A DNA stretch of 64,000 nucleotides, from contig CALAMO010000028.1 of the NCBI GenBank assembly GCA_937925855.1, positions 54,883 through 118,882 on the forward strand, in the 5' to 3' direction. Shown in pieces: positions 1 through 64,000 of this stretch (positions are counted from its first letter, which is position 1; each line of letters begins with the position of its first letter). A model generated the notes under the pieces. The model had not been told where the DNA came from, searched no databases, and saw nothing but the letters and a program-made list of their open reading frames with translations. The position numbers and the translations under genes were made by a program. This stretch comes from an uncultured Thiotrichaceae bacterium. Lineage in GTDB: Bacteria > Pseudomonadota > Gammaproteobacteria > Thiotrichales > Thiotrichaceae.

Positions 1-285
1 CTCAAGTTCCAGCGGCTCCATAGTCACGACCCATTGATAACCTGTGGCCTGCTCCTCACCGTTGATACTGCCCTTTTCTACCGCAATTGCAGTGCCCACC
101 GTTTGCAGCCGTGATTCAGCGACCTGCACGGCAAAACTATATTCTTCTGCCAAGGCTACATTATGGATAGCCGTGCCAAATAAACGCAGTAAACTCCCAA
201 CCACCATCGCCATCACCACAAAAGCGATTAAGATTTCTAATATGGAAAAGCCTTGTGCAGGCGCACGCCGCCTTTTTGCCCGCAT
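1..285 (-). CDS. gspI: Type II secretion system minor pseudopilin GspI (partial, C-terminus beyond left edge)
   Basis: Hand translation of the minus strand from ATG at 285: MRAKRRRAPAQGFSILEILIAFVVMAMVVGSLLRLFGTAIHNVALAEEYSFAVQVAESRL...; prepilin motif G^FSILE plus hydrophobic helix; next to gspH/G/F/E. Confidence 0.85.
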   Translation of the reverse strand, partial: MRAKRRRAPAQGFSILEILIAFVVMAMVVGSLLRLFGTAIHNVALAEEYSFAVQVAESRLQTVGTAIAVEKGSINGEEQATGYQWVVTMEPLELE

Positions 286-313
286 CTTTGAGCCATATTG
301 TCCGCTGCTAGCT

Positions 314-853
314 TTATAAGGTGCTGACACGGCCACTGATCCATTCCACGTTCACGGCGTAAGTCTGCTCCCGCATCTTTAGTTCAACAGAACCACCGGT
401 CGAGCTGCCGTCTGGGAAAAAGCGGATATTGCCCTGACTGGAGGACGCAACCTCTGAAGACGCCGTATTAACTTTCGCGCTAATGGCGCGATGCAAAACT
501 CGTTTCTCATGTCGCTGAGCGCCCTGCATCCAAAATGTCTTGGACTCAACGTCCATCGACCAGACCACGGGTTTTTGCTGCAAAATAGCGATACTACGCG
601 CGTGACGCAAACTCACCGCAACGTCTCGCGCTGACTTACGCAGCACCGGGCCATCGCTCAGCGAAGTCGCCACCACGCCCATTAAGATCCCAGCAAGCAC
701 TAGGACTAACAACACTTCCAGCAAGCTAAAGCCCCGCAGCGTTGATTTGGGCGCTGTGTTTAACTGTAGTTGGTTACCGGCTAAGCACCTGCATGAATGC
801 CTGGCTATTGCCAGGCATTCATGCGTTATCGCCGTCTTTTTCATGCGCTGCAT
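314..853 (-). CDS. gspH: Type II secretion system minor pseudopilin GspH
   Basis: Prepilin motif RGFSLLEVLLVLVLAGILMGVVA; synteny with gsp genes; N-terminal leader is unusually long, so the start is uncertain. Confidence 0.85.
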   Translation of the reverse strand: MQRMKKTAITHECLAIARHSCRCLAGNQLQLNTAPKSTLRGFSLLEVLLVLVLAGILMGVVATSLSDGPVLRKSARDVAVSLRHARSIAILQQKPVVWSMDVESKTFWMQGAQRHEKRVLHRAISAKVNTASSEVASSSQGNIRFFPDGSSTGGSVELKMREQTYAVNVEWISGRVSTL

Positions 854-869
854 AACATCGGCTTAACTT

Positions 870-1316
870 TTATTTTTTCCAAAGTGAAATATCAGCATCT
901 TCGCCTTCACCGCCTGCCGCTGCATCCGCGCCTAGCGAGACAAGGTCGTAAGGCTGGCCAGAGCCCCCTGGACGTTTATATTGATATTCATTATTCCACG
1001 GGTCGAGCGGCACCTCTCCCTTTTTGAGATACGGGCCATTCCAGCCACGCGCACCAGACGGTGAGGCAATCAGGGCCTTCAGCCCCTGTGATGAATTGGG
1101 GTAGCTCCCCACTTCTAACCGGTACATGTCCAGTGCCGCACTAATATTTTCAATCTGCACCTTGGCCGACTGGCTCTTACCTTTACCCAGGTATTTCATG
1201 GCCTGTGGGCCAACAATCCCAGCAATCAGACCCAGAATTACCAGCACAATCATAAGTTCGATCAAACTAAAGCCGGGGTGCTTTCGTTTCCGTGACCGTT
1301 TAAATTGCAACATCAT
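870..1316 (-). CDS. gspG: Type II secretion system major pseudopilin GspG
   Basis: GFSLIELMIVLVILGLIAGIVGPQAMKYLGKGKSQSAKVQIENISAALDMYRLEVGSYP... is classic GspG; start trimmed to MMLQFKRSRKRKHPG. Confidence 0.95.
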   Translation of the reverse strand: MMLQFKRSRKRKHPGFSLIELMIVLVILGLIAGIVGPQAMKYLGKGKSQSAKVQIENISAALDMYRLEVGSYPNSSQGLKALIASPSGARGWNGPYLKKGEVPLDPWNNEYQYKRPGGSGQPYDLVSLGADAAAGGEGEDADISLWKK

Positions 1317-1416
1317 AAGCTCCTTATTATTTTTAATTATTGTTAGCTCTTTTTTAGTTGTTGTTATTTTTATTGTATAGCGACCAATAGGTGTTGGTCT
1401 TTCATTATCATACCGC

Positions 1417-2652
1417 TTACTGCACCAGATCACCCATGCTCATCATCGGGATCAGAACAGCAAACAGAATGGCCAGAATCGCCACGGCCATCAAACAGAT
1501 TAACAGCGGCTCCATTAATGCCAGCATCTGGCGTACTGACGTTTTCACTTCGTCGTCATAGATGACCGCCACATCATGTAGCAGCTCTTCCATGCGACCG
1601 GTTTCCTCGCCCACCCGCAGCATATGCAACGCATAAGGAGGAAATACTTTTTTACCCAACAGGGTACGGGTCAGGCTTTCACCCTGCTTGAGGCTATCAG
1701 CGGCTTCCCCTACTGATTTCGCCATTATCCGGTTACTCATGGTATTTTTTACAATTTGCAGCGAACCAAGCAGCGGCACTCCGTTATTTAACAGCGTACC
1801 AAGACTGCGGGAAAAACGCGCCATTTCCACTTTAGCAATCAGGTCACCCACCACTGGCCAGCGAAGCATAGAACGATCTAACCACATACGCGCTGTCTCA
1901 TTAGTGAATACATATTGGATCAGCACTAGCACCGTTAGAAAACCAAGCAGCACGGCCCACCAATACTGCTCCAAAAAAGCACCCGCTGCGATCACCACTC
2001 TGGTAAGCGTTGGCAGCTCTGCCCCCATGTCGGCGAACATTTGTGCGAACTGCGGCACCACAAACAGCAGGAGCGCAATAATCGAAAGCACTGCAACCAC
2101 AAATAGAATCGCGGGGTAGATGAGAGCGGACACCACAGTGCTACGCAGCTCTTTGGCGCGTAGCATATATTCCACCAAGCGCCCCAGCGCATCATCAATG
2201 GAACCACTGGCTTCACCAGCACGCACCATATTGATATAGAAGCGCGAAAATTGACCGCTTTCTTCTAGCGAATCTGCAAAATGTAGCCCCCCCCGCACTT
2301 TTTCCTGCACGCCCTTAATCATATCGGCCAGTGCCGGACTTTCTATAATTTCCAGCTGAATGCCCAGCGCTTTATCCAGCGGCAAGCCCGCTCTGAGCAT
2401 GGAAGACAACTGCTGCGTAAACGCCATAATATCGGGCTGGCTTACCTGCCTGCTGCCAAACAAACCAGGGCGGCGCATCTTTTTACCCGCACCCGTATCT
2501 GCGCCGCCTTTACCGGCACGGTTAGACACCTGTAGTGGGATTAAGCCCTGCGCATTCAGGCGCTCGATCACCTGTGCCTCACTGCCTGCATCTATGACAC
2601 CATCCTGCGCAATGCCCTCCGCATTAACCGCCTTGTAGCTATACAGCGTCAT
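1417..2652 (-). CDS. gspF: Type II secretion system inner membrane platform protein GspF
   Basis: T2SSF domains (GLPLDKALG, RAGEASGSIDDALGRL, RVGEETGRMEELL); start trimmed to MTLYSYKAVNAEG. Confidence 0.95.
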   Translation of the reverse strand: MTLYSYKAVNAEGIAQDGVIDAGSEAQVIERLNAQGLIPLQVSNRAGKGGADTGAGKKMRRPGLFGSRQVSQPDIMAFTQQLSSMLRAGLPLDKALGIQLEIIESPALADMIKGVQEKVRGGLHFADSLEESGQFSRFYINMVRAGEASGSIDDALGRLVEYMLRAKELRSTVVSALIYPAILFVVAVLSIIALLLFVVPQFAQMFADMGAELPTLTRVVIAAGAFLEQYWWAVLLGFLTVLVLIQYVFTNETARMWLDRSMLRWPVVGDLIAKVEMARFSRSLGTLLNNGVPLLGSLQIVKNTMSNRIMAKSVGEAADSLKQGESLTRTLLGKKVFPPYALHMLRVGEETGRMEELLHDVAVIYDDEVKTSVRQMLALMEPLLICLMAVAILAILFAVLIPMMSMGDLVQ

Positions 2653-4357
2653 TCGGTGTTTCCTCAGCAACGCGCAACACTTCTTCTAACGTAGTTACGC
2701 CCTGTAAAGCTTTTAGTAAACCATCCTCATACATCGTGCGCATACCATTGCGCCGCGCCTCATGCTGAATCACACCGGCATCTGCATGCTGGAGCACCCG
2801 CTTGCGAATCTCATCATTCATCACTAACATTTCGTGAATCGCACTTCGGCCTTTATAACCGGTCTGACCGCAGGCTTTACAGCCCCGCGCGTGCCACAAG
2901 CGCAGCTGGCCTTCCGGCTGGTATTGCCGTAACCCAATTTCCTTATCCATCTCCTCCAGCACGGGCTTAGGCTCACGGCACTGCGGACATAAGCGCCGCA
3001 CGAGGCGCTGTGCCAGCACACCATTAACGGTTGAGGTAATCAGATAATCCTCAATTCCCATATCCATGAGGCGCGTCACCGCACTGGCGGCGTCATTGGT
3101 ATGCAAAGTAGAAAGTACGAGGTGGCCGGTCAGTGCGGACTGTACCGCAATCCGTGCGGTTTCTACGTCACGCATCTCACCAATCATAATAATATCGGGA
3201 TCCTGGCGGACGATAGAACGCAACGCATCTGAAAACGTCAACCCAATTTTAGGATTAGCCTGAATCTGATTAATACCCTCCAACTCATATTCCACCGGAT
3301 CTTCCACCGTCAGCACCTTACACTCCGGGGTATTCATCTGGGTCAGCGCCGAGTAAAGCGTCGTCGTTTTACCAGAGCCAGTCGGCCCAGTCACCAGCAC
3401 CACGCCGTGCGGGGCTTTCAACTCATTCTGCAAACGCTCAAAATTTTCTGGCGAAAAGCCGAGTGCGGCTAAATCAAGATTCACACTATTCTTATCCAAC
3501 AGACGCATCACCACGCTTTCGCCGTGCATCGTCGGCACCGTGGAGACCCGCATGTCGATTTCCTTGCCCTGCGCTTTAAGCTGAATACGCCCATCCTGCG
3601 GCAGGCGTCGCTCAGCAATATTCAACCGCGCCATCAATTTAATACGCGATAGTACTGCGGCTGTCATATTGGCAGGCGGTGAATCCACTTCATGAATCAC
3701 ACCGTCAATCCGATACCGCACTTTAAGCAGATTCTCAAACGGCTCGACATGAATATCTGATGCCCGCATGCTCATCGCCTGGGTCATAATTTGGTTAACA
3801 ATTTTTATAACAGGTGCTTCACTCGCCATATCTTTGAGGTGTTCGATATCATCAGCATCATCATTATGACTGGTAATTTCAAACTCATCGCTACTGCCGC
3901 CGGCCTCAACAGCGCTGTACAAGCGCTCAATATTAGCCCGTATTTCTGACGGCATCCCCAGATAGGGTTTTATGCTGCGACTGGTCGCCATTTGTAGCGC
4001 ACTAATTGCAAATTCGTTGGTGGGATCCGACATGGCGACATGCAACTCACCGTCTTGCTCATACAGGGGGAGCATCTCCGACGAGCGCATGTAGTTGATT
4101 GAAATATCTAAGTCATCAACCGCTGTTTCGGGGTAGTCTCCGCTCAGTGCTAATGGCTTATTGATATGGCGGGACAGGACAACCACCACTTCCTGTTCGG
4201 TCAGCATACCCAAACGTACCAATACATTGCCCAGCGGCTGATTAATTTCAGCTTGTGCTCTCAAGGCACGCTCTAAGTCAGATGCTTTAATCTTGCCTAA
4301 TTGGATAAGGCGCTCACCAAAACGGATGACCGGAGGTTCGGGGGTTACAACCATCAT
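2639..4357 (-). CDS. gspE: Type II secretion system ATPase GspE
   Basis: Walker A GPTGSGKTTTLYSAL, GEMRDVETA, STLHTNDA; zinc-binding CPQC...CKAC. Confidence 0.95.
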   Translation of the reverse strand: MMVVTPEPPVIRFGERLIQLGKIKASDLERALRAQAEINQPLGNVLVRLGMLTEQEVVVVLSRHINKPLALSGDYPETAVDDLDISINYMRSSEMLPLYEQDGELHVAMSDPTNEFAISALQMATSRSIKPYLGMPSEIRANIERLYSAVEAGGSSDEFEITSHNDDADDIEHLKDMASEAPVIKIVNQIMTQAMSMRASDIHVEPFENLLKVRYRIDGVIHEVDSPPANMTAAVLSRIKLMARLNIAERRLPQDGRIQLKAQGKEIDMRVSTVPTMHGESVVMRLLDKNSVNLDLAALGFSPENFERLQNELKAPHGVVLVTGPTGSGKTTTLYSALTQMNTPECKVLTVEDPVEYELEGINQIQANPKIGLTFSDALRSIVRQDPDIIMIGEMRDVETARIAVQSALTGHLVLSTLHTNDAASAVTRLMDMGIEDYLITSTVNGVLAQRLVRRLCPQCREPKPVLEEMDKEIGLRQYQPEGQLRLWHARGCKACGQTGYKGRSAIHEMLVMNDEIRKRVLQHADAGVIQHEARRNGMRTMYEDGLLKALQGVTTLEEVLRVAEETPNDAV

Positions 4358-4652
4358 AATAATGTCTTAGTTATTTTTAGTATTGTTCTGAGACTTAAAG
4401 CCACATAATGCGGCCAAAACCGATAGTTGAATCTGTTTCAAGCCCACAGGTTCAGCCTATAATTCTTATTTATAAGCAGTAAACTTGCAAGAGATTTTTC
4501 TCCAGTGGTCAAAGAATCTTCGCCAACAGTCACTTTCAACCCATCATAAGGCGAAAAAGCAAAATACTACACGCCTTGTCTATACCCAATCATGCACGCT
4601 GCCACCTGGCTTATAGACTTACCGGCAAAAGCCGCACGCATCAGGCTCAGCC

Positions 4653-5420
4653 TCAATCATATCGACCCGTCTGCTGCAACCAGTCGAGATACTGCTGAGC
4701 ATAGCGCTTACCCATTTCCACCATACCGTCAGCGTTAAAATGGATGTTGTCATAGATTTTTTTGATGCCGCGTTCTGGGATTAAGTAGGTGTTAGGCACG
4801 GTATTATTGACCAGCCGCTGCTGCTGTTGGACTAGCGGCACCTCAGGAAAATCGCGCCCCACCGGGTTAATCTCACCCATGATAAACGGCGCATCTGGCA
4901 CATTAAGCTCAGTTCTCAGGCTTGCAATGAAACGTGTCAGGTTCTCGGCATAGCTCGACGCCCGCTCACGATTAAACGCATCACCCTCACCTTGCATCCA
5001 GAAAATAGCGGCTACAGTGCGCTTTTCTGGCGGCACAAACAGTCTGAATTGGCGCAGCATGCCCTCATAAAACGGCTCGCCCGGAAACCACTGGCGGATG
5101 TGGCTGCCGGTGGCCGCAAACTTTATAATCGTATGCTGATCATTCGGAAATTCGCGCGCAATCCGGTGGGCAAAACTCACCTCTGGGCCAAAATGCACGT
5201 CTTGCCCAAGCGAACGGCGGCTACCTTTGTAGAAGAACTTAAGGTTCGGCGGCGTGGTTTTATAAGCGGCGGATAGATGCTGAGTGCTGGCTAGGCCCAT
5301 CATATTAGACTGGCCTGCCATGAGGTAAATGTACTCTGCTGCCATCGCGGCTGGCCTACTGCAAACCACCAGCAAGCCCACGATTAGGGCCGGTATAATT
5401 TTCATACTGCTGTGTGTCAC
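4653..5420 (-). CDS. Secreted SGNH / sialate O-acetylesterase-like esterase
   Basis: Signal peptide, AGQSNMMG motif, FWMQGEGDA, HFNADGMVEMGKRYA. Confidence 0.75.
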   Translation of the reverse strand: MTHSSMKIIPALIVGLLVVCSRPAAMAAEYIYLMAGQSNMMGLASTQHLSAAYKTTPPNLKFFYKGSRRSLGQDVHFGPEVSFAHRIAREFPNDQHTIIKFAATGSHIRQWFPGEPFYEGMLRQFRLFVPPEKRTVAAIFWMQGEGDAFNRERASSYAENLTRFIASLRTELNVPDAPFIMGEINPVGRDFPEVPLVQQQQRLVNNTVPNTYLIPERGIKKIYDNIHFNADGMVEMGKRYAQQYLDWLQQTGRYD

Positions 5421-6601
5421 ATACGACCCAATAGGTTCATATCAGGATAGCCATCTGCTGGCAAGCGCAGCTGCTCCTGTATTGCGCGTACAGCGGCGCG
5501 CGTTTCCGGCCCAATGATGCCATCTATTTTAGTGATGCGCAGACCGCGCCGCTGTAACTTGCTCTGGAGCTGCTTTACTTGAGCAATTGACAGTTTCTGC
5601 ACCGGAGCGTTACCTGAGCGCACAGGCCCCGCCCCGGCAAAGCGAGTAGCCAGATAAGCGGCAGTCGTTGAGTAAACCGTAGACTCATTCCACTTCAGCA
5701 TCACCTCAAAGTTTGGAAACGCCAAAAAAGCCGGGCCGTTGCGCCCCATCGGCAAAATCAGTGCGGCTACCCCTCCCGGCTTAAGCGGGCGTCCATTGAT
5801 TTCAGTCACACCCTCTTGAGACCAGCGCGTCAGCGGCAGCCGATTCCCCATCCGAGCAAGTCCCCAGTTCATTTGCTTCGGCACACGGACTTCCAACAAC
5901 CAAGGCTGCCCGGCCTGCCAGCCATAGTGACGCAGCAAATTAGCCGCCGAAGCCAGCGCATCGGCTTTGGAACGAATCAAATCACGGCGCCCATCACCGT
6001 CATAATCCACCGCATGCAGATCATAACCCATCGGCAAAAATTGCAGCTGGCCTAGTTCACCGGCCCAGGCACCCTGCATTTCAGCGGCTTGCATATCGCC
6101 CCGCTGAATAATGCGCAGTGCATGCAACAGTTCCCTGCTAAACAGGGCCGGACGGCGACAGTCATAAGCCAGCGTGGCGAGGGCGCGCAAGGTCGGATAA
6201 CTACCAGTAACCGCTCCAAAATCGGTCTCCAGCGCCCAATAGGCCGCTAGTACCGGCGGTGCAACACCAAACTGCTGTTCAATCCGCTGAAATAAATCAG
6301 CATGGCGACGTAGCCGTTTCTTACCATTACTGAGGCGATAATTATTAACTTTCTTGCCTGCAAATTCGAGAAAGGTTTGGGCGAAGACCTGTTGTGAGCG
6401 GTCGCGCTTAATCACGCTGGGGTCAAAGCTAACAGTGCCTAATGCATCATTAACCAATGCAGACGGTATGCCAGATGCAATAGCCTGCTGCTTAAAACCC
6501 TTCAGCCATTGCTGAAAGTTACCCGTATTCCTGCACTCTGCCAGTGCGGAGCCGCTGGCAAACAAACCTGCCAGCAAAAAAAGTAAAATGAAGCGTCTCA
6601 T
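5417..6601 (-). CDS. Lytic murein transglycosylase (MltB/SLT_2-like) with C-terminal peptidoglycan-binding domain
   Basis: YWALETDFGAVTGSYPTLRALATLAYDCRR, GELGQLQFLPMGYDLHAVDYDGDGRRDL; C-terminal PG_binding_1 (LQRRGLRITKIDGIIGPETRAAVRAIQ). Confidence 0.9.
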   Translation of the reverse strand: MRRFILLFLLAGLFASGSALAECRNTGNFQQWLKGFKQQAIASGIPSALVNDALGTVSFDPSVIKRDRSQQVFAQTFLEFAGKKVNNYRLSNGKKRLRRHADLFQRIEQQFGVAPPVLAAYWALETDFGAVTGSYPTLRALATLAYDCRRPALFSRELLHALRIIQRGDMQAAEMQGAWAGELGQLQFLPMGYDLHAVDYDGDGRRDLIRSKADALASAANLLRHYGWQAGQPWLLEVRVPKQMNWGLARMGNRLPLTRWSQEGVTEINGRPLKPGGVAALILPMGRNGPAFLAFPNFEVMLKWNESTVYSTTAAYLATRFAGAGPVRSGNAPVQKLSIAQVKQLQSKLQRRGLRITKIDGIIGPETRAAVRAIQEQLRLPADGYPDMNLLGRM

Positions 6602-6753
6602 GATGAACCTTATGATTAGTGATTGGACGGACGAATTTAAACAGCGTATAGATTAATCTATAGACCAGCTCCGGGCACAAAGTTCGTGATTGTTTGGAGC
6701 CATGCGCTTATCGGAATGCGCAATCATATTATCAATATGTATGAGGATTGGGT

Positions 6754-7641
6754 ATGAAAGACTACATGATGGGCAGGTTCAGCATTATTGGCGCTGGTAA
6801 GCTGGGTAAGACACTGGGCAAGCTTCTCGCCGCAGCAGGACTGCAGATAGGCGATATCCTGAACCAAAGCCAGAACAGCACCCAGGCCGCAGTCACATTC
6901 ATCGGCAGTGGCCGTGCCTGCACCACCATGAGCGAGCTCAAAGCGGCAGACTATTACCTACTCGCCTGCCCGGATCATCAAATTCAGGCGTGCTGCCAAC
7001 AGCTGGCTGCCAGCGGCGTGTTGCAGGCCGGGATGACGGTGTTTCACTGTAGCGGCGCTCTGAATACAACGGTACTCCATAGCGCAACAGCGCAGGGAGC
7101 GCACACCGCTAGCATCCATCCCGTGCGCAGTTTTGCGCAACCGCCGTTAGCCGCAGCGGAATTTCCAGGCACCTACTGTGCACTGGAAGGCGATGCCGCT
7201 GCTTTAGCTCAGCTGGAACCGCTGTTTGTTAGCTTGGGCGCAATCCCATTTCACATCGACCCAGCCCAGAAAACGCTGTATCACGCAGCCAGTGTCATGG
7301 CCTGCAATTATCTGGTCACACTGCAAGACCTGAGCCTACAGGCTCTCGAACAAGCGGGAGTGGAACGCGACCTGGGAATGAATATCCTACACCCTCTGGT
7401 CAAGGGTACAATCAACAATCTATTCACCTCCGGCACGGCAGCAGCGCTAACCGGGCCCATTGCCCGTGGTGAACATAGCGTCGTGGCTGCACAGTTAGAG
7501 GCACTACAGGCCTGGTCACCTGATATAGCCAAGGTATATCGCGCCCTAGGCCAGCAGTCGCTAAAGCTAGCCGCACAGCAGCCACAACAGAAAGCGGCTA
7601 ACTTGGCACGGGTCGCACGCGCACTTGCAGCAGCATCCTGA
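6754..7641 (+). CDS. Rossmann-like / DUF2520 domain protein
   Basis: N-terminal GAGKLGKTLGKLLAAAG; FHCSGALNT...ASIHPVRSF and helical C-terminal domain with ALTGPIARGE typical of the DUF2520 family. Confidence 0.8.
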   Translation: MKDYMMGRFSIIGAGKLGKTLGKLLAAAGLQIGDILNQSQNSTQAAVTFIGSGRACTTMSELKAADYYLLACPDHQIQACCQQLAASGVLQAGMTVFHCSGALNTTVLHSATAQGAHTASIHPVRSFAQPPLAAAEFPGTYCALEGDAAALAQLEPLFVSLGAIPFHIDPAQKTLYHAASVMACNYLVTLQDLSLQALEQAGVERDLGMNILHPLVKGTINNLFTSGTAAALTGPIARGEHSVVAAQLEALQAWSPDIAKVYRALGQQSLKLAAQQPQQKAANLARVARALAAAS

Positions 7642-7783
7642 TAAAAAAGCACGCCCAAAGGGTTTATTTATTAAGCAAAACTAAGCTATGATCCACGGTG
7701 CGGGTAAACAATAAGCAAATAAAAATTGCAAATAAACGTTTGCAGATAAAAATCATGCGGTGATGTAGTAGGGAGAGTTTCCA

Positions 7784-10700
7784 ATGTTGATATCCATTCT
7801 TAAGCGGGCCGTCTGGCCCACGGTGTTGTTGTGCCTGACGTTTTTAGGTGGCTGTATTACGCCCGACAACGCCGTGTTGGAAGGCTTGGGCACACCCGAC
7901 ATTACCGGCTGTAGTTCTATTCCTGGTGTTGAAAACGGTGCGGATTACCGACCGCGCACTGCGATTAAGCTAGGCACGGATAATCGCACGCACCCCGACG
8001 TGTTTTACATGGGCTGGGCCCAGCTGGATGAACGCTCGGATCTGCGCTTTCCACAAAAGGGCTACGACGGTAACGGCTTTGAAGATAAACTGCTAGTCAC
8101 CCGCAAAACCGCCAGCCCCGCCAATGAAGACGATCCAACGGCGGGCAACGTGGTACGCACTTGGCAGCTGTTACCGCAGGTCGACAATAATTGTAATGAC
8201 GTAGAAAAAATCCGCATTCACAGCTTTGACGTTGCACCCAATGGCCGCAGTCTGTATGTGTCGATGGCGCGCACTGGAGCGGGCGATACGCATCTGGGCG
8301 TTTATCGCTTAGACCTCGAAACTGGAGATTTGGCTAAGATTAGCCAGGAAGACGATATACACTTCATGTATCCCACCTATGTGGGCAACGATCCCGACAC
8401 GAAACATGAAATGCTAGTGGTCGCCAAAACGGTTACCGCCGCCGATATTCCACACAACTATGCACAACGGATACAACTGGTGGATGAGTACGATCGCGCA
8501 CCTACACCGCTGATCCACACCATGGACTCCCAAACCGGCGAGACCGTACGCATCGGCCTCAACAACTCGCACCAAACCGAACCCTTTGTGATGGTCGGCC
8601 CAGACGGCAATCGCATTGTCATCTTCACCCAGTGGGAGCACCAGGACAGCGTTAACCGGTTTGCACTGTGGAAAACCCAGATTGACGGCAGCGATAACTT
8701 TACGTTTTTTGGTCAAGAAAGCTCAGAGGATAAAAGCGGCGCTCACCTATTCCAGGCCAGACCGATTAAATCCGGGCCGTATCAAGGCTATGTGATTATG
8801 ACGGAGAGCCATAATAAATTTGACGCTGAGGGCCATATTGCGTTCACCTTCCGCCACCATCAAGAATTACGCAGCGCCAAACATTATCTGCAAAGAGTTG
8901 AACAAGCCGGTTCGACCAACACTCAGATTAGTCGCAACCCAGAACACTATAATGATGAAAGTTTCGTCTACTCCAGCCGCGCAGATAGCAACTACACCTA
9001 TCAACTTTACATCAAGGATTTTCCAGCAGTCCCCAGCGCGACACCGACTGCAGGCGTCGGCGAGCAATTAACGCCCGATACGGATAACTACCACTTCGTG
9101 CAGGCGCGCAGCTACTATCCGCCGGAGCGTGAACTCATTGCACCCACAAATGCGGCTGACCTCGGCGAAAACCGTGTTTCCTTTACCAATGAAAACCTCA
9201 ATGGCCGCGCCGGTTTCTTGGTACAGAATTTGGCGCAGTCTGATAACGGCGTGCAACATCAGTTAGATGGTTTAGCCCCTGAAGACATCAGCATGCAGTT
9301 TTTCCTGCCGTCCCATCACTTCAGCAATTCAAAAACCATTGGTGTTAAAAGCAGCCCAGAAATGAGCATTCCGGCCAGCGGCTTTATCTCACCGGAGTCT
9401 GATGGCTCGATGGGTGTCGTGATGAAAGAGGGTCTGTATGTCTGGAAGGTGAATAAGCGCTTCAAACATGCGGAGCAGGATATTTGGCTGCCGGTGCGTT
9501 CAGAACGCCAGGAAGTAACTTTTGTTCCTAACCGGGTCAATGCCTGTAACCAATGCCATCAGGAACGTGACCAAACCAATCTTGACCTCTATGCGAATTA
9601 TGATTCAATTGCAGCGCGCAAGATGCACGGTGACTTGAGTGATGTTGTGGATATTAGCCATTACAGTGCCTACAACGCCGTGCCTGATTTCCACCAAGAC
9701 ATTATGCCGCTGCTGACCAAGCCGGCATTGGGTGGCGGCCAGTCCTGCGCGCAGTGCCACACGGCGGGAACGAAGCTTGACCTGTCTAATACCACCGGCA
9801 CGGAAGCGATGAACTCGACCTACCGCACCCTGATACGCGGTGCAAAATTATTAGACAGCGGCAATTTATTGCCGTATTCCAATGATTCTATTAACCCACT
9901 GGGCATGGACGATAACTATCATCCCGCACCCCTACTATGGAGTTTACTGCTGGGCGACGACTTATCAGTGCCGCCTGATGCAGACTATGCCAACGACAGT
10001 AACCGTAATTTGGATCGTCCCGGAGATTACGGTGCGACTTACGATGCCGAGGTCGAAACAACCATTAACACGATTAATGCACAGTACGACCATAGCAAGC
10101 ACCTGTCGGCTGCCGATATACAGAAATTCATCACTTACTCCTCTACCCAGATGCCCGCTGGCTTATCTGACCGCATGACCTTTGTCCCACAAAGCGGCAA
10201 CTACCGCTCGGGTAATGCCGGACAAAAAGCTTATCAGGCCATGGTGCGCAACTGTTTCAGCTGTCACAACAGCTTCACCACCGCGACCGGCGGCGGCATT
10301 GAAGACCCGCTGTATGGCCTGCCGCTAGAAAAACGCTTCAGCAGCAGCACGGGGATGCGTGACAAGCGTATGCGCTTTATGGTGCGCAACCATATTGCCA
10401 ATAAACATGATACGAAGTACTCAAAATATAACTGGCAAAGCAATATTAATACGGCCCGCGATCAAACCCTGCTTTCAGCCAGCTACCGCATTAATTTTGC
10501 TGACATCGATAACTCAGAAATCCTGCGCTATGCTCTGGGCACGGATGCTAATGGCACACCGTTGAATCAGGCACAGCATGGCGTTCAGCACCCCCAGGTA
10601 TTAAACGAACAGCATGCTGACTATCTGGCTATTAAACATTGGGCCAGTGCCCAGAGCGATACGCCGAATCAGGCACCTACTCTAGATGCCTCGATCCCAG

Positions 10701-11956
10701 CATTCACCATTAAGGAATATGACCCGCCTGCTTACCTGCCGGCACAAATCACCTGGACAGATCCCGATCTTGGCCCGAATGGGTTACAGGAACTCTCACA
10801 GGCATTTATTGCTGGTAATAGCACCTCCAGCCATAATTTTAACGACAGCATGTTGGCGTTAGAATACGACAGCTTTACCGCTGCCCGGATAGAGACCTAT
10901 GCCATTTTGGGCGACCGGGGCAACCAAAACTTCAGCTTCTACGTCACCGATGGTGCCGACGGCTCGGTGCAGAATGTGCCGGTCACGATTACAACGGATT
11001 ATACCGTGCCCGCACCGACTGCAACGCTGCCCAATGCCTATGCGTTTTATACCGTACGCAATCTAGGTGGCAACGCAGATGCAGGCCAACTCCGTCGCTT
11101 AGCGCATGATGCCGCCAACCCAAGCGTTCCTAAAGACACGCTGATTGGGACAATTCCAGGTTATACCAATGAATGGACCACCGTTTATCGGCGTGCCGAT
11201 AAGGGCTGGCTATATTTTATCGAGCAGTCTACGCAGATGATCCATGTCGTCGATGAAACCACAGCTGCTGTACAGTTCCATATCAAACTTAATCACGAAC
11301 CTAATAAGCGCGGTGATAAGCATAAGCAAACTAACTACCTACTCTGGTGGCGTGCGAAGGAAGGTCTGGATCACCTGAGTAATACTGACTGTACCGAAGG
11401 CGAGTTACAGGGCTTGCTGGAATCCAAGCTCAGCGATGAAAGCGCCCGCAACGGCGATTGGTATATCGGCCTGGGCTGTGGTGAATTACCCGCTGGCGGC
11501 GTGGGCTCAACGATTGAAGTGACGCCGGAATACCGCACCAAACTCGCCGATGGCGGCAATACACTGGCGGTATATACCTGGAAGCGAGCAACGTTCATGA
11601 GTAAATGGGTGAATGAAGGGGTAGATCGCCTTAACGTACTTAATCTAGTGACCGGTAAAGCCAAGAGCCTAGGAGATTTTGACTTCCCGGCACAGGCTTT
11701 ATCCACTGATCCAGCAACTCGCTATCCAGCAGCGACCTATGCCAATGTCCGAGCGGTGGTAGTCGCTGAAGATGGGGCGTTCTATGGCTTTAACAAAGAT
11801 ACCAATGACCAGCCTGTCACCCTGTTTAACTTTGACCCGCTGGAAGAAGTACAGCAACCGGTGAACACGCCGGAGTGGATCAATACATACTTCACGCAAT
11901 ACCAAAGTTATGGAACACCCTTTTTGGTGATTGAACCACGCGCTGTGCAACCATAG
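7784..11956 (+). CDS. Large tri-haem lipoprotein, HzsA (hydrazine synthase alpha)-related-like
   Basis: Lipobox LTFLGGC; three CXXCH haem motifs (CNQCH at 9545-9559, CAQCH at 9746-9760, CFSCH at 10253-10267); beta-propeller-like N-terminal repeats; single intact 1390-aa ORF. Confidence 0.7.
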   Translation: MLISILKRAVWPTVLLCLTFLGGCITPDNAVLEGLGTPDITGCSSIPGVENGADYRPRTAIKLGTDNRTHPDVFYMGWAQLDERSDLRFPQKGYDGNGFEDKLLVTRKTASPANEDDPTAGNVVRTWQLLPQVDNNCNDVEKIRIHSFDVAPNGRSLYVSMARTGAGDTHLGVYRLDLETGDLAKISQEDDIHFMYPTYVGNDPDTKHEMLVVAKTVTAADIPHNYAQRIQLVDEYDRAPTPLIHTMDSQTGETVRIGLNNSHQTEPFVMVGPDGNRIVIFTQWEHQDSVNRFALWKTQIDGSDNFTFFGQESSEDKSGAHLFQARPIKSGPYQGYVIMTESHNKFDAEGHIAFTFRHHQELRSAKHYLQRVEQAGSTNTQISRNPEHYNDESFVYSSRADSNYTYQLYIKDFPAVPSATPTAGVGEQLTPDTDNYHFVQARSYYPPERELIAPTNAADLGENRVSFTNENLNGRAGFLVQNLAQSDNGVQHQLDGLAPEDISMQFFLPSHHFSNSKTIGVKSSPEMSIPASGFISPESDGSMGVVMKEGLYVWKVNKRFKHAEQDIWLPVRSERQEVTFVPNRVNACNQCHQERDQTNLDLYANYDSIAARKMHGDLSDVVDISHYSAYNAVPDFHQDIMPLLTKPALGGGQSCAQCHTAGTKLDLSNTTGTEAMNSTYRTLIRGAKLLDSGNLLPYSNDSINPLGMDDNYHPAPLLWSLLLGDDLSVPPDADYANDSNRNLDRPGDYGATYDAEVETTINTINAQYDHSKHLSAADIQKFITYSSTQMPAGLSDRMTFVPQSGNYRSGNAGQKAYQAMVRNCFSCHNSFTTATGGGIEDPLYGLPLEKRFSSSTGMRDKRMRFMVRNHIANKHDTKYSKYNWQSNINTARDQTLLSASYRINFADIDNSEILRYALGTDANGTPLNQAQHGVQHPQVLNEQHADYLAIKHWASAQSDTPNQAPTLDASIPAFTIKEYDPPAYLPAQITWTDPDLGPNGLQELSQAFIAGNSTSSHNFNDSMLALEYDSFTAARIETYAILGDRGNQNFSFYVTDGADGSVQNVPVTITTDYTVPAPTATLPNAYAFYTVRNLGGNADAGQLRRLAHDAANPSVPKDTLIGTIPGYTNEWTTVYRRADKGWLYFIEQSTQMIHVVDETTAAVQFHIKLNHEPNKRGDKHKQTNYLLWWRAKEGLDHLSNTDCTEGELQGLLESKLSDESARNGDWYIGLGCGELPAGGVGSTIEVTPEYRTKLADGGNTLAVYTWKRATFMSKWVNEGVDRLNVLNLVTGKAKSLGDFDFPAQALSTDPATRYPAATYANVRAVVVAEDGAFYGFNKDTNDQPVTLFNFDPLEEVQQPVNTPEWINTYFTQYQSYGTPFLVIEPRAVQP

Positions 11957-11967
11957 GTTTATCGGAC

Positions 11968-12717
11968 ATGTTTATATTTTCATCTAGATGCTTATTGAGG
12001 CTCGGTACACAGCTACCCCAAGGATGCCTTTGGGTAGCTGCAGCCACATCCGTCATTAGCAGCAATGTCTCTGCCGATGCAGTCTGGCCGCCTATTGATG
12101 CAAGTGTCGGTTTTTCGCATACTGCCGATGCCCGTGAAGGCGTTAGTCTAACCACAGGCTGGCGATTTAATGCTGATTGGCGGCTAAAAGTACGGTTTGA
12201 GCGCAACTTCCACGAGCGCGCACATAACGTCAGTTTGGTTCAATTTAATGAAAGCTTTAAGCGTAACAGTATCAGCTTACTCGTCGAGCGTGATATTGAG
12301 GCCTTCCCAGCATTATCGGTCGCAGCTGGAGTAGTACACTTTGATACGGGTTCGGAATGGACGGCGAACCCAACCGTTAGTGCGATTTATGAATTAAATA
12401 ACACTTATTACTACGGTTCGCATTTAGGTAGCCCTGAGGCTACGATCAATTACAATAAATTGGTGCCCTATCTTGGACTGTCATGGTCATCCTTGCGATC
12501 GAATCAAACCGGCTGGGGATTAGTTGCTGAGGCAGGCTTTATGTTCAATCTTAAACCCACATTAACGCTTCGCTCAGAAAACCCTTCGGATTTAGTCTCA
12601 TTGAATGCTGATCTACAGTATGCAGTCGATGCCTATATTAAGCGCTTGGAGTCAAGTGGCGCGTTTCTTGACAATGTTGTGCCACGCATTGGTGTAGCCG
12701 CCATTTATCAGTTTTAA
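11968..12717 (+). CDS. Putative outer-membrane beta-barrel protein
   Basis: Signal-like N-terminus ending SADA, alternating amphipathic strands, C-terminal ...GVAAIYQF (terminal Phe typical of OMP beta-signals); 12 bp after the tri-haem ORF. Confidence 0.55.
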   Translation: MFIFSSRCLLRLGTQLPQGCLWVAAATSVISSNVSADAVWPPIDASVGFSHTADAREGVSLTTGWRFNADWRLKVRFERNFHERAHNVSLVQFNESFKRNSISLLVERDIEAFPALSVAAGVVHFDTGSEWTANPTVSAIYELNNTYYYGSHLGSPEATINYNKLVPYLGLSWSSLRSNQTGWGLVAEAGFMFNLKPTLTLRSENPSDLVSLNADLQYAVDAYIKRLESSGAFLDNVVPRIGVAAIYQF

Positions 12718-12731
12718 ATTTATTTGGAACA

Positions 12732-13358
12732 ATGTCTCTGGGCCATTCACTGTTTAAGCATCTCTCGTGTGGAGTGACCGTCATAGCCGGCTGTCTAAGT
12801 GTTTTTTGTTTAAGTTTAGTAGGGCTCATATTTATCTTGCAGGCACCGCTCTGGCACAGCTATTCTTCGCCAGTACTGCAACTGCACACGGATATTTGGC
12901 ACTACCTACTGGTAGACAACGGACAATTGCTGATTAATCATGCACAGCTGAACATGGCCGCAGAACGTCATATGCTGGATGTAAAACGCATACTTCAACG
13001 GTTATTTACCGCCACACCTTGGATCACGCTGGCTTTTGGCATCAGTCTGTACGGCTGCCAAAAACAGTGGCGGCGGGCACTCAGAGGGGTTGCGCACTCT
13101 GGGGGTGTTGTGCTCGTCTTACAGGTGCTACTTGTAGTGCTGGCAGGCTTTAGGAATGTCTTTATCCATTTTCATGCGCTGCTCTTTTTAGTGGACACTT
13201 GGTGGTTTGAACCTGACTCTGTATTGATTCAGGCATTTCCCAAGATCTATTTCCAGCAGTTTGCCTTATGTTGGACGCTTTTAGTCAGCGCTCTATGTGC
13301 GCTGCTTTATGGCATAAGTACTGCGCGCTGGCGCAATACAAGCACACCACGCGGCTAA
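12732..13358 (+). CDS. DUF1461-like integral membrane protein
   Basis: Four TM segments; [31 protein letters not shown] motif resembling the DUF1461/TIGR01906 signature. Confidence 0.65.
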
Positions 13359-14116
13359 CTCTTCAGCCGATACCCCGTTCTAAACATCCACCAAACCACG
13401 CCCATACAAATTGCCAGGAAAGCCAACACAATAAACAGGCTGAGGTACACATTCACATCGGCAATTTCAAAAAAACTCCAGCGGAAACCACTCACCAGAT
13501 ACACCACCGGATTAAACAACGTGACGGTCTGCCACGCGGGCGGCAGCATACTAATCGAGTAGAACGTGCCGCCCAGAAAAACTAGCGGCGTAATGATCAA
13601 CAGCGGCACCACCTGTAATTTCTCAAAGTCGTTGGCCCATAAACCAATAATAAAACCAAACAGGCTAAACGAAACGCAGGTTAATACCAGAAAGGTCAGC
13701 ATCCAGATAGGATGAGCGATATGCAGTTCAACAAATAGGCTGGCTGTCGCCAGAGTGATTAGTCCAATGATCAATGACTTAGTTGCCGCTGCGCCGACAT
13801 AACCAATCAGGATCTCAAAGTAGGAAATCGGTGCCGACATAATTTCGTAGATCGTCCCGGTGAACTTGGGAAAGAAAATACCAAACGAAGCGTTGGAGAT
13901 ACTCTGAGTCAGGAGCGTTAGCATCATCAAACCAGGCACAATAAACGCGCCGTAAGACACACCATCTACTTCCTGAATACGGCCACCAATCGCTGAGCCA
14001 AACACAATAAAATACAGGCTGGTAGATAAGACCGGCGAGGCAATACTCTGCATCAACGTGCGCCAAGTGCGCAACATCTCAAATTTGTAAATCACTTTAA
14101 TCGCATTGAAGTTCAT
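13355..14116 (-). CDS. ABC-2 type transporter permease (YadH-like)
   Basis: Six-TM ABC-2 permease pattern ([54 protein letters not shown]). Confidence 0.85.
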
Positions 14117-14156
14117 ACGGCTGCCTGTTTAGAGGGTTAATCGATAAATTGGGCAT

Positions 14157-15080
14157 TTATTCGGTGTGTACCAGATTGACAAAAATATCTTCCAGCGAGC
14201 TTTGCGTCGTATTGAGGTCTTTTAAGGTCAAACCAACCTGACTAATATCCTGTAGCAGACGGGTAATACCGGTTTGTCCAGAGCGGGTATCGTAGGTATA
14301 CGTCAACTGTTCGCCGCTGTCTGCCAGCTCCAAATCGTATTCAGCCAGCGCAGCAGGAATCTGCGTAATGGCCGTCCGCAGCTCTATTGTCATTTGCTTT
14401 TTACCCAACTTTTGCATCAGCCGCTGTTTATCTTCAATCAACAACAGTTCGCCAGCGCGAATCACACCCACCCGGTCTGCGATTTCCTCCGCTTCTTCAA
14501 TGTAATGGGTCGTCAAAATAATGGTCACCCCCGAAGCACGCAGCTTATTGACGATCTGCCACATGTCCTTGCGCAGCTCGACATCTACCCCCGCCGTTGG
14601 CTCATCCAGAAACAATATCTTTGGCTCGTGTGACAGCGCTTTGGCGATTAATACCCGGCGCTTCATCCCACCGGATAGCGTACGAATTTCACTGTACTTT
14701 TTGTCATGCAGCGAAAGGTCGCGCAGCAGCTGATCCAGGTAGGCCGCATCGGTTTTCTTACCAAACAGGCCGCGACTCAGATTAACCGTATCCCAGACCG
14801 TTTCGAAAGCGCCTAACGTAAGCTCCTGCGGCACCAAACCAATCAGCTGGCGGGTAATACGATAGTCTTTAATAATATCGTATCCGTCCACGGTGACGCT
14901 GCCACCACTGGGATTCACTAGGCCACATATAATCGAAATCAACGTGGTTTTACCCGCACCATTTGGCCCGAGCAGTGCGAGAATTTCACCGTTTTTAATG
15001 CCAAGATTTATCGTTTTTAAGGCCTGATGACCGGAATGATAGGTTTTTTCCAAATCAGCGATTGTGATGATGTCAGACAT
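14157..15080 (-). CDS. ABC transporter ATP-binding protein (YadG-like)
   Basis: Walker [11 protein letters not shown], signature LSGGMKRRV, Walker [11 protein letters not shown]; adjacent permease. Confidence 0.92.
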
Positions 15081-15175
15081 GTGTATCCTGGCAGGTTGCA
15101 TAGCCGTATGAGCAAGCGCCTTATAATCACACAGAAACTCCCGTCACTTCAATTAAACTGTAGCAAGAATCAACA

Positions 15176-16030
15176 ATGCCACTTTCCTCCACCCACTTAA
15201 AACAATTTAAAACAGATGGCTTCACGACGTGCCGTCAGTTAATAGACCCCGACCACTTGCCCGCATTACATACGGCATTCGATGAGCTGTTTCAGGGGCG
15301 TTTTGCCACCGGCGTGGCCCCCGATGAGGTGAACTGGCAACAGGGCAGCGGTGATCCAAGCGTCACACGGCAGATTTGTAATGGTTGGAAAGCCAATAAA
15401 GCCATTGCTCGCACGGTATTGAGCTCAGCACTAGGCGAGCTTATCGGCCAGCTCACCGGTTGGGCGGGCGTCCGCATTATGCAAGACAATGTGCTGTGGA
15501 AACCCGCAGGCGCAAAATCGCTGGGCTATCATCAAGACAGCGCCTACCTGCCCTGGTTCAGCCCTGCTGATTTATGCAGCGTATGGATTGCACTCGACGC
15601 GACCCATGCCAATGGCGGCACGCTGGAATTTGTGCGTGGCTCCCATCGCTGGCCCCTGGCAGCGCCAGAGGGCGTGTTTCACGCACCCAAACAGTATCGC
15701 ACCGCCATGGAGAAAGCCGCCGCAAGGGCAGGCGTTAGCCCTGATATTTTTCATGTCGAAGTCCCCGCGGGTGGTGGCTCAATCCACCATGGCCACACTT
15801 GGCATGGCTCCGGTCAAAATAATGGCAACACACCACGCAGAGCGCTGGTGTTACACGCCATGCAAAGCGAAGTGGAATATGTACCGTCTCATTTTGGGGT
15901 TGGCATTGGGCCAATCTATGCGCGCTATCGCCGCTTAGGCGATCAAAAGATGGACGAAAATCACTTTCCGATACTATGGCGCAAAGATGGCTACCGAACG
16001 CCGGAGCTAGAGGTCTTTTTAAGCGATTGA
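15176..16030 (+). CDS. Phytanoyl-CoA dioxygenase (PhyH) family protein
   Basis: HQDSAYLPWF...HANGGTLEFVRGSHRW...HHGHTWHGSGQNNGNTPRRALVLH; Fe(II)/2OG dioxygenase motifs. Confidence 0.9.
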   Translation: MPLSSTHLKQFKTDGFTTCRQLIDPDHLPALHTAFDELFQGRFATGVAPDEVNWQQGSGDPSVTRQICNGWKANKAIARTVLSSALGELIGQLTGWAGVRIMQDNVLWKPAGAKSLGYHQDSAYLPWFSPADLCSVWIALDATHANGGTLEFVRGSHRWPLAAPEGVFHAPKQYRTAMEKAAARAGVSPDIFHVEVPAGGGSIHHGHTWHGSGQNNGNTPRRALVLHAMQSEVEYVPSHFGVGIGPIYARYRRLGDQKMDENHFPILWRKDGYRTPELEVFLSD

Positions 16031-16040
16031 CAGAAAAATA

Positions 16041-16073
16041 CAGGCCGCCGACATCACGGCCTGATTATCTTTT
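16041..16073 (+). terminator. Candidate intrinsic terminator downstream of PhyH gene
   Basis: CAGGCCG-N9-CGGCCTG followed by ATTATCTTTTA. Confidence 0.55.
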
Positions 16074-16140
16074 ATGTAAAACCTCAAGGCTCGCCGAACT
16101 CAACTCGTCATGCGCAGACCGGTGACTGCACAGCAATACC

Positions 16141-16797
16141 TTAACTCATGCCAGGACAACTCTGCACTTTACCCTCTCGTTTCAGCTGTGCCACCGCTTT
16201 GAACAAACGCTGAGCCTGATCATACTGCTTTTCTTTAGAGCGCAGTACCGCTTGCCGGTTGAGTTCAGCAACCTTTTTGTTAATCACGGCGCAGGACTGG
16301 GCCGCTGATGGCACCACGGGTCGCACAGCGGGCTGCGTCCGGCTAGTCGTAACGCGAGCACCTGGGACTGGATTGCGACGCTGTTGGGCGAGGCGTTGCT
16401 GATAGGCGCGCCGCTGGGCAGCAATGAGACGCTGCTGTTCCTGCGTGGCACGCTGACGGCGCTGCGCTAATTCACGCTGCTGCTGCTGTTCACGACGCCT
16501 CGCTTCAGCCTGACGTTGCTGTAGCGTCATTGCAGCACTAACACGCGGCGGCTGTCCGGCACCCGCATTCGTATCCACCCGCCGAGCCTGCTCACGTCGA
16601 GCAGCGGCTGCAACACGCTCAGACGCCTGCGTAGTGCGCCTGACTAGAATATTATTAGACGCTGTCGATGCTGGACCAGGCGTCATGCTGCGATAGCAGT
16701 AATAGGAAATGCTGCAATTGACGGCATAGGCGTGACTGCTGGCGAAACTACTGAACAGCAGAACAGCCCCCAGCGACAGGAATTTATAGTAGCTCAT
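16141..16797 (-). CDS. Secreted Gln/Arg-rich hypothetical protein
   Basis: Signal peptide; QRQAEARRREQQQQRELAQRRQRATQEQQRL low-complexity region; paired Cys at the C-terminal end. Confidence 0.65.
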   Translation of the reverse strand: MSYYKFLSLGAVLLFSSFASSHAYAVNCSISYYCYRSMTPGPASTASNNILVRRTTQASERVAAAARREQARRVDTNAGAGQPPRVSAAMTLQQRQAEARRREQQQQRELAQRRQRATQEQQRLIAAQRRAYQQRLAQQRRNPVPGARVTTSRTQPAVRPVVPSAAQSCAVINKKVAELNRQAVLRSKEKQYDQAQRLFKAVAQLKREGKVQSCPGMS

Positions 16798-17016
16798 GGT
16801 AGGCTCCTCGGTGTTTATCTTTCAGGGTGTATGTGGTTCGACTCCTAATCTGCTGGAGAGTTTAGCAGAAGATGAGCCTCATGAAGTAATCGTAGATTTC
16901 CACACTTGAGGGACGGGGTAATTTATGGGCGGGGACTTGATAGGCCTTGCAATGGTGCAAGGCACAGGCTTACATTGGCGCGTGTAATCTTTCGTGCATT
17001 ATGCTAAGCAAATACC

Positions 17017-17514
17017 TCAGTGCTCATGGCCGCAATCACCGTGGGCATCATGTGCATGACCATGACTAATTTCTTCCGCAGTCGCCGCTCGCACAGCAAG
17101 CACGGTCACATCAAAATGTAGCGTTTCTCCCGCCAGCGGATGATTGCCATCAATCGTGACGGTGTCCTCTTGTACTGCGGCAATCGTGATCACTTCCTGT
17201 CCTGCGTTAGTTTGCGCGTGAAATTGTGCACCCGGCACCAGCTGTGCTTCATCGACACCGCTGAACATCTCCTTAGAAACATTCTGCTGCAATTGTGCAT
17301 CGTGTTCCCCATAGGCATCAGCAGGCGGAATCGTCACCTCCAATTGATCATCAGCCTGTTTCCCAACAAGCGCAGTTTCCAGTCCGGGGATAATATTGTT
17401 GGCACCGTGTAGATAAATAAAAGGTTCGGCTTGCGTAGCCTCATCGAGTATTTCGCCCTGACTGTCGGTGAGTTTGTAGCGCAAGCTGGCAACAACGTTA
17501 TCTGCAATTTGCAT
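17017..17514 (-). CDS. FKBP-type peptidyl-prolyl cis-trans isomerase, SlyD-like
   Basis: YKLTDSQGEILDEATQAEPFIYLHGANNIIPGLETALVGKQ; His-rich C-terminus HGHAHDAHGDCGHEH. Confidence 0.9.
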   Translation of the reverse strand: MQIADNVVASLRYKLTDSQGEILDEATQAEPFIYLHGANNIIPGLETALVGKQADDQLEVTIPPADAYGEHDAQLQQNVSKEMFSGVDEAQLVPGAQFHAQTNAGQEVITIAAVQEDTVTIDGNHPLAGETLHFDVTVLAVRAATAEEISHGHAHDAHGDCGHEH

Positions 17515-17552
17515 GAATCTTTTTTCCTTAGCGTAAAGAATTTTCAAGGTGA

Positions 17553-18470
17553 CTATGAGTCTATACGGTAGCGATAGCTACCCTCTGGGGTGGTTTTATA
17601 ACGCCGGTGTGTCCACAGGTACTGCTCGGGAAATTCCCTAATCTGCTGCTCAATGATTTGATTGATCCGTAGCGTATCATCCGCTACGGATTCACCGGGG
17701 AAATCATCAAGCGCAGGTAAAAAGCGCAATAAATAACCGTTTTTCTGTCGAACCGTAAAAAAGGGTACCACTTTTGCGTGTCCGATGTGACTTATACGAC
17801 TGGTGGCGGTGTTGGTAGCGGCTTCTATCCCAAAAAAAGGCACAAAAAGACTGTTTTTCTGATCGAAATGCTGATCCTGGGCGTACCAGACGACCTGTTG
17901 TTGTTTCAGACTGTGTAACATAGTGCGAATATTGTGGCGTGGGATCGCTTTGCCATAGCGTTTTGTACGCAGCTTAGCCACTGTGGCTTCTATGACTGCG
18001 TTTTTATGGGGCTTGTAAACGACGTGCAATGGCAAATGAGGCGATAGCAGTCGTCCGCCTAATTCTAAGCTGGTGAAATGCGCGCTCAGTAAAACAACGC
18101 CACCGGTTTGGCGTGCTGTTTCGAGGTGCTCCATGCCTTCGATATGCGTTAATGGCGCTAGTATTGTCTCATTGCCCCACCAACTCAGGCCGGCTTCTAA
18201 CAATCCCTGTCCCAGTGAGATGAAGTGCGCACGGCTTAAGGCTTTGCGTTCAACCTGGCTCAGTTCCGGGAAGGCTAACTCAAGGTTGATACAGCAGATA
18301 CGACGGCGCCCGCGCAAGCTGTAAAACATGAGTAGCCCCAGCTGTTTGCCTAAGCACATTTGTGCACGCCACGGTAACTGAACGCTGAGCCACAGTAGCG
18401 CTACCCCAAACCAGGTTGGCCAGTAACGGGGGTGTAAATGTAAGCGGCGTGTGTTTTTCATAAAGCCCAA
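17553..18470 (-). CDS. lpxL: Lipid A biosynthesis lauroyl/acyltransferase (LpxL/HtrB family)
   Basis: LSAHFTSLELGGRLL (HX4 motif region), VWYAQDQHFDQKNSLFVPFFG, PEQYLWTHRRYKTTPEG. Confidence 0.88.
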   Translation of the reverse strand: MGFMKNTRRLHLHPRYWPTWFGVALLWLSVQLPWRAQMCLGKQLGLLMFYSLRGRRRICCINLELAFPELSQVERKALSRAHFISLGQGLLEAGLSWWGNETILAPLTHIEGMEHLETARQTGGVVLLSAHFTSLELGGRLLSPHLPLHVVYKPHKNAVIEATVAKLRTKRYGKAIPRHNIRTMLHSLKQQQVVWYAQDQHFDQKNSLFVPFFGIEAATNTATSRISHIGHAKVVPFFTVRQKNGYLLRFLPALDDFPGESVADDTLRINQIIEQQIREFPEQYLWTHRRYKTTPEGSYRYRIDS

Positions 18471-18596
18471 AAGTTTTAATGGCGGCGTGCATGATGAATG
18501 TTTAAACTGCCGTTGGTCAATAACGAAATAGTTTCTGTGCTGTATTATCGCTGGGTTTTATCACAATGAACATTAAACCTAAGATCGCATGCAAAA

Positions 18597-19655
18597 GTGA
18601 TGACGTCTTTCTCCATCCTATCGCTGGGATGTGCCGTGCCTACTGAACCACAAAAGTGTCTCATTGTTGGCCCGGCCTGGGTGGGTGACATGGTGATGGC
18701 ACAAAGCTTGTTTATCGCACTGCGCCAACAGTATCCCGCGCTGCTGATTGATGTGTTAGCGCCACGTTGGAGCGAGCCACTGTTAGCTGCGATGCCGGAA
18801 GTGAACCAATCTATCGTCATGCCGTTGGGGCATGGTGAGCTGGGTTTGGTGAAACGTTATCGTTTGGGTCGGTCGCTGCGGGCGGAAAATTATGACTGGT
18901 CAATTGTCTTACCTAATTCACTGAAGTCTGCGCTGCTACCCTATTGGGCGGGCATACCACAACGTACGGGTTATAAGGGGGAGATGCGTTACGGGCTATT
19001 AAATGACCTACGCTATCTCGATAAATCTGTGCTAACGATGACGGTGCAGCGGTTTGTGGCATTGGGGCATTCTCCTCATCCACAACAGGTTCCTGCCTGC
19101 CCCCAGCCAGCGCTGGGACTCGCTGCGGATGCTTGTCAGCAGGTATTGGAGAAATTTACGCTGCGCCCACAAGCGTTTGTTGCTTTGTGCCCCGGTGCGG
19201 AATATGGCCCGGCGAAGCGCTGGCCGGAGCGCCATTTTGCGGCACTGGCGGCGCAGCTGATTGGCGATGGGCAGCAAGTTTTGTTATTGGGTTCTGCAAA
19301 AGATCAGGCAGTAGCGGCGGACATTTGCCGCTTACTGGATTCCACTGATCTCATTGACCTGACCGGGAAAACCAGTTTGCATGAGGTCATTGGTTTGTTG
19401 CAGTCAGCCTCAGCGGCAGTGTCTAATGATTCCGGCCTGATGCATATTGCGGCGGCGGTGGGTACGCCAGTGGTCGCGCTTTATGGTTCTTCTGATCCGG
19501 GGTTTACGCCGCCGCTGGCGGATCATTCGGTGGTAGTGAGTTTAGGACTGGACTGTAGCCCTTGTTTTAAACGGGAGTGTCCGTTGGGGACGTTGGCTTG
19601 CCTGGAAGGGATGTCGCCGGAACAGGTCTACAGTGCTTTGCAGAGGTTACTATGA
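18597..19655 (+). CDS. waaF: Lipopolysaccharide heptosyltransferase II
   Basis: CLIVGPAWVGDMVMAQSLF, ALCPGAEYGPAKRWPERHFAALA, VSNDSGLMHIAAAVGTPVVALYGSSDP. Confidence 0.92.
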   Translation: MMTSFSILSLGCAVPTEPQKCLIVGPAWVGDMVMAQSLFIALRQQYPALLIDVLAPRWSEPLLAAMPEVNQSIVMPLGHGELGLVKRYRLGRSLRAENYDWSIVLPNSLKSALLPYWAGIPQRTGYKGEMRYGLLNDLRYLDKSVLTMTVQRFVALGHSPHPQQVPACPQPALGLAADACQQVLEKFTLRPQAFVALCPGAEYGPAKRWPERHFAALAAQLIGDGQQVLLLGSAKDQAVAADICRLLDSTDLIDLTGKTSLHEVIGLLQSASAAVSNDSGLMHIAAAVGTPVVALYGSSDPGFTPPLADHSVVVSLGLDCSPCFKRECPLGTLACLEGMSPEQVYSALQRLL

Positions 19656-19936
19656 AAGTTCTTTTCTGGCAGCGGAACAATCAGGCCGTAACCAAAGCCC
19701 GCATGAAAAAGCACATGCTCCAGACTTGGTTAACTGGCGTAAACTCGCTGCCGCTCAGACAGTACTTGGTTACAAGCAGTTACGGCCTGCTTGCTCCTTG
19801 TGCAAACTTTCAGGGTTTGGGGTGCAATTGTCATTTGCATGTCGGTTACTGTGTAAGTCGAAGACTTACATGCACTCGGGGTGTCAGCCTTTCATGCACG
19901 TTACCGTAAAAGTTCGCGTAGCCTTTAACCATAGAC

Positions 19937-21097
19937 ATGCCTAAATCGCTAACAAGTATTGCCTTTGTGCGACGTTCTTATCGGCCTGATGGTGGCGCGG
20001 AGCGGATTATTGCCCGCTTGCTAGAGGGCTTGGTGACGCACGCGCAAGCAGAGCAGCTGCTTATACATATGATCGCTCAAAAGTGGCAGTCTGCTAATGA
20101 TTCGGCGGTTAATTTTATCCGGTTGAAAAAGCGTGGCCTGACGCGCACGCAACAGTTCAAAGCCTTCAGCCATGATGTGCGCACCTTATTAGATCAACAG
20201 CAATTTGATATTGTACAGTCCCATGAACGCATCCCCGGCTGCCAGATTTATCGCGCGGGTGATGGCGTTCATAAACAGTGGCTGGAATTGCGTAAGCGCT
20301 TTTTAGCCAGCAAATTGCAGGCGCTGTCATGGGACTTTAGTGCTTACCATCGGACGCTACTCCAGGCGGAGCGTGAATTATTCGCCCATCCCCGGTTAGC
20401 CCATGTGATCTGTAATTCCCAGCAGATTAAAACGGACATTTTGCGGCATTACCCGGCAACTGATCCCGATAAATTAGTGGTGATTTACAATGGCATTGAT
20501 GTCGCACGCTATCAGCCGGTAGATAAAACAGCGAAACAACGGGCGAGAGCACGCTTAAAGCTAGCCCCTGATAAACCGCTGGCTTTGTTCGTTGGCTCGG
20601 GCTTTGAGCGCAAAGGTTTGGGGCTGCTGCTGGAGGCGCTGGCGTCTGCATCCGATTGGGTTTTACTGGTTGTGGGCGGCGATAAGCGCAGTCCGTATTA
20701 TCAGGCGTTAGCTGAACGTTTAGGGGTTGCGGATCGGGTGCGGTTTTGTGGCGTGTGCGCTGATGTTCGCCCCTTTTATGCGGCGGTTGATCTTCTGGTA
20801 CACCCTGCTTATTATGATCCGGCGCCTAATGTGGTGCTGGAGGCACTAGCCTGTGGCTTGGGCGTTGTGTTGAGCGATGCTTGTGGAAATGCTGAGCTGA
20901 TCAGGGAAAATCAGGAGGGTATGGTGGTGCCAGTGGGGAGTCGTGAAAAACTGGCTGATGCCTTGTCTGTGCTGTCGGCCGACAGGGAACAGTTAGCATC
21001 GTTGGGTGTGCGGGGCAGGCAGCTCGCGCTGCAATTTCCGTTGCAGCGAATGGTGACAGAGATGATTGGCTTATACCAGAATGTGCTCGATACCTAG
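19937..21097 (+). CDS. Glycosyltransferase family 4 (WaaG-like)
   Basis: RRSYRPDGGAERII; HVICNSQQIKTDI; ALFVGSGFERKGLGLLLEAL; HPAYYDPAPNVVLEALACGLGVV. Confidence 0.9.
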   Translation: MPKSLTSIAFVRRSYRPDGGAERIIARLLEGLVTHAQAEQLLIHMIAQKWQSANDSAVNFIRLKKRGLTRTQQFKAFSHDVRTLLDQQQFDIVQSHERIPGCQIYRAGDGVHKQWLELRKRFLASKLQALSWDFSAYHRTLLQAERELFAHPRLAHVICNSQQIKTDILRHYPATDPDKLVVIYNGIDVARYQPVDKTAKQRARARLKLAPDKPLALFVGSGFERKGLGLLLEALASASDWVLLVVGGDKRSPYYQALAERLGVADRVRFCGVCADVRPFYAAVDLLVHPAYYDPAPNVVLEALACGLGVVLSDACGNAELIRENQEGMVVPVGSREKLADALSVLSADREQLASLGVRGRQLALQFPLQRMVTEMIGLYQNVLDT

Positions 21098-21206
21098 CCC
21101 CATAGGCAAATTTACCAGGCCTGTTAGCGCCCAGCCCCAAGCTGTAGCAGGCGCTGCCCGCTAAACTTCTGCCATGTTACGCCATGTTATTTAGGAATCC
21201 ATTCAG

Positions 21207-22184
21207 ATGGTTGTTTTAGACAGACTTTCCCAATCGCGTAACAGTCGTTTCGCTTACTACCTCAAGGGTCTGGCGCGTTACCTTTACCCAAAAGGCTTAT
21301 TACAGTTAGATTTCGCTAAACTGGAGTCGCAGATGCAGCAGTATGACGAAGCTGCGCTGTATGACAGGCTTAATTATTATAATCAGAATACCCGTGCCTT
21401 TACGCTTGGGCCGGAGGCTAAGCGTTTACAGGATATACCGCTGAAGGGTTCCGGCAGTATGTATTACCTGGATTTGATGGAGTATGCGCGCTTCTTCCCA
21501 CAGGACGCGAAACTTTCCTATTTATTCTATGATGTGACGCATGTGCCTGATACGCCTGCGCTGACTAAAAGCCGCCCTGTTGCACGCCCGGATTTGGACA
21601 ATACGCCATCGGTACTCTATAAATTTTGCAAGGTGCGTAATTTTAAGTTTGTCGATGATACGATTCCTTTTCGTGAAAAAAAGGATAAGCTGATCTGGCG
21701 GGGAGCCGCAAATCAGCCGCATCGCATTGCCTTTATGGCGCAGTTTTTCGGTCAGTCCGGGCGAATTGATATTGGTCATTACAGTAAACGTGGCGACCGA
21801 CACCCGCAGTGGAAAGTACCTTTTATGCCCATTGACGAGCAGCTACAGCATAAATTTGTCTTTTCCATTGAAGGCAATGACGTGGCGACGAATGTTAAAT
21901 GGGGCATGTCTTCCAATTCACTCCTCATCATGGCTAAACCCAAATACGAAACGTGGTTTATGGAGGGGCGTTTGATCCCATCGGTGCATTATGTCCAGGT
22001 GAGGGATGATTATGCTGATCTGGAAGAAAAAATTGATTATTACCTGGCGAACCCTGATGAGGCGGAAGCCATTATTCATACGGCTAATCAGTATATTGCT
22101 CAATTCAAAGACCCCAAGGTTGAAGATTGGCTGAGCCTTAAAGTGTTAGAGCGGTATTTTCAGCATTCCAACCCGGCTGCTTGA
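21207..22184 (+). CDS. Glycosyltransferase family 90 / LpsA-type lipopolysaccharide glycosyltransferase
   Basis: LIWRGAANQPHRIAF, HKFVFSIEGNDVATNVKWGMSSNSLLIM, YETWFMEGRLIPSVHYVQV typical of GT90. Confidence 0.85.
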   Translation: MVVLDRLSQSRNSRFAYYLKGLARYLYPKGLLQLDFAKLESQMQQYDEAALYDRLNYYNQNTRAFTLGPEAKRLQDIPLKGSGSMYYLDLMEYARFFPQDAKLSYLFYDVTHVPDTPALTKSRPVARPDLDNTPSVLYKFCKVRNFKFVDDTIPFREKKDKLIWRGAANQPHRIAFMAQFFGQSGRIDIGHYSKRGDRHPQWKVPFMPIDEQLQHKFVFSIEGNDVATNVKWGMSSNSLLIMAKPKYETWFMEGRLIPSVHYVQVRDDYADLEEKIDYYLANPDEAEAIIHTANQYIAQFKDPKVEDWLSLKVLERYFQHSNPAA

Positions 22185-22196
22185 GGCACAACACTC

Positions 22197-23474
22197 ATGC
22201 CGCTGCGTTGGGACGCTTACTCCGATCAGCCCGATATTATTCGGGATAAAGCCTATAAAAAAAGTATCTACCGGCGCGTGATCTGGGACAGTATCAAACT
22301 GTTGTTAACGAATGTCATTGTCGCGCCATTGATTGCGGCGGGCTATTTTTTTCTCCGCCCGAATCAGCAGCGCGTCGCGCTGGATCAGTTTTTTGGGCTG
22401 GGCATTAATCTGGATAAACGCCCGCAGGATACGCGGGCGCTGGTTGATGAGTTGGGGGTGGAAACGCTGCTGATTCGTATGCCGTTACATGATGTTGAAA
22501 ACGTGGAGGCGTATGTCCGGTTTGCACAGCAATACCAGGATAAGACACTCGTTATCAATATCCTACAGGATCGGCGGCATGTAGAAGATTTGGTGCTATT
22601 GCGACAGTCGCTAAACCTTATATTTGCACGCTTTGCACCGATCACTCAGCGCTTCCAGATAGGTAACGCGATCAATCGCAAGAAATGGGCGATCTTTTCC
22701 ATGGATGAGTATCTGCGGTTTTATGGCGTTGCCTACCGGCTCAGGCAGGAGCAGTACCCTGATTTAATGCTGCTTGGCTCGTCAGTGATTGATTTTGAGT
22801 ATTATTTTACGGTGCGTACACTGTTTAATTTTTCTAAAGTCCGCTACGACCAATTTAGCACTTTATTGTATGTAGACCGCCGTGGTGCGCCTGAGAACAC
22901 ACAGCTGGGGATGGGCGTGATGGCTAAATTACAGCTGTTGCAAACTATTGTGCGGCTAAGCCATAGGACTGCTGGCGGCGCAAGCCCTGAAATTATTATC
23001 AGCGAAGCGAACTGGCCGATCCAAAATACCCGCCCTTATGCACCGACGAGTGAGACGGAGTGTGTGTCGCTAGAGGATTATGCTAATTATCTGGTGCGTT
23101 ACTATCTGTTGGTTTTAGCGTCGGGCGTGGTGAGCACCATCTATTGGCACCAGTTGATTGCGCCGGGGTATGGCCTGATTGATCACCGCGAGAACCACTT
23201 GGTCAAGTATCCCGCTTATTATGCGTTTAAGACGATGTTGGGTTGTTTACGGGGGTGTGAGTTTGTTGATTTTAAACAAAATGACACGTTGTACCAGATG
23301 CAGTTTAAGGCGGAAGATAGACACGTCGAAGTGGCCTGGTCATTGCGCCCCCTTATGTTCGATGTTGCTGGCTACACAGTGCTGACACGGGATGGTGTTG
23401 AAGACCTTGTGCGCTGTGACGGCAATGAGACGATTGAGCTTGGCGAATCTCCGGTCTACCTGATAAAGGCGTAG
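22197..23474 (+). CDS. Membrane-anchored TIM-barrel / glycoside-hydrolase-like hypothetical protein
   Basis: N-terminal TM helix (LLTNVIVAPLIAAGYFFL); IIISEANWPIQNTRPYAPTSE and VVSTIYWHQLIAPGYGLID resemble barrel strands with acidic catalytic residues. Confidence 0.5.
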   Translation: MPLRWDAYSDQPDIIRDKAYKKSIYRRVIWDSIKLLLTNVIVAPLIAAGYFFLRPNQQRVALDQFFGLGINLDKRPQDTRALVDELGVETLLIRMPLHDVENVEAYVRFAQQYQDKTLVINILQDRRHVEDLVLLRQSLNLIFARFAPITQRFQIGNAINRKKWAIFSMDEYLRFYGVAYRLRQEQYPDLMLLGSSVIDFEYYFTVRTLFNFSKVRYDQFSTLLYVDRRGAPENTQLGMGVMAKLQLLQTIVRLSHRTAGGASPEIIISEANWPIQNTRPYAPTSETECVSLEDYANYLVRYYLLVLASGVVSTIYWHQLIAPGYGLIDHRENHLVKYPAYYAFKTMLGCLRGCEFVDFKQNDTLYQMQFKAEDRHVEVAWSLRPLMFDVAGYTVLTRDGVEDLVRCDGNETIELGESPVYLIKA

Positions 23475-23480
23475 CGCTAA

Positions 23481-24212
23481 ATGAAGTACGAAATACAAGA
23501 GCGGTATCTTGCGCTCAAGCCGCTGGTGGAAAATGTGGCTGAGCACTTTGCGCAGTCGGATGAGGTAATCCATAAGGCGAGAAATGAAATCAGGTTAGTG
23601 ACTTTCGCGGGGGAAACTTACGTGGTTAAGGCCTTCAGGGTGCCTAACTTAATCAATCGTTTCATTTATCGCTATGTGAGAGCTTCAAAAGCCCGTCGTT
23701 CTTACCGGCATTCTATCCGTATTGGCCCGGAATTTTGCCCGGAAGCGGTCGCTTATATTGAAAATTATAAGAGCGGCTTATTGGAAACCAGTTATTTTAT
23801 TTCCAGGCATTTCGCGGCAGATTACACGATCCGTTCTGTGTTACGGGAACAGGCGTTTGCTAATCGTACAGCGGTGCTGGAGCAGTTCGCAGCGTTTACT
23901 TTTTTGCTGCATGAAAACAAGGTGCTGCACAAAGATTACTCGCCGGGTAATGTATTGATCAAAGAGGCTGGGGGGCAATACCAATTCAGGATTGTCGATG
24001 TTAATCGTATGGTGTTTCGCGCTTTGAACCTGAAAGAGCGGGCGCATAACTTTGTTAAGTTCATGATGGAAGACGAGATGAGTCGGGTGGTTTTGTCCCA
24101 ATATGCGCTAAGGGCGGGGGTGGAACCGGAGGCATTTATGGCGGATTATCGTCGGTGTTACGACAGATTTATCCGGCGCAAACAGCTTAAAAACAAGCTG
24201 CGTGGTCGTTGA
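23481..24212 (+). CDS. Lipopolysaccharide core kinase (WaaP/KdkA/InaA-like)
   Basis: Kinase-like motif HKDYSPGNVLI followed by RIVDVNRM; inside LPS core cluster. Confidence 0.8.
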   Translation: MKYEIQERYLALKPLVENVAEHFAQSDEVIHKARNEIRLVTFAGETYVVKAFRVPNLINRFIYRYVRASKARRSYRHSIRIGPEFCPEAVAYIENYKSGLLETSYFISRHFAADYTIRSVLREQAFANRTAVLEQFAAFTFLLHENKVLHKDYSPGNVLIKEAGGQYQFRIVDVNRMVFRALNLKERAHNFVKFMMEDEMSRVVLSQYALRAGVEPEAFMADYRRCYDRFIRRKQLKNKLRGR

Positions 24213-24336
24213 GCCTGCGCCTCTCCCCTATGTTAGGATAGTTGTCACGCATAAATGTTCATCAAATTGGGCGGATAGCTGCATTGCTGTGTGGAAGAGC
24301 CTATAAAAGAAAGCTGTTATCTGCCAAGGAAAAGTA

Positions 24337-24876
24337 ATGATTGAGTTAATAGTGCTAATTATTCTGCTTGATTTAATATCAGGCATCGTTCATTGGGCCG
24401 AAGATACATTTTGGCATGAATCTACTCCAATCATTGGTAAGTGGTTGGTCATCCCCAATGAATTACATCATGGCGACCCAAGTGCTTTTGTCAAAAACAC
24501 CTGGCTTCAAAGTTCATGGGATCTTCTTCTGGCAGGCCTAGTCGTACTGGGTATAGCAGCCATGCTAGGAGAGATAACCTGGCAGTTATTAGTCATTTTT
24601 CTGGTGGGAGTCAATGCAAACCAAATACACAAGTGGAATCACAGCCCTTTAAATGATGTACCGAAAATCATTTTAACCCTTCAAAATATCAAACTTCTTC
24701 AGAATAGAAACCATCATCTATCACACCATTCTGGTGAAAAGAATACGGCTTATTGTGTAATCACTCCATTTATCAACCCTATAATGGATCGACTGGGATT
24801 TTTCAGGTTTTTAGATAAGGTATTTTTGAAACTAATACACCCCTCGCGCAGAGAAGACTTGCCACATAGCGGATAA
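24337..24876 (+). CDS. CarF/TMEM189(Kua)-family lipid desaturase
   Basis: His motifs GIVHWAEDTFW, ELHHGDPSAF, NANQIHKWNHSP, NRNHHLSHHSGEKNTAYCVITPFINPIMDRLGFFRFLDKVF match the family signature. Confidence 0.82.
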   Translation: MIELIVLIILLDLISGIVHWAEDTFWHESTPIIGKWLVIPNELHHGDPSAFVKNTWLQSSWDLLLAGLVVLGIAAMLGEITWQLLVIFLVGVNANQIHKWNHSPLNDVPKIILTLQNIKLLQNRNHHLSHHSGEKNTAYCVITPFINPIMDRLGFFRFLDKVFLKLIHPSRREDLPHSG

Positions 24877-24993
24877 AAGTGCAGTCAAAAATCTAACAAA
24901 TAATAACTTATATTTAAGGCGTTAACAGTGACTAAATGACTGACAAAGTGATGAAAGCCTGAGGAAACGATTGGAAAAAAGTATTGGCTTAGG

Positions 24994-25986
24994 TCATAAA
25001 TGCCGCGTGGTACAGACATAGCCCGCCTGTTCCAATGTTGCTAAATGTGCGCGCTCAATAAAAGCAAGCTTTTCATGAATAGTTTGAAATTCATCATCAA
25101 AGCCAGAACGATGGCCCGCGCCGCCTAAATGCAGCCAGTTTTGATCAATGCGGTGGATTTTATCCGAGATGCCATTTTTCTTTTTCTCAAGTACCTGATC
25201 GGCCGCCAGCGTCAATTGCGCGACATTAAAATGACGGTAAAGCGCCCAATAGTTTCTGCCGCCGGTATCCAGGCCATTAGAAAAGTCATAAAGGAAATTA
25301 AGCGGATAATCCATAACCTTGCGATAGCGGAAGAAGCAGTAGCCTGCCCAAAGTTGCCAGGTGGAGGCGCGGGGTGAAACCCACTTAGCCCCATAGAAGG
25401 CTTGTGTGCCCAGCCTGGCGGCAATATCAACAGGCGCAAGTGGCAGTAGATCGTGGTCGATGAAGCCAAATATATCGGGCTGTAGACGGTTGATAATGCG
25501 TTCGTAACACCACTGCATAGCCATGCCATGAGAGCGATTGGGATGGGTCGTTTTATTGAGCGGCAGGGGTATGTAATTTATCTGCTGTTGTTGGCATAGC
25601 TGTTTGATCTGCGCACGCTGTTCCTGATCATTCGAGTTGTCCGCGATGACGAGTGTTGCCTGCGGTACGTTTTGCTTAAATTTTTCGATCAATAGCGCGA
25701 TGATCGCAGGTTTATTAAAGGCAATGCTGATTACGATGGGGGAATGGTGGCTGAGCTTCTGGAGTTGGGCAGCACTGAGGCCATCGCCTGCTTTTACATA
25801 GCGACTTAGGCGGATGTCGTTGCGCAATTGTTTGAAGCCATCGCGTAAAGGATGCCCTTTTAACCATGCACTCGCCGGGTAATTGTTGAGGTTGCGCATC
25901 GACTGGGGCCTTAGTTCAGTGTTTTCTGGCGATAACCAGCCTTGATGGTGTTGGTCGTCTTGGGTAGCGACAGTGGGTAAATTCAA
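24994..25986 (-). CDS. GT-A fold (family 2-like) glycosyltransferase
   Basis: PIVISIAFNKPAIIALLIEKFKQNVPQATLVIADNSN; GFIDHDLLPL (DxD-like); in LPS cluster. Confidence 0.65.
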   Translation of the reverse strand: MNLPTVATQDDQHHQGWLSPENTELRPQSMRNLNNYPASAWLKGHPLRDGFKQLRNDIRLSRYVKAGDGLSAAQLQKLSHHSPIVISIAFNKPAIIALLIEKFKQNVPQATLVIADNSNDQEQRAQIKQLCQQQQINYIPLPLNKTTHPNRSHGMAMQWCYERIINRLQPDIFGFIDHDLLPLAPVDIAARLGTQAFYGAKWVSPRASTWQLWAGYCFFRYRKVMDYPLNFLYDFSNGLDTGGRNYWALYRHFNVAQLTLAADQVLEKKKNGISDKIHRIDQNWLHLGGAGHRSGFDDEFQTIHEKLAFIERAHLATLEQAGYVCTTRHL

Positions 25987-26536
25987 TTGAGAAGCCGTGG
26001 CTGGATAAAATTCTTTCCATGCGTCTCAGGTCGAAAGCATTCCGGTGAAACATACCGTCATGTTCTTGCGAGCCGACCAGCATTTTCACCATATAGTCCA
26101 TTTTCTGTGGACGCGGTAACAGTGGGTAAACCCAAGCATACTTGAGCCATTTTACGGCGATGGCGGTGATGTCTGGGAAGGTCAGCACCAATAAGCCACC
26201 TTCACAAAGGACACGACGCCATTCGGCCAGAGCCAAATCAGTATCGGCGAACGACAGGTGCTCTATCATATGATTGGATTCGATCAGGTCAACCGTCCCG
26301 TCGCCAAACATATCAAGTTTTGTTGCATCCGCCTTTACATCGGCATCGGGATTAAAAAGATCACAATTGGTTAGGCCCGGTAGTTTTATGCTGCCAGCGC
26401 CTATATGCAGACCTTGGCTCGCCTGCTGCCGCATATTTGCTAATAACTGATCAATATCACGAATCACTGACCTGGACAGTCTTAGTTTTGTTCTGGGGTA
26501 GGTGAGTGGCGCAGGTTTTATGGCTTGTTGGTTCAA
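25916..26536 (-). CDS. Class I SAM-dependent methyltransferase
   Basis: LHIGAGSIKLPGLTNCDLFNPDADVKADATKLDMFGDGTVDLIESNHMIEHLSFADTDLALAEWRRVLCEGGLLVLTFPD. Confidence 0.85.
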   Translation of the reverse strand: MNQQAIKPAPLTYPRTKLRLSRSVIRDIDQLLANMRQQASQGLHIGAGSIKLPGLTNCDLFNPDADVKADATKLDMFGDGTVDLIESNHMIEHLSFADTDLALAEWRRVLCEGGLLVLTFPDITAIAVKWLKYAWVYPLLPRPQKMDYMVKMLVGSQEHDGMFHRNAFDLRRMERILSSHGFSIEFTHCRYPRRPTPSRLVIARKH

Positions 26537-26538
26537 AG

Positions 26539-27561
26539 CTATGTCCTTGTAGATTGCAAGAGGGATGACCAGTTAGCGGCAATGGCTTCATAAGTGTAAT
26601 GCTGTTCAACCGTAGTGCGGCCCGCTTTGCCGATGCGGTGAAACGCTTCATTCTGCTTTAAAACGTGTACTAACTGCCGCGCCCAATCATCATCGACTAA
26701 AAAGCCATTGACGCCCTCGCTAATAAGCGACTGATTCATCCCGACTGAACTACCGACAGCGACAACATTCGCGGCCATGTATTGTAACAACTTATAAGCA
26801 CATTTGCCTTGTGTCCAGGGGGTGTTTGCCATGGGCATCAGGCCTACATCGAGCGTGGCTAACCAGTCGTCCTGGCTGGTTAGCGACCAAGCTGTATTAA
26901 TAATATTAAATGTTTCCCGGTCGTCTGTGGGCCTTGCGGGCGCAAAAGGTTGATCGCTCATAATATGTAATTCAAACGGCGTGTGCGGGTATACCTTTTC
27001 CAGCTGCGGCAGGATCGCCTGTAGCATATGCAAATTACCGGCTGTGCCGAGCCAGCCTAGTTTTATTGGATAGGTGTTTGGCTGCTCATGCTGACGCTGA
27101 GGGACATTATGCGGTACGGGGGATGGGATAATATGAACGGAGGCGTGTGTCGCAGCACAATGCCCGGTCAGATATTCATTGCCGGCTACAACGTGATTGA
27201 CCAGCCGCAACATGCGTTTAAAACGTCTGCGGCGGGTGGCCGAATGATAGCTGCCCGCTTTTGGGGTGTCGCGCAGAAAAATGGCATCATCAAAGTCAAA
27301 ATAAATCGGTGTTTTCACCCTTTTCCACAAGCAGTAATCCCAAAATGAAAGCAACTTTTTCTGTAGGATGACGGCGTCATAGTGCCGGGCTTTAAGGCAA
27401 GTCCAGCGCGTATAGGGCATGAGTGTGCATTGTATGCCCAGTTTTTCCAGATAAGGCGCGAGCTGTATGATGCGAATTCTAGAGGATGGCAGAGCGGCAT
27501 CCTGATAAATCATGAGCACTTTTAAGGCTGTGGGTGCGCCGGCTTGGCTAGAAATAGGCAT
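26539..27561 (-). CDS. Glycosyltransferase family 4-like
   Basis: KVLMIYQDAALPSSRIRIIQLAPYLEKLG; IKLGWLGTAGNLHML; GLMPMANTPWTQGKCAYKLLQYMAANVVAVGS. Confidence 0.85.
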   Translation of the reverse strand: MPISSQAGAPTALKVLMIYQDAALPSSRIRIIQLAPYLEKLGIQCTLMPYTRWTCLKARHYDAVILQKKLLSFWDYCLWKRVKTPIYFDFDDAIFLRDTPKAGSYHSATRRRRFKRMLRLVNHVVAGNEYLTGHCAATHASVHIIPSPVPHNVPQRQHEQPNTYPIKLGWLGTAGNLHMLQAILPQLEKVYPHTPFELHIMSDQPFAPARPTDDRETFNIINTAWSLTSQDDWLATLDVGLMPMANTPWTQGKCAYKLLQYMAANVVAVGSSVGMNQSLISEGVNGFLVDDDWARQLVHVLKQNEAFHRIGKAGRTTVEQHYTYEAIAANWSSLLQSTRT

Positions 27562-27692
27562 GAAGAGGTTGTGTCCCAGGACATGGAAGCGTGGCACTTC
27601 CTGCGTACTTCCACGGTAATAGCTTGTCAGGCTGGATGAATTTGTGGATCATAGCCTGTCAGAAAATAATCAGCTTCGCAAGGCTAAACGCA

Positions 27693-28466
27693 ATGCCAGC
27701 ACTCTCTATTGTGTACATCACACTTAATGCCGGAAAACACATACAGGAAAGTCTTTCGGCCTCATTATCATTAGCGGATGAAGTGCTAATCGTAGATTCG
27801 GGGAGTACCGATGAAACATTAGCGATCGCAGAGCGCTTGGGGGTTAGCACGATACACCAGTCTTGGTTAGGCTATGCGCAACAAAAGCAGTTAGCCATCG
27901 ACAGTGCAAAGCACGATTGCGTATTGTTCCTTGATGCGGATGAAATGCTGTCCGCAGCCGCGGTCACTGAGATTCGTTGCGTGCTGGCAGGTGAATCAGC
28001 GCTGGCGGCGGCTTACAGTTTGCCAAGGGAAAACTGGTTTCAGGGTAAATGGATTCGCCATGGCAGTTGGTGGCCTGATCGGGTCGTACGGCTGGTTGAC
28101 CGTCGGCAGGGGCGCATGAAACCATTACTGGTGCATGAAAGCTGGGAAACAGAGGCCGCTGTGGTGGCCTTATCCTCTCCGATCAAACATTATTCCTACC
28201 AGAATTACAGTGAGATGATACAAAAAGCCGATCGCTACTCTTCATTGGCGGCACAACAGCTGTTTGCCAGGGGTAAACGCAGTCAGGGCTGGCAGCCGCT
28301 CACGCATGCTTTCGCCAGTTTTATGCGTTTATTCGTATTGAAACGTGGTTTTCTTGATGGTATCGAGGGGGCGGCGATTGCTTATACGGCGGCGCTGGCC
28401 TCGTTCATGAAGTACGCCAAGTTACAGGAATTGCAGCGGCTGGAAGCGCCGCACAGTAAAACCTAA
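27693..28466 (+). CDS. waaE: Glycosyltransferase family 2 (WaaE/KdtX-like)
   Basis: LSIVYITLNAGKHIQESLSASLSLADEVLIVDSGSTDET; LFLDADEML; PRENWFQGKWIRHGSWWPDRVVRL. Confidence 0.85.
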   Translation: MPALSIVYITLNAGKHIQESLSASLSLADEVLIVDSGSTDETLAIAERLGVSTIHQSWLGYAQQKQLAIDSAKHDCVLFLDADEMLSAAAVTEIRCVLAGESALAAAYSLPRENWFQGKWIRHGSWWPDRVVRLVDRRQGRMKPLLVHESWETEAAVVALSSPIKHYSYQNYSEMIQKADRYSSLAAQQLFARGKRSQGWQPLTHAFASFMRLFVLKRGFLDGIEGAAIAYTAALASFMKYAKLQELQRLEAPHSKT

Positions 28467-29503
28467 TGCCCTTAAACAACGTCATGCCACAACACTTACT
28501 TATCAAAACCTCATCGCTGGGCGACATCGTGCACATGCTGCCCGCTATTAGCGATGCGGCCCACGCCTTCCCAAATATTATGTTTGACTGGGTAGCGGAG
28601 GAAGGCTTTGTTGAAGTGCCGGCCTGGCACCCGCAGGTCAATAAAGTGATGCCCGTTGCCATACGCCGCTGGCGGAAAAATCTATTAGATCGCAGCGTTT
28701 GGCGGCAGATCGGTGACTTCAAGGCAACGCTACAAGCGCAGCGTTATGAGCAGGTCATTGATTCACAGGGCTTACTGAAAAGTGCGTTAATCAGCCGTTT
28801 CGCGACGGGGACACGCTATGGTTATGACCGGGATAGTATCCGTGAACCGTTGGCGAGCTTATTTTATCAGCGCAAACTAGCCGTGCCGTTTAAAGCGCAT
28901 GCGGTACTGCGCAACCGTTTGCTGCTGGGACAGGCTTTGGGCTATGAACCGGACTTGGCGCGACTGGATTATGGGATTGCTGGGCAAGATGTATTTGATG
29001 ATGCCTTGCGTACGCTAGCGGCTGAGCTGCCTGCAAAGGTGTTGCCGGATAAGTACATCGTTGCTTTACATGGTACGAGTCGTGTCGATAAAGAGTGGCC
29101 GTTAGCGGCATGGCGGCGCTTTATTCCCGCGCTGGAAGCGGCGGGTTATAGCGTCCTGTTACCCTGGGGGAATGAGGCGGAGTATGCGCGGGCTAAGACG
29201 CTGGAACAGGAATATCAGCGCGCGCAAGTATTACCGCGTTGTTCGCTGACGCAGTTGGCTGGACTAATCCGCAACGCGGATGCGGTGATTGGGATGGATA
29301 CCGGGTTGATGCATGTGGCGGCGGCTTTTGAGAAAAAGGGGGTCGCGCTGTATCCGGTGACGCAGCCTGAACTCACGGGGGTATTAAGTGCTGGCAATTC
29401 AATTCGTAGTATGGGTGGTCAGGCCGCGTTGGATGTTGATACGGTGATAGACAAGATGCTGACATTGGTAGCCAAAGCAGACGCTGGCAAGCCAATATGG
29501 TGA
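28466..29503 (+). CDS. waaC: Lipopolysaccharide heptosyltransferase I
   Basis: LLIKTSSLGDIVHMLPAISDAAHAFPNIMFDWVAEEGFVEVPAWHPQV; ALHGTSRVDKEWPLAAWRRF; IGMDTGLMHVAAAF. Confidence 0.93.
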   Translation: MPLNNVMPQHLLIKTSSLGDIVHMLPAISDAAHAFPNIMFDWVAEEGFVEVPAWHPQVNKVMPVAIRRWRKNLLDRSVWRQIGDFKATLQAQRYEQVIDSQGLLKSALISRFATGTRYGYDRDSIREPLASLFYQRKLAVPFKAHAVLRNRLLLGQALGYEPDLARLDYGIAGQDVFDDALRTLAAELPAKVLPDKYIVALHGTSRVDKEWPLAAWRRFIPALEAAGYSVLLPWGNEAEYARAKTLEQEYQRAQVLPRCSLTQLAGLIRNADAVIGMDTGLMHVAAAFEKKGVALYPVTQPELTGVLSAGNSIRSMGGQAALDVDTVIDKMLTLVAKADAGKPIW

Positions 29504-29528
29504 TACCATTAAGCCTTTTAAATCCGAG

Positions 29529-30092
29529 TTGGCATGCATGAATACTTTTCCACAGGTGGTTGACGAACATCTGGCTGTCCTCAAGCGGCTGGATACGCAG
29601 TACGAGGCGATTCAGACAGCGGGGCAGTTGATTCTTGCTACGCTACAGGCGGGCGGTAAGTTGCTGCTGTGTGGTAACGGTGGTAGCGCGGCGGATAGCC
29701 AGCATATTGCCACCGAATTTGTAGTGCGTTATCACAACACACGCCGCGCCTTGCCTGCGCTTGCGCTGACGACAGACACCTCCATCCTTACCGCGCACAC
29801 CAATGATTTTGAGTTCGATACCGTATTCTCGCGTCAGATAGAAGCCTTAGGCAATAAAGGGGATTGTTTAATCGCCATTTCAACCTCGGGGAACAGTCCA
29901 AACATTCTGAGCGCGGTGCGTGCCGCGCAGCAAAAAGGGATCCGCGTCATTGGTCTAACCGGCGGGAGTGGCGGTCAATTGGTCGGGATTTCCGATTGTC
30001 CGGTGGTTGTGCCGAGTGCTGTCACCGCACGCATACAGGAGATGCATATTCTGATTGCGCATTGGTGGTGCGAACAGGCCGACATACTATGA
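29529..30092 (+). CDS. gmhA: Sedoheptulose-7-phosphate (phosphoheptose) isomerase
   Basis: LLLCGNGGSAADSQHIATEFVVRY; LIAISTSGNSPNIL; MHILIAHWWCE. Confidence 0.95.
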   Translation: MACMNTFPQVVDEHLAVLKRLDTQYEAIQTAGQLILATLQAGGKLLLCGNGGSAADSQHIATEFVVRYHNTRRALPALALTTDTSILTAHTNDFEFDTVFSRQIEALGNKGDCLIAISTSGNSPNILSAVRAAQQKGIRVIGLTGGSGGQLVGISDCPVVVPSAVTARIQEMHILIAHWWCEQADIL

Positions 30093-31522
30093 AAATTAAT
30101 GTGCCGGACTTTGCTAACGCCAGAGTGCTCGTCGTCGGCGACGTCATGTTGGATAAATACTGGCACGGCCACAGTCGGCGTATTTCGCCGGAAGCACCGG
30201 TGCCGGTGGTGCATGTGCGGGATGCTGAGTTACGTGCCGGTGGTGCCAGTAATGTGGCGCTGAATATCACCGCACTGGGTGGACAGGCCTTGTTGCTGGG
30301 CATGACCGGTGACGATGACAATGCGGATGCACTGCAAGCGCTATTGACTGAACAGGCGGTCGAGTGCCATTTTTTGCGTGAACCGGGTTATGAGACCTCA
30401 CTCAAATTACGCATTGTCGCCCAACAGCAGCAGATGATCCGGCTGGATTTTGAAGATGATTTTTCAGCGGTGGATAAATCCGCCTTACTGCGGCGCTATC
30501 AGGAATTACTCGCGGCAGTCGATGTGGTGGTGTTATCGGATTATGCCAAAGGTACGCTGAGTGAGGTTGAAGTACTGATTGCGACGGCTAGAAGTGCTGG
30601 CAAGGCGGTTATTATTGACCCCAAGGGCGCAGATTTTAATAAGTACCAAGGGGCTACCTTAATCACACCGAACTACGGCGAATTTGAAGCGGTAGTTGGG
30701 AAGTGCGCGACCGAAGCTGAGATCATTGAAAAAGCCACTGACTTATTGGCGCAGCTGGCCCTGGATGCTTTACTGGTTACGCGAGGCGAAAATGGCATGA
30801 GCCTGATTCGTCAGGCGGCTGAGCCCTTGCACCTACCGACTTATGCGCGTGAAGTATTCGATGTCACCGGTGCGGGCGATACGGTGATTGGTACACTGGC
30901 GGCGGCCTTGGCGGCGGGGGCGAATCGCCAAAATGCGGTAGCGCTGGCGAATTTGGCCGCGGGTTTAGTGGTGCGTAAACTCGGTACGGCGACGACGTCA
31001 CTCGCAGAAATTCAGCACGCTTTGCATGAACAAAACCCAATAGACTCCGGCATCATCAGTGAAGATGAGTTGGAGCAGGTGATTCGGGTTGCGCGTGCTA
31101 AAGGTGAGCGGGTGATTATGACGAATGGCTGCTTTGATCTCCTGCACACCGGGCATATTACTTATCTGGAGAAAGCGCGGGCGCTGGGTGATCGTCTGGT
31201 GATCGCGGTGAATGATGATGCGTCGGTGCGGGCTTTAAAGGGTGAGACACGTCCGATTAACCGGCTGGAAGATCGCATGCAGGTATTGGCGGCGCTGGGC
31301 TGTGTCGATTGGGTGATACCGTTTCGTGAGGAAACGCCGGAGCGCCTGTATTGTAAGGTCTTACCCGATGTGATTGTGAAAGGCGGTGATTATCAGCGCC
31401 ATGAAGTCATCGGCGGCGATTGCGTCGAGGCTAATGGGGGGGCGGTGGCGCTTATTCCCTTTGTAGACGGTCAATCGACCACCGATATGGTGAACAGAAT
31501 TAAAGGAGCAGCAGACGCATGA
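30089..31522 (+). CDS. hldE: Bifunctional heptose-7-phosphate kinase / heptose-1-phosphate adenylyltransferase
   Basis: Start trimmed to ATG at 30089 (ATGA overlap with gmhA); [20 protein letters not shown] (PfkB) and [20 protein letters not shown] (nucleotidyltransferase). Confidence 0.95.
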
Positions 31523-32469
31523 TTATTGTAACGGGGGGCGCGGGCTTTATCGGCAGTAATATTGTCAAGGGGCTGAATGCGCGCGGCTATAGCGATATTC
31601 TGGTGGTCGATAATCTGGAAAATGGCAGAAAAATGCTGAATCTGGCTGATCTGGATATTGCGGATTATCTGTCGAAGGAAGCGTTTCTGGAAGCCGTACA
31701 GCAGGGCGCGTCATTAGGCAGTGTTGAAGCTGTTTTTCACGAGGGGGCCTGTTCCGCCACTACCGAATGGGACGGCCGTTTTGTGATGGCGAATAACTAC
31801 GATTATTCTAAAGCGGTGCTGCATTGGTGTGCTGAGCGCCAGGTGCCTTTTCTTTATGCCTCGTCAGCATCAGTGTATGGCTCCGGTTTGGTGTTTAGGG
31901 AAGAGCGGCAGTATGAACGTCCGATCAATATGTATGCTTATTCTAAATTCCAGTTTGATCAGTATGTGCGGCGCTTAAAATTAAAGCCGGGTTTTGATAC
32001 TCAGATTGTGGGCTTCCGCTATTTCAATGTGTATGGCCCGCGTGAACAGCATAAAGGCGGTATGTCCAGCACAGCTTTTCATTTTAACAATCAATTGAAT
32101 GAATCAGGTGTGGCGCGTTTGTTTGCGGGTTCCGACGGTTATGGTGACGGCGAACAGCGGCGTGACTTTGTCTATATTGACGATGTGGTCGATGTGAATT
32201 TATGGTTCCTCGATCACCCTGATAAATCAGGCATTTTCAACCTGGGTACCGGGCATTCGCAGTCGTTTAATGAGATGGCGGATGCGGTGCTTAAATGGCA
32301 TGGTCGGGGGGAGAAAACCTATATTCCCTTCCCCGAGCACTTGAAAGGTGCTTATCAGAGCTTCACGGAGGCCGATATTAGCCAGTTGCGTGCGGCGGGT
32401 TACACTAAGGAATTTCACACGGTGAACACAGGCGTGCCTGCTTACCTTGACTGGCTGGCCGCTGGCTGA
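31519..32469 (+). CDS. hldD: ADP-L-glycero-D-manno-heptose-6-epimerase
   Basis: [45 protein letters not shown] overlap with hldE. Confidence 0.95.
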
Positions 32470-32484
32470 TAACGGGAAACTGTT

Positions 32485-33024
32485 GTGGCGCTTATCATCT
32501 TAGATCGTGATGGGGTTATCAATGACGACTCAGACCATTACATCCGTTCGGTGGAAGAATGGGTACCCATTTCCGGTAGCCTGGCCGCGATAGCAAACTT
32601 ACAACAGGCCGGCCATAAGATAGCGGTTGCAACGAATCAATCAGGATTGGCGCGGGGTTATTATGATGTGGCGGCGCTGGCGGCGATGCATAGTAAGATG
32701 CAGCGTTTGTTGGCTGAACTTGGCGGGCAGGTGGACTATATTGCTTACTGCCCGCATTTGCCGGGTGATCAATGTCACTGCCGTAAACCTGCGCCGGGTA
32801 TGTTGCAGGATATTTTGCAGCAGTTTGAGATGTCTGCCGATGATGCCGTGTTTGTGGGTGATTCCTATTCGGATTATCAGGCCGCTACTGCAGCCGGAAT
32901 GGATTTTTCGCTGGTGCGTACCGGGAAAGGTGAACGCACTTTAGCGGCACACCCTGAGTTGTGCGCCGAACAGCCTGTGTTTGCCACATTGTCAGCTTTT
33001 GCCTGTGCTTACCTGGGCACTTAG
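32485..33024 (+). CDS. gmhB: D-glycero-beta-D-manno-heptose 1,7-bisphosphate phosphatase
   Basis: LIILDRDGVINDDSDHYIRSVEEWVPI; ATNQSGLARGYY; CHCRKPAPGML; FVGDSYSDYQAA. Confidence 0.93.
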   Translation: MALIILDRDGVINDDSDHYIRSVEEWVPISGSLAAIANLQQAGHKIAVATNQSGLARGYYDVAALAAMHSKMQRLLAELGGQVDYIAYCPHLPGDQCHCRKPAPGMLQDILQQFEMSADDAVFVGDSYSDYQAATAAGMDFSLVRTGKGERTLAAHPELCAEQPVFATLSAFACAYLGT

Positions 33025-33100
33025 GTAAGCACACGAAGTGCCTTTTTGGTAAACACAGCGAAAAGTCTGGTGTCGTTTGCGCATTGGGTTTGATTTAAAA

Positions 33101-33129
33101 TTGGCAGAAAATCATGGAGGATCGATAAT
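33101..33129 (+). promoter_or_regulatory. Near-consensus sigma70-type promoter upstream of waaA
   Basis: TTGGCA (33101-33106) - 17 bp - GATAAT (33124-33129). Confidence 0.5.
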
Positions 33130-33142
33130 GAGAACCATAGCA

Positions 33143-33161
33143 TGGAAGTCAGTGACTTCCA
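33143..33161. repeat. Perfect 19-bp palindrome between candidate promoter and waaA start
   Basis: TGGAAGTCA-G-TGACTTCCA. Confidence 0.85.
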
Positions 33162-33177
33162 CAATAAATTATAAATT

Positions 33178-34473
33178 GTGCACATAAGTTGGCGACGTTT
33201 ACTTTACTCTGCGTGCTGGTACCTGTTGTTACCGGCTATCTTAGTGCGCCTGCTGTTAAAATCACGCGCCAATAAGGCTTACCGCCAGCGTTGGGGCGAG
33301 CGCTTTGGCTGGGTTAAGCCATCTAAAACGTCTACACAGCGCCCCAAGCAGAAAACTATTTGCCTGCATGCCGTGTCCGTGGGTGAGGTGATGGCAGCGC
33401 GAACGCTGTTGGAGGCATTGCTGCGTGCCATGCCGGAATACCGACTGTGGGTAACCACCACCACCCCTACCGGTTCTGATACAGTACAACGTTTATTTGC
33501 AGGTCGGGTCGAACATAGCTATCTGCCCTACGACCTACCGGGGGCAGGCAAACGTTTCTTAACCGCCGTACAGCCCGCACTGCTGCTCGTCATGGAGACG
33601 GAACTGTGGCCAAATCTTTATGCAAACTGCGCCCGGCGCACCATTCCGCTACTCCTAATTAATGCACGTCTATCGAAACGTTCTGTGCGGCGCTATCATA
33701 AAGCAGGTGCCCTGGTGACAGAGACCCTGGCCTGCGTGCATGGCATCATGGCACGCAGCCAGCGAGACGCTACCTATTTTCACCAGCTCGGCGCGACCCC
33801 AGCGTGCATCACAATCACAGGTAATATTAAATTTGACCTTAAGCCTGACCCCTCAGTCGCTAAACGCGGAACCACAATACGTCAGCAGCTGGCGCACCGC
33901 CCGATATGGTGTGCCGGCAGCACGCACCCAGGCGAGGAAGCAACGTTGTTGGCCGTGCACGCAAAATTAGTGCAGCAGTTCCCTGATTTATTACTCATAC
34001 TGGTACCCCGCCATCCCGAACGCTTTAAGGCTGTCGGGGAGCTATGTGCGGCGTCCGGTCTGGCTTGGATACGGCGCAGCCAACAGACATGCCCAACACT
34101 GGAACACAACGTGTTGTTGGGGGACAGCATGGGTGAGCTAATGCTGTGGTATGCGGCCAGCGACCTAGCCTTTGTCGGCGGGAGCCTGGTACCCGTGGGC
34201 GGCCATAATCCGCTGGAAGCGCTGGCCTTTGGGGTACCGGTGATTAGTGGCCGGTATGTCCATAACTTCCAGGATTTATATCCCTTATTACAGCGCACGC
34301 AAAGCACAAAGTTGGTCGCATCGACCGATGAACTGTACGATATTGTGCGCTATTGGCTACAGCATAGCGATAGACGACGGGCCTGTGGACGAGCAGGCAA
34401 AGCATTCATGCAAGCAAATCGGGGTGTGGTTAAACGCCTACTGCGCGCTATTAACACCTGTTTAAGTAAGTGA
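33178..34473 (+). CDS. waaA: 3-deoxy-D-manno-octulosonic acid (Kdo) transferase
   Basis: AYRQRWGERFG; HAVSVGEVMAA; TTTTPTGSDTVQRLF; METELWPNL; FVGGSLVPVGGHNPLEALAFGVPVI; GTG start. Confidence 0.95.
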   Translation: MHISWRRLLYSACWYLLLPAILVRLLLKSRANKAYRQRWGERFGWVKPSKTSTQRPKQKTICLHAVSVGEVMAARTLLEALLRAMPEYRLWVTTTTPTGSDTVQRLFAGRVEHSYLPYDLPGAGKRFLTAVQPALLLVMETELWPNLYANCARRTIPLLLINARLSKRSVRRYHKAGALVTETLACVHGIMARSQRDATYFHQLGATPACITITGNIKFDLKPDPSVAKRGTTIRQQLAHRPIWCAGSTHPGEEATLLAVHAKLVQQFPDLLLILVPRHPERFKAVGELCAASGLAWIRRSQQTCPTLEHNVLLGDSMGELMLWYAASDLAFVGGSLVPVGGHNPLEALAFGVPVISGRYVHNFQDLYPLLQRTQSTKLVASTDELYDIVRYWLQHSDRRRACGRAGKAFMQANRGVVKRLLRAINTCLSK

Positions 34474-34502
34474 GCTAGCCGCGCACCAGAAAGCTAGGTC
34501 AC

Positions 34503-34518
34503 AATAATGATCATTATT
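34503..34518. promoter_or_regulatory. 16-bp perfect palindrome, Fur-box-like candidate operator
   Basis: AATAATGATCATTATT, reads identically on both strands. Confidence 0.35.
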
Positions 34519-34629
34519 AACGCCGCTCTCAGCGGGGTAATGAGGTTAACCATGGGCAGCAACCAAATTGCGGGCAGGTGCCATGCACTTTCCCTTTTCG
34601 GCCAAAGACGCACTTGCTGGTGCAACAAA

Positions 34630-35046
34630 ATGGTGCGAGAACGTCGCTGGGTAGGTTGTCGCTTAGCCTCCGCAGCGCTGGTCATACTGCTAAGCGGCTG
34701 CGATTTAAAGCCACCGATCGAACCTGCACAAGAGGCAGGCAGCAGCCAAGTCTCACCGACACCGCCAGCAGCACAATCGACCAACTACTCAATCCCGCTA
34801 GCGCAAAGCCTGCAACCACTAGACAGCGCTAACCACCCCGGTAAAGCGCTGCATGACGCCAACTGCATCAGCTGCCACGATAGCAGCCGCTATCAAACTG
34901 CGCTGCGCAAGGTCGCCGACTTTCCCGCTTTATTACAGCAGGTAGAACGCTGTAATAACCATTTAAATCCGCAGCTAACACCAGATGCAATCCAGCAAAT
35001 TGCAGATTATCTGAATCAGGCTTTTTACAGGTACGAAAAACCGTGA
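34630..35046 (+). CDS. Small c-type cytochrome lipoprotein
   Basis: Lipobox LVILLSGC; CISCH haem motif in GKALHDANCISCHDSSRY; start trimmed. Confidence 0.75.
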   Translation: MVRERRWVGCRLASAALVILLSGCDLKPPIEPAQEAGSSQVSPTPPAAQSTNYSIPLAQSLQPLDSANHPGKALHDANCISCHDSSRYQTALRKVADFPALLQQVERCNNHLNPQLTPDAIQQIADYLNQAFYRYEKP

Positions 35047-35327
35047 GCTATCGCGTACACATTGAGAATACGCCGTATCATTTTACTGTCCACCTCGGAG
35101 AAAGCGTGCTCCAAGCGGCACTGCGGGCGAATATTAATATGCCATGGGGCTGTGGCGATGGCCTGTGTGGTGTTTGCATGGGCCATATAGTAAGCGGTGA
35201 AATAAGCTATCCTAACGGCCCACCGATGGCACTGTTTGAAGACGATGCGGCTCGTGGGCAAGGCCTATTCTGTGTCGGGCACCCGCTGAGCGATTTAGTG
35301 CTGAATCTTCCTGAAATGAATGATTGA
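35043..35327 (+). CDS. 2Fe-2S ferredoxin
   Basis: MPWGCGDGLCGVCMGHIVSG...FCVGHP (CX4CX2C...C plant-type); GTG start overlapping cytochrome stop. Confidence 0.9.
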   Translation: MSYRVHIENTPYHFTVHLGESVLQAALRANINMPWGCGDGLCGVCMGHIVSGEISYPNGPPMALFEDDAARGQGLFCVGHPLSDLVLNLPEMND

Positions 35328-35378
35328 GTGTCATGGCGTGGCTCGCTGCTTGCTTACGGCAGCCTTTCAGGACTGAGG

Positions 35379-35900
35379 CTACTGCTTCACCAGTGCCTTC
35401 CACGGTTGATCATCAATCAATAAATCGCGAATAGCCGCGTTCCCAGCACCATCCAGCGAAATCAACAGCGAGCCCTGCTGATTTTCTACCCGCTGTTGCA
35501 GCCGCTGTACATATTGTTCGGGAATATAAAAGCGTTCCAGCTGGGTAATAAAATCACCTTCACTATTGCAGTTACCACGAATGTACTGGCTACAGCTGGC
35601 GGGACGCTCGTCCCAGGGAAAAACCCGGGCGTTTGGACTCAGACAGACCGCGGCTTCAATATCACTGGCCGGACAGTCCGCGTCATCACTAATGCCATAG
35701 TCAATTTTATACGTCAGGTAGTGTCCGACTAATAAGTGACGCGCATCAAATTGATCGATCGGTAACTTCACAGCCGTACCGTGCTCACGCTGTTGCTGCG
35801 CGAACCAAGCCTGCGCGGCCAATACACCCAGCGGCAAGATAAGCGCCAGCAGCAGCGTCCAGCGATTGTGCAGCCCACGTTTCAACAGATGACGCCTCAT
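35379..35900 (-). CDS. GDYXXLXY domain-containing protein
   Basis: Signal/TM N-terminus; VGHYLTYKIDYGI (GDYxxLxY-like) and VFPWDERP; paired with DUF2157 gene. Confidence 0.75.
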   Translation of the reverse strand: MRRHLLKRGLHNRWTLLLALILPLGVLAAQAWFAQQQREHGTAVKLPIDQFDARHLLVGHYLTYKIDYGISDDADCPASDIEAAVCLSPNARVFPWDERPASCSQYIRGNCNSEGDFITQLERFYIPEQYVQRLQQRVENQQGSLLISLDGAGNAAIRDLLIDDQPWKALVKQ

Positions 35901-37099
35901 TCGTGCAACTCCTCACTCCAACGCCGCAAACGTCCCCGGCTTTTGTACCAAAACCAAGCAATGCCGATAATCATCAAACCGGACATGATCAGGCCGACAC
36001 CGGTTGCTGCCAATCCACCCATTGCTTGGAAATACAGGATGACAAAACGCAGCCCAATCAGGAAGGTAATGAGGTTAAAAGTGCGGTGATGACCACTGTT
36101 GCCCGCATGCGTGGCATACAAAAATAAAATAAAAATCGTCAGAATCGGCGCTCGAATATCATCTGCCGTCCAGAAGCTGCTGCTGCCCACGGCTTCGGTA
36201 CCGATATAGTGATAGCGGGTGTTACCATCGAATAAGATATAGGGATGGTAATACAGAAGAAACAGTAGAATAACGGCAATTAACAGGCTTTTATTCAATA
36301 ACCGGTAATCAGGCCGGGTCAAAATAATCAGCGTCAGCACGGCAGCCGCCATATAGCCGGGTATATACCAAGCCAGCTCATACTCGCGCATTTCACCCCC
36401 GGAGCGCATAATATCAATAACCACTAGGGCGATTAAGCCTGAGACTTGAAACCAAAAGAAAAAGCTGCTGCTAAAGTTGTTTGCGACCCCAATAAACCGC
36501 ACAAAACTATAGCAGCTTGCCGCCAGCAGTGGCATAAACATAAACAGCGCCGGTAGCTGCCGGTATGTTTCACTCATTCCGCTCGCAGCGAAGCTAACGC
36601 CCGCCCAGGCAAACGCATACAAAAAAAGCGTCGTCCAAAAGAAAGGCGCAAATAATTTTCTAGCAAACAGCACCAGCGGCAGGCTTATCGCTGCCCAGAG
36701 TAGCAGTGCCTGATACCACGCCGCGCTAAGATGGTAAATCTGCCCAATCAGACCGATAGTCGCGAGGCAGAGCACGATAAAGCCGCTGATTAATACATCA
36801 AACCAGTGGCTATTAACGCGGGGATAATGCATAAAAATACCCACAGCCAACAAACCTAGCACAGTAAAAGCACAGGCCAGTTTAAGCATATCCGGGATCA
36901 AGGCCCAGTTGGCCGCAATCAATGAAATAATACCCAAACCAATAATGGAGGTACCGAGTATCAACAAACTGTATAGCCACCAACCACCGTTGTTACCCGG
37001 CACAGCGGCTTTTTCATATTGACTGATCGCGTCGTACTGCGTGTTCGAAATCAGCCCCTGTTCCAGCCACGCGCTCAATTTCTTCTCGATACCTGCCAT
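35897..37099 (-). CDS. DUF2157 domain membrane protein
   Basis: N-terminal soluble segment LSAWLEQGLISNTQYDAISQYE then multiple TM helices. Confidence 0.8.
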   Translation of the reverse strand: MAGIEKKLSAWLEQGLISNTQYDAISQYEKAAVPGNNGGWWLYSLLILGTSIIGLGIISLIAANWALIPDMLKLACAFTVLGLLAVGIFMHYPRVNSHWFDVLISGFIVLCLATIGLIGQIYHLSAAWYQALLLWAAISLPLVLFARKLFAPFFWTTLFLYAFAWAGVSFAASGMSETYRQLPALFMFMPLLAASCYSFVRFIGVANNFSSSFFFWFQVSGLIALVVIDIMRSGGEMREYELAWYIPGYMAAAVLTLIILTRPDYRLLNKSLLIAVILLFLLYYHPYILFDGNTRYHYIGTEAVGSSSFWTADDIRAPILTIFILFLYATHAGNSGHHRTFNLITFLIGLRFVILYFQAMGGLAATGVGLIMSGLMIIGIAWFWYKSRGRLRRWSEELHE

Positions 37100-37178
37100 G
37101 AGCAGAATGTCCCTGTTACTCGGAAATTTGTTGTCGATGAATATGCATTAGCGTAGTACTTGCGGCTTGATGATCACA

Positions 37179-37424
37179 TCACGGGCCGCGCTGATCCCAT
37201 AGGTCGGCATTGTCCACCCACTTTATAGCACCTGCACATACAAACGCGCCAATTAATGCCATAGCACCCCATAACGTTGAATGAACAAAAATCAGCAGTA
37301 GTCCAGCCAAACAAGCCGTCACCAGCTCCAGACGGACCGCATCCCGGCGCTGCGTCACTAGGCAGAGGGCAACTCTCACCCAAAGTGGAATTTTTTTCCA
37401 TTGTTCGCTTGTTTTATCGAGCAT
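37179..37424 (-). CDS. Small hypothetical membrane protein
   Basis: 81 aa with two predicted TM helices; in the gap between DUF2157 gene and alkB. Confidence 0.45.
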   Translation of the reverse strand: MLDKTSEQWKKIPLWVRVALCLVTQRRDAVRLELVTACLAGLLLIFVHSTLWGAMALIGAFVCAGAIKWVDNADLWDQRGP

Positions 37425-37723
37425 GCTACTCCTATCATCATGAGTGAAGCGTTTAATGTTACCAGCGTTAAATGCATGATGCCTGATTTTAAAATTCGCT
37501 CAATAATGTGCCTTTTTTTCATTTTCGCTAGTAACCTTGCTGCCCACGCAGGTTTTTTCAAGAATCCAACCGCGCTGTTTAACATTCAGCCTACCTGCAA
37601 CGCCACAGCTAGCACCGCGTCGAAAAGAGTGTTGGCCGATAACATCTTCGAGGCGTGCACTACCCTATTGGGCAATGGATATCTTGGTATGGCGCTACTG
37701 TTCGGCTACCGAATGAGGTAAAC

Positions 37724-38371
37724 ATGGACTTATTTTCAACTGATGGCACTGAGTCATGGTGGCAGGAACCGATTTGCCCAGGTGCAGTTGTGCTGCGACA
37801 GTTTGCCACTGCGGCAACGACGGATATTCTTACTACGCTGGATGGGCTGATAGCAGACGCGCCGCTGCGCCAAATGCAAACGCCGGGCGGGGGCAAAATG
37901 TCAGCAGCCCTCAGCGCCTGTGGAGACTACGGTTGGGTTTCAGATCGCAGGGGCTATCGCTACGCCGCTATAGACCCTCTGACCCAGCAGGCGTGGCCAG
38001 AAATGCCAGATCTATTATCTACCTTAGCAGCGCGGGCGGCAGCCGCTGCTGGGTACCCACATTACTCACCGGATGTCTGTCTGATTAACTGCTATGAAAC
38101 CGGGGCTAAGATGGGCCTGCATCAGGATAAGGATGAGCTGGACTTTTCGGCTCCTATTGTTTCAGTTTCGCTCGGTGTTCCGGCTAATTTCCAGTTTGGG
38201 GGAGCAAAACGCACGGATAAACCTGTGAAAATTCCCCTACAGCATGGCGATGTCGTGGTTTGGGGCGGCCCTGCCCGCCTCAATTTCCACGGTGTACTCA
38301 CGGTGCGCAAAGCCTTACATCCGCTCACCGGCAGTCGGCGTTTCAATCTCACCTTTCGTAAGACACACTGA
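37724..38371 (+). CDS. alkB: DNA oxidative demethylase AlkB
   Basis: INCYETGAKMGLHQDKDELDFSAPIVSVSLGVPANFQFGG; HGDVVVWGGPARLNFHGV; RFNLTFRKT. Confidence 0.95.
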   Translation: MDLFSTDGTESWWQEPICPGAVVLRQFATAATTDILTTLDGLIADAPLRQMQTPGGGKMSAALSACGDYGWVSDRRGYRYAAIDPLTQQAWPEMPDLLSTLAARAAAAAGYPHYSPDVCLINCYETGAKMGLHQDKDELDFSAPIVSVSLGVPANFQFGGAKRTDKPVKIPLQHGDVVVWGGPARLNFHGVLTVRKALHPLTGSRRFNLTFRKTH

Positions 38372-38475
38372 GAGGCAGAGACGCTCTACGATGTTGGACG
38401 CGGCTACAACCCCGCCAAACACTCAGCGTACAGAGTTAGCCGCTACTAATCCTAACGCCATTCAGCAAACTAATA

Positions 38476-39519
38476 TCAGGCGGGAGCCAGCCCCCGCAGG
38501 CGCTCTGAGCGCCTGCGCAGCAGTTCAACGACGGTCAGCAAACCAATCGAAATCATTACTAAAATCGTCGCCACCGCCAGAATGGTCGGGCTGATCTGTT
38601 CTCTAATACCGGAGAACATTTGACGCGGAATGGTGCGTTGTTCGACATCTGCCAGGAAGAGAACGGCGACAACTTCGTCGAGTGAGGTAATAAAGGCAAA
38701 TAAAGCGCCTGAGATCATACCGGGTAGAATCAGCGGCATAATGACCTTACGGAAGGTCGCCCAGCCATTAGCACCCATACCCTGTGACGCACGAATTAAC
38801 GAGCGGTCGAAGCCGGTTAGCGTGGCGGTGACGGTGATAATCACAAAGGGCACACCCAGCGTAGTATGCGCCAGAATCACGCCCAGATAAGTCTTCGCCA
38901 GACCCACATCCGAGTAGAAAAAGAACATGCCAGTCGCCATGATTACCAGCGGTACAATCATCGGTGAAATCAGCAGTGAGGTAATCAGGTTGCGGTAGGG
39001 CATATTGGGCTGTGACAGACCCAGCGCAGCCAGTGTGCCCAATGTAGTCGCGAGGAAGGTTGAGCATAGTGCAATAAAGAAGGAATTCCGCGTCGCCCGA
39101 ATCCACTGCGCGTTATTCCACATATCCGCCCACCAGCCTTCAGTGGCGTTGGGTGCGGCCATGCCATTATAGAAAATGTCTTTGTACCAGCGTGTCGAGA
39201 AGGCATCGGGGTCGAGAGACAGCATGCCATCGGTGAAGGTAAAGTAAGGCTCTACGTTAAACGATAGCGGCACAATCACTAAAATCGGTGTGATTAAAAA
39301 GACAAAAATAAAAGTACATAGGGTCAGGTAGGTGTACTGCCAGATGCGTTCACCGGTGGAAGCGTAAGCCGGTAGTTCACTCATGAAGAACAGCGGCGCA
39401 CCAAACAGAAACGCAAAGGCTAGGGTGGCAAATACTGAGCGGCTTATTAGTAGCACCAACACACAAGCCGCCAGAAAAATCAGATTATGTGTTTTCATAT
39501 TACTGAAAATATTTTTCAT
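38476..39519 (-). CDS. Polyamine-type ABC transporter permease (PotI/PotC-like)
   Basis: ATLGTLAALGLSQPNMPYRNLITSLLISPMIVPLVI; EAA-like loop SQGMGANGWATFRKVIMPLILPG. Confidence 0.9.
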   Translation of the reverse strand: MKNIFSNMKTHNLIFLAACVLVLLISRSVFATLAFAFLFGAPLFFMSELPAYASTGERIWQYTYLTLCTFIFVFLITPILVIVPLSFNVEPYFTFTDGMLSLDPDAFSTRWYKDIFYNGMAAPNATEGWWADMWNNAQWIRATRNSFFIALCSTFLATTLGTLAALGLSQPNMPYRNLITSLLISPMIVPLVIMATGMFFFYSDVGLAKTYLGVILAHTTLGVPFVIITVTATLTGFDRSLIRASQGMGANGWATFRKVIMPLILPGMISGALFAFITSLDEVVAVLFLADVEQRTIPRQMFSGIREQISPTILAVATILVMISIGLLTVVELLRRRSERLRGLAPA

Positions 39520-39536
39520 TGTGATTCACTCGCCCC

Positions 39537-40817
39537 TTAACCAAAGCTCAGTTTTTCAATACCCACCAGCTTGTTATAAAGCCAGTAGAGCACCAGTATC
39601 ACGACCAGCAGGATTGCGCCAAGTGCTGCACCCAAGCTCCAATTCAATGACTTTTGGATGTGGTAAGCGATCAGGTTGGAGATCAGAATGCCGTCCTCAC
39701 CACCCACCAGTGCCGGGGTAATGTAGAAACCGATAGACAGAATGAAAACCAATAAGGTGCCCGCCGCAATACCGGGCAGGGTTTGCGGAAAATAAATGCG
39801 ACGGAAAGCATTAAAGGGGGTGCCCCCCATAGAACGTGCCGCCCGCATATAGCTGGGTGAAATGGTTTTCATGACCGAATACAACGGTAGAATCATAAAC
39901 GGCAGCAGGATATGCACCATGGAAATAATGGTACCGGTCTGGTTATAGATCATCTGGATGCGACCATCATCCGCCACAACGCCGAGATAAACCAGAATAT
40001 CGTTGATAATGCCTTCGGTCTGCAAAATAGCAATCCAGGCGGTGGTACGCACCAGCAGTGATGTCCAGAACGGCAGCAGTACTAATATCATCAGCAGGTT
40101 CGAGGTGCGCATCGGCAGCGTAGACAACAAATAAGCCACAGGGAAAGCGAGAATAAAACAAAAGAAAGTGATGACAACGGACATGCCCAACGTTTTGCCA
40201 AAGTTGCTGACATAGATTTGATAGAGTTCGTCGGCCCGGACAATATTGCCATCGTCATCATACTTTCTATCCAGCGCTGCCAGATAGAAGGCAGGCGTAT
40301 AATCTCGCGAAACACGTTTCAGCGTGCGCCAAATGACAGGGTTGTCCCACTTTTTATTGGTTTTTAACAAAGCTTCCTTATACGGGCCTGCTTTAATTTT
40401 GTTTACTTTTCTGCCGGTAGAGGTGAAAAGACTGCGCGTACCGGGCATTTCATAGTTCATCCGGGTCGCCAGATTGCCGATGGTTTTGCCAATTTCGCGG
40501 TTTTTCTTAGCGGTTTGCATATCATCAACAAAAGCAGCAAACACGGCTTCGTCCGGTAGGCCCTGTTCATCCCAGTCCTGGATGATTTCTGCAAACTGCG
40601 GTAGGACATTGCTAGCGCTGGGGTTATGTACAGAGCGTAATAACATCTGGCCGATAGGCAGGACAAAACTGATAAACAGAAATAACACCAGTGGCAGGGT
40701 AAGTAGGAAAGCGCGCCATTTTAGTGTACGGGTTGTACGTGCCAGCTTCTGTTTTAAAGGTACCCCATCGTCGCTAAGTATTGCATTAGGGTTTTGTTGG
40801 GCCGAAACCTCAGACAT
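39537..40817 (-). CDS. Polyamine-type ABC transporter permease (PotH/PotB-like)
   Basis: VLLPFWTSLLVRTTAWIAIL; AARSMGGTPFNAFRRIYFPQTLPGI. Confidence 0.9.
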   Translation of the reverse strand: MSEVSAQQNPNAILSDDGVPLKQKLARTTRTLKWRAFLLTLPLVLFLFISFVLPIGQMLLRSVHNPSASNVLPQFAEIIQDWDEQGLPDEAVFAAFVDDMQTAKKNREIGKTIGNLATRMNYEMPGTRSLFTSTGRKVNKIKAGPYKEALLKTNKKWDNPVIWRTLKRVSRDYTPAFYLAALDRKYDDDGNIVRADELYQIYVSNFGKTLGMSVVITFFCFILAFPVAYLLSTLPMRTSNLLMILVLLPFWTSLLVRTTAWIAILQTEGIINDILVYLGVVADDGRIQMIYNQTGTIISMVHILLPFMILPLYSVMKTISPSYMRAARSMGGTPFNAFRRIYFPQTLPGIAAGTLLVFILSIGFYITPALVGGEDGILISNLIAYHIQKSLNWSLGAALGAILLVVILVLYWLYNKLVGIEKLSFG

Positions 40818-40879
40818 GATGAAAGCCCCTCATCAGAAGTGTAAATAAAGAAAAATAAGTGTATTTTGAGACGTAATAT

Positions 40880-40911
40880 AAAAAGTATGGAGTGGTAAAA
40901 CCACTCCATAC
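40880..40911 (-). terminator. Intercistronic intrinsic terminator/attenuator
   Basis: Perfect 12-bp stem GTATGGAGTGGT-AAA-ACCACTCCATAC; on the minus strand it is followed by a T-run. Confidence 0.85.
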
Positions 40912-40933
40912 AGGTCAAACACCAGCGGTTAAC

Positions 40934-42031
40934 TTAGCCTGCTAACCAAGCGTTGAAACGCTCACTCAGCTGATCCTGATTGTCTGCCCAGAACTCAAAG
41001 TTGTTCTGTACCGCATTAGTCAGGTTATCAGGCGCTGTTGGCATTTGTGGGCCCATATCAATGTCTTTGTTATGGTACTTACCCACTAATGGTGCAGAAG
41101 ACATACGTGCCGGGCCATAAGAGATGTAAGAGGCCTGCGCTGCCAGCTGTTCGGTCGCGGTAGAGAACTTCAGGAAGTCCATAGCCAAATCTTTGTTCTT
41201 AGCACCTTTCGGAATGACCCATAAGTCCAGATCCCAGATTTGACCGTCCCAAACGATTTCAAACGGCTTATCTTCGCCCGCGACCGCGTTGAAAATACGG
41301 CCATTATAAGCAGTCGTCATTGCAACTTCGCCATCAGCCAGTAACTGAGGTGGCTGTGCGCCAGCTTCCCACCAGATCACAGAGTCTTTGATTGAATCCA
41401 GCTTTTTAAATGCGCGATCAACGCCTTCTTCAGTCGCCAGCACTTCATAGACGTCTTTTGCGGCAACGCCGTCAGCCATCAGTGCAAACTCCAGGTTAGA
41501 CTTTGGATTCTTACGCAGGCCACGCTTGCCCGGGAATTTCTCAAGGTCAAAGAAGTCAGCAATCGTCTTCGGGCCATCTGCCATTTTTGACTTGTCATAG
41601 GCAAAGATGGTTGACCAAACGATATTAGCGACCGCACATTCGTGCAGTGTGCCTTCCATGAAGTCTTCGGTTGCCGGCTTGCCATCGGCACCTGCTGGCA
41701 GTTCAGAATGATCAATCGTTTCCAGTAAGCCTTCATCACAGGCACGAATAGCATCAGACAGTTCAACGTCCACCAAATCCCAGGTCACATTACCGGCTTC
41801 TACCTGTGCTTTGATTTCGGCAGTACCGCCGTTGTAATCCTCAGATTTGATCTGTTTACCGGTCTTGGCGATCCATGGCTTGTGGTAGGCTTCCACCTGT
41901 GATTTGGTGTAAGCACCGCCCCAGGACACAACAGTGATTGATTCTGAGTGTGAACCCGCCTGTGCAAGGCCAGCGGTGCTCATAAGACCAGCTGCGATTA
42001 AGCTGGATAGTAGCAGTTTTGGAAGTTTCAT
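40934..42031 (-). CDS. Polyamine-type ABC transporter substrate-binding protein (PotD/PotF-like)
   Basis: Signal peptide; ESITVVSWGGAYTKSQVEAYHKPWIAKTGKQI; PQLLADGEVAMTTAYNGRIFNA. Confidence 0.9.
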   Translation of the reverse strand: MKLPKLLLSSLIAAGLMSTAGLAQAGSHSESITVVSWGGAYTKSQVEAYHKPWIAKTGKQIKSEDYNGGTAEIKAQVEAGNVTWDLVDVELSDAIRACDEGLLETIDHSELPAGADGKPATEDFMEGTLHECAVANIVWSTIFAYDKSKMADGPKTIADFFDLEKFPGKRGLRKNPKSNLEFALMADGVAAKDVYEVLATEEGVDRAFKKLDSIKDSVIWWEAGAQPPQLLADGEVAMTTAYNGRIFNAVAGEDKPFEIVWDGQIWDLDLWVIPKGAKNKDLAMDFLKFSTATEQLAAQASYISYGPARMSSAPLVGKYHNKDIDMGPQMPTAPDNLTNAVQNNFEFWADNQDQLSERFNAWLAG

Positions 42032-42194
42032 GTACTTCTCCTCCTATTAGAAATCAGATGCTGCGTTAGCAGCGTTGGTATAGATTTTGGTATAACTATT
42101 TGTATAAATAATGACATCACGAAGCAACACTAAACAGTCTCTGCCATAGGGTGTTAAGCAACCCCGTGCGCAAATTATAGTCTAGCCGATAAGA

Positions 42195-43289
42195 CTAGCC
42201 GGTAAAGTCTAATGCTTTACAGTCGCTGGAATTCCAACCAATTTGTACAGCCTGGCCTGCTGCCAGCGGGCGCATATCGGAGCGATTGCGCACTTTAACG
42301 ATAAATTCATCGTTACCCGCGACATCAACCCGGACGCGAATATGGTCACCAAGGTAAATCAGCTCTTCAATTTTTCCGGGTAATACATCGTCCATTGCGC
42401 TGCTTGGATCAAGCTCCACCCGCTCGGGCCGTAATGACAGCGTCGTGCGATCACCGACCTTATCAACATTGACTTTTTCAGCGATAACAGTGTCGCCACC
42501 ATCTGTTTTCACTGTACATTTGGAGCCGTCAATGTGCTCAACAGTTCCTGAAAGGGTATTGTTTTCCCCAATAAACTGAGCGACAAAGGCATTTTGCGGG
42601 CGCTCGTATAAATCATCGGGGGTAGAGAGCTGTTGAATAACGCCATCGTTAAAGACCGCAACCCTATCCGACATGGTGAGTGCTTCGGTCTGGTCGTGCG
42701 TAACATACACCACGGTCACCCCGAGCTGTTCATGAATATGCTTGATCTCATACTGCATTTGCTCGCGCAGCTGCTTGTCCAATGCACCCAGCGGTTCATC
42801 CATCAACACTAAATCAGGCTCAAACACCAGCGCCCGTGCGACCGCAACACGCTGCTGCTGCCCACCGGATAACTGTGCCGGACGGCGGTCGCCGAAATCG
42901 CCAAGCTCGACCATGTCCAACGCGCGCTTTACCTTGGCTTTCACGTCTGCACCGGACATTTTGCGTACCTGTAGCGGGTAGGCAAGGTTCTCTGACACCG
43001 ACATGTGCGGGAACAGCGCGTAGTTCTGGAACACCATACCGATACCGCGCTTGTGCGGGGGTACCTTATTAATGGGTCTGCCGCCGAGGTAGATTTCGCC
43101 GTTGGTCGCTGGCTCAAAGCCCGCTAGCATCATTAAACAAGTCGATTTGCCTGAGCCGGATGGGCCAAGCATGGTGAGAAATTCACCTTTGGCGATATCA
43201 AGATTCAGATTCTTAACGACGAGTATTTCACCGTCGTAACTTTTCTGTACTTCACGGAAACTGACAAAAGGATCAGCGGAAGAATTCAT
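42195..43289 (-). CDS. Polyamine-type ABC transporter ATP-binding protein (PotA/PotG-like)
   Basis: GPSGSGKSTCLMMLAGFE; LSGGQQQRVAVARAL; LVLMDEPLGALDKQLREQMQ; TOBE-type C-terminus. Confidence 0.93.
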   Translation of the reverse strand: MNSSADPFVSFREVQKSYDGEILVVKNLNLDIAKGEFLTMLGPSGSGKSTCLMMLAGFEPATNGEIYLGGRPINKVPPHKRGIGMVFQNYALFPHMSVSENLAYPLQVRKMSGADVKAKVKRALDMVELGDFGDRRPAQLSGGQQQRVAVARALVFEPDLVLMDEPLGALDKQLREQMQYEIKHIHEQLGVTVVYVTHDQTEALTMSDRVAVFNDGVIQQLSTPDDLYERPQNAFVAQFIGENNTLSGTVEHIDGSKCTVKTDGGDTVIAEKVNVDKVGDRTTLSLRPERVELDPSSAMDDVLPGKIEELIYLGDHIRVRVDVAGNDEFIVKVRNRSDMRPLAAGQAVQIGWNSSDCKALDFTG

Positions 43290-43559
43290 GTATGTCCCTG
43301 TTGATTTTATAACTTTATCGAGTAGCCCTAACGGTAATACCAAACCAGCGTAAAACGGCCAAACACTTCAGGCAGTCTGAATTAACGGACTGTTTACCCG
43401 ATGCATACTTCATTAACTGGACAGTCAACATAACATAAATTAATTAATTGTGAACAGTCTTTTGTAAGGTGAATCAATATAAGTATTGAGGGGTGAAAAG
43501 TCTGCCGTTTGCTGCCAGAATCCTTACTTCGTTACCGAACAAGCCGAGTAAATAACACC

Positions 43560-44786
43560 ATGTCTACACAGACTGAACTGAAACGCCATCAAACCGTTGC
43601 GGTAAAGATAGGCAATGTCCACGTCGGCGGTGCAGCACCCGTGGTGGTGCAGTCCATGACCAATACCGATACCGCCGACGCCGTGCGTACGGCGGTGCAG
43701 TGTGCGGAGTTGGCACAGGCGGGCTCGGAACTGGTGCGCATCACCGTCAATACGCTGGAAGCCGCCCAAGCCGTACCCGATATTGTGCAGCGACTGGATA
43801 AGATGGGCTGCGCGGTACCGCTGATTGGTGATTTTCATTACAACGGCCATAAGTTACTTAGTGCCGTACCGGAGTGTGCGGCAGCATTGGCCAAGTACCG
43901 CATTAATCCGGGTAATGTCGGGCGGGGTAAAAAGCGCGATGAGCAGTTCGCACAAATGATTGAGTTTGCCTGTGAATACGGTAAGCCGGTGCGTATTGGG
44001 GTGAACTGGGGGTCGCTGGATCAGGAGTTGCTGGCGCGTAAGCTGGACGATAATTCAAAATTGGCACAGCCGCTGGAGCTGGGCGATGTGATGCATGAGG
44101 CGCTGATTGAGTCAGCCTTATCCAGTGCGGCGAAAGCGGAAGAATATGGCTTGCCACATGATCATATTATCCTGTCCTGTAAGCTGAGTGACGTACAGGG
44201 CTTGGTACGGGCTTACCGTGATATGGCGAGTCGCTGTGATTACCCATTGCACTTAGGTCTGACTGAAGCGGGTATGGGGAGCAAGGGTATTGTGGCTTCT
44301 ACTGCGGCGCTGTCTATTTTGCTACAGGAAGGTATTGGCGACACCATTCGTATTTCACTGACGCCGGAGCCGGGTGCTCCGCGTGAAAAAGAGGTGATCG
44401 TCGGTCAGGAAATTCTACAGGTCATGGGGCTGCGTTCTTTTACGCCACAAGTGGTGTCCTGTCCGGGCTGTGGTCGTACCTCAAGTGATTATTTTCAGCA
44501 TCTTGCCGAGCAGATTCAGAGCTGGCTGCGTGAACAGATGCCGGTGTGGAAAACGCAGTATGCCGGGGTTGAGAGTATGTCGGTAGCGGTAATGGGCTGT
44601 GTGGTTAACGGGCCGGGCGAGAGTAAACATGCAAACATTGGAATTAGCTTGCCGGGTAGTGGCGAGCGGCCGGTTGCGCCGGTGTATGAGGACGGGGAAA
44701 AGACAGTGACGCTTAAAGGTGAGCGGATTGCGGAGGAATTTCAGGCGATGGTGGGCGCTTATGTGCGGCGGACTTATGGTGTTTAG
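43560..44786 (+). CDS. ispG: 4-hydroxy-3-methylbut-2-en-1-yl diphosphate synthase (flavodoxin)
   Basis: [60 protein letters not shown]. Confidence 0.96.
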
Positions 44787-44833
44787 TCAATAGCGGTGCT
44801 TTGGGGCCTAACCGCGCTTAACGCGCAAAAGTA

Positions 44834-44862
44834 AGGGGCTGTGCAAGACAACAACAGCCCCT
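44834..44862. terminator. Candidate bidirectional terminator between ispG and glycine-zipper lipoprotein gene
   Basis: AGGGGCTGT-N11-ACAGCCCCT between convergent genes. Confidence 0.6.
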
Positions 44863-44889
44863 ACTAACACTGAGTTTTTAACTTGCGGA

Positions 44890-45354
44890 TTACTGCGTCG
44901 CTTGCCACTGACCGCTGCTGTCGCGGCATGCATTCATCTTGATGTTCTGCTGCTGACCATTGATATAGCCCACGACGGTTACCGGGCGACAAACTGATGG
45001 CTGCCCCTGATAGTTTGCATTATAAACATTGCCAGGCGTCGCGGTGTAGCTATGGCCTGTTTGTGGATTTTGCCAGCTGGCCTGTTGGCCGCTGTATACC
45101 GCATTATTAACGTACTGGCGATCCTGTGGATCCATCTGTGCACCGAGCATGCCGCCGATTTGGCTGCCGATGATGGTGCCCGCAATGGTAGCGACCGTAT
45201 TGCCACGCCCTTTACCCAGTTGCTTGCCGATCACGCCGCCGAGCACAGCGCCAGTCGTTGATCCAATCTGGGCGTTGGTGCCGTTACAACCGACGAGAAT
45301 CAGGCCAGACAGTGCCACAATTGATGCAATCTTCAGAGTAGCTGAATGCTTCAT
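44890..45354 (-). CDS. Glycine-zipper 2TM lipoprotein (17-kDa surface antigen-like)
   Basis: Lipobox ALSGLILVGC; GAVLGGVIGKQLGKGRGNTVATIAGTIIGSQIGGMLG. Confidence 0.88.
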   Translation of the reverse strand: MKHSATLKIASIVALSGLILVGCNGTNAQIGSTTGAVLGGVIGKQLGKGRGNTVATIAGTIIGSQIGGMLGAQMDPQDRQYVNNAVYSGQQASWQNPQTGHSYTATPGNVYNANYQGQPSVCRPVTVVGYINGQQQNIKMNACRDSSGQWQATQ

Positions 45355-45471
45355 TGAAAAACTCCTTTAATCATTATAGTTTAATTGGCGAGTTGCTTAA
45401 TTTTTGGGAAACCCCGGCGCAACTATCCAATTTTTTGGACAGCACTGCAATAGCTGAGTTCTGACTATTTT

Positions 45472-46668
45472 TTATTTATTGGCAAATGTAAAGGTGTATT
45501 CAATGTTTTGCCCGGCGATGACCTGTAGCTGCTGTTCCAGGATGTCCCCGTCAACATCTGCTTTAACGCGGTAGTTACCCACGGGCAGACTGGCCTCGAC
45601 GTTAAAGCGTAGGACGTGTTTAGAAATAAAATCTCCGTTGTTTAGATACACACTGTAATTCGCGGCTAAGGGTTGCTGTTTAGCACCCTGCGCCGACAGA
45701 TTTAAGCGACCGTACTGCCCACCATCAAACTGTAGCCGACTGGTCTGGCCAGAGGCGATGGTCACTGTGCCAGTTTCACTGCGGCCACGCCACAGCGCCT
45801 TCACTCGATAGGTGCCGGGTTTGAGGTATTCCTTCACCTTGATGCGCGACGTGAAGCTGGCGACATTGCTGCCGCCAAGCGTGTAAATGCTAAAATTAGC
45901 GCGCTGTAATGGCTGATTGCCATTGGGCTTAATACTGAGTTCGACACTGCCTGGCAATCCCGGAGAACCAACCTCTTCTTCCACCCCCACCAGCACTGCC
46001 GTATTTTTAATCATCTGTGCTTTAGCCTGCACGCCCGCCAATAGGGTTTTCAAGCGCTCATGATCGTCAGCCACTACGAAAGCACCGTTACCGTTTTCGG
46101 CAATGCATTCCAACTGCGCCTCTTTTTCGGCCCGAAAGCCGATGACATCAATTTGCAGTGCGGGATTAGCAGCCCGCAGCTCCCTGGCCATGGCACAAGG
46201 ATCCCCGCCACAGCTCTCATCACCATCACTGACCAGCAGGATATGGGCATTTTCCGCAGGCAAAATCGAAGCGGCTTTTTTGAGCGCAGCGGCAATCGGC
46301 GAGCGTCCGCGCGGATTCATCCGATAAATATTCTTCAGCAGACTGACCCTATCGTAGTCTTCGGGCTTGCTCACCAGTTTAAAATCATTACAACCGCGCT
46401 TGCGGCTGCCATAGGTCAGTAGGCCAAAATTAATATTATCCTCTGCATTTTCCAACAGAGTTTTCAGACTTTCCCGCGCTGTCACGATTTTATTGATACC
46501 CTGGAGCTGACCCCACATGCTGTTGGAACCGTCTAACACAATCATGGTGGATTGCAGGCTAGCTGGCTGCTCGGCAGCGTGTGCCGTTGCTGTAAGCGTG
46601 ACTGGATTCAGTGCAGCGGCCAAAACGGCTACGGTCAGCAGGCGCTGGGATATTGTTGTCTTTTTCAT
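45472..46668 (-). CDS. Periplasmic VWA-domain protein
   Basis: Signal peptide; MIDAS motif VLDGSNSMWGQLQG; LVSDGDESCGGDPCAMARELRA; C-terminal beta-rich repeats. Confidence 0.85.
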   Translation of the reverse strand: MKKTTISQRLLTVAVLAAALNPVTLTATAHAAEQPASLQSTMIVLDGSNSMWGQLQGINKIVTARESLKTLLENAEDNINFGLLTYGSRKRGCNDFKLVSKPEDYDRVSLLKNIYRMNPRGRSPIAAALKKAASILPAENAHILLVSDGDESCGGDPCAMARELRAANPALQIDVIGFRAEKEAQLECIAENGNGAFVVADDHERLKTLLAGVQAKAQMIKNTAVLVGVEEEVGSPGLPGSVELSIKPNGNQPLQRANFSIYTLGGSNVASFTSRIKVKEYLKPGTYRVKALWRGRSETGTVTIASGQTSRLQFDGGQYGRLNLSAQGAKQQPLAANYSVYLNNGDFISKHVLRFNVEASLPVGNYRVKADVDGDILEQQLQVIAGQNIEYTFTFANK

Positions 46669-46704
46669 GTTATTCACGGGGGCAGTTTTATAAATGTGCG
46701 ACAC

Positions 46705-46728
46705 ACAAAAAACCGCAAAACTAGCGGT
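46705..46728 (-). terminator. Candidate intrinsic terminator downstream of narL-like gene
   Basis: Minus strand ACCGC-TAGTTTT-GCGGT followed by TTTTTG. Confidence 0.65.
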
Positions 46729-46860
46729 CTTCATTTGAGCCTTAGAGTAGCACTATCTGCGCCAAAGTCTAACTTTACCTTGTCATCAACTCTGGTTTTC
46801 ACGACCAGCGCAACCTGATTTGGCCTGACAAAAAATCGGAAAAATTGGAGCGAAGCAGCG

Positions 46861-47535
46861 CTAAACATCCTCACTCATCTTACTCGCTCGAATCCCGTAT
46901 TCTACCGCCATCACCGCTGCCGTAATCCGCGAGCTGACATTTAACTTACGCAATATCGCCTTCACATGCAGCTTCACCGTGCCGTCTGAAATCCCCAGAT
47001 TGCGCGCAATTACTTTATTACTCTGCCCCTCAGCCAACAGGGTCAGAATTTCATACTCACGCGGGGTGAGCGCAGAAAACGGATTTTCCACCGATTTTTC
47101 TTCTAGTTCGCCGTCCTCACCCCGGACAAACCGCGCCAAGACAGACGATAATTCTGGTGCAACCACCGTTTTCCCAGCCAAAATCTCCCGAATCGCTCGC
47201 ACTAGCTCGTCCGGTTCAATATCCTTCAGCAGATAACCCCTTGCCCCAGCGCGTAATGCCTCAAGCAAATCGCTGTCGTTAGTGCTGGTGGTCAACATGA
47301 CGACTTTCAGCGCCTGATCCTGCTGGCGCAGCTGTTGTAACACGCTTAAGCCACTCATGTTTGGCATCCGCATATCCAGCAGCACAATATTAGGCTGCAT
47401 CGCTGCCACCTGCTGAATCCCCTCCTCACCGCTTCCCGCGGCTGCCACGACCTCGATACCACGTCGAGTCAACAAGTCCTCTAAGCCAGCACGAAACAGC
47501 GTGTGGTCATCAATCAGCAGTACTTTCTCATTCAT
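46861..47535 (-). CDS. NarL/FixJ family response regulator
   Basis: Receiver domain (VLLIDDHTLFRAGLEDLL, LLDMRMPNMSG) and LuxR HTH (LTPREYEILTLLAEGQSNKVIARNLGISDGTVKLHVKAILRKLNV). Confidence 0.93.
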   Translation of the reverse strand: MNEKVLLIDDHTLFRAGLEDLLTRRGIEVVAAAGSGEEGIQQVAAMQPNIVLLDMRMPNMSGLSVLQQLRQQDQALKVVMLTTSTNDSDLLEALRAGARGYLLKDIEPDELVRAIREILAGKTVVAPELSSVLARFVRGEDGELEEKSVENPFSALTPREYEILTLLAEGQSNKVIARNLGISDGTVKLHVKAILRKLNVSSRITAAVMAVEYGIRASKMSEDV

Positions 47536-47625
47536 GGTGCCATCCAAACTTTTAAATAAGTCACTCTAATCGCAGCATAGCACAGCAGCAGCAGCGTCGA
47601 AGGCTAGCCGCACCCGCCAGCACAC

Positions 47626-48741
47626 TCATGACGCGCGCACCACATCAAAACTCAGCTGTAATAACGTGCCGCCCTCATCCGGGTCACTCTCATACTGTAA
47701 TTCACCGCATAGCTTTGCCGCCCGCTCCTGCATAATGCGCATACCAATATGCTCACCGGTCAGCGGATCAGGCAGCACTGGCTTATCCGGCAAGCCGATA
47801 CCATCGTCCTCTACCAACACACTACAGCGCCCGGCATCCGAGCTATACATCAGAATACGCACGGTATCGGCCTGACTGTGTTTGCGCACGTTATTCAGCG
47901 CCTCCTGCACGATGCGCACTACGGCCAGCTCGGTTTCTTCGTCCAGATCTTCCAGCGCCCAATTATGGTAGAAGAACATCTCCAGTCCAGTTTCACGCTT
48001 AAAGCGCTCAGCCAGCCGGCGCACCGACCGCACCACGCCCTTGCCATCAATCGGCGCTCGAAAATCAGTAATCAGGCTGCGTAGCTCAGCATAGGCATCG
48101 TCAATCGTATGCGCCAGAGCTTCCAACTCCTGCCAGATAACCGCCTCATCGCCTTTATGCAGCGAATCATCAAACAGCCGTATTTTAATGCGCAGGCTCG
48201 CTAGCGTCTGCGCCAGCGAATCATGCAGCTCATGCGCCATGCGGGTGCGTTCTTCCATCACCGAAAGCGTACGCGCTTCCTCACGCTGGTGCTGTGCCTG
48301 CGCCGCCGCTTGATAATCATCCGTAATCGCATTAATACGCTGCCGAGTGCGGCTCGACAAACACCCCGGTTCCGCCAGCGGCATCCGCGCCGCGAGATCA
48401 CCCTGACGCAAGTGCTCCGACCAGCGCGCCAAATCATCACCGAACTGACGGAACTGCCGCCAGGCCCGGAACAGCAAAACAAAACCACCGATACCCGCCA
48501 CCAACCAGAGCGCGCTCATCAACAGCGGCACCCAAACAGGCACCTCACTCAGGCTGAGCACCCAAAAGTAAACGCCCCCAATAACAACAAACAACAGGGC
48601 CAGTAGCAGCAGCGCAAACCAAAATTGCCATGAAAAATCTAATACCCCACGTTTACCACCGCCCATCGCTGGCGCGCCGCCCACAGCGGCACCGTCCGGC
48701 TTCGGCTTAGACGGTGCAGCAGATTGATGCTCCGCACTCAC
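47626..48741 (-). CDS. NarX/LiaS-type histidine kinase (HisKA_3)
   Basis: Two TM helices; MAHELHDSLAQTLASLRIKIRLFD; VVRIVQEALNNVRKHSQAD; VEDDGIGLP. Confidence 0.92.
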   Translation of the reverse strand: MSAEHQSAAPSKPKPDGAAVGGAPAMGGGKRGVLDFSWQFWFALLLLALLFVVIGGVYFWVLSLSEVPVWVPLLMSALWLVAGIGGFVLLFRAWRQFRQFGDDLARWSEHLRQGDLAARMPLAEPGCLSSRTRQRINAITDDYQAAAQAQHQREEARTLSVMEERTRMAHELHDSLAQTLASLRIKIRLFDDSLHKGDEAVIWQELEALAHTIDDAYAELRSLITDFRAPIDGKGVVRSVRRLAERFKRETGLEMFFYHNWALEDLDEETELAVVRIVQEALNNVRKHSQADTVRILMYSSDAGRCSVLVEDDGIGLPDKPVLPDPLTGEHIGMRIMQERAAKLCGELQYESDPDEGGTLLQLSFDVVRAS

Positions 48742-48747
48742 CCGCTG

Positions 48748-49062
48748 CTACGCCTCAACCGGCGGTTTATAATTCGGATCATTCGGGTTCATAAACACCA
48801 GCTCCATGCGCCCGTTGAACTCCACATAATCCAGCAGCATTCCCTGTGCCAGCGGCGCAGAATCGGCGTCAACCACTAGCGGGCCAGCCGCCGTGTCAAA
48901 CACCTGATCACCGGCACGCTGCTCGCCGTCAAAACCCATGATGTAATGGAAGCTTCCATCCGACTGGCGCGCTATCGCAATACGCAACATTAAATCACTG
49001 GCATGGCTTTGTTCGCGGGACAGCTTAATCTGATTTATGGCGGCGGGGTTGATAGTAATCAT
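48748..49062 (-). CDS. HesB/IscA-like (A-type carrier fold) protein lacking cysteines
   Basis: ITINPAAINQIK...LMLRIAIARQSDGSFHYIMGFDGEQRAGDQVF...PLVVDADSAPLAQGMLLDYVEFNGRMELVFMNPNDPN; no Cys in the ORF. Confidence 0.7.
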   Translation of the reverse strand: MITINPAAINQIKLSREQSHASDLMLRIAIARQSDGSFHYIMGFDGEQRAGDQVFDTAAGPLVVDADSAPLAQGMLLDYVEFNGRMELVFMNPNDPNYKPPVEA

Positions 49063-49073
49063 ACGCGGACTCC

Positions 49074-50699
49074 CTAATCCGGGCTGGGGGCGGCAACGCG
49101 CTCCAAACGCTTTAATCTGACAAATTCAATAAAACGCTGCGCCCACGGAAACTGTCCGGTGTGACGCATATGCGTATACGAGGCCAGCAGGTTTTTATAC
49201 ACCCAGCCATCATGCTGGCCGTCGATGCCCTGCCCGCGCTGCATGCGATAGGCGAAACGCCCACCAGCGGGTAGATTCTCCAGCGCAGAATAATGAAACT
49301 CATGTGCATGGATCATCGTCGTTAGGTCAGCTGGGTCACGCTTACCCGGCCAGGGCATCTCTGCGGTCTCCTGTAATTTAACATAGCCCCGCCCCTGTGG
49401 CTTAGCATGCATCACCGCATCGCCCGGAATAATGCCCACCATGGCGGCCTGCTCACCGCGCCAATGAAGACTACGCGCCAAGTACATCAGGCCACCGCAT
49501 TCAGCATAAGTCGGCATCCCCGCCTCAATCGCAGCATAAATTGCACGCCGCAGCGCGGTATTTGCAGCGAGCTGATGCATCTGAGTTTCAGGAAAACCAC
49601 CGCCAATGAATAAGCCGTCTACTGCGGGTAAAGCCGCATCGTTTAAGGTATTCACCGGCACCAACTCGGCCCCGGCCCGCCGCATTGCACTCAAATCATC
49701 GGGGTAATAAAAAGCGAACGCAGGGTCCTGACAGATGGCAATGCGCAGCGGGGTTTGTCGCTCTAGTACGCTCTGGCCCTGAGCCAAAGGCAAAGAAGCC
49801 GATACATCCACTGCCGATGCAACCACTGATGTACGCTTATCTGTCCCACCGTGCAGGCGTGGTGCTGTGTTTGATACGCGCCTATAGCCAACAGCGGTGT
49901 TGCGTTTATCTGCCGTACCTAGCCGCTGCGTTACTGAGTGAGTCGCTGCTAATGTTTCACCGCCACGGACCAGCGCCAAGATACCCGCCATATCTACCTG
50001 TTGGGTGACTAAATCCCGTATCTGTGTAATTTGCCGCTCCGCAACGGTACTCTCATTACTCGGCATTAAGCCCAAGTGACGCGCTTCAATCACCATCTCT
50101 GTACATTCACGCACCGCACCCCATACCGGAATATCGGTATATTCCTCTACTGCTCGGCGTAATTTAGCCACATGGCGCGCCCCGCCGGTACGATTCAGAA
50201 TCACCCCACCAATATTCACCGCCGGGTCGAAGTGCTGATAACCCAGTAATAACGGTGCAATACCCCGCGTCATGCCACGGGTATCCAGCACCAGTAGTAC
50301 TGTAGATGTGGTTAATTTTGCCAGCGCGGCGTTGCTGTCCGCGCCATCCAGCGCCACACCATCATACAGCCCCTTGTTCGCCTCAATCAGGCGGCAGTCT
50401 GCCTGTGCACCCACCTGCTCAAGCATCTGCTGGATTTCAGCCGCTGTCATCGTATTAAAATCAAGGTTATGGCAGGGGTGTCCACTGGCCGCACTCAACC
50501 AGAGTGGGTCGATATAATCCGGCCCTTTTTTAAAGGGTTGCACCCATAGGCCTTGTGCGCGCAGCGCGGCGCACAGCCCGATCGCCAGCGTTGTTTTGCC
50601 TGATGACTTATGGGCCGCAGAAATAAAAAGGCTCGCTGACTGTCCGGGGGCAACAGCCGCCTTACCAGACGATGTCGATGAGGTAACTGAGTGCATCAT
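49074..50699 (-). CDS. cobB: Cobyrinate a,c-diamide synthase (CobB/CbiA)
   Basis: SAAHKSSGKTTLAIGLCAALRAQGLWVQPFKKGPDYIDPLWLSAASGHPCHNLD; GATase domain PTYAECGGLMYLARSL. Confidence 0.92.
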   Translation of the reverse strand: MMHSVTSSTSSGKAAVAPGQSASLFISAAHKSSGKTTLAIGLCAALRAQGLWVQPFKKGPDYIDPLWLSAASGHPCHNLDFNTMTAAEIQQMLEQVGAQADCRLIEANKGLYDGVALDGADSNAALAKLTTSTVLLVLDTRGMTRGIAPLLLGYQHFDPAVNIGGVILNRTGGARHVAKLRRAVEEYTDIPVWGAVRECTEMVIEARHLGLMPSNESTVAERQITQIRDLVTQQVDMAGILALVRGGETLAATHSVTQRLGTADKRNTAVGYRRVSNTAPRLHGGTDKRTSVVASAVDVSASLPLAQGQSVLERQTPLRIAICQDPAFAFYYPDDLSAMRRAGAELVPVNTLNDAALPAVDGLFIGGGFPETQMHQLAANTALRRAIYAAIEAGMPTYAECGGLMYLARSLHWRGEQAAMVGIIPGDAVMHAKPQGRGYVKLQETAEMPWPGKRDPADLTTMIHAHEFHYSALENLPAGGRFAYRMQRGQGIDGQHDGWVYKNLLASYTHMRHTGQFPWAQRFIEFVRLKRLERVAAPSPD

Positions 50700-50961
50700 G
50701 GGTGGTGCATCGTCACTCCGATTAGCATGAGCAGAAATAGTGTAAAATCACTGTGCCGTGCTTTATCGCGGCAGGGTAATCGTTAATTAGCAGTGTAGCT
50801 GAATCACTGCGCGGCGGCTTCTACCCGAAAGGGGATAGGTGTCGCAGCGGGTCTATCTCTATTAGCCAGCAAACAGTGTTGCCCTGGTTGAACTTTTACT
50901 TCTTCTGCTAATAAAAATTAATCATTGACGCTCAGTTACCCGATAGTGTTGAATACTGCGG

Positions 50962-52368
50962 GTGAATGCCACCGCTAAACAACTGAGTTATTGCTGCGCC
51001 CTAACAGGCATCATTATGTTAGCGGCTCTGCTGCGCTTCTGGAATTTAGGCGAGTTACAGCAGCTGGTCTTTGATGAAGTTTATTTTCCTAAATACGCGC
51101 ATAATTACCTGACCGGCACTTATTTTTTTGATTCGCACCCCCCCCTCAGTAAATACCTGATTGCCGCCGGTATTTGGCTGCATAATAATTTGGCTTGGAC
51201 GGCTGACCCCCCTTTTCATCTCGTTGAAATCGAGCAGCTGAGCGCCGCCAGCTGGCGTTGGATGAACGCTGCCACCGGCACGCTATTATGTCTGGTGAGC
51301 GCCCGCCTGGCCTGGCTACTCTATCCCAGCAGATTATTCTCGCTGTTATGCGCCCTCTTCATTGCGATTGATGGCACTTTTATCGTTGATTCACGCTTCG
51401 GCATGAATAATATCTATTTAACGCTGTTTGGCACCTGCGCGCTGCTATTTTTAGTCAAGGCACTGCGTACACCGCAGACTTCACTCCATACCATGCTGAC
51501 GCTTTGCGGGGTATTCCTTGGCTTTACGTACAGCGTGAAATGGAATGGACTGGGCGTTTCGCTAGCGGCGTGGATGATTATCAGCCTGTTTTTAGTGAGC
51601 CAGCTCGCATACTTCCGCGCTCATGCGGGAGGAGCCAATAATACGCCTAGCACGGGCGGGATATTTCCGCTGCCGGACAAACTAAACATCTGGCACTACC
51701 CACTGTATCTGGTCATTTTACCGCTGGCGATATACAGCCTGCTGTGGATACCGCATGTCACGATGTATGAGCAACACGGTTTTATCGAGATGCAGCGCCA
51801 AATTTTTGGTTACCACGCCAATACGGTGAAAGAAACCACTCACCCCTATTGCTCCACCTGGTATAGCTGGCCGCTGTTAATTCGCCCGATTGGTTACTTT
51901 TTTCATTCAGACAAGACCTCCGCCAATGAGGCCGAACATGTGTTTACCGATATTCATCTATTAGGTAATCCACTGTTATTCTGGCTGTCGGCGCTGGCGA
52001 TGTTGGGTCTGACCTTATTGTGGCTGCGCCAGCTGCTGGCCTATTACCAGGGGCGGGCGGTGAATGATGCCTTTCTGTTACAGACCGTACTCGTCGCCGG
52101 TTTCTTTGCGAACTGGCTGCCCTGGGCGATGGTAAGCCGCTGTGTGTTTCAGTATCACTACATGCCCGCTTCGCTGTTTGCCTTTACCGCACTTGCTTGG
52201 TTTGTCAGCCGCTTGATCACATCAACACATCGACGCCAACGATTAAGTGGGTTCGTCACCCTGCTGGCTATCTTCTGTGCCTTTCTCTATTGGCTGCCCA
52301 TCCAACTTGGACTGTCGCTGCACCCGGAAAATTTTTATGACCGTATGTGGCTGAGCAGCTGGATTTAG
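50962..52368 (+). CDS. PMT (GT39)-like dolichyl/polyprenyl-phosphate-mannose-protein mannosyltransferase
   Basis: LVFDEVYFPKYAHNYLTGTYFFDSHPPLSKYLIAAG; many TM helices; GTG start. Confidence 0.85.
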   Translation: MNATAKQLSYCCALTGIIMLAALLRFWNLGELQQLVFDEVYFPKYAHNYLTGTYFFDSHPPLSKYLIAAGIWLHNNLAWTADPPFHLVEIEQLSAASWRWMNAATGTLLCLVSARLAWLLYPSRLFSLLCALFIAIDGTFIVDSRFGMNNIYLTLFGTCALLFLVKALRTPQTSLHTMLTLCGVFLGFTYSVKWNGLGVSLAAWMIISLFLVSQLAYFRAHAGGANNTPSTGGIFPLPDKLNIWHYPLYLVILPLAIYSLLWIPHVTMYEQHGFIEMQRQIFGYHANTVKETTHPYCSTWYSWPLLIRPIGYFFHSDKTSANEAEHVFTDIHLLGNPLLFWLSALAMLGLTLLWLRQLLAYYQGRAVNDAFLLQTVLVAGFFANWLPWAMVSRCVFQYHYMPASLFAFTALAWFVSRLITSTHRRQRLSGFVTLLAIFCAFLYWLPIQLGLSLHPENFYDRMWLSSWI

Positions 52369-52748
52369 TGGCACGCCCGCACAATACATTCTCAAACTTC
52401 CTGCTGATTGGCCTATTGGCAACCGGGCTACAGTTTATACTGCTGACTCTATTGATTGAGGGTGCTGGATTAAATAAGGTGGTAGCCTCCGCCGCAGCTT
52501 ATGCACTGAGTGCGGGCGCTAATTACCTGCTGAATTATTCTATTACCTTTAGCAGCCAGCAGCAGCACCGCACCACCCTGCCCAAATTCATTAGCACCGC
52601 CCTTATCGGACTGCTGATTAATACGCTGGTCTTCGGTATTATGTTGCATATCTTTGGGCATTATCTGATCGCGCAGGTTGTTGCGACCGGCATCACCTTT
52701 ATGATTAATTATCTATTACACCGCTATTGGATATACCGGAGTGATTGA
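52368..52748 (+). CDS. GtrA family flippase-like membrane protein
   Basis: Four TM helices with ANYLLNYSITFSSQQQHRTTLPKFI and INYLLHRYWIY; the supplied ORF allows a start at 52347, with GTG at 52368. Confidence 0.85.
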   Translation: MARPHNTFSNFLLIGLLATGLQFILLTLLIEGAGLNKVVASAAAYALSAGANYLLNYSITFSSQQQHRTTLPKFISTALIGLLINTLVFGIMLHIFGHYLIAQVVATGITFMINYLLHRYWIYRSD

Positions 52749-52767
52749 GCATAAACACAAGGCGGCT

Positions 52768-53715
52768 ATGAATAATCTAATTTCTCTGGCGATTGTCGTG
52801 CCCTGTTATAATGAAGCAGCCGTCATCGAACAAACCCTTGCTGCCCTGCAAAACCTGCTGTCCCACTTAAGCACCGCTCAAAAAATCAGTCAGGATTCCA
52901 AACTCTATTTTGTAGACGACGGTAGCTGTGATGCCACCTGGGACATCCTGAGCCAGGCCGCAACCACACAGCCTCAAGTCACCGCGATCAAGCTCAGCAC
53001 TAATAAAGGCCACCAAAATGCGCTGTACGCCGGACTTGTCAGCACCGATGAAGATGTCGTCGTCAGTATCGATGCCGATTTACAGGACGACCCCGCGCTG
53101 ATTGAAACCATGTTGGATCAGTTCCAAGTCGGTTATGACGTGGTTTATGGCGTCCGTTCCTCCCGCGCCAGCGACTCATTTATGAAGCGAGTCAGCGCTG
53201 AAAAATACTATCGCTGCATGCAGTGGCTGGGCATCGATCTGGTGTATAACCACGCTGATTTTCGCCTGATGTCACGCGCCGCGCTGGATGCGCTAAAAGA
53301 ATATCCCGAATCGAATTTATTCCTGCGTGGCCTGGTGCGTAAAGTGGGTTTCAAATCCACCGTGGTTGAATACGAACGCGCAGAGCGGCAGGCCGGTGAA
53401 ACCAAATACCCGCTCCGCAAAATGCTGAGCTTCGCCTGGGAAGGTTTATCGTCTTTTAGCGTTGTGCCACTGCGTGCGATTACTGTTTTGGGCTTTGTCG
53501 CCAGCTGGTTATCGGTCTTTGTGATCATCTGGGTACTCGGCATTCGCCTATTCACCGAAGACGTTGTGCCCGGCTGGGCCTCCATCCTATTACCCCTGCT
53601 GTTTTTTGGCAGCATTCAGCTACTCTCACTCGGCATTATTGGCGAATATATTGCCAAAATATACAATGAAGTTAAGCGACGACCCCGCTTTCATATCGAA
53701 AAAACCATACATTAA
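52768..53715 (+). CDS. GtrB/DPM1-like polyprenyl-phosphate glycosyltransferase (GT2)
   Basis: AIVVPCYNEAAVIEQTL; FVDDGSCDATWDIL; SIDADLQDDPALIETML; two C-terminal TM helices. Confidence 0.9.
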   Translation: MNNLISLAIVVPCYNEAAVIEQTLAALQNLLSHLSTAQKISQDSKLYFVDDGSCDATWDILSQAATTQPQVTAIKLSTNKGHQNALYAGLVSTDEDVVVSIDADLQDDPALIETMLDQFQVGYDVVYGVRSSRASDSFMKRVSAEKYYRCMQWLGIDLVYNHADFRLMSRAALDALKEYPESNLFLRGLVRKVGFKSTVVEYERAERQAGETKYPLRKMLSFAWEGLSSFSVVPLRAITVLGFVASWLSVFVIIWVLGIRLFTEDVVPGWASILLPLLFFGSIQLLSLGIIGEYIAKIYNEVKRRPRFHIEKTIH

Positions 53716-53896
53716 AGGCAAAATAATACTCAACGCACCGTTATACGCACCTGCTTTGCCCGCTCGCTACGCCCTCAGCGCAGCTATCGACCATATTAAT
53801 TTATACTCAAAAACAGTAAACTAAGCATTAATATAAGCACTGATACTTTTGCGTTAGCCCATAACGTTCACTACTACCCTGGCAGAAGGTAGCCTG

Positions 53897-55678
53897 ATGA
53901 AACTTGCAACATTCAACCTATACCAGTTCGTTGCTCCAGGCTACTACTGGTACGAACGCGAGCCCCGCAACACCTACAGCCCCTCAGAATGGCAGCAGAA
54001 AACCACCTGGATTAAACAACAGCTACAGACGATGGATGCTGATGTTTTGGGGTTTCAGGAAGTATTCAGCGTCGATGCGCTCAGAACACTCTGTGTCGAG
54101 GCGGGCTATCCTCACTTCGCCACCGTAGACACGCCGCTGTTGCACCCTGACGACGCTAAGGTTTATTACAAATCGGTGGTCGCACTCGCAGCTCGCCACC
54201 CCTTAAATGCTGTGCGCAGCGTGACGACCCACCAGGATGTTAGCCATGATCTGCGTTTAAAGGATGACTTTAGTTTCAGCCGCCCACCGGTTTGCGCCGA
54301 CATCACGCTCCCCACCCTCGGCACCACCACCGTTTATGTCGTCCACCTCAAATCCAAACGCCCTGACACCGCCGCGTTGACGTTTGACGCGGTGACCCCC
54401 TGGCCAGAGCGTGTGCGCGCCACGATGATGAGTGTCTCGCGTGGCAATATTGCCTCGTTATTACAGCGTGGCGCTGAAGCCACCCTGCTGTATCACAGCA
54501 TATGCCAAGTATTAGCGCGCGACGTCCAGCGCCCGGTCATTATCCTCGGCGATATGAATGATGGCGAAGACTCCATTCCTTTACGCTCACTCACGATGCG
54601 CAGCCGAATTTATACGCTGGGTGGTGTCGACGCAGATGACTGGCCACCAGGAACAAAACGCTATCTGCATGACCATCGGCTGAGCGATAGTTTCCGCGTC
54701 GCCCCGAATATGCATCGCCGTCTGCGCCCGTTTACTCATATCCACCGCGGTAAAGGCAACTGCCTGGATCATATTCTGGTCTCGAATGTGCTGAATCCAC
54801 GCAACCCGGAAGCGCGGGCTGAAGTCGCTTATTATGAGGTATTGGGTCAGCATCTTGACCAGGACGGCATTGAAAATAAATTACAGTCCGACCACGCCCA
54901 GGTCTGTATCGAACTTTTAGCCGTGAGCAGCGCAGAACCGCCGCCGCCCAACCCGGCGATCCAGCATCAAAAAGACGTGCTGACCCGCCAGGACTTTGTC
55001 GATCTTGCCGGGGGCGTGTTTCAGTCGCAGCAGCACTTTCGCCAGTGGGAACGGGCTGATAAGTGGGAAAATTTCTGGTCATTTTTCTTTGATCAGCAAT
55101 ACGGCTGGGTTAAATCTGTCTACGGCCAGGTGCCAGTCGATGAATTACATCAGCGCAAACACCACAGCATCGAACATATCATTCCCCAGGTGTTTCTGGA
55201 TCGCTATCTGGTAGCGCGGCGCGTGCCTCGGCATGTGCGCCACGGCGCAACGATTAATCCGTTTAATATGCTGCCTTCCGAGCGCGGCTTGAATGCCAAA
55301 CGCTCTAATTTTCCCTTTGATATGGACGGTGATCAGGTCGTTCGGCCCCAGCACCTGCAATTACAGCCGGAAAGCTTCAGCCAAACCGGGCTAGACCAGC
55401 AGGATGAATGGATCATCCCAGCACGCAACCGGGGCGATATTGCGCGGGCAATTCTGTATATGCTGTTGTGCTATGAGATTGACGAACTGTATAACCAACA
55501 CATTAAAACGCTGGTGCACTGGGCAAAGATTGATAGCCCCAGCGCGTGGGAGAAGGATTATAACCAGTGGGTCTACAACCGGCTGGGGATTCGCAATCCA
55601 TTTATTGATGAGCCAGAAAATGCGCGCCTGCTACTAGAGAATCAGACGCTAATGCAGTCGCTACAGACACACCGCTAA
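53897..55678 (+). CDS. Endonuclease/exonuclease/phosphatase (EEP) domain fused to C-terminal HNH-like nuclease domain
   Basis: EEP motifs MKLATFNLYQF, DVLGFQEVF, VIILGDMND, CLDHILVSN, LQSDHAQV; then HHSIEHIIPQVFLDRYL...ATINPFNMLPSERGLNAKRSNFPFD. Confidence 0.8.
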   Translation: MKLATFNLYQFVAPGYYWYEREPRNTYSPSEWQQKTTWIKQQLQTMDADVLGFQEVFSVDALRTLCVEAGYPHFATVDTPLLHPDDAKVYYKSVVALAARHPLNAVRSVTTHQDVSHDLRLKDDFSFSRPPVCADITLPTLGTTTVYVVHLKSKRPDTAALTFDAVTPWPERVRATMMSVSRGNIASLLQRGAEATLLYHSICQVLARDVQRPVIILGDMNDGEDSIPLRSLTMRSRIYTLGGVDADDWPPGTKRYLHDHRLSDSFRVAPNMHRRLRPFTHIHRGKGNCLDHILVSNVLNPRNPEARAEVAYYEVLGQHLDQDGIENKLQSDHAQVCIELLAVSSAEPPPPNPAIQHQKDVLTRQDFVDLAGGVFQSQQHFRQWERADKWENFWSFFFDQQYGWVKSVYGQVPVDELHQRKHHSIEHIIPQVFLDRYLVARRVPRHVRHGATINPFNMLPSERGLNAKRSNFPFDMDGDQVVRPQHLQLQPESFSQTGLDQQDEWIIPARNRGDIARAILYMLLCYEIDELYNQHIKTLVHWAKIDSPSAWEKDYNQWVYNRLGIRNPFIDEPENARLLLENQTLMQSLQTHR

Positions 55679-55706
55679 AAGATACCCCGCTAAAAGATAC
55701 CCCGCT
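55672..55706 (+). repeat. 15-bp tandem duplication spanning the EEP-HNH stop codon
   Basis: ccgctaaaagatacc x2 followed by ccgct. Confidence 0.85.
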
Positions 55707-55720
55707 CAGCGGCGGGGTAT
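55697..55720 (+). terminator. Stem-loop downstream of EEP-HNH gene
   Basis: ATACCCCGC-TCAGCG-GCGGGGTAT; no clear T-tract. Confidence 0.5.
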
Positions 55721-55796
55721 AAGTGGATGAGACCATAGATCCTGAGTGTTTTTGCGTTACAGGCCAGCGACTTAGTTGCCATAGGCCCAGTGTTTA

Positions 55797-57227
55797 TCAG
55801 GAAGGCTGCACCGCGATAAACTGACGCCGCCCATCCCGCATAACCAACATCGCCAGCGGACGCGCTTTATCAGCGGCTTGCACCTTGGCCTTCAACTCTG
55901 CGGGGGTGCTAACTCTGGCATTATTCACCGCAATAATCACATCGCCCTGGCGCAGGCCCGCTTTGGCCGCTGGCGTACCGGGCTGCACCTCACGCACCGC
56001 CACCCCAATCTCCAGCTGGCTCGCTGCGCGCTCCTCCGCCGTCAGTGGCGCAACGGCTAAGCCTAACGCTGCTGATGGCTTGGCGCTTGATACCTGCTTG
56101 GGTTCAACGCCATCGTCTAAGCGCTCAATCTTAACCTGCAATGTTTTTTCAGCACCGCCGCGTAATACCTTCATCGCGACCTGCTTGCCGACCTGAGTAC
56201 TGCCTACCAGCAGCGGCAGATGATTCGCTGACTCGACCGCCGTTTGATCGAAGCCAACGATAATATCACCGGCCTGCACGCCTGCTTTATCCGCTGGGCC
56301 TGCGGGCTGCACGCTCGCCACCAGCGCACCGTCTAGCTGACCGATATTAAACGAATCCGCCAGTTCCTGACTTAGGTTCTGAATCTGTACGCCCAGCCAA
56401 CCGCGACTCACCGTACCGCTGACTTTAAGCTGCTCGGTAATGTTCTTAACCAAGTCCACCGGTATCGCAAAGGAAATGCCCATATAACCACCGCTGCGGC
56501 TATAAATCTGTGAGTTCACGCCAACTACGTTGCCCGCTAAGTCAAACAATGGGCCGCCAGAGTTACCGGGGTTTACCGCCACATCCGTTTGAATAAACGG
56601 CACATAGGTGCCATCCGGCAAGCTACGTGATAAGGCACTGACAATACCCTGCGTCGCCGTATGATCTAGCCCAAAGGGCGCGCCAATGGCCACCACCCAC
56701 TGCCCCACTTCCAGCGCGGATGAGCTACCCAGCGTCACCGTCGGCAGATTAGCGCCTTCGACCTTGAGCAGCGCAATATCACTAAATTCGTCCTGCCCCA
56801 CAATCTCAGCATCTAACTCACGCTTATCATTCAGCGTCACCGTCACCTTCTTCGCACCGTCGATGACGTGCGTATTGGTCACGATATAACCGTCTTCAGA
56901 AATAATGAAGCCCGACCCCATAGCCGCGCCACCGCGCTGCGGGCCGCGTGGCATATTGCGGAAGAACTCGCGGAACTGTTCCGGCAACTGCTGGCCGTTG
57001 GGTAATTCAAAGCCCTGCGCCGCCATTTTTTCCGAGCCACCGGCCTCAACCTGAATGTGCACCACCGCATCACGATTCTGTTTAATCATCTGGGTGAGCA
57101 CAGGTAATTCTGCGGCGTGCACCACCGGTGGTGCCGCATGAAAAGCCATAGCTCCCAGCAGCGCACTGCCCGCCAACACCGGCAAGGCACGTTTTTTTAA
57201 AGACCGTAATTGAAGGTTGTAAGTCAT
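55797..57227 (-). CDS. degP: Do-family periplasmic serine protease (DegP/MucD-like)
   Basis: VTNTHVIDGAKKVTVTLNDKRELDAEIVGQDEFSDIALLKV; VNPGNSGGPLFDLAGNVVGVNSQIYS; two PDZ domains. Confidence 0.93.
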   Translation of the reverse strand: MTYNLQLRSLKKRALPVLAGSALLGAMAFHAAPPVVHAAELPVLTQMIKQNRDAVVHIQVEAGGSEKMAAQGFELPNGQQLPEQFREFFRNMPRGPQRGGAAMGSGFIISEDGYIVTNTHVIDGAKKVTVTLNDKRELDAEIVGQDEFSDIALLKVEGANLPTVTLGSSSALEVGQWVVAIGAPFGLDHTATQGIVSALSRSLPDGTYVPFIQTDVAVNPGNSGGPLFDLAGNVVGVNSQIYSRSGGYMGISFAIPVDLVKNITEQLKVSGTVSRGWLGVQIQNLSQELADSFNIGQLDGALVASVQPAGPADKAGVQAGDIIVGFDQTAVESANHLPLLVGSTQVGKQVAMKVLRGGAEKTLQVKIERLDDGVEPKQVSSAKPSAALGLAVAPLTAEERAASQLEIGVAVREVQPGTPAAKAGLRQGDVIIAVNNARVSTPAELKAKVQAADKARPLAMLVMRDGRRQFIAVQPS

Positions 57228-57433
57228 GTTTGCATCCTGTTTAACAATGAAGATGCGCTTACTCTAGCGCGCCCTACATTACGGTAAGTTTTCGAAAACG
57301 TTAAAAAAATTTAAGCTTTAATTCACGCGGCACCGCCCCATGGCCCATGATGACTTCCATACCCTATACTGGCGAAAAAAATTACAAAACCGTAATGGCA
57401 AAGCAACACACCCATCGCTTATGATGCTTAACG

Positions 57434-58117
57434 ATGAATATTCTGCTCGTAGAAGATGATACCGCCACCGCCAGTTTTATCCGCAAAGGGTTAACTGAAC
57501 ACGGCTACGTCGTAGACCACGCCGATAACGGGGAAGACGGCCTGTATCTGGCGCTGAATAATACTTACGACATGCTGATTGTGGATCGCATGCTGCCCAA
57601 ATTAGACGGTCTGTCGCTGGTGCAGCAGCTGCGCGCTGAGCCCATAGAAATACCGGTACTTATTCTGAGTGCCTTAGGCGAAGTGGATAACCGCGTCGAA
57701 GGCTTGCGCGCTGGCGGCGATGATTATTTGGTTAAGCCTTATGCGTTCAGTGAACTACTCGCCAGATTACAGGCGCTGTTAAGGCGGGCACATCCCGCGC
57801 ACGAACAAACCGTGCTCAAGCTAGCCGATCTGGAAATGGATCTCATGAAGCGGCAGGTGAAACGTGCTGAAAAAGTGATTAATCTACAACCACGAGAGTT
57901 CACTCTGCTGGAATATCTGCTGCGTAATACCGGGCAGGTCGTCACCCGCACCATGCTGCTGGAAAAGGTTTGGGATTATCATTTTGATCCACAAACCAAC
58001 GTCATTGATGTGCATATCAGTCGCCTGCGCGGCAAGATTGACCGCGACTTTAAGACACCGTTACTGCACACCGTGCGTGGCGCGGGCTATATGCTGCATG
58101 ATCCGACGACTGCTTAA
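57434..58117 (+). CDS. OmpR/PhoB family response regulator
   Basis: MNILLVEDDTATASFIRKGLTEHGYVVDHADNGEDGL; winged helix LQPREFTLLEYLLRNTGQVVTRTMLLEKVWDYHFDPQTNVIDVHISRLRGKID. Confidence 0.95.
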   Translation: MNILLVEDDTATASFIRKGLTEHGYVVDHADNGEDGLYLALNNTYDMLIVDRMLPKLDGLSLVQQLRAEPIEIPVLILSALGEVDNRVEGLRAGGDDYLVKPYAFSELLARLQALLRRAHPAHEQTVLKLADLEMDLMKRQVKRAEKVINLQPREFTLLEYLLRNTGQVVTRTMLLEKVWDYHFDPQTNVIDVHISRLRGKIDRDFKTPLLHTVRGAGYMLHDPTTA

Positions 58118-59501
58118 TACCACCGTCTTCCGCCTATCGCTGATCTATGCGTTGTTGTTCAGCCTAGTGGCGGCAGGCGCCATGGTGTCCATCTACTGGA
58201 TTACTGAAAACCATATCACCCGCCAAACCGACGCCCGCCTCCAGCTTGAAGCCGACATTCTGCTCAATCGCTACGGCGTGTATAACACCGAAGCATTACT
58301 GAGCGATATTCGCCGCCATAATCAGCGCGCCGATTTAACTCAGGGCGACCGGTTTTATTCCTATGTGCTGCTCAAACGACGTGAATACGACATGCTAAGC
58401 GAGTTTGAAGCGGAGTACACCACCGCCGATGGCCGCCAGCTGTTTGCGACCCGCGCGTTAAATCAAACCATTAATTTCTCCATGACCCCAAATCAGGAAC
58501 AGCCCGCCCGCATCCTGATTACACTACTGCCTGATAATTACCAGCTCTTAGTCGCCACCGATATGAGCGAGCAGCGCGCCTTATTAAACGAAGTTTTTAA
58601 TAGCATGTTGCTGGCTATTCTGGTGATCTTCACCCTCGCCGGTATCGGGGGGTATTTGATGGGCGACGGCGTACTGCGCCGCATCGACAGCGTGCGCCAA
58701 ACCGCTGGAGAAATTATGGATGGTGACCTCAGCCAGCGCATGCGTGTCACAAAACGCAACGATGAATTTGACCGGCTCAGCATTGTGCTCAATAGCATGC
58801 TGCGCAAAATTGAACAGCTCATGCAGGCGAAGCGCGAAGTGACCGACAATCTGGCCCATGACCTGCGCAATCCGCTGAACCGGCTACGCAACCGCCTAGA
58901 ATCCAACCAGTTTCGCGACCCGGACAGTACCGACTTCCAGCAGCTCAATCAGGATGCGATTCAGGATGTAGACGAACTCATTAAAACCTTTAATGCGCTG
59001 CTGGGCATTGCACAGGCTGAGTCTGGCGTGCAGCGTGATGACTGGCAGCTGCTTGATCTCAGCCAGCTGATTGCTGATCTGGGCGAGCTGTATGAGGTCG
59101 TTGCCGAAGAGAAAAACATTCACTTCAGCCATCACGCCCCGTCCGAGCTCACGCTGTTTGGTAATCGGCAGCTGCTGGCGCAGGCGTTAACCAATTTATT
59201 GGATAATGCGGTTAAATATACCCCCGCACACGGCCAAATCGAACTCATGGCTGCCGCCGACGGCGATGGTATTCAAATTCAAATCAACGACAGCGGCATC
59301 GGCATCCCACACGATCAATATGAACAGGTGTTTGAACGTTTTGTACGGCTGGATAATGCGCGCAGCTCACCGGGCAATGGACTGGGTTTGAGTCTGGTGA
59401 AAGCTGTGATCGACATGCATGAAGGTCAGATCAAACTGGCCGATAACCAACCCGGCCTGAGGCTCAGCCTGCATTTTTTGACCCCGAGCGGCGAGCACTG
59501 A
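58098..59501 (+). CDS. Sensor histidine kinase (EnvZ/QseC-like, HAMP domain)
   Basis: Start trimmed to ATG at 58098; two TM helices; NLAHDLRNPLNRLRNRLE; NLLDNAVKYTP; GNGLGLSLVKAVIDMHEG. Confidence 0.95.
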   Translation: MIRRLLNTTVFRLSLIYALLFSLVAAGAMVSIYWITENHITRQTDARLQLEADILLNRYGVYNTEALLSDIRRHNQRADLTQGDRFYSYVLLKRREYDMLSEFEAEYTTADGRQLFATRALNQTINFSMTPNQEQPARILITLLPDNYQLLVATDMSEQRALLNEVFNSMLLAILVIFTLAGIGGYLMGDGVLRRIDSVRQTAGEIMDGDLSQRMRVTKRNDEFDRLSIVLNSMLRKIEQLMQAKREVTDNLAHDLRNPLNRLRNRLESNQFRDPDSTDFQQLNQDAIQDVDELIKTFNALLGIAQAESGVQRDDWQLLDLSQLIADLGELYEVVAEEKNIHFSHHAPSELTLFGNRQLLAQALTNLLDNAVKYTPAHGQIELMAAADGDGIQIQINDSGIGIPHDQYEQVFERFVRLDNARSSPGNGLGLSLVKAVIDMHEGQIKLADNQPGLRLSLHFLTPSGEH

Positions 59502-59590
59502 CGACACACATAATAACCCCACGGATCAGCTGGGAATAATCCCGCACATGCGTTAATATAAAGCTTCCCCATTCAGCTCAGGGAGGCGGC

Positions 59591-60586
59591 ATGTTTACCT
59601 TCTTCATCATTATTTTACTGATCGTGGTCGGCGGTTTTTTCTGGCTCTCCACTCAAAGCGGCAAATTTAATGTCTTCCGCAAGCGCGTGATTCACGCAAG
59701 TCCCGAGACACTGTTCGCACTCGTCAGCGACTATAAAACTTGGCCAGAGTGGACACCTTGGCTCGCCCATGAGCCGGACTGCACCCTAACTTTTTCCGAA
59801 CACACCGACCAGGAAGGCAGCTGGTATCGCTGGGACGGCAAGCTGATTGGCGCGGGCAAAATGACCCAGAACACACTACAAGCCCCTGAGCGCATTGACG
59901 CCAAGCTGGAATTTACACGCCCCATGCGTTCCAACTGTGATGTCTACTGGGACTTTGTGGCGGTGGAAGGTGGCACTGAGGTCACCTGGGGCATGCGGGG
60001 TGAAATGCCGTTTTTCCTGCGCTGGATGGCCAGAAAAATGGATGGCATGGTCGGCCCCGATTACACAATCGGCTTAGCCAAACTGGCACTACAGGCGGGT
60101 GATCAAAGCGACCCTATGGCCCTCACCTACGATGGCATCGTTGAAGTCCCCGTGCAGCCCTACATCAGCTTGCCGTGGGAAGGCTCCCTCGATGATATTG
60201 GTTCAGCCATGCAGCAGGGCTACCCCAAGCTGATGGCCGCCGTACAAGAACACGGGCTGGTATTAAGCGCTGAACCACTGGCGCTGTATCATAAGGTGAA
60301 TCTGAAGAAACGCTGGGTGAAGTGTGAAATGGCACTGCCAGTGCAGGCCACACAGCCAATCGATGGCTTTAATAGCGGAGAATTAGCAGCGCAGCGCTAT
60401 TTGCGCACAACCTTACGCGGTGATTATGCCCATCTAAAGCGCGCTTGGCATGCCGCGTTTGCCCACCTAAAGATGCGCAAACTAAAATTCAAGTGGCCGC
60501 AGCCAATGCTGGAACGCTATGTGGCCGACCCAGCGGAGCAGCAGGGTCTGGATTTAGTCACACAGCTCGATATTCCGTTGAAGTGA
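59591..60586 (+). CDS. SRPBCC (polyketide cyclase-like) protein with C-terminal GyrI-like region
   Basis: VIHASPETLFALVSDYKTWPEWTPWL; VAVEGGTEVTWGMRGEMPFFLRWM; GDYAHLKRAWHAAFAHLK (GyrI-like). Confidence 0.75.
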   Translation: MFTFFIIILLIVVGGFFWLSTQSGKFNVFRKRVIHASPETLFALVSDYKTWPEWTPWLAHEPDCTLTFSEHTDQEGSWYRWDGKLIGAGKMTQNTLQAPERIDAKLEFTRPMRSNCDVYWDFVAVEGGTEVTWGMRGEMPFFLRWMARKMDGMVGPDYTIGLAKLALQAGDQSDPMALTYDGIVEVPVQPYISLPWEGSLDDIGSAMQQGYPKLMAAVQEHGLVLSAEPLALYHKVNLKKRWVKCEMALPVQATQPIDGFNSGELAAQRYLRTTLRGDYAHLKRAWHAAFAHLKMRKLKFKWPQPMLERYVADPAEQQGLDLVTQLDIPLK

Positions 60587-60599
60587 GCAGTGGCTCACT

Positions 60600-61733
60600 T
60601 CAATAGCCCGACATCTCCAGATAGCCATAGCCCAACGGGGTCGCGTCGGCCATATCCAGCACTTGCACCGCGCCCTCCCAGTAGGTGATGCCGGTTTGCA
60701 TCAGTTGGTCATCCACCAAAGCCTCGATCCGCCAGTGCTGTGCGCGCTCAGGTAGCAGCAGCTCCCACGCCACCGGATACTCGCGCCCATCCGCCGCCTG
60801 CCAATAGCGCAGCGGCTTTAAGGTGAGCTGAGCAAAATCGAGCGCGCGGGCCTGACCGTCTGCCGCCACCCATTTTCCCGCACTGTGTTCATCTGTCGCG
60901 CCCGAATGCTGCCGCATGCGGTACAGCATAAGATCTTCCCCACTGTGTAATTGCAGCGAGAACCAATCCCAACCGGCCTGCTCTGCGCCCAATACGCTGG
61001 TGCTCCACTCACGATCCAGCCAGGAATAGCCCTCAACCGATAAGCTCTGCGCTGCTGGCGCTGCCGTCAGCTGGATTTCGCCACGGGTGTGTAAGCGCGT
61101 GAAGGAATAGTAATACGAGGCATTGCCCGCTGCTGCACTCTTCTGGCTCAGCCCCCGGTCACCCTGCAAGACCACTGGCTTTTGTGGCACCAGCTGTAAA
61201 TCCAGCTTAAAGTCTGCTGTCTGCACCTGAATCGTCCACGGAAAATCGCCCTGCGCCGTCCCCAGCAGCTGCCAATCTTCCAGCCACACCTTAAACGGCT
61301 GCGTCGTTTGTCCAGCCAGCCCAGCGGCGCCCCGGGCGAGACGCTGATCATGATGGTGCACGCCGGCCGCTACATCGGTGAGCGCCACATGCGCCATCCA
61401 CACCTGATTGGTCGCCCATGCGGAAGTACCTGTTGGGGCCTGCGGCGTCAGCGCAGTGCGAAAGAACGTGACCTGATAGCCAAAACGCTGGCCAGTCTGC
61501 GCGCTCAGATTGCCCGTGACATACCACCATTCATTCCGAAACTCAGGATGCGCGCTGTGCTCGGTGGGGAAGTTAAAAGGGCGCACCGCAAGCGCCCGCG
61601 CAAACCCAGTCGCCGCCACCCCGCCGAGCGCATTATTCAGGTCAAAGGCATCTTTTTCAGGCGCTTTTTCGCAAGCAGCCAGCAGGACGCATACAATCAG
61701 TATGAACTGCAACTTTTTTAGCAAAGCAATCAT
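60600..61733 (-). CDS. CrtC/AttH-like lipocalin-domain lipoprotein
   Basis: Lipobox VCVLLAAC; PEFRNEWWYVTGNLSAQTGQRFGYQVTFFR; SYYYSFTRLHTRGEIQL; YSWLDREWSTSVLG. Confidence 0.85.
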   Translation of the reverse strand: MIALLKKLQFILIVCVLLAACEKAPEKDAFDLNNALGGVAATGFARALAVRPFNFPTEHSAHPEFRNEWWYVTGNLSAQTGQRFGYQVTFFRTALTPQAPTGTSAWATNQVWMAHVALTDVAAGVHHHDQRLARGAAGLAGQTTQPFKVWLEDWQLLGTAQGDFPWTIQVQTADFKLDLQLVPQKPVVLQGDRGLSQKSAAAGNASYYYSFTRLHTRGEIQLTAAPAAQSLSVEGYSWLDREWSTSVLGAEQAGWDWFSLQLHSGEDLMLYRMRQHSGATDEHSAGKWVAADGQARALDFAQLTLKPLRYWQAADGREYPVAWELLLPERAQHWRIEALVDDQLMQTGITYWEGAVQVLDMADATPLGYGYLEMSGY

Positions 61734-61819
61734 CGATATAAAAAGACAAACATGAAAAAACGTCACCCTACGAGCACGCCAATGTGCGCACCGCCCAGTA
61801 TACACAGCCCCCGTTTGCC

Positions 61820-62917
61820 ATGAGCAAACCCAGCCCGTTGGCAGGCCTATTATGGCTTTGCCTCAGCTTATGGCTATCGGCCTGCGGCAAACCGGAGGCG
61901 CAAACCCTGCTGGAAGATTATGCCGATAGCATGAGCAATGTGCTGGCAACGGCGATCCCACTTGATTTCGAGGCTGCCGTACGCGCCATCCCAGCCCTGC
62001 CCGAAAAACGGCAGCGCACTCTGGACACCCCAGATATGCGCGAGGGTATGCTGGACGTCTGGGACTTCCAACAGTGCGGCATGATGCACCTCATCGCCGA
62101 GCGTAACAGCTCATTGGGTAAAGTCATGCTGCCGAGCCAGAAAATGCGCTATGAGCTGCGCTTTCTAGCGGCCTTGCAGCGCTGCTTAGTGACGATGCAG
62201 GCTCTGTCCGCTCCCGATAAAGCACAGCAGGATTTTATCGCACGCCTACTCACTATCGCCCAGCTCAAGCAGCAAAATCTAGCGAAGGAAATCTGGAACG
62301 GGCTCTATCGCTCAGATGAAATCAGCCAGCATTTTGCGCGCGGCCAAACACCGCTGCCGCTTACAGCGGGGCAGTCTGGCAATGTGCTGCGCGCATTAAC
62401 ACAACTACACACGCTGGCCGGACTGCATGACAAAACACCGCTGGCCTTGCCTGCTTGGCTGGATGAGATTGAAGCGGTTTACTATGCCTTTTACAGCAGC
62501 GAATTTGGGGCACAGCTGCTGCCCGCACTGGCGATGTTAACGCATGCACTGCATCAGACCGCTGTCGCGCTCGAAACGCGCCTGCAAGCCGCGCCGTTCT
62601 GCCACTCCGGCCATCGCCCGCGCCGGGCCGAAATTCTGCGCAATATCTTTCAGAAGTACTACGCCGGTCAGGTACAACCCTATATGGCGCTCATCCAACG
62701 CGAAGGACAGGAATGGCTCAGGCTGCATGATGAGATCATGCATAGACTGCCTGCGCCCAAGGCGATGCAGGCCTATCAACAGCGCGTGCTATCACTCAGC
62801 GCCGCCAATAGTTTGTGGCGGCAATGGGAGACCGCTAGCCGCCGCCACACCCGCGCTTGGCAAGAGATACTGGGGCAGTGCGAAATGATGCCGGGGCCGT
62901 CACGCAGTCCGGGCTGA
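61820..62917 (+). CDS. DUF3080 family lipoprotein
   Basis: Lipobox LSLWLSACGK; LLEDYADSMSNVLATAIPLDFEAAVRAIPALPEKRQR...LDVWDFQQCGMMHLIAERNSSLGKVMLPSQKMRYE. Confidence 0.8.
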   Translation: MSKPSPLAGLLWLCLSLWLSACGKPEAQTLLEDYADSMSNVLATAIPLDFEAAVRAIPALPEKRQRTLDTPDMREGMLDVWDFQQCGMMHLIAERNSSLGKVMLPSQKMRYELRFLAALQRCLVTMQALSAPDKAQQDFIARLLTIAQLKQQNLAKEIWNGLYRSDEISQHFARGQTPLPLTAGQSGNVLRALTQLHTLAGLHDKTPLALPAWLDEIEAVYYAFYSSEFGAQLLPALAMLTHALHQTAVALETRLQAAPFCHSGHRPRRAEILRNIFQKYYAGQVQPYMALIQREGQEWLRLHDEIMHRLPAPKAMQAYQQRVLSLSAANSLWRQWETASRRHTRAWQEILGQCEMMPGPSRSPG

Positions 62918-63005
62918 TGGACCTGCTAGACCGCACACTTTAGACATACAACGCGCGGCCAACCGATATTCAGCATGAGATTGGATTGTTCAGCCGGTCA
63001 GCCAA

Positions 63006-64000
63006 TCACTGCGTCAACCGATCCGCAATCAACGAAATCATCTCAAACATCAGCGCATTCGCCACCAGCGAAGTCTGCTTATTCGGTGAATCCTTAGTCG
63101 GCATCAGACACACCACATCGCCCCCAATAATATTCAGCCCCTTCACCGAACGCAGCATCTTCATGGTTTCATTGATCTTCAGCCCCTCAACCCCGGCCTC
63201 AATATTAGCCACGCCGGGCGCAACCGTCGGATCGAGGCAATCCAGATCAAAGGTGATATAAACCGGCGTATCGCCCAGCCGCTCTCGAATAATCTCAATC
63301 GTCGCGTCGGTACCAATCTCGGCGTAGCGATCCATATCAACGACTTCATAGCCCAGATCGTAACTCGGCTCCAGCCAATCCAGCGTGCGTGGATTACCGC
63401 GAATCCCAATTTGCACGCTGGTATGTGGGTTGACATGGCCATCACGCACCAAATAACTGGCCCAGTGTGCTGCTGATTTTTTCGCGCCGAGAAAATGTTC
63501 GATATGATGAAACGCATCGGTGTGTGCATCAAAATGTAACAGGCTTACCTTCTCGCCTCCGGTCAGATTCGCATCTTTACCCGCAATGGCCTGCAAAATT
63601 CCACCGGTAACCGAATGATCACCCCCAATCGACACCGGACGCGCACCCGCTGCATCAATGCGTTTGTAGAAATCGGTGATACGCTCGATACACATCTCAT
63701 TGTGATTCGCTTCCGGCAGCGCCACATCGCCGAGGTCATTAATCCGGCACTGTTTCCACGGATCAACGCCAAACGCTTTATGCGCCCGTCGCCCCAGCGC
63801 GGAAATATCACGCACCGCCCTTGGCCCCATGTGCTGATCACGTTCGGTGGTGCCGTTACCGGTACTGTGCGGTACGCCGACCAGCGCAATGTCGCAGTTC
63901 TTCGGCTCGGGGTCAGCCGGACAGCGAAATAAGGTCGGTATACCCCACCAATACAAGCCATTCAGCATGGCATCGAGCTTTTCCTGTGTACCCTGGTCGT
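63006..64000 (-). CDS. Ureohydrolase (agmatinase/arginase family), N-terminus beyond right edge
   Basis: SIGGDHSVTGGIL; LLHFDAHTDAFHH; TFDLDCLDPTVAPG; the reading frame stays open upstream of M at 63968 (DQGTQEKLDAMLNGLYWWGIPTLF) to the window edge. Confidence 0.88.
   Translation of the reverse strand, partial: DQGTQEKLDAMLNGLYWWGIPTLFRCPADPEPKNCDIALVGVPHSTGNGTTERDQHMGPRAVRDISALGRRAHKAFGVDPWKQCRINDLGDVALPEANHNEMCIERITDFYKRIDAAGARPVSIGGDHSVTGGILQAIAGKDANLTGGEKVSLLHFDAHTDAFHHIEHFLGAKKSAAHWASYLVRDGHVNPHTSVQIGIRGNPRTLDWLEPSYDLGYEVVDMDRYAEIGTDATIEIIRERLGDTPVYITFDLDCLDPTVAPGVANIEAGVEGLKINETMKMLRSVKGLNIIGGDVVCLMPTKDSPNKQTSLVANALMFEMISLIADRLTQ

Follow-up and report, generated by a model that had tools for sequence, protein, structure and literature searches.

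The window analysed here is a stretch of 64,000 nucleotides from an uncultured Thiotrichaceae bacterium. Between positions 7784 and 13358 it carries three uninterrupted open reading frames on the + strand, P0001, P0002 and P0003, which are separated by gaps of 11 nt and 14 nt. The first-pass annotation of this DNA had given 12 and 14 bp; the second value stands and the first is corrected. It had also treated the three genes as a unit, and neighbourhood comparison finds them together in other genomes. They form a conserved operon. Promoter and terminator scans gave results no better than shuffles. A convergent ABC-2 transporter gene follows on the - strand (13355-14116), and its stop overlaps the stop of P0003 by 4 nt. 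The host is a sulfur-oxidising Gram-negative bacterium, and its genome contains soxB and the lnt gene for Lnt. A methanotroph origin was dropped, as no pmoA-type match came up, although this control gave no match anywhere. The features of the locus are as follows.

7784 to 11956, + strand: P0001, tri-haem lipoprotein of the HzsA superfamily, 1390 aa
7844 to 7855, + strand: lipobox LGGC with predicted lipidated Cys24; Cys then [IV]xP[DS]N across the family
8228 to 8776, + strand: aa 149-331, part of the N-terminal beta-propeller, with homology to the propellers of HzsA-related proteins
9545 to 9559, + strand: haem motif 1, C588NQCH592, at the position of HzsA haem alpha-I; the residue at His+4 is Asp596, not Tyr
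9746 to 9760, + strand: haem motif 2, C655AQCH659, collinear with the second haem of HzsA-related proteins (hhalign)
10091 to 10093, + strand: His770, invariant; through His766 of L136 it aligns with HzsA His772, a distal haem ligand (alignment-based)
10253 to 10267, + strand: haem motif 3, C824FSCH828, the third haem, absent from HzsA and present in some HzsA-related proteins
10676 to 10999, + strand: Ig-like domain, about aa 965-1072 (AlphaFold pLDDT mostly 70-90; Foldseek matches to Ig domains)
11030 to 11953, + strand: probably propeller-like beta domain at the C-terminus, about aa 1083-1390 (model partly of low confidence; Foldseek 4r5o and 3bws at low TM-score)
11968 to 12717, + strand: P0002, putative outer-membrane beta-barrel, 249 aa, ending YQF
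12732 to 13358, + strand: P0003, Lit-family membrane protein, 208 aa (PF07314; 7b0o)
12969 to 12971, + strand: His80 of P0003, equivalent to catalytic His85 of B. cereus Lit
13173 to 13175, + strand: His148 of P0003, equivalent to catalytic His153 of B. cereus Lit

The cleavage context of the P0001 lipobox is LGGC-ITPDN. The residue at +2 after Cys24 is Ile and not Asp, which fits outer-membrane sorting under the E. coli rule and makes a surface location a plausible candidate. The protein contains exactly three CXXCH motifs, at residues 588, 655 and 824, spaced by 67 and 169 residues, while at least three such motifs occurred in 0 of 5000 residue shuffles. All three are invariant in eight relatives of 51-58% identity (8-member family alignment A1), so the reading frame represents a real conserved gene. 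The motifs presumably carry haem. A check of the frame bears out the uninterrupted length, the lipobox and the motif count of the first reading.

P0001 had been called HzsA-like at first sight, and this claim holds in part. A direct match is lacking: P0001 gave none with HZS_alpha (PF18582) or with NCBIfam hydrazine_alpha at E<=1, the eight family members gave none with PF18582 at E<=10, and searching the PDB directly, with P0001 as well as with its family profile as query, turned up no relative. However, distant homology is found through a bridge of HzsA-related lipoproteins of about 880-1010 aa, which themselves match PF18582 and the HzsA crystal structure 5c2v. Residues 149-331 match the propellers of these proteins with an hhalign probability of 98.9 and E 2.9e-17, in agreement with the propeller-like N-terminal region noticed earlier. 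The region of haems 2-3, compared as a family profile, matches them with probability 96 and E 3.8e-9. The matches follow collinear order, and this collinear profile similarity over the propeller and haem region places P0001 in the HzsA superfamily. As read from these profiles, the relation to HzsA is one of remote ancestry only. To our knowledge, the function of the non-anammox members of this superfamily has not been established.

P0001 and HzsA (5c2v; PF18582) have the same domain order, the c-type haem domains coming after a propeller, and His770 is equivalent to His772 by alignment. P0001 differs in being a lipoprotein, in having three haem motifs instead of two, in the absence of Tyr591, of adjacent beta and gamma subunits and of a direct PF18582 match, and in its extra Ig-like and C-terminal beta domains. 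The gammaproteobacterial HzsA-related lipoproteins (L136, L138 and L140, members of PF18582) have the lipobox, the propeller and two or three collinear haem motifs in common with P0001. However, they lack its C-terminal 430 residues, including the beta domain, and P0001, unlike them, has diverged past the PF18582 model. In this C-terminal part, the AlphaFold model (pLDDT 67.8) supports an Ig-like domain. The propeller assignment of the beta domain that follows is weak because whole-domain Foldseek TM-scores are only 0.2-0.25. The propeller-like C-terminus proposed earlier, with an Ig-like domain ahead of it, has moderate support. For residues 24-955, the model (six sequences) has a pLDDT of 32.5 and provides no haem geometry.

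P0002 has a signal-like N-terminus and a C-terminal Phe, as expected from its earlier description as a secreted protein ending in Phe. It matches the NCBIfam CarO porin model with E 1.3e-6, at a score of 28 against a cut-off of 300. Membership in the CarO family was rejected on this score, and the match is used for no more than to support a small barrel. Homologues occupy the same position next to the lipoprotein in 9 of 11 readable loci. The protein is a putative outer-membrane beta-barrel that may partner P0001.

Lit enzymes remodel lipoprotein anchors. P0003 matches PF07314, formerly DUF1461 and now named Lit (lipoprotein intramolecular transacylase), with E 3.6e-16 and 60 bits against a gathering cut-off of 24. 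The family assigned on first reading is therefore retained, but the redox role suggested with it is not, as the protein belongs by sequence to the Lit family. A literature search under the name DUF1461 returned no papers. The match to the B. cereus Lit structure 7b0o has E 1.8e-7 at about 22% identity; besides the two catalytic His residues, Phe144, Phe152 and Trp157 of P0003 correspond to Phe149, Phe157 and Trp162. In B. cereus numbering, each of the six complete operon copies retains His85, His153, Phe149, Phe157, Trp162, Val89 and a Lys or Arg at 90. These residues are essential or highly conserved in Lit (PMC8275575). Of the four transmembrane segments originally described, three stand out strongly in a hydropathy scan; the remaining one is assumed because P0003 is homologous to Lit, a protein with four. 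P0003 scores far under the cut-off of the Firmicutes Lit equivalog NF051877 (35.6 vs 400) and slightly under that of TIGR01906 (65.1 vs 74.8). P0003 and B. cereus Lit thus have in common the fold family by sequence, the His85/His153 pair, Phe157, Trp162 and size. They differ in their low identity, in the Gram-negative host, which also has Lnt, and in the location of the gene beside a haem lipoprotein. P0003 is probably a Lit-family enzyme that modifies lipoproteins, and it would act as a transacylase with P0001 as candidate substrate.

Earlier descriptions confine Lit to low-GC Gram-positives, and according to a review no homologues were found in Gram-negatives (PMC8689077). PF07314 was detected in 36 of 369 gammaproteobacterial genomes (about 10%, at any position). 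A Lit-type gene lies downstream of the tri-haem lipoprotein in 6 of 11 readable loci: the order lipoprotein-barrel-Lit occurs in the window, G022, G424 and L002, G420 has the same order with a WD40 lipoprotein inserted, and L005 (Thiomargarita) has lipoprotein-Lit. In the other five loci Lit is absent, and among the PF07314 matches listed there is none for G146 or G263, both of which carry the lipoprotein. Lit therefore cannot be essential to the lipoprotein family. Conversely, a large CXXCH protein within four genes of PF07314 was found in 0 of 30 resolved non-operon neighbourhoods, which excludes the idea that all gammaproteobacterial Lit relatives adjoin haem lipoproteins. Since most of these PF07314 proteins are unlinked to haem lipoproteins, the Lit family may act more broadly.

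The best reading of these comparisons is that a Lit-type modifier of lipid anchors may be dedicated to this lipoprotein in part of its family only. We propose, with a probability of about 0.55, that the operon encodes a three-haem propeller lipoprotein of the HzsA superfamily in the outer membrane, together with a barrel as its partner and a Lit-type enzyme for lipoprotein modification. P0001 would be exported, receive diacylglycerol on Cys24 from Lgt and then be processed by LspA. The co-encoded Lit would shift the acyl chain at sn-2 onto the amino group of the Cys. The product would be a lyso anchor (N-acyl, S-monoacylglyceryl) in place of the usual triacyl anchor made by Lnt. With the altered anchor and the barrel, the haem protein could then come to sit in the outer membrane, perhaps at the cell surface, and its haems may carry out a redox reaction there. 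A further proposal is more doubtful, and we advance it tentatively: a Gram-negative bacterium that has Lnt would also use a locus-encoded Lit to give a single haem lipoprotein a lyso-form anchor, with anchor chemistry serving as a protein-specific signal for sorting or surface display in the outer membrane.

The Lit-like gene could instead encode a general or catalytically different enzyme, acting for example on other lipoproteins or lipids, with its operon position incidental. The His pair is also present in two further gammaproteobacterial PF07314 clades, whose neighbourhoods are unrelated, and the several lipoprotein loci without Lit agree with such a role. However, the operon copies fall in neither clade, and the adjacency recurs in divergent lineages (the order of the window, Chromatiales and Thiomargarita) far above chance for a gene in about 10% of genomes, so that we regard an incidental position as rather unlikely. 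The remote homology of the propeller and haem core to HzsA might also suggest that a bacterium outside the anammox group has a nitrogen enzyme akin to hydrazine synthase. In HzsA the ligand of haem alpha-I is Tyr591, four residues after the CXXCH His (PMC12607021, PMC12758564); its equivalent is Asp596 in P0001 and Asp, Asn or Ser in the relatives. Other non-anammox homologues with the same loss were concluded not to be hydrazine synthases (PMC12758564). HzsB/HzsC-like genes were found beside the lipoprotein in none of the 11 loci, where its neighbours are the barrel, Lit and unrelated genes. Because both Tyr591 and adjacent beta and gamma subunit genes are missing, P0001 is not considered a hydrazine synthase, and such a role is highly improbable. 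The loss of the tyrosine points to electron transfer or to some other small-molecule reaction.

The operon might also be a surface redox module, as the first-pass annotation had proposed, serving extracellular electron transfer. The barrel would then take electrons, or the lipoprotein itself, through the outer membrane, and the third protein would be an incidental membrane component. The outer-membrane-type lipobox, the invariant haem motifs and the frequent barrel neighbour are consistent with this, as is a weak similarity to MtrC/MtrF domains II/IV in all eight family members (best E 4e-7). However, the P0001 score for PF22113 of MtrC/MtrF is 22.1 bits, below the gathering score of 30, and its three haem motifs, 67 and 169 residues apart, contrast with a decahaem protein; an MtrC/OmcA-type outer-membrane multihaem cytochrome was rejected on these grounds. 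The locus also lacks a gene for a multihaem periplasmic cytochrome, and the sequence of the third protein is Lit-like. With about 230-250 residues, the barrel falls short of the size of an MtrB-type conduit and is unlikely to pass electrons across the outer membrane. On balance, a module of this kind appears improbable.

The proposed dedicated modification of P0001 by Lit can be set beside known cases. Lit2 is the Lit encoded by a copper-resistance element of Gram-positives. The acyltransferase AatD, unrelated to Lit, modifies an N-terminal glycine; it is likened here by analogy, the idea of a dedicated acyl modifier being all that is shared. It is a Gram-negative locus-encoded enzyme of the Aat secretion system that lipidates a partner protein (PMC8689077). 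The lipoprotein P0001 widens the HzsA superfamily. Because the enzyme and its candidate substrate are encoded by neighbouring genes, the role of a lyso anchor is directly testable. If the Lit relatives are active, Gram-negatives would gain a further route of lipoprotein N-acylation, sometimes tied to a single substrate, and this would bear on lipoprotein sorting and display in the outer membrane.

The three open reading frames of the operon were recovered at exactly the coordinates assigned by the first-pass annotation, with gaps of 11 nt and then 14 nt between them. The first encodes the tri-haem lipoprotein P0001:

7784-11956, open reading frame of P0001, 1390 aa

The lipobox of P0001 ends in Cys24, and three CXXCH motifs are found at residues 588, 655 and 824, a count that was matched in none of 5000 residue shuffles. 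The gene is present in one copy in its own genome. The shallow alignment of P0001 with seven relatives (eight sequences, 51-58% identity) retains all three haem motifs without change, and the lipobox Cys in every member with its N-terminus present. The family occurs in 7 of the 63 genomes of the order, including the genome of the window and two partial copies, as well as in Chromatiales, Thiomargarita, further gammaproteobacteria, three genomes of the same phylum lying outside this class and a Troglogloeales MAG. The long form was found in just 4 of 369 genomes across the gammaproteobacteria. The Troglogloeales copy (L004:6125-10317) consists of two ORFs with a frameshift at about 7030-7051, possibly an assembly error.

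Conservation of the neighbourhood was borne out in the 11 loci having a P0001-type lipoprotein and readable downstream sequence: Lit, the third gene, follows in 6 and the barrel in 9. The order lipoprotein-barrel-Lit is found in the window, G022, G424 and L002; genome G420 has a WD40-repeat lipoprotein (684 aa, L127:9031-11085) between barrel and Lit, and locus L005 has lipoprotein-Lit. The barrel occurs without Lit in L003 (contig shared with G263), L006 (contig shared with G146), L004 and G417. In G013 neither is found at the locus, and a rhodanese-domain protein (L012:12241-12948) comes after the lipoprotein gene. These loci include related genomes from a sample, so that adjacency does not represent 11 independent events; it was nevertheless seen in three or more separate lineages. 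The barrel proteins share just 16-30% identity with P0002, the putative barrel of the window; that of L006 gave no phmmer match to P0002 and was counted by position and similarity to the L003 protein. In G376 the lipoprotein gene runs up to the end of its contig and a second contig opens with a Lit fragment, which would fit an operon split between the two. G575 was left out of the count, its downstream sequence being too short; a secreted barrel-like protein without a Pfam match (L134:7294-8088) lies immediately upstream of its lipoprotein, not downstream. On the opposite strand of the window (13355-15101) are ABC-2 transporter permease and ATPase genes, and the stops of the permease and Lit-family genes share 4 nt.

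Three loci encode, beside the haem lipoprotein, a secreted domain about 270-290 residues long:

L005:6630-7991, secreted domain
L127:9031-11085, secreted domain (C-terminal half)
L012:17944-19233, secreted domain

The L005 domain has no Pfam match. The domain occurs in only 2 of the 63 genomes of the order, alongside the lipoprotein in both and with a second copy elsewhere in one; it was not found in the genome of the window.

The third protein, P0003, had been labelled DUF1461; the family assignment holds, and PF07314 today carries the name Lit. Against this model P0003 reaches 60 bits (cut-off 24), and a search with it hits the structure of B. cereus Lit with an E-value of 1.8e-7. Lit activity depends on both histidines, Phe157 and Lys90 (PMC8275575). 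In the numbering of B. cereus Lit, the six complete operon copies keep His85, His153, Phe149, Phe157, Trp162, Val89 and a cationic residue 90. The score against the NCBIfam Lit equivalog is 35.6 with a cut-off of 400, and P0003 is therefore placed, by sequence, in the Lit superfamily outside the Firmicutes Lit orthologues.

Gram-negative bacteria are described as having no Lit homologues (PMC8689077). Of 369 gammaproteobacterial genomes, 36 have a PF07314 match above the cut-off, and all well-aligned members keep the histidine pair. Proteins outside the operon split into two clades with support of 100/99 and 99/100, and neither includes the operon copies, whose position in the tree is not resolved. 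No large CXXCH protein was found within four genes in the 30 resolved non-operon neighbourhoods. Among L044-L079, the PF07314 matches from these genomes, clade one has H..[DE]VR with Trp replacing Phe149, and clade two has H..DV[AS] and mostly 240-300 aa; both keep the catalytic pair. In several genomes the clade-one gene is preceded by a short conserved gene, which may resemble DUF1244.

The proposed likeness of P0001 to HzsA, the hydrazine synthase alpha subunit, survives as a remote relationship. No direct match was obtained: HZS_alpha does not match P0001 at E<=1 or any of eight family members at E<=10, and the NCBIfam HZS alpha model also found nothing. The link runs through HzsA-related lipoproteins. 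The P0001 family profile finds, via the propeller, 33 more gammaproteobacterial proteins, mostly of 880-1040 aa. Those that were inspected resemble lipoproteins and carry two or three CXXCH motifs; all five scanned exceed the HZS_alpha cut-off, and the profile of these HzsA-related proteins hits 5c2v, the structure of HzsA, with an E-value of 7e-20. In profile-profile comparison with these proteins, P0001 residues 149-331 gave a probability of 98.9 (E 2.9e-17). A separate run with residues 480-960 gave 96 (E 3.8e-9) over haem 2 and all of the core beyond it; haem 1 was aligned just as a minor match. In both groups the propeller comes first and is followed by haems 1, 2 and 3, a shared order that is most simply read as common ancestry.

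HzsA has an unusual haem ligand, Tyr591 (PMC12607021, PMC12758564), where P0001 has Asp596. HzsA His772 would correspond to P0001 His770, as aligned via His766 of L136, an HzsA-related gammaproteobacterial lipoprotein. We counted position 745 of the 5c2v chain as residue 772 on the assumption that the signal peptide has 27 residues; this numbering also gives 587 for the haem-I His, in agreement with the published number. Beyond about residue 960, P0001 has no counterpart in the HzsA-related proteins and contains an Ig-like domain followed by a beta-rich domain. The latter is possibly a propeller, as the first-pass annotation suggested for the C-terminus.

The host is likely a sulfur-oxidising gammaproteobacterium, because soxB exceeds its cut-off in the genome and Thiomargarita and Chromatiales are among the carriers. 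The operon could possibly serve extracellular electron transfer, although the usual parts for this are missing. The most economical reading of these sequences is that an outer-membrane haem lipoprotein would act together with a barrel and, in some members of the family, with an anchor-modifying enzyme of its own. Because Lnt is present in the host genome, Lit would compete with it for the same free amino group. From known Lit chemistry, the predicted product would be a lyso anchor closed to further acylation by Lnt.
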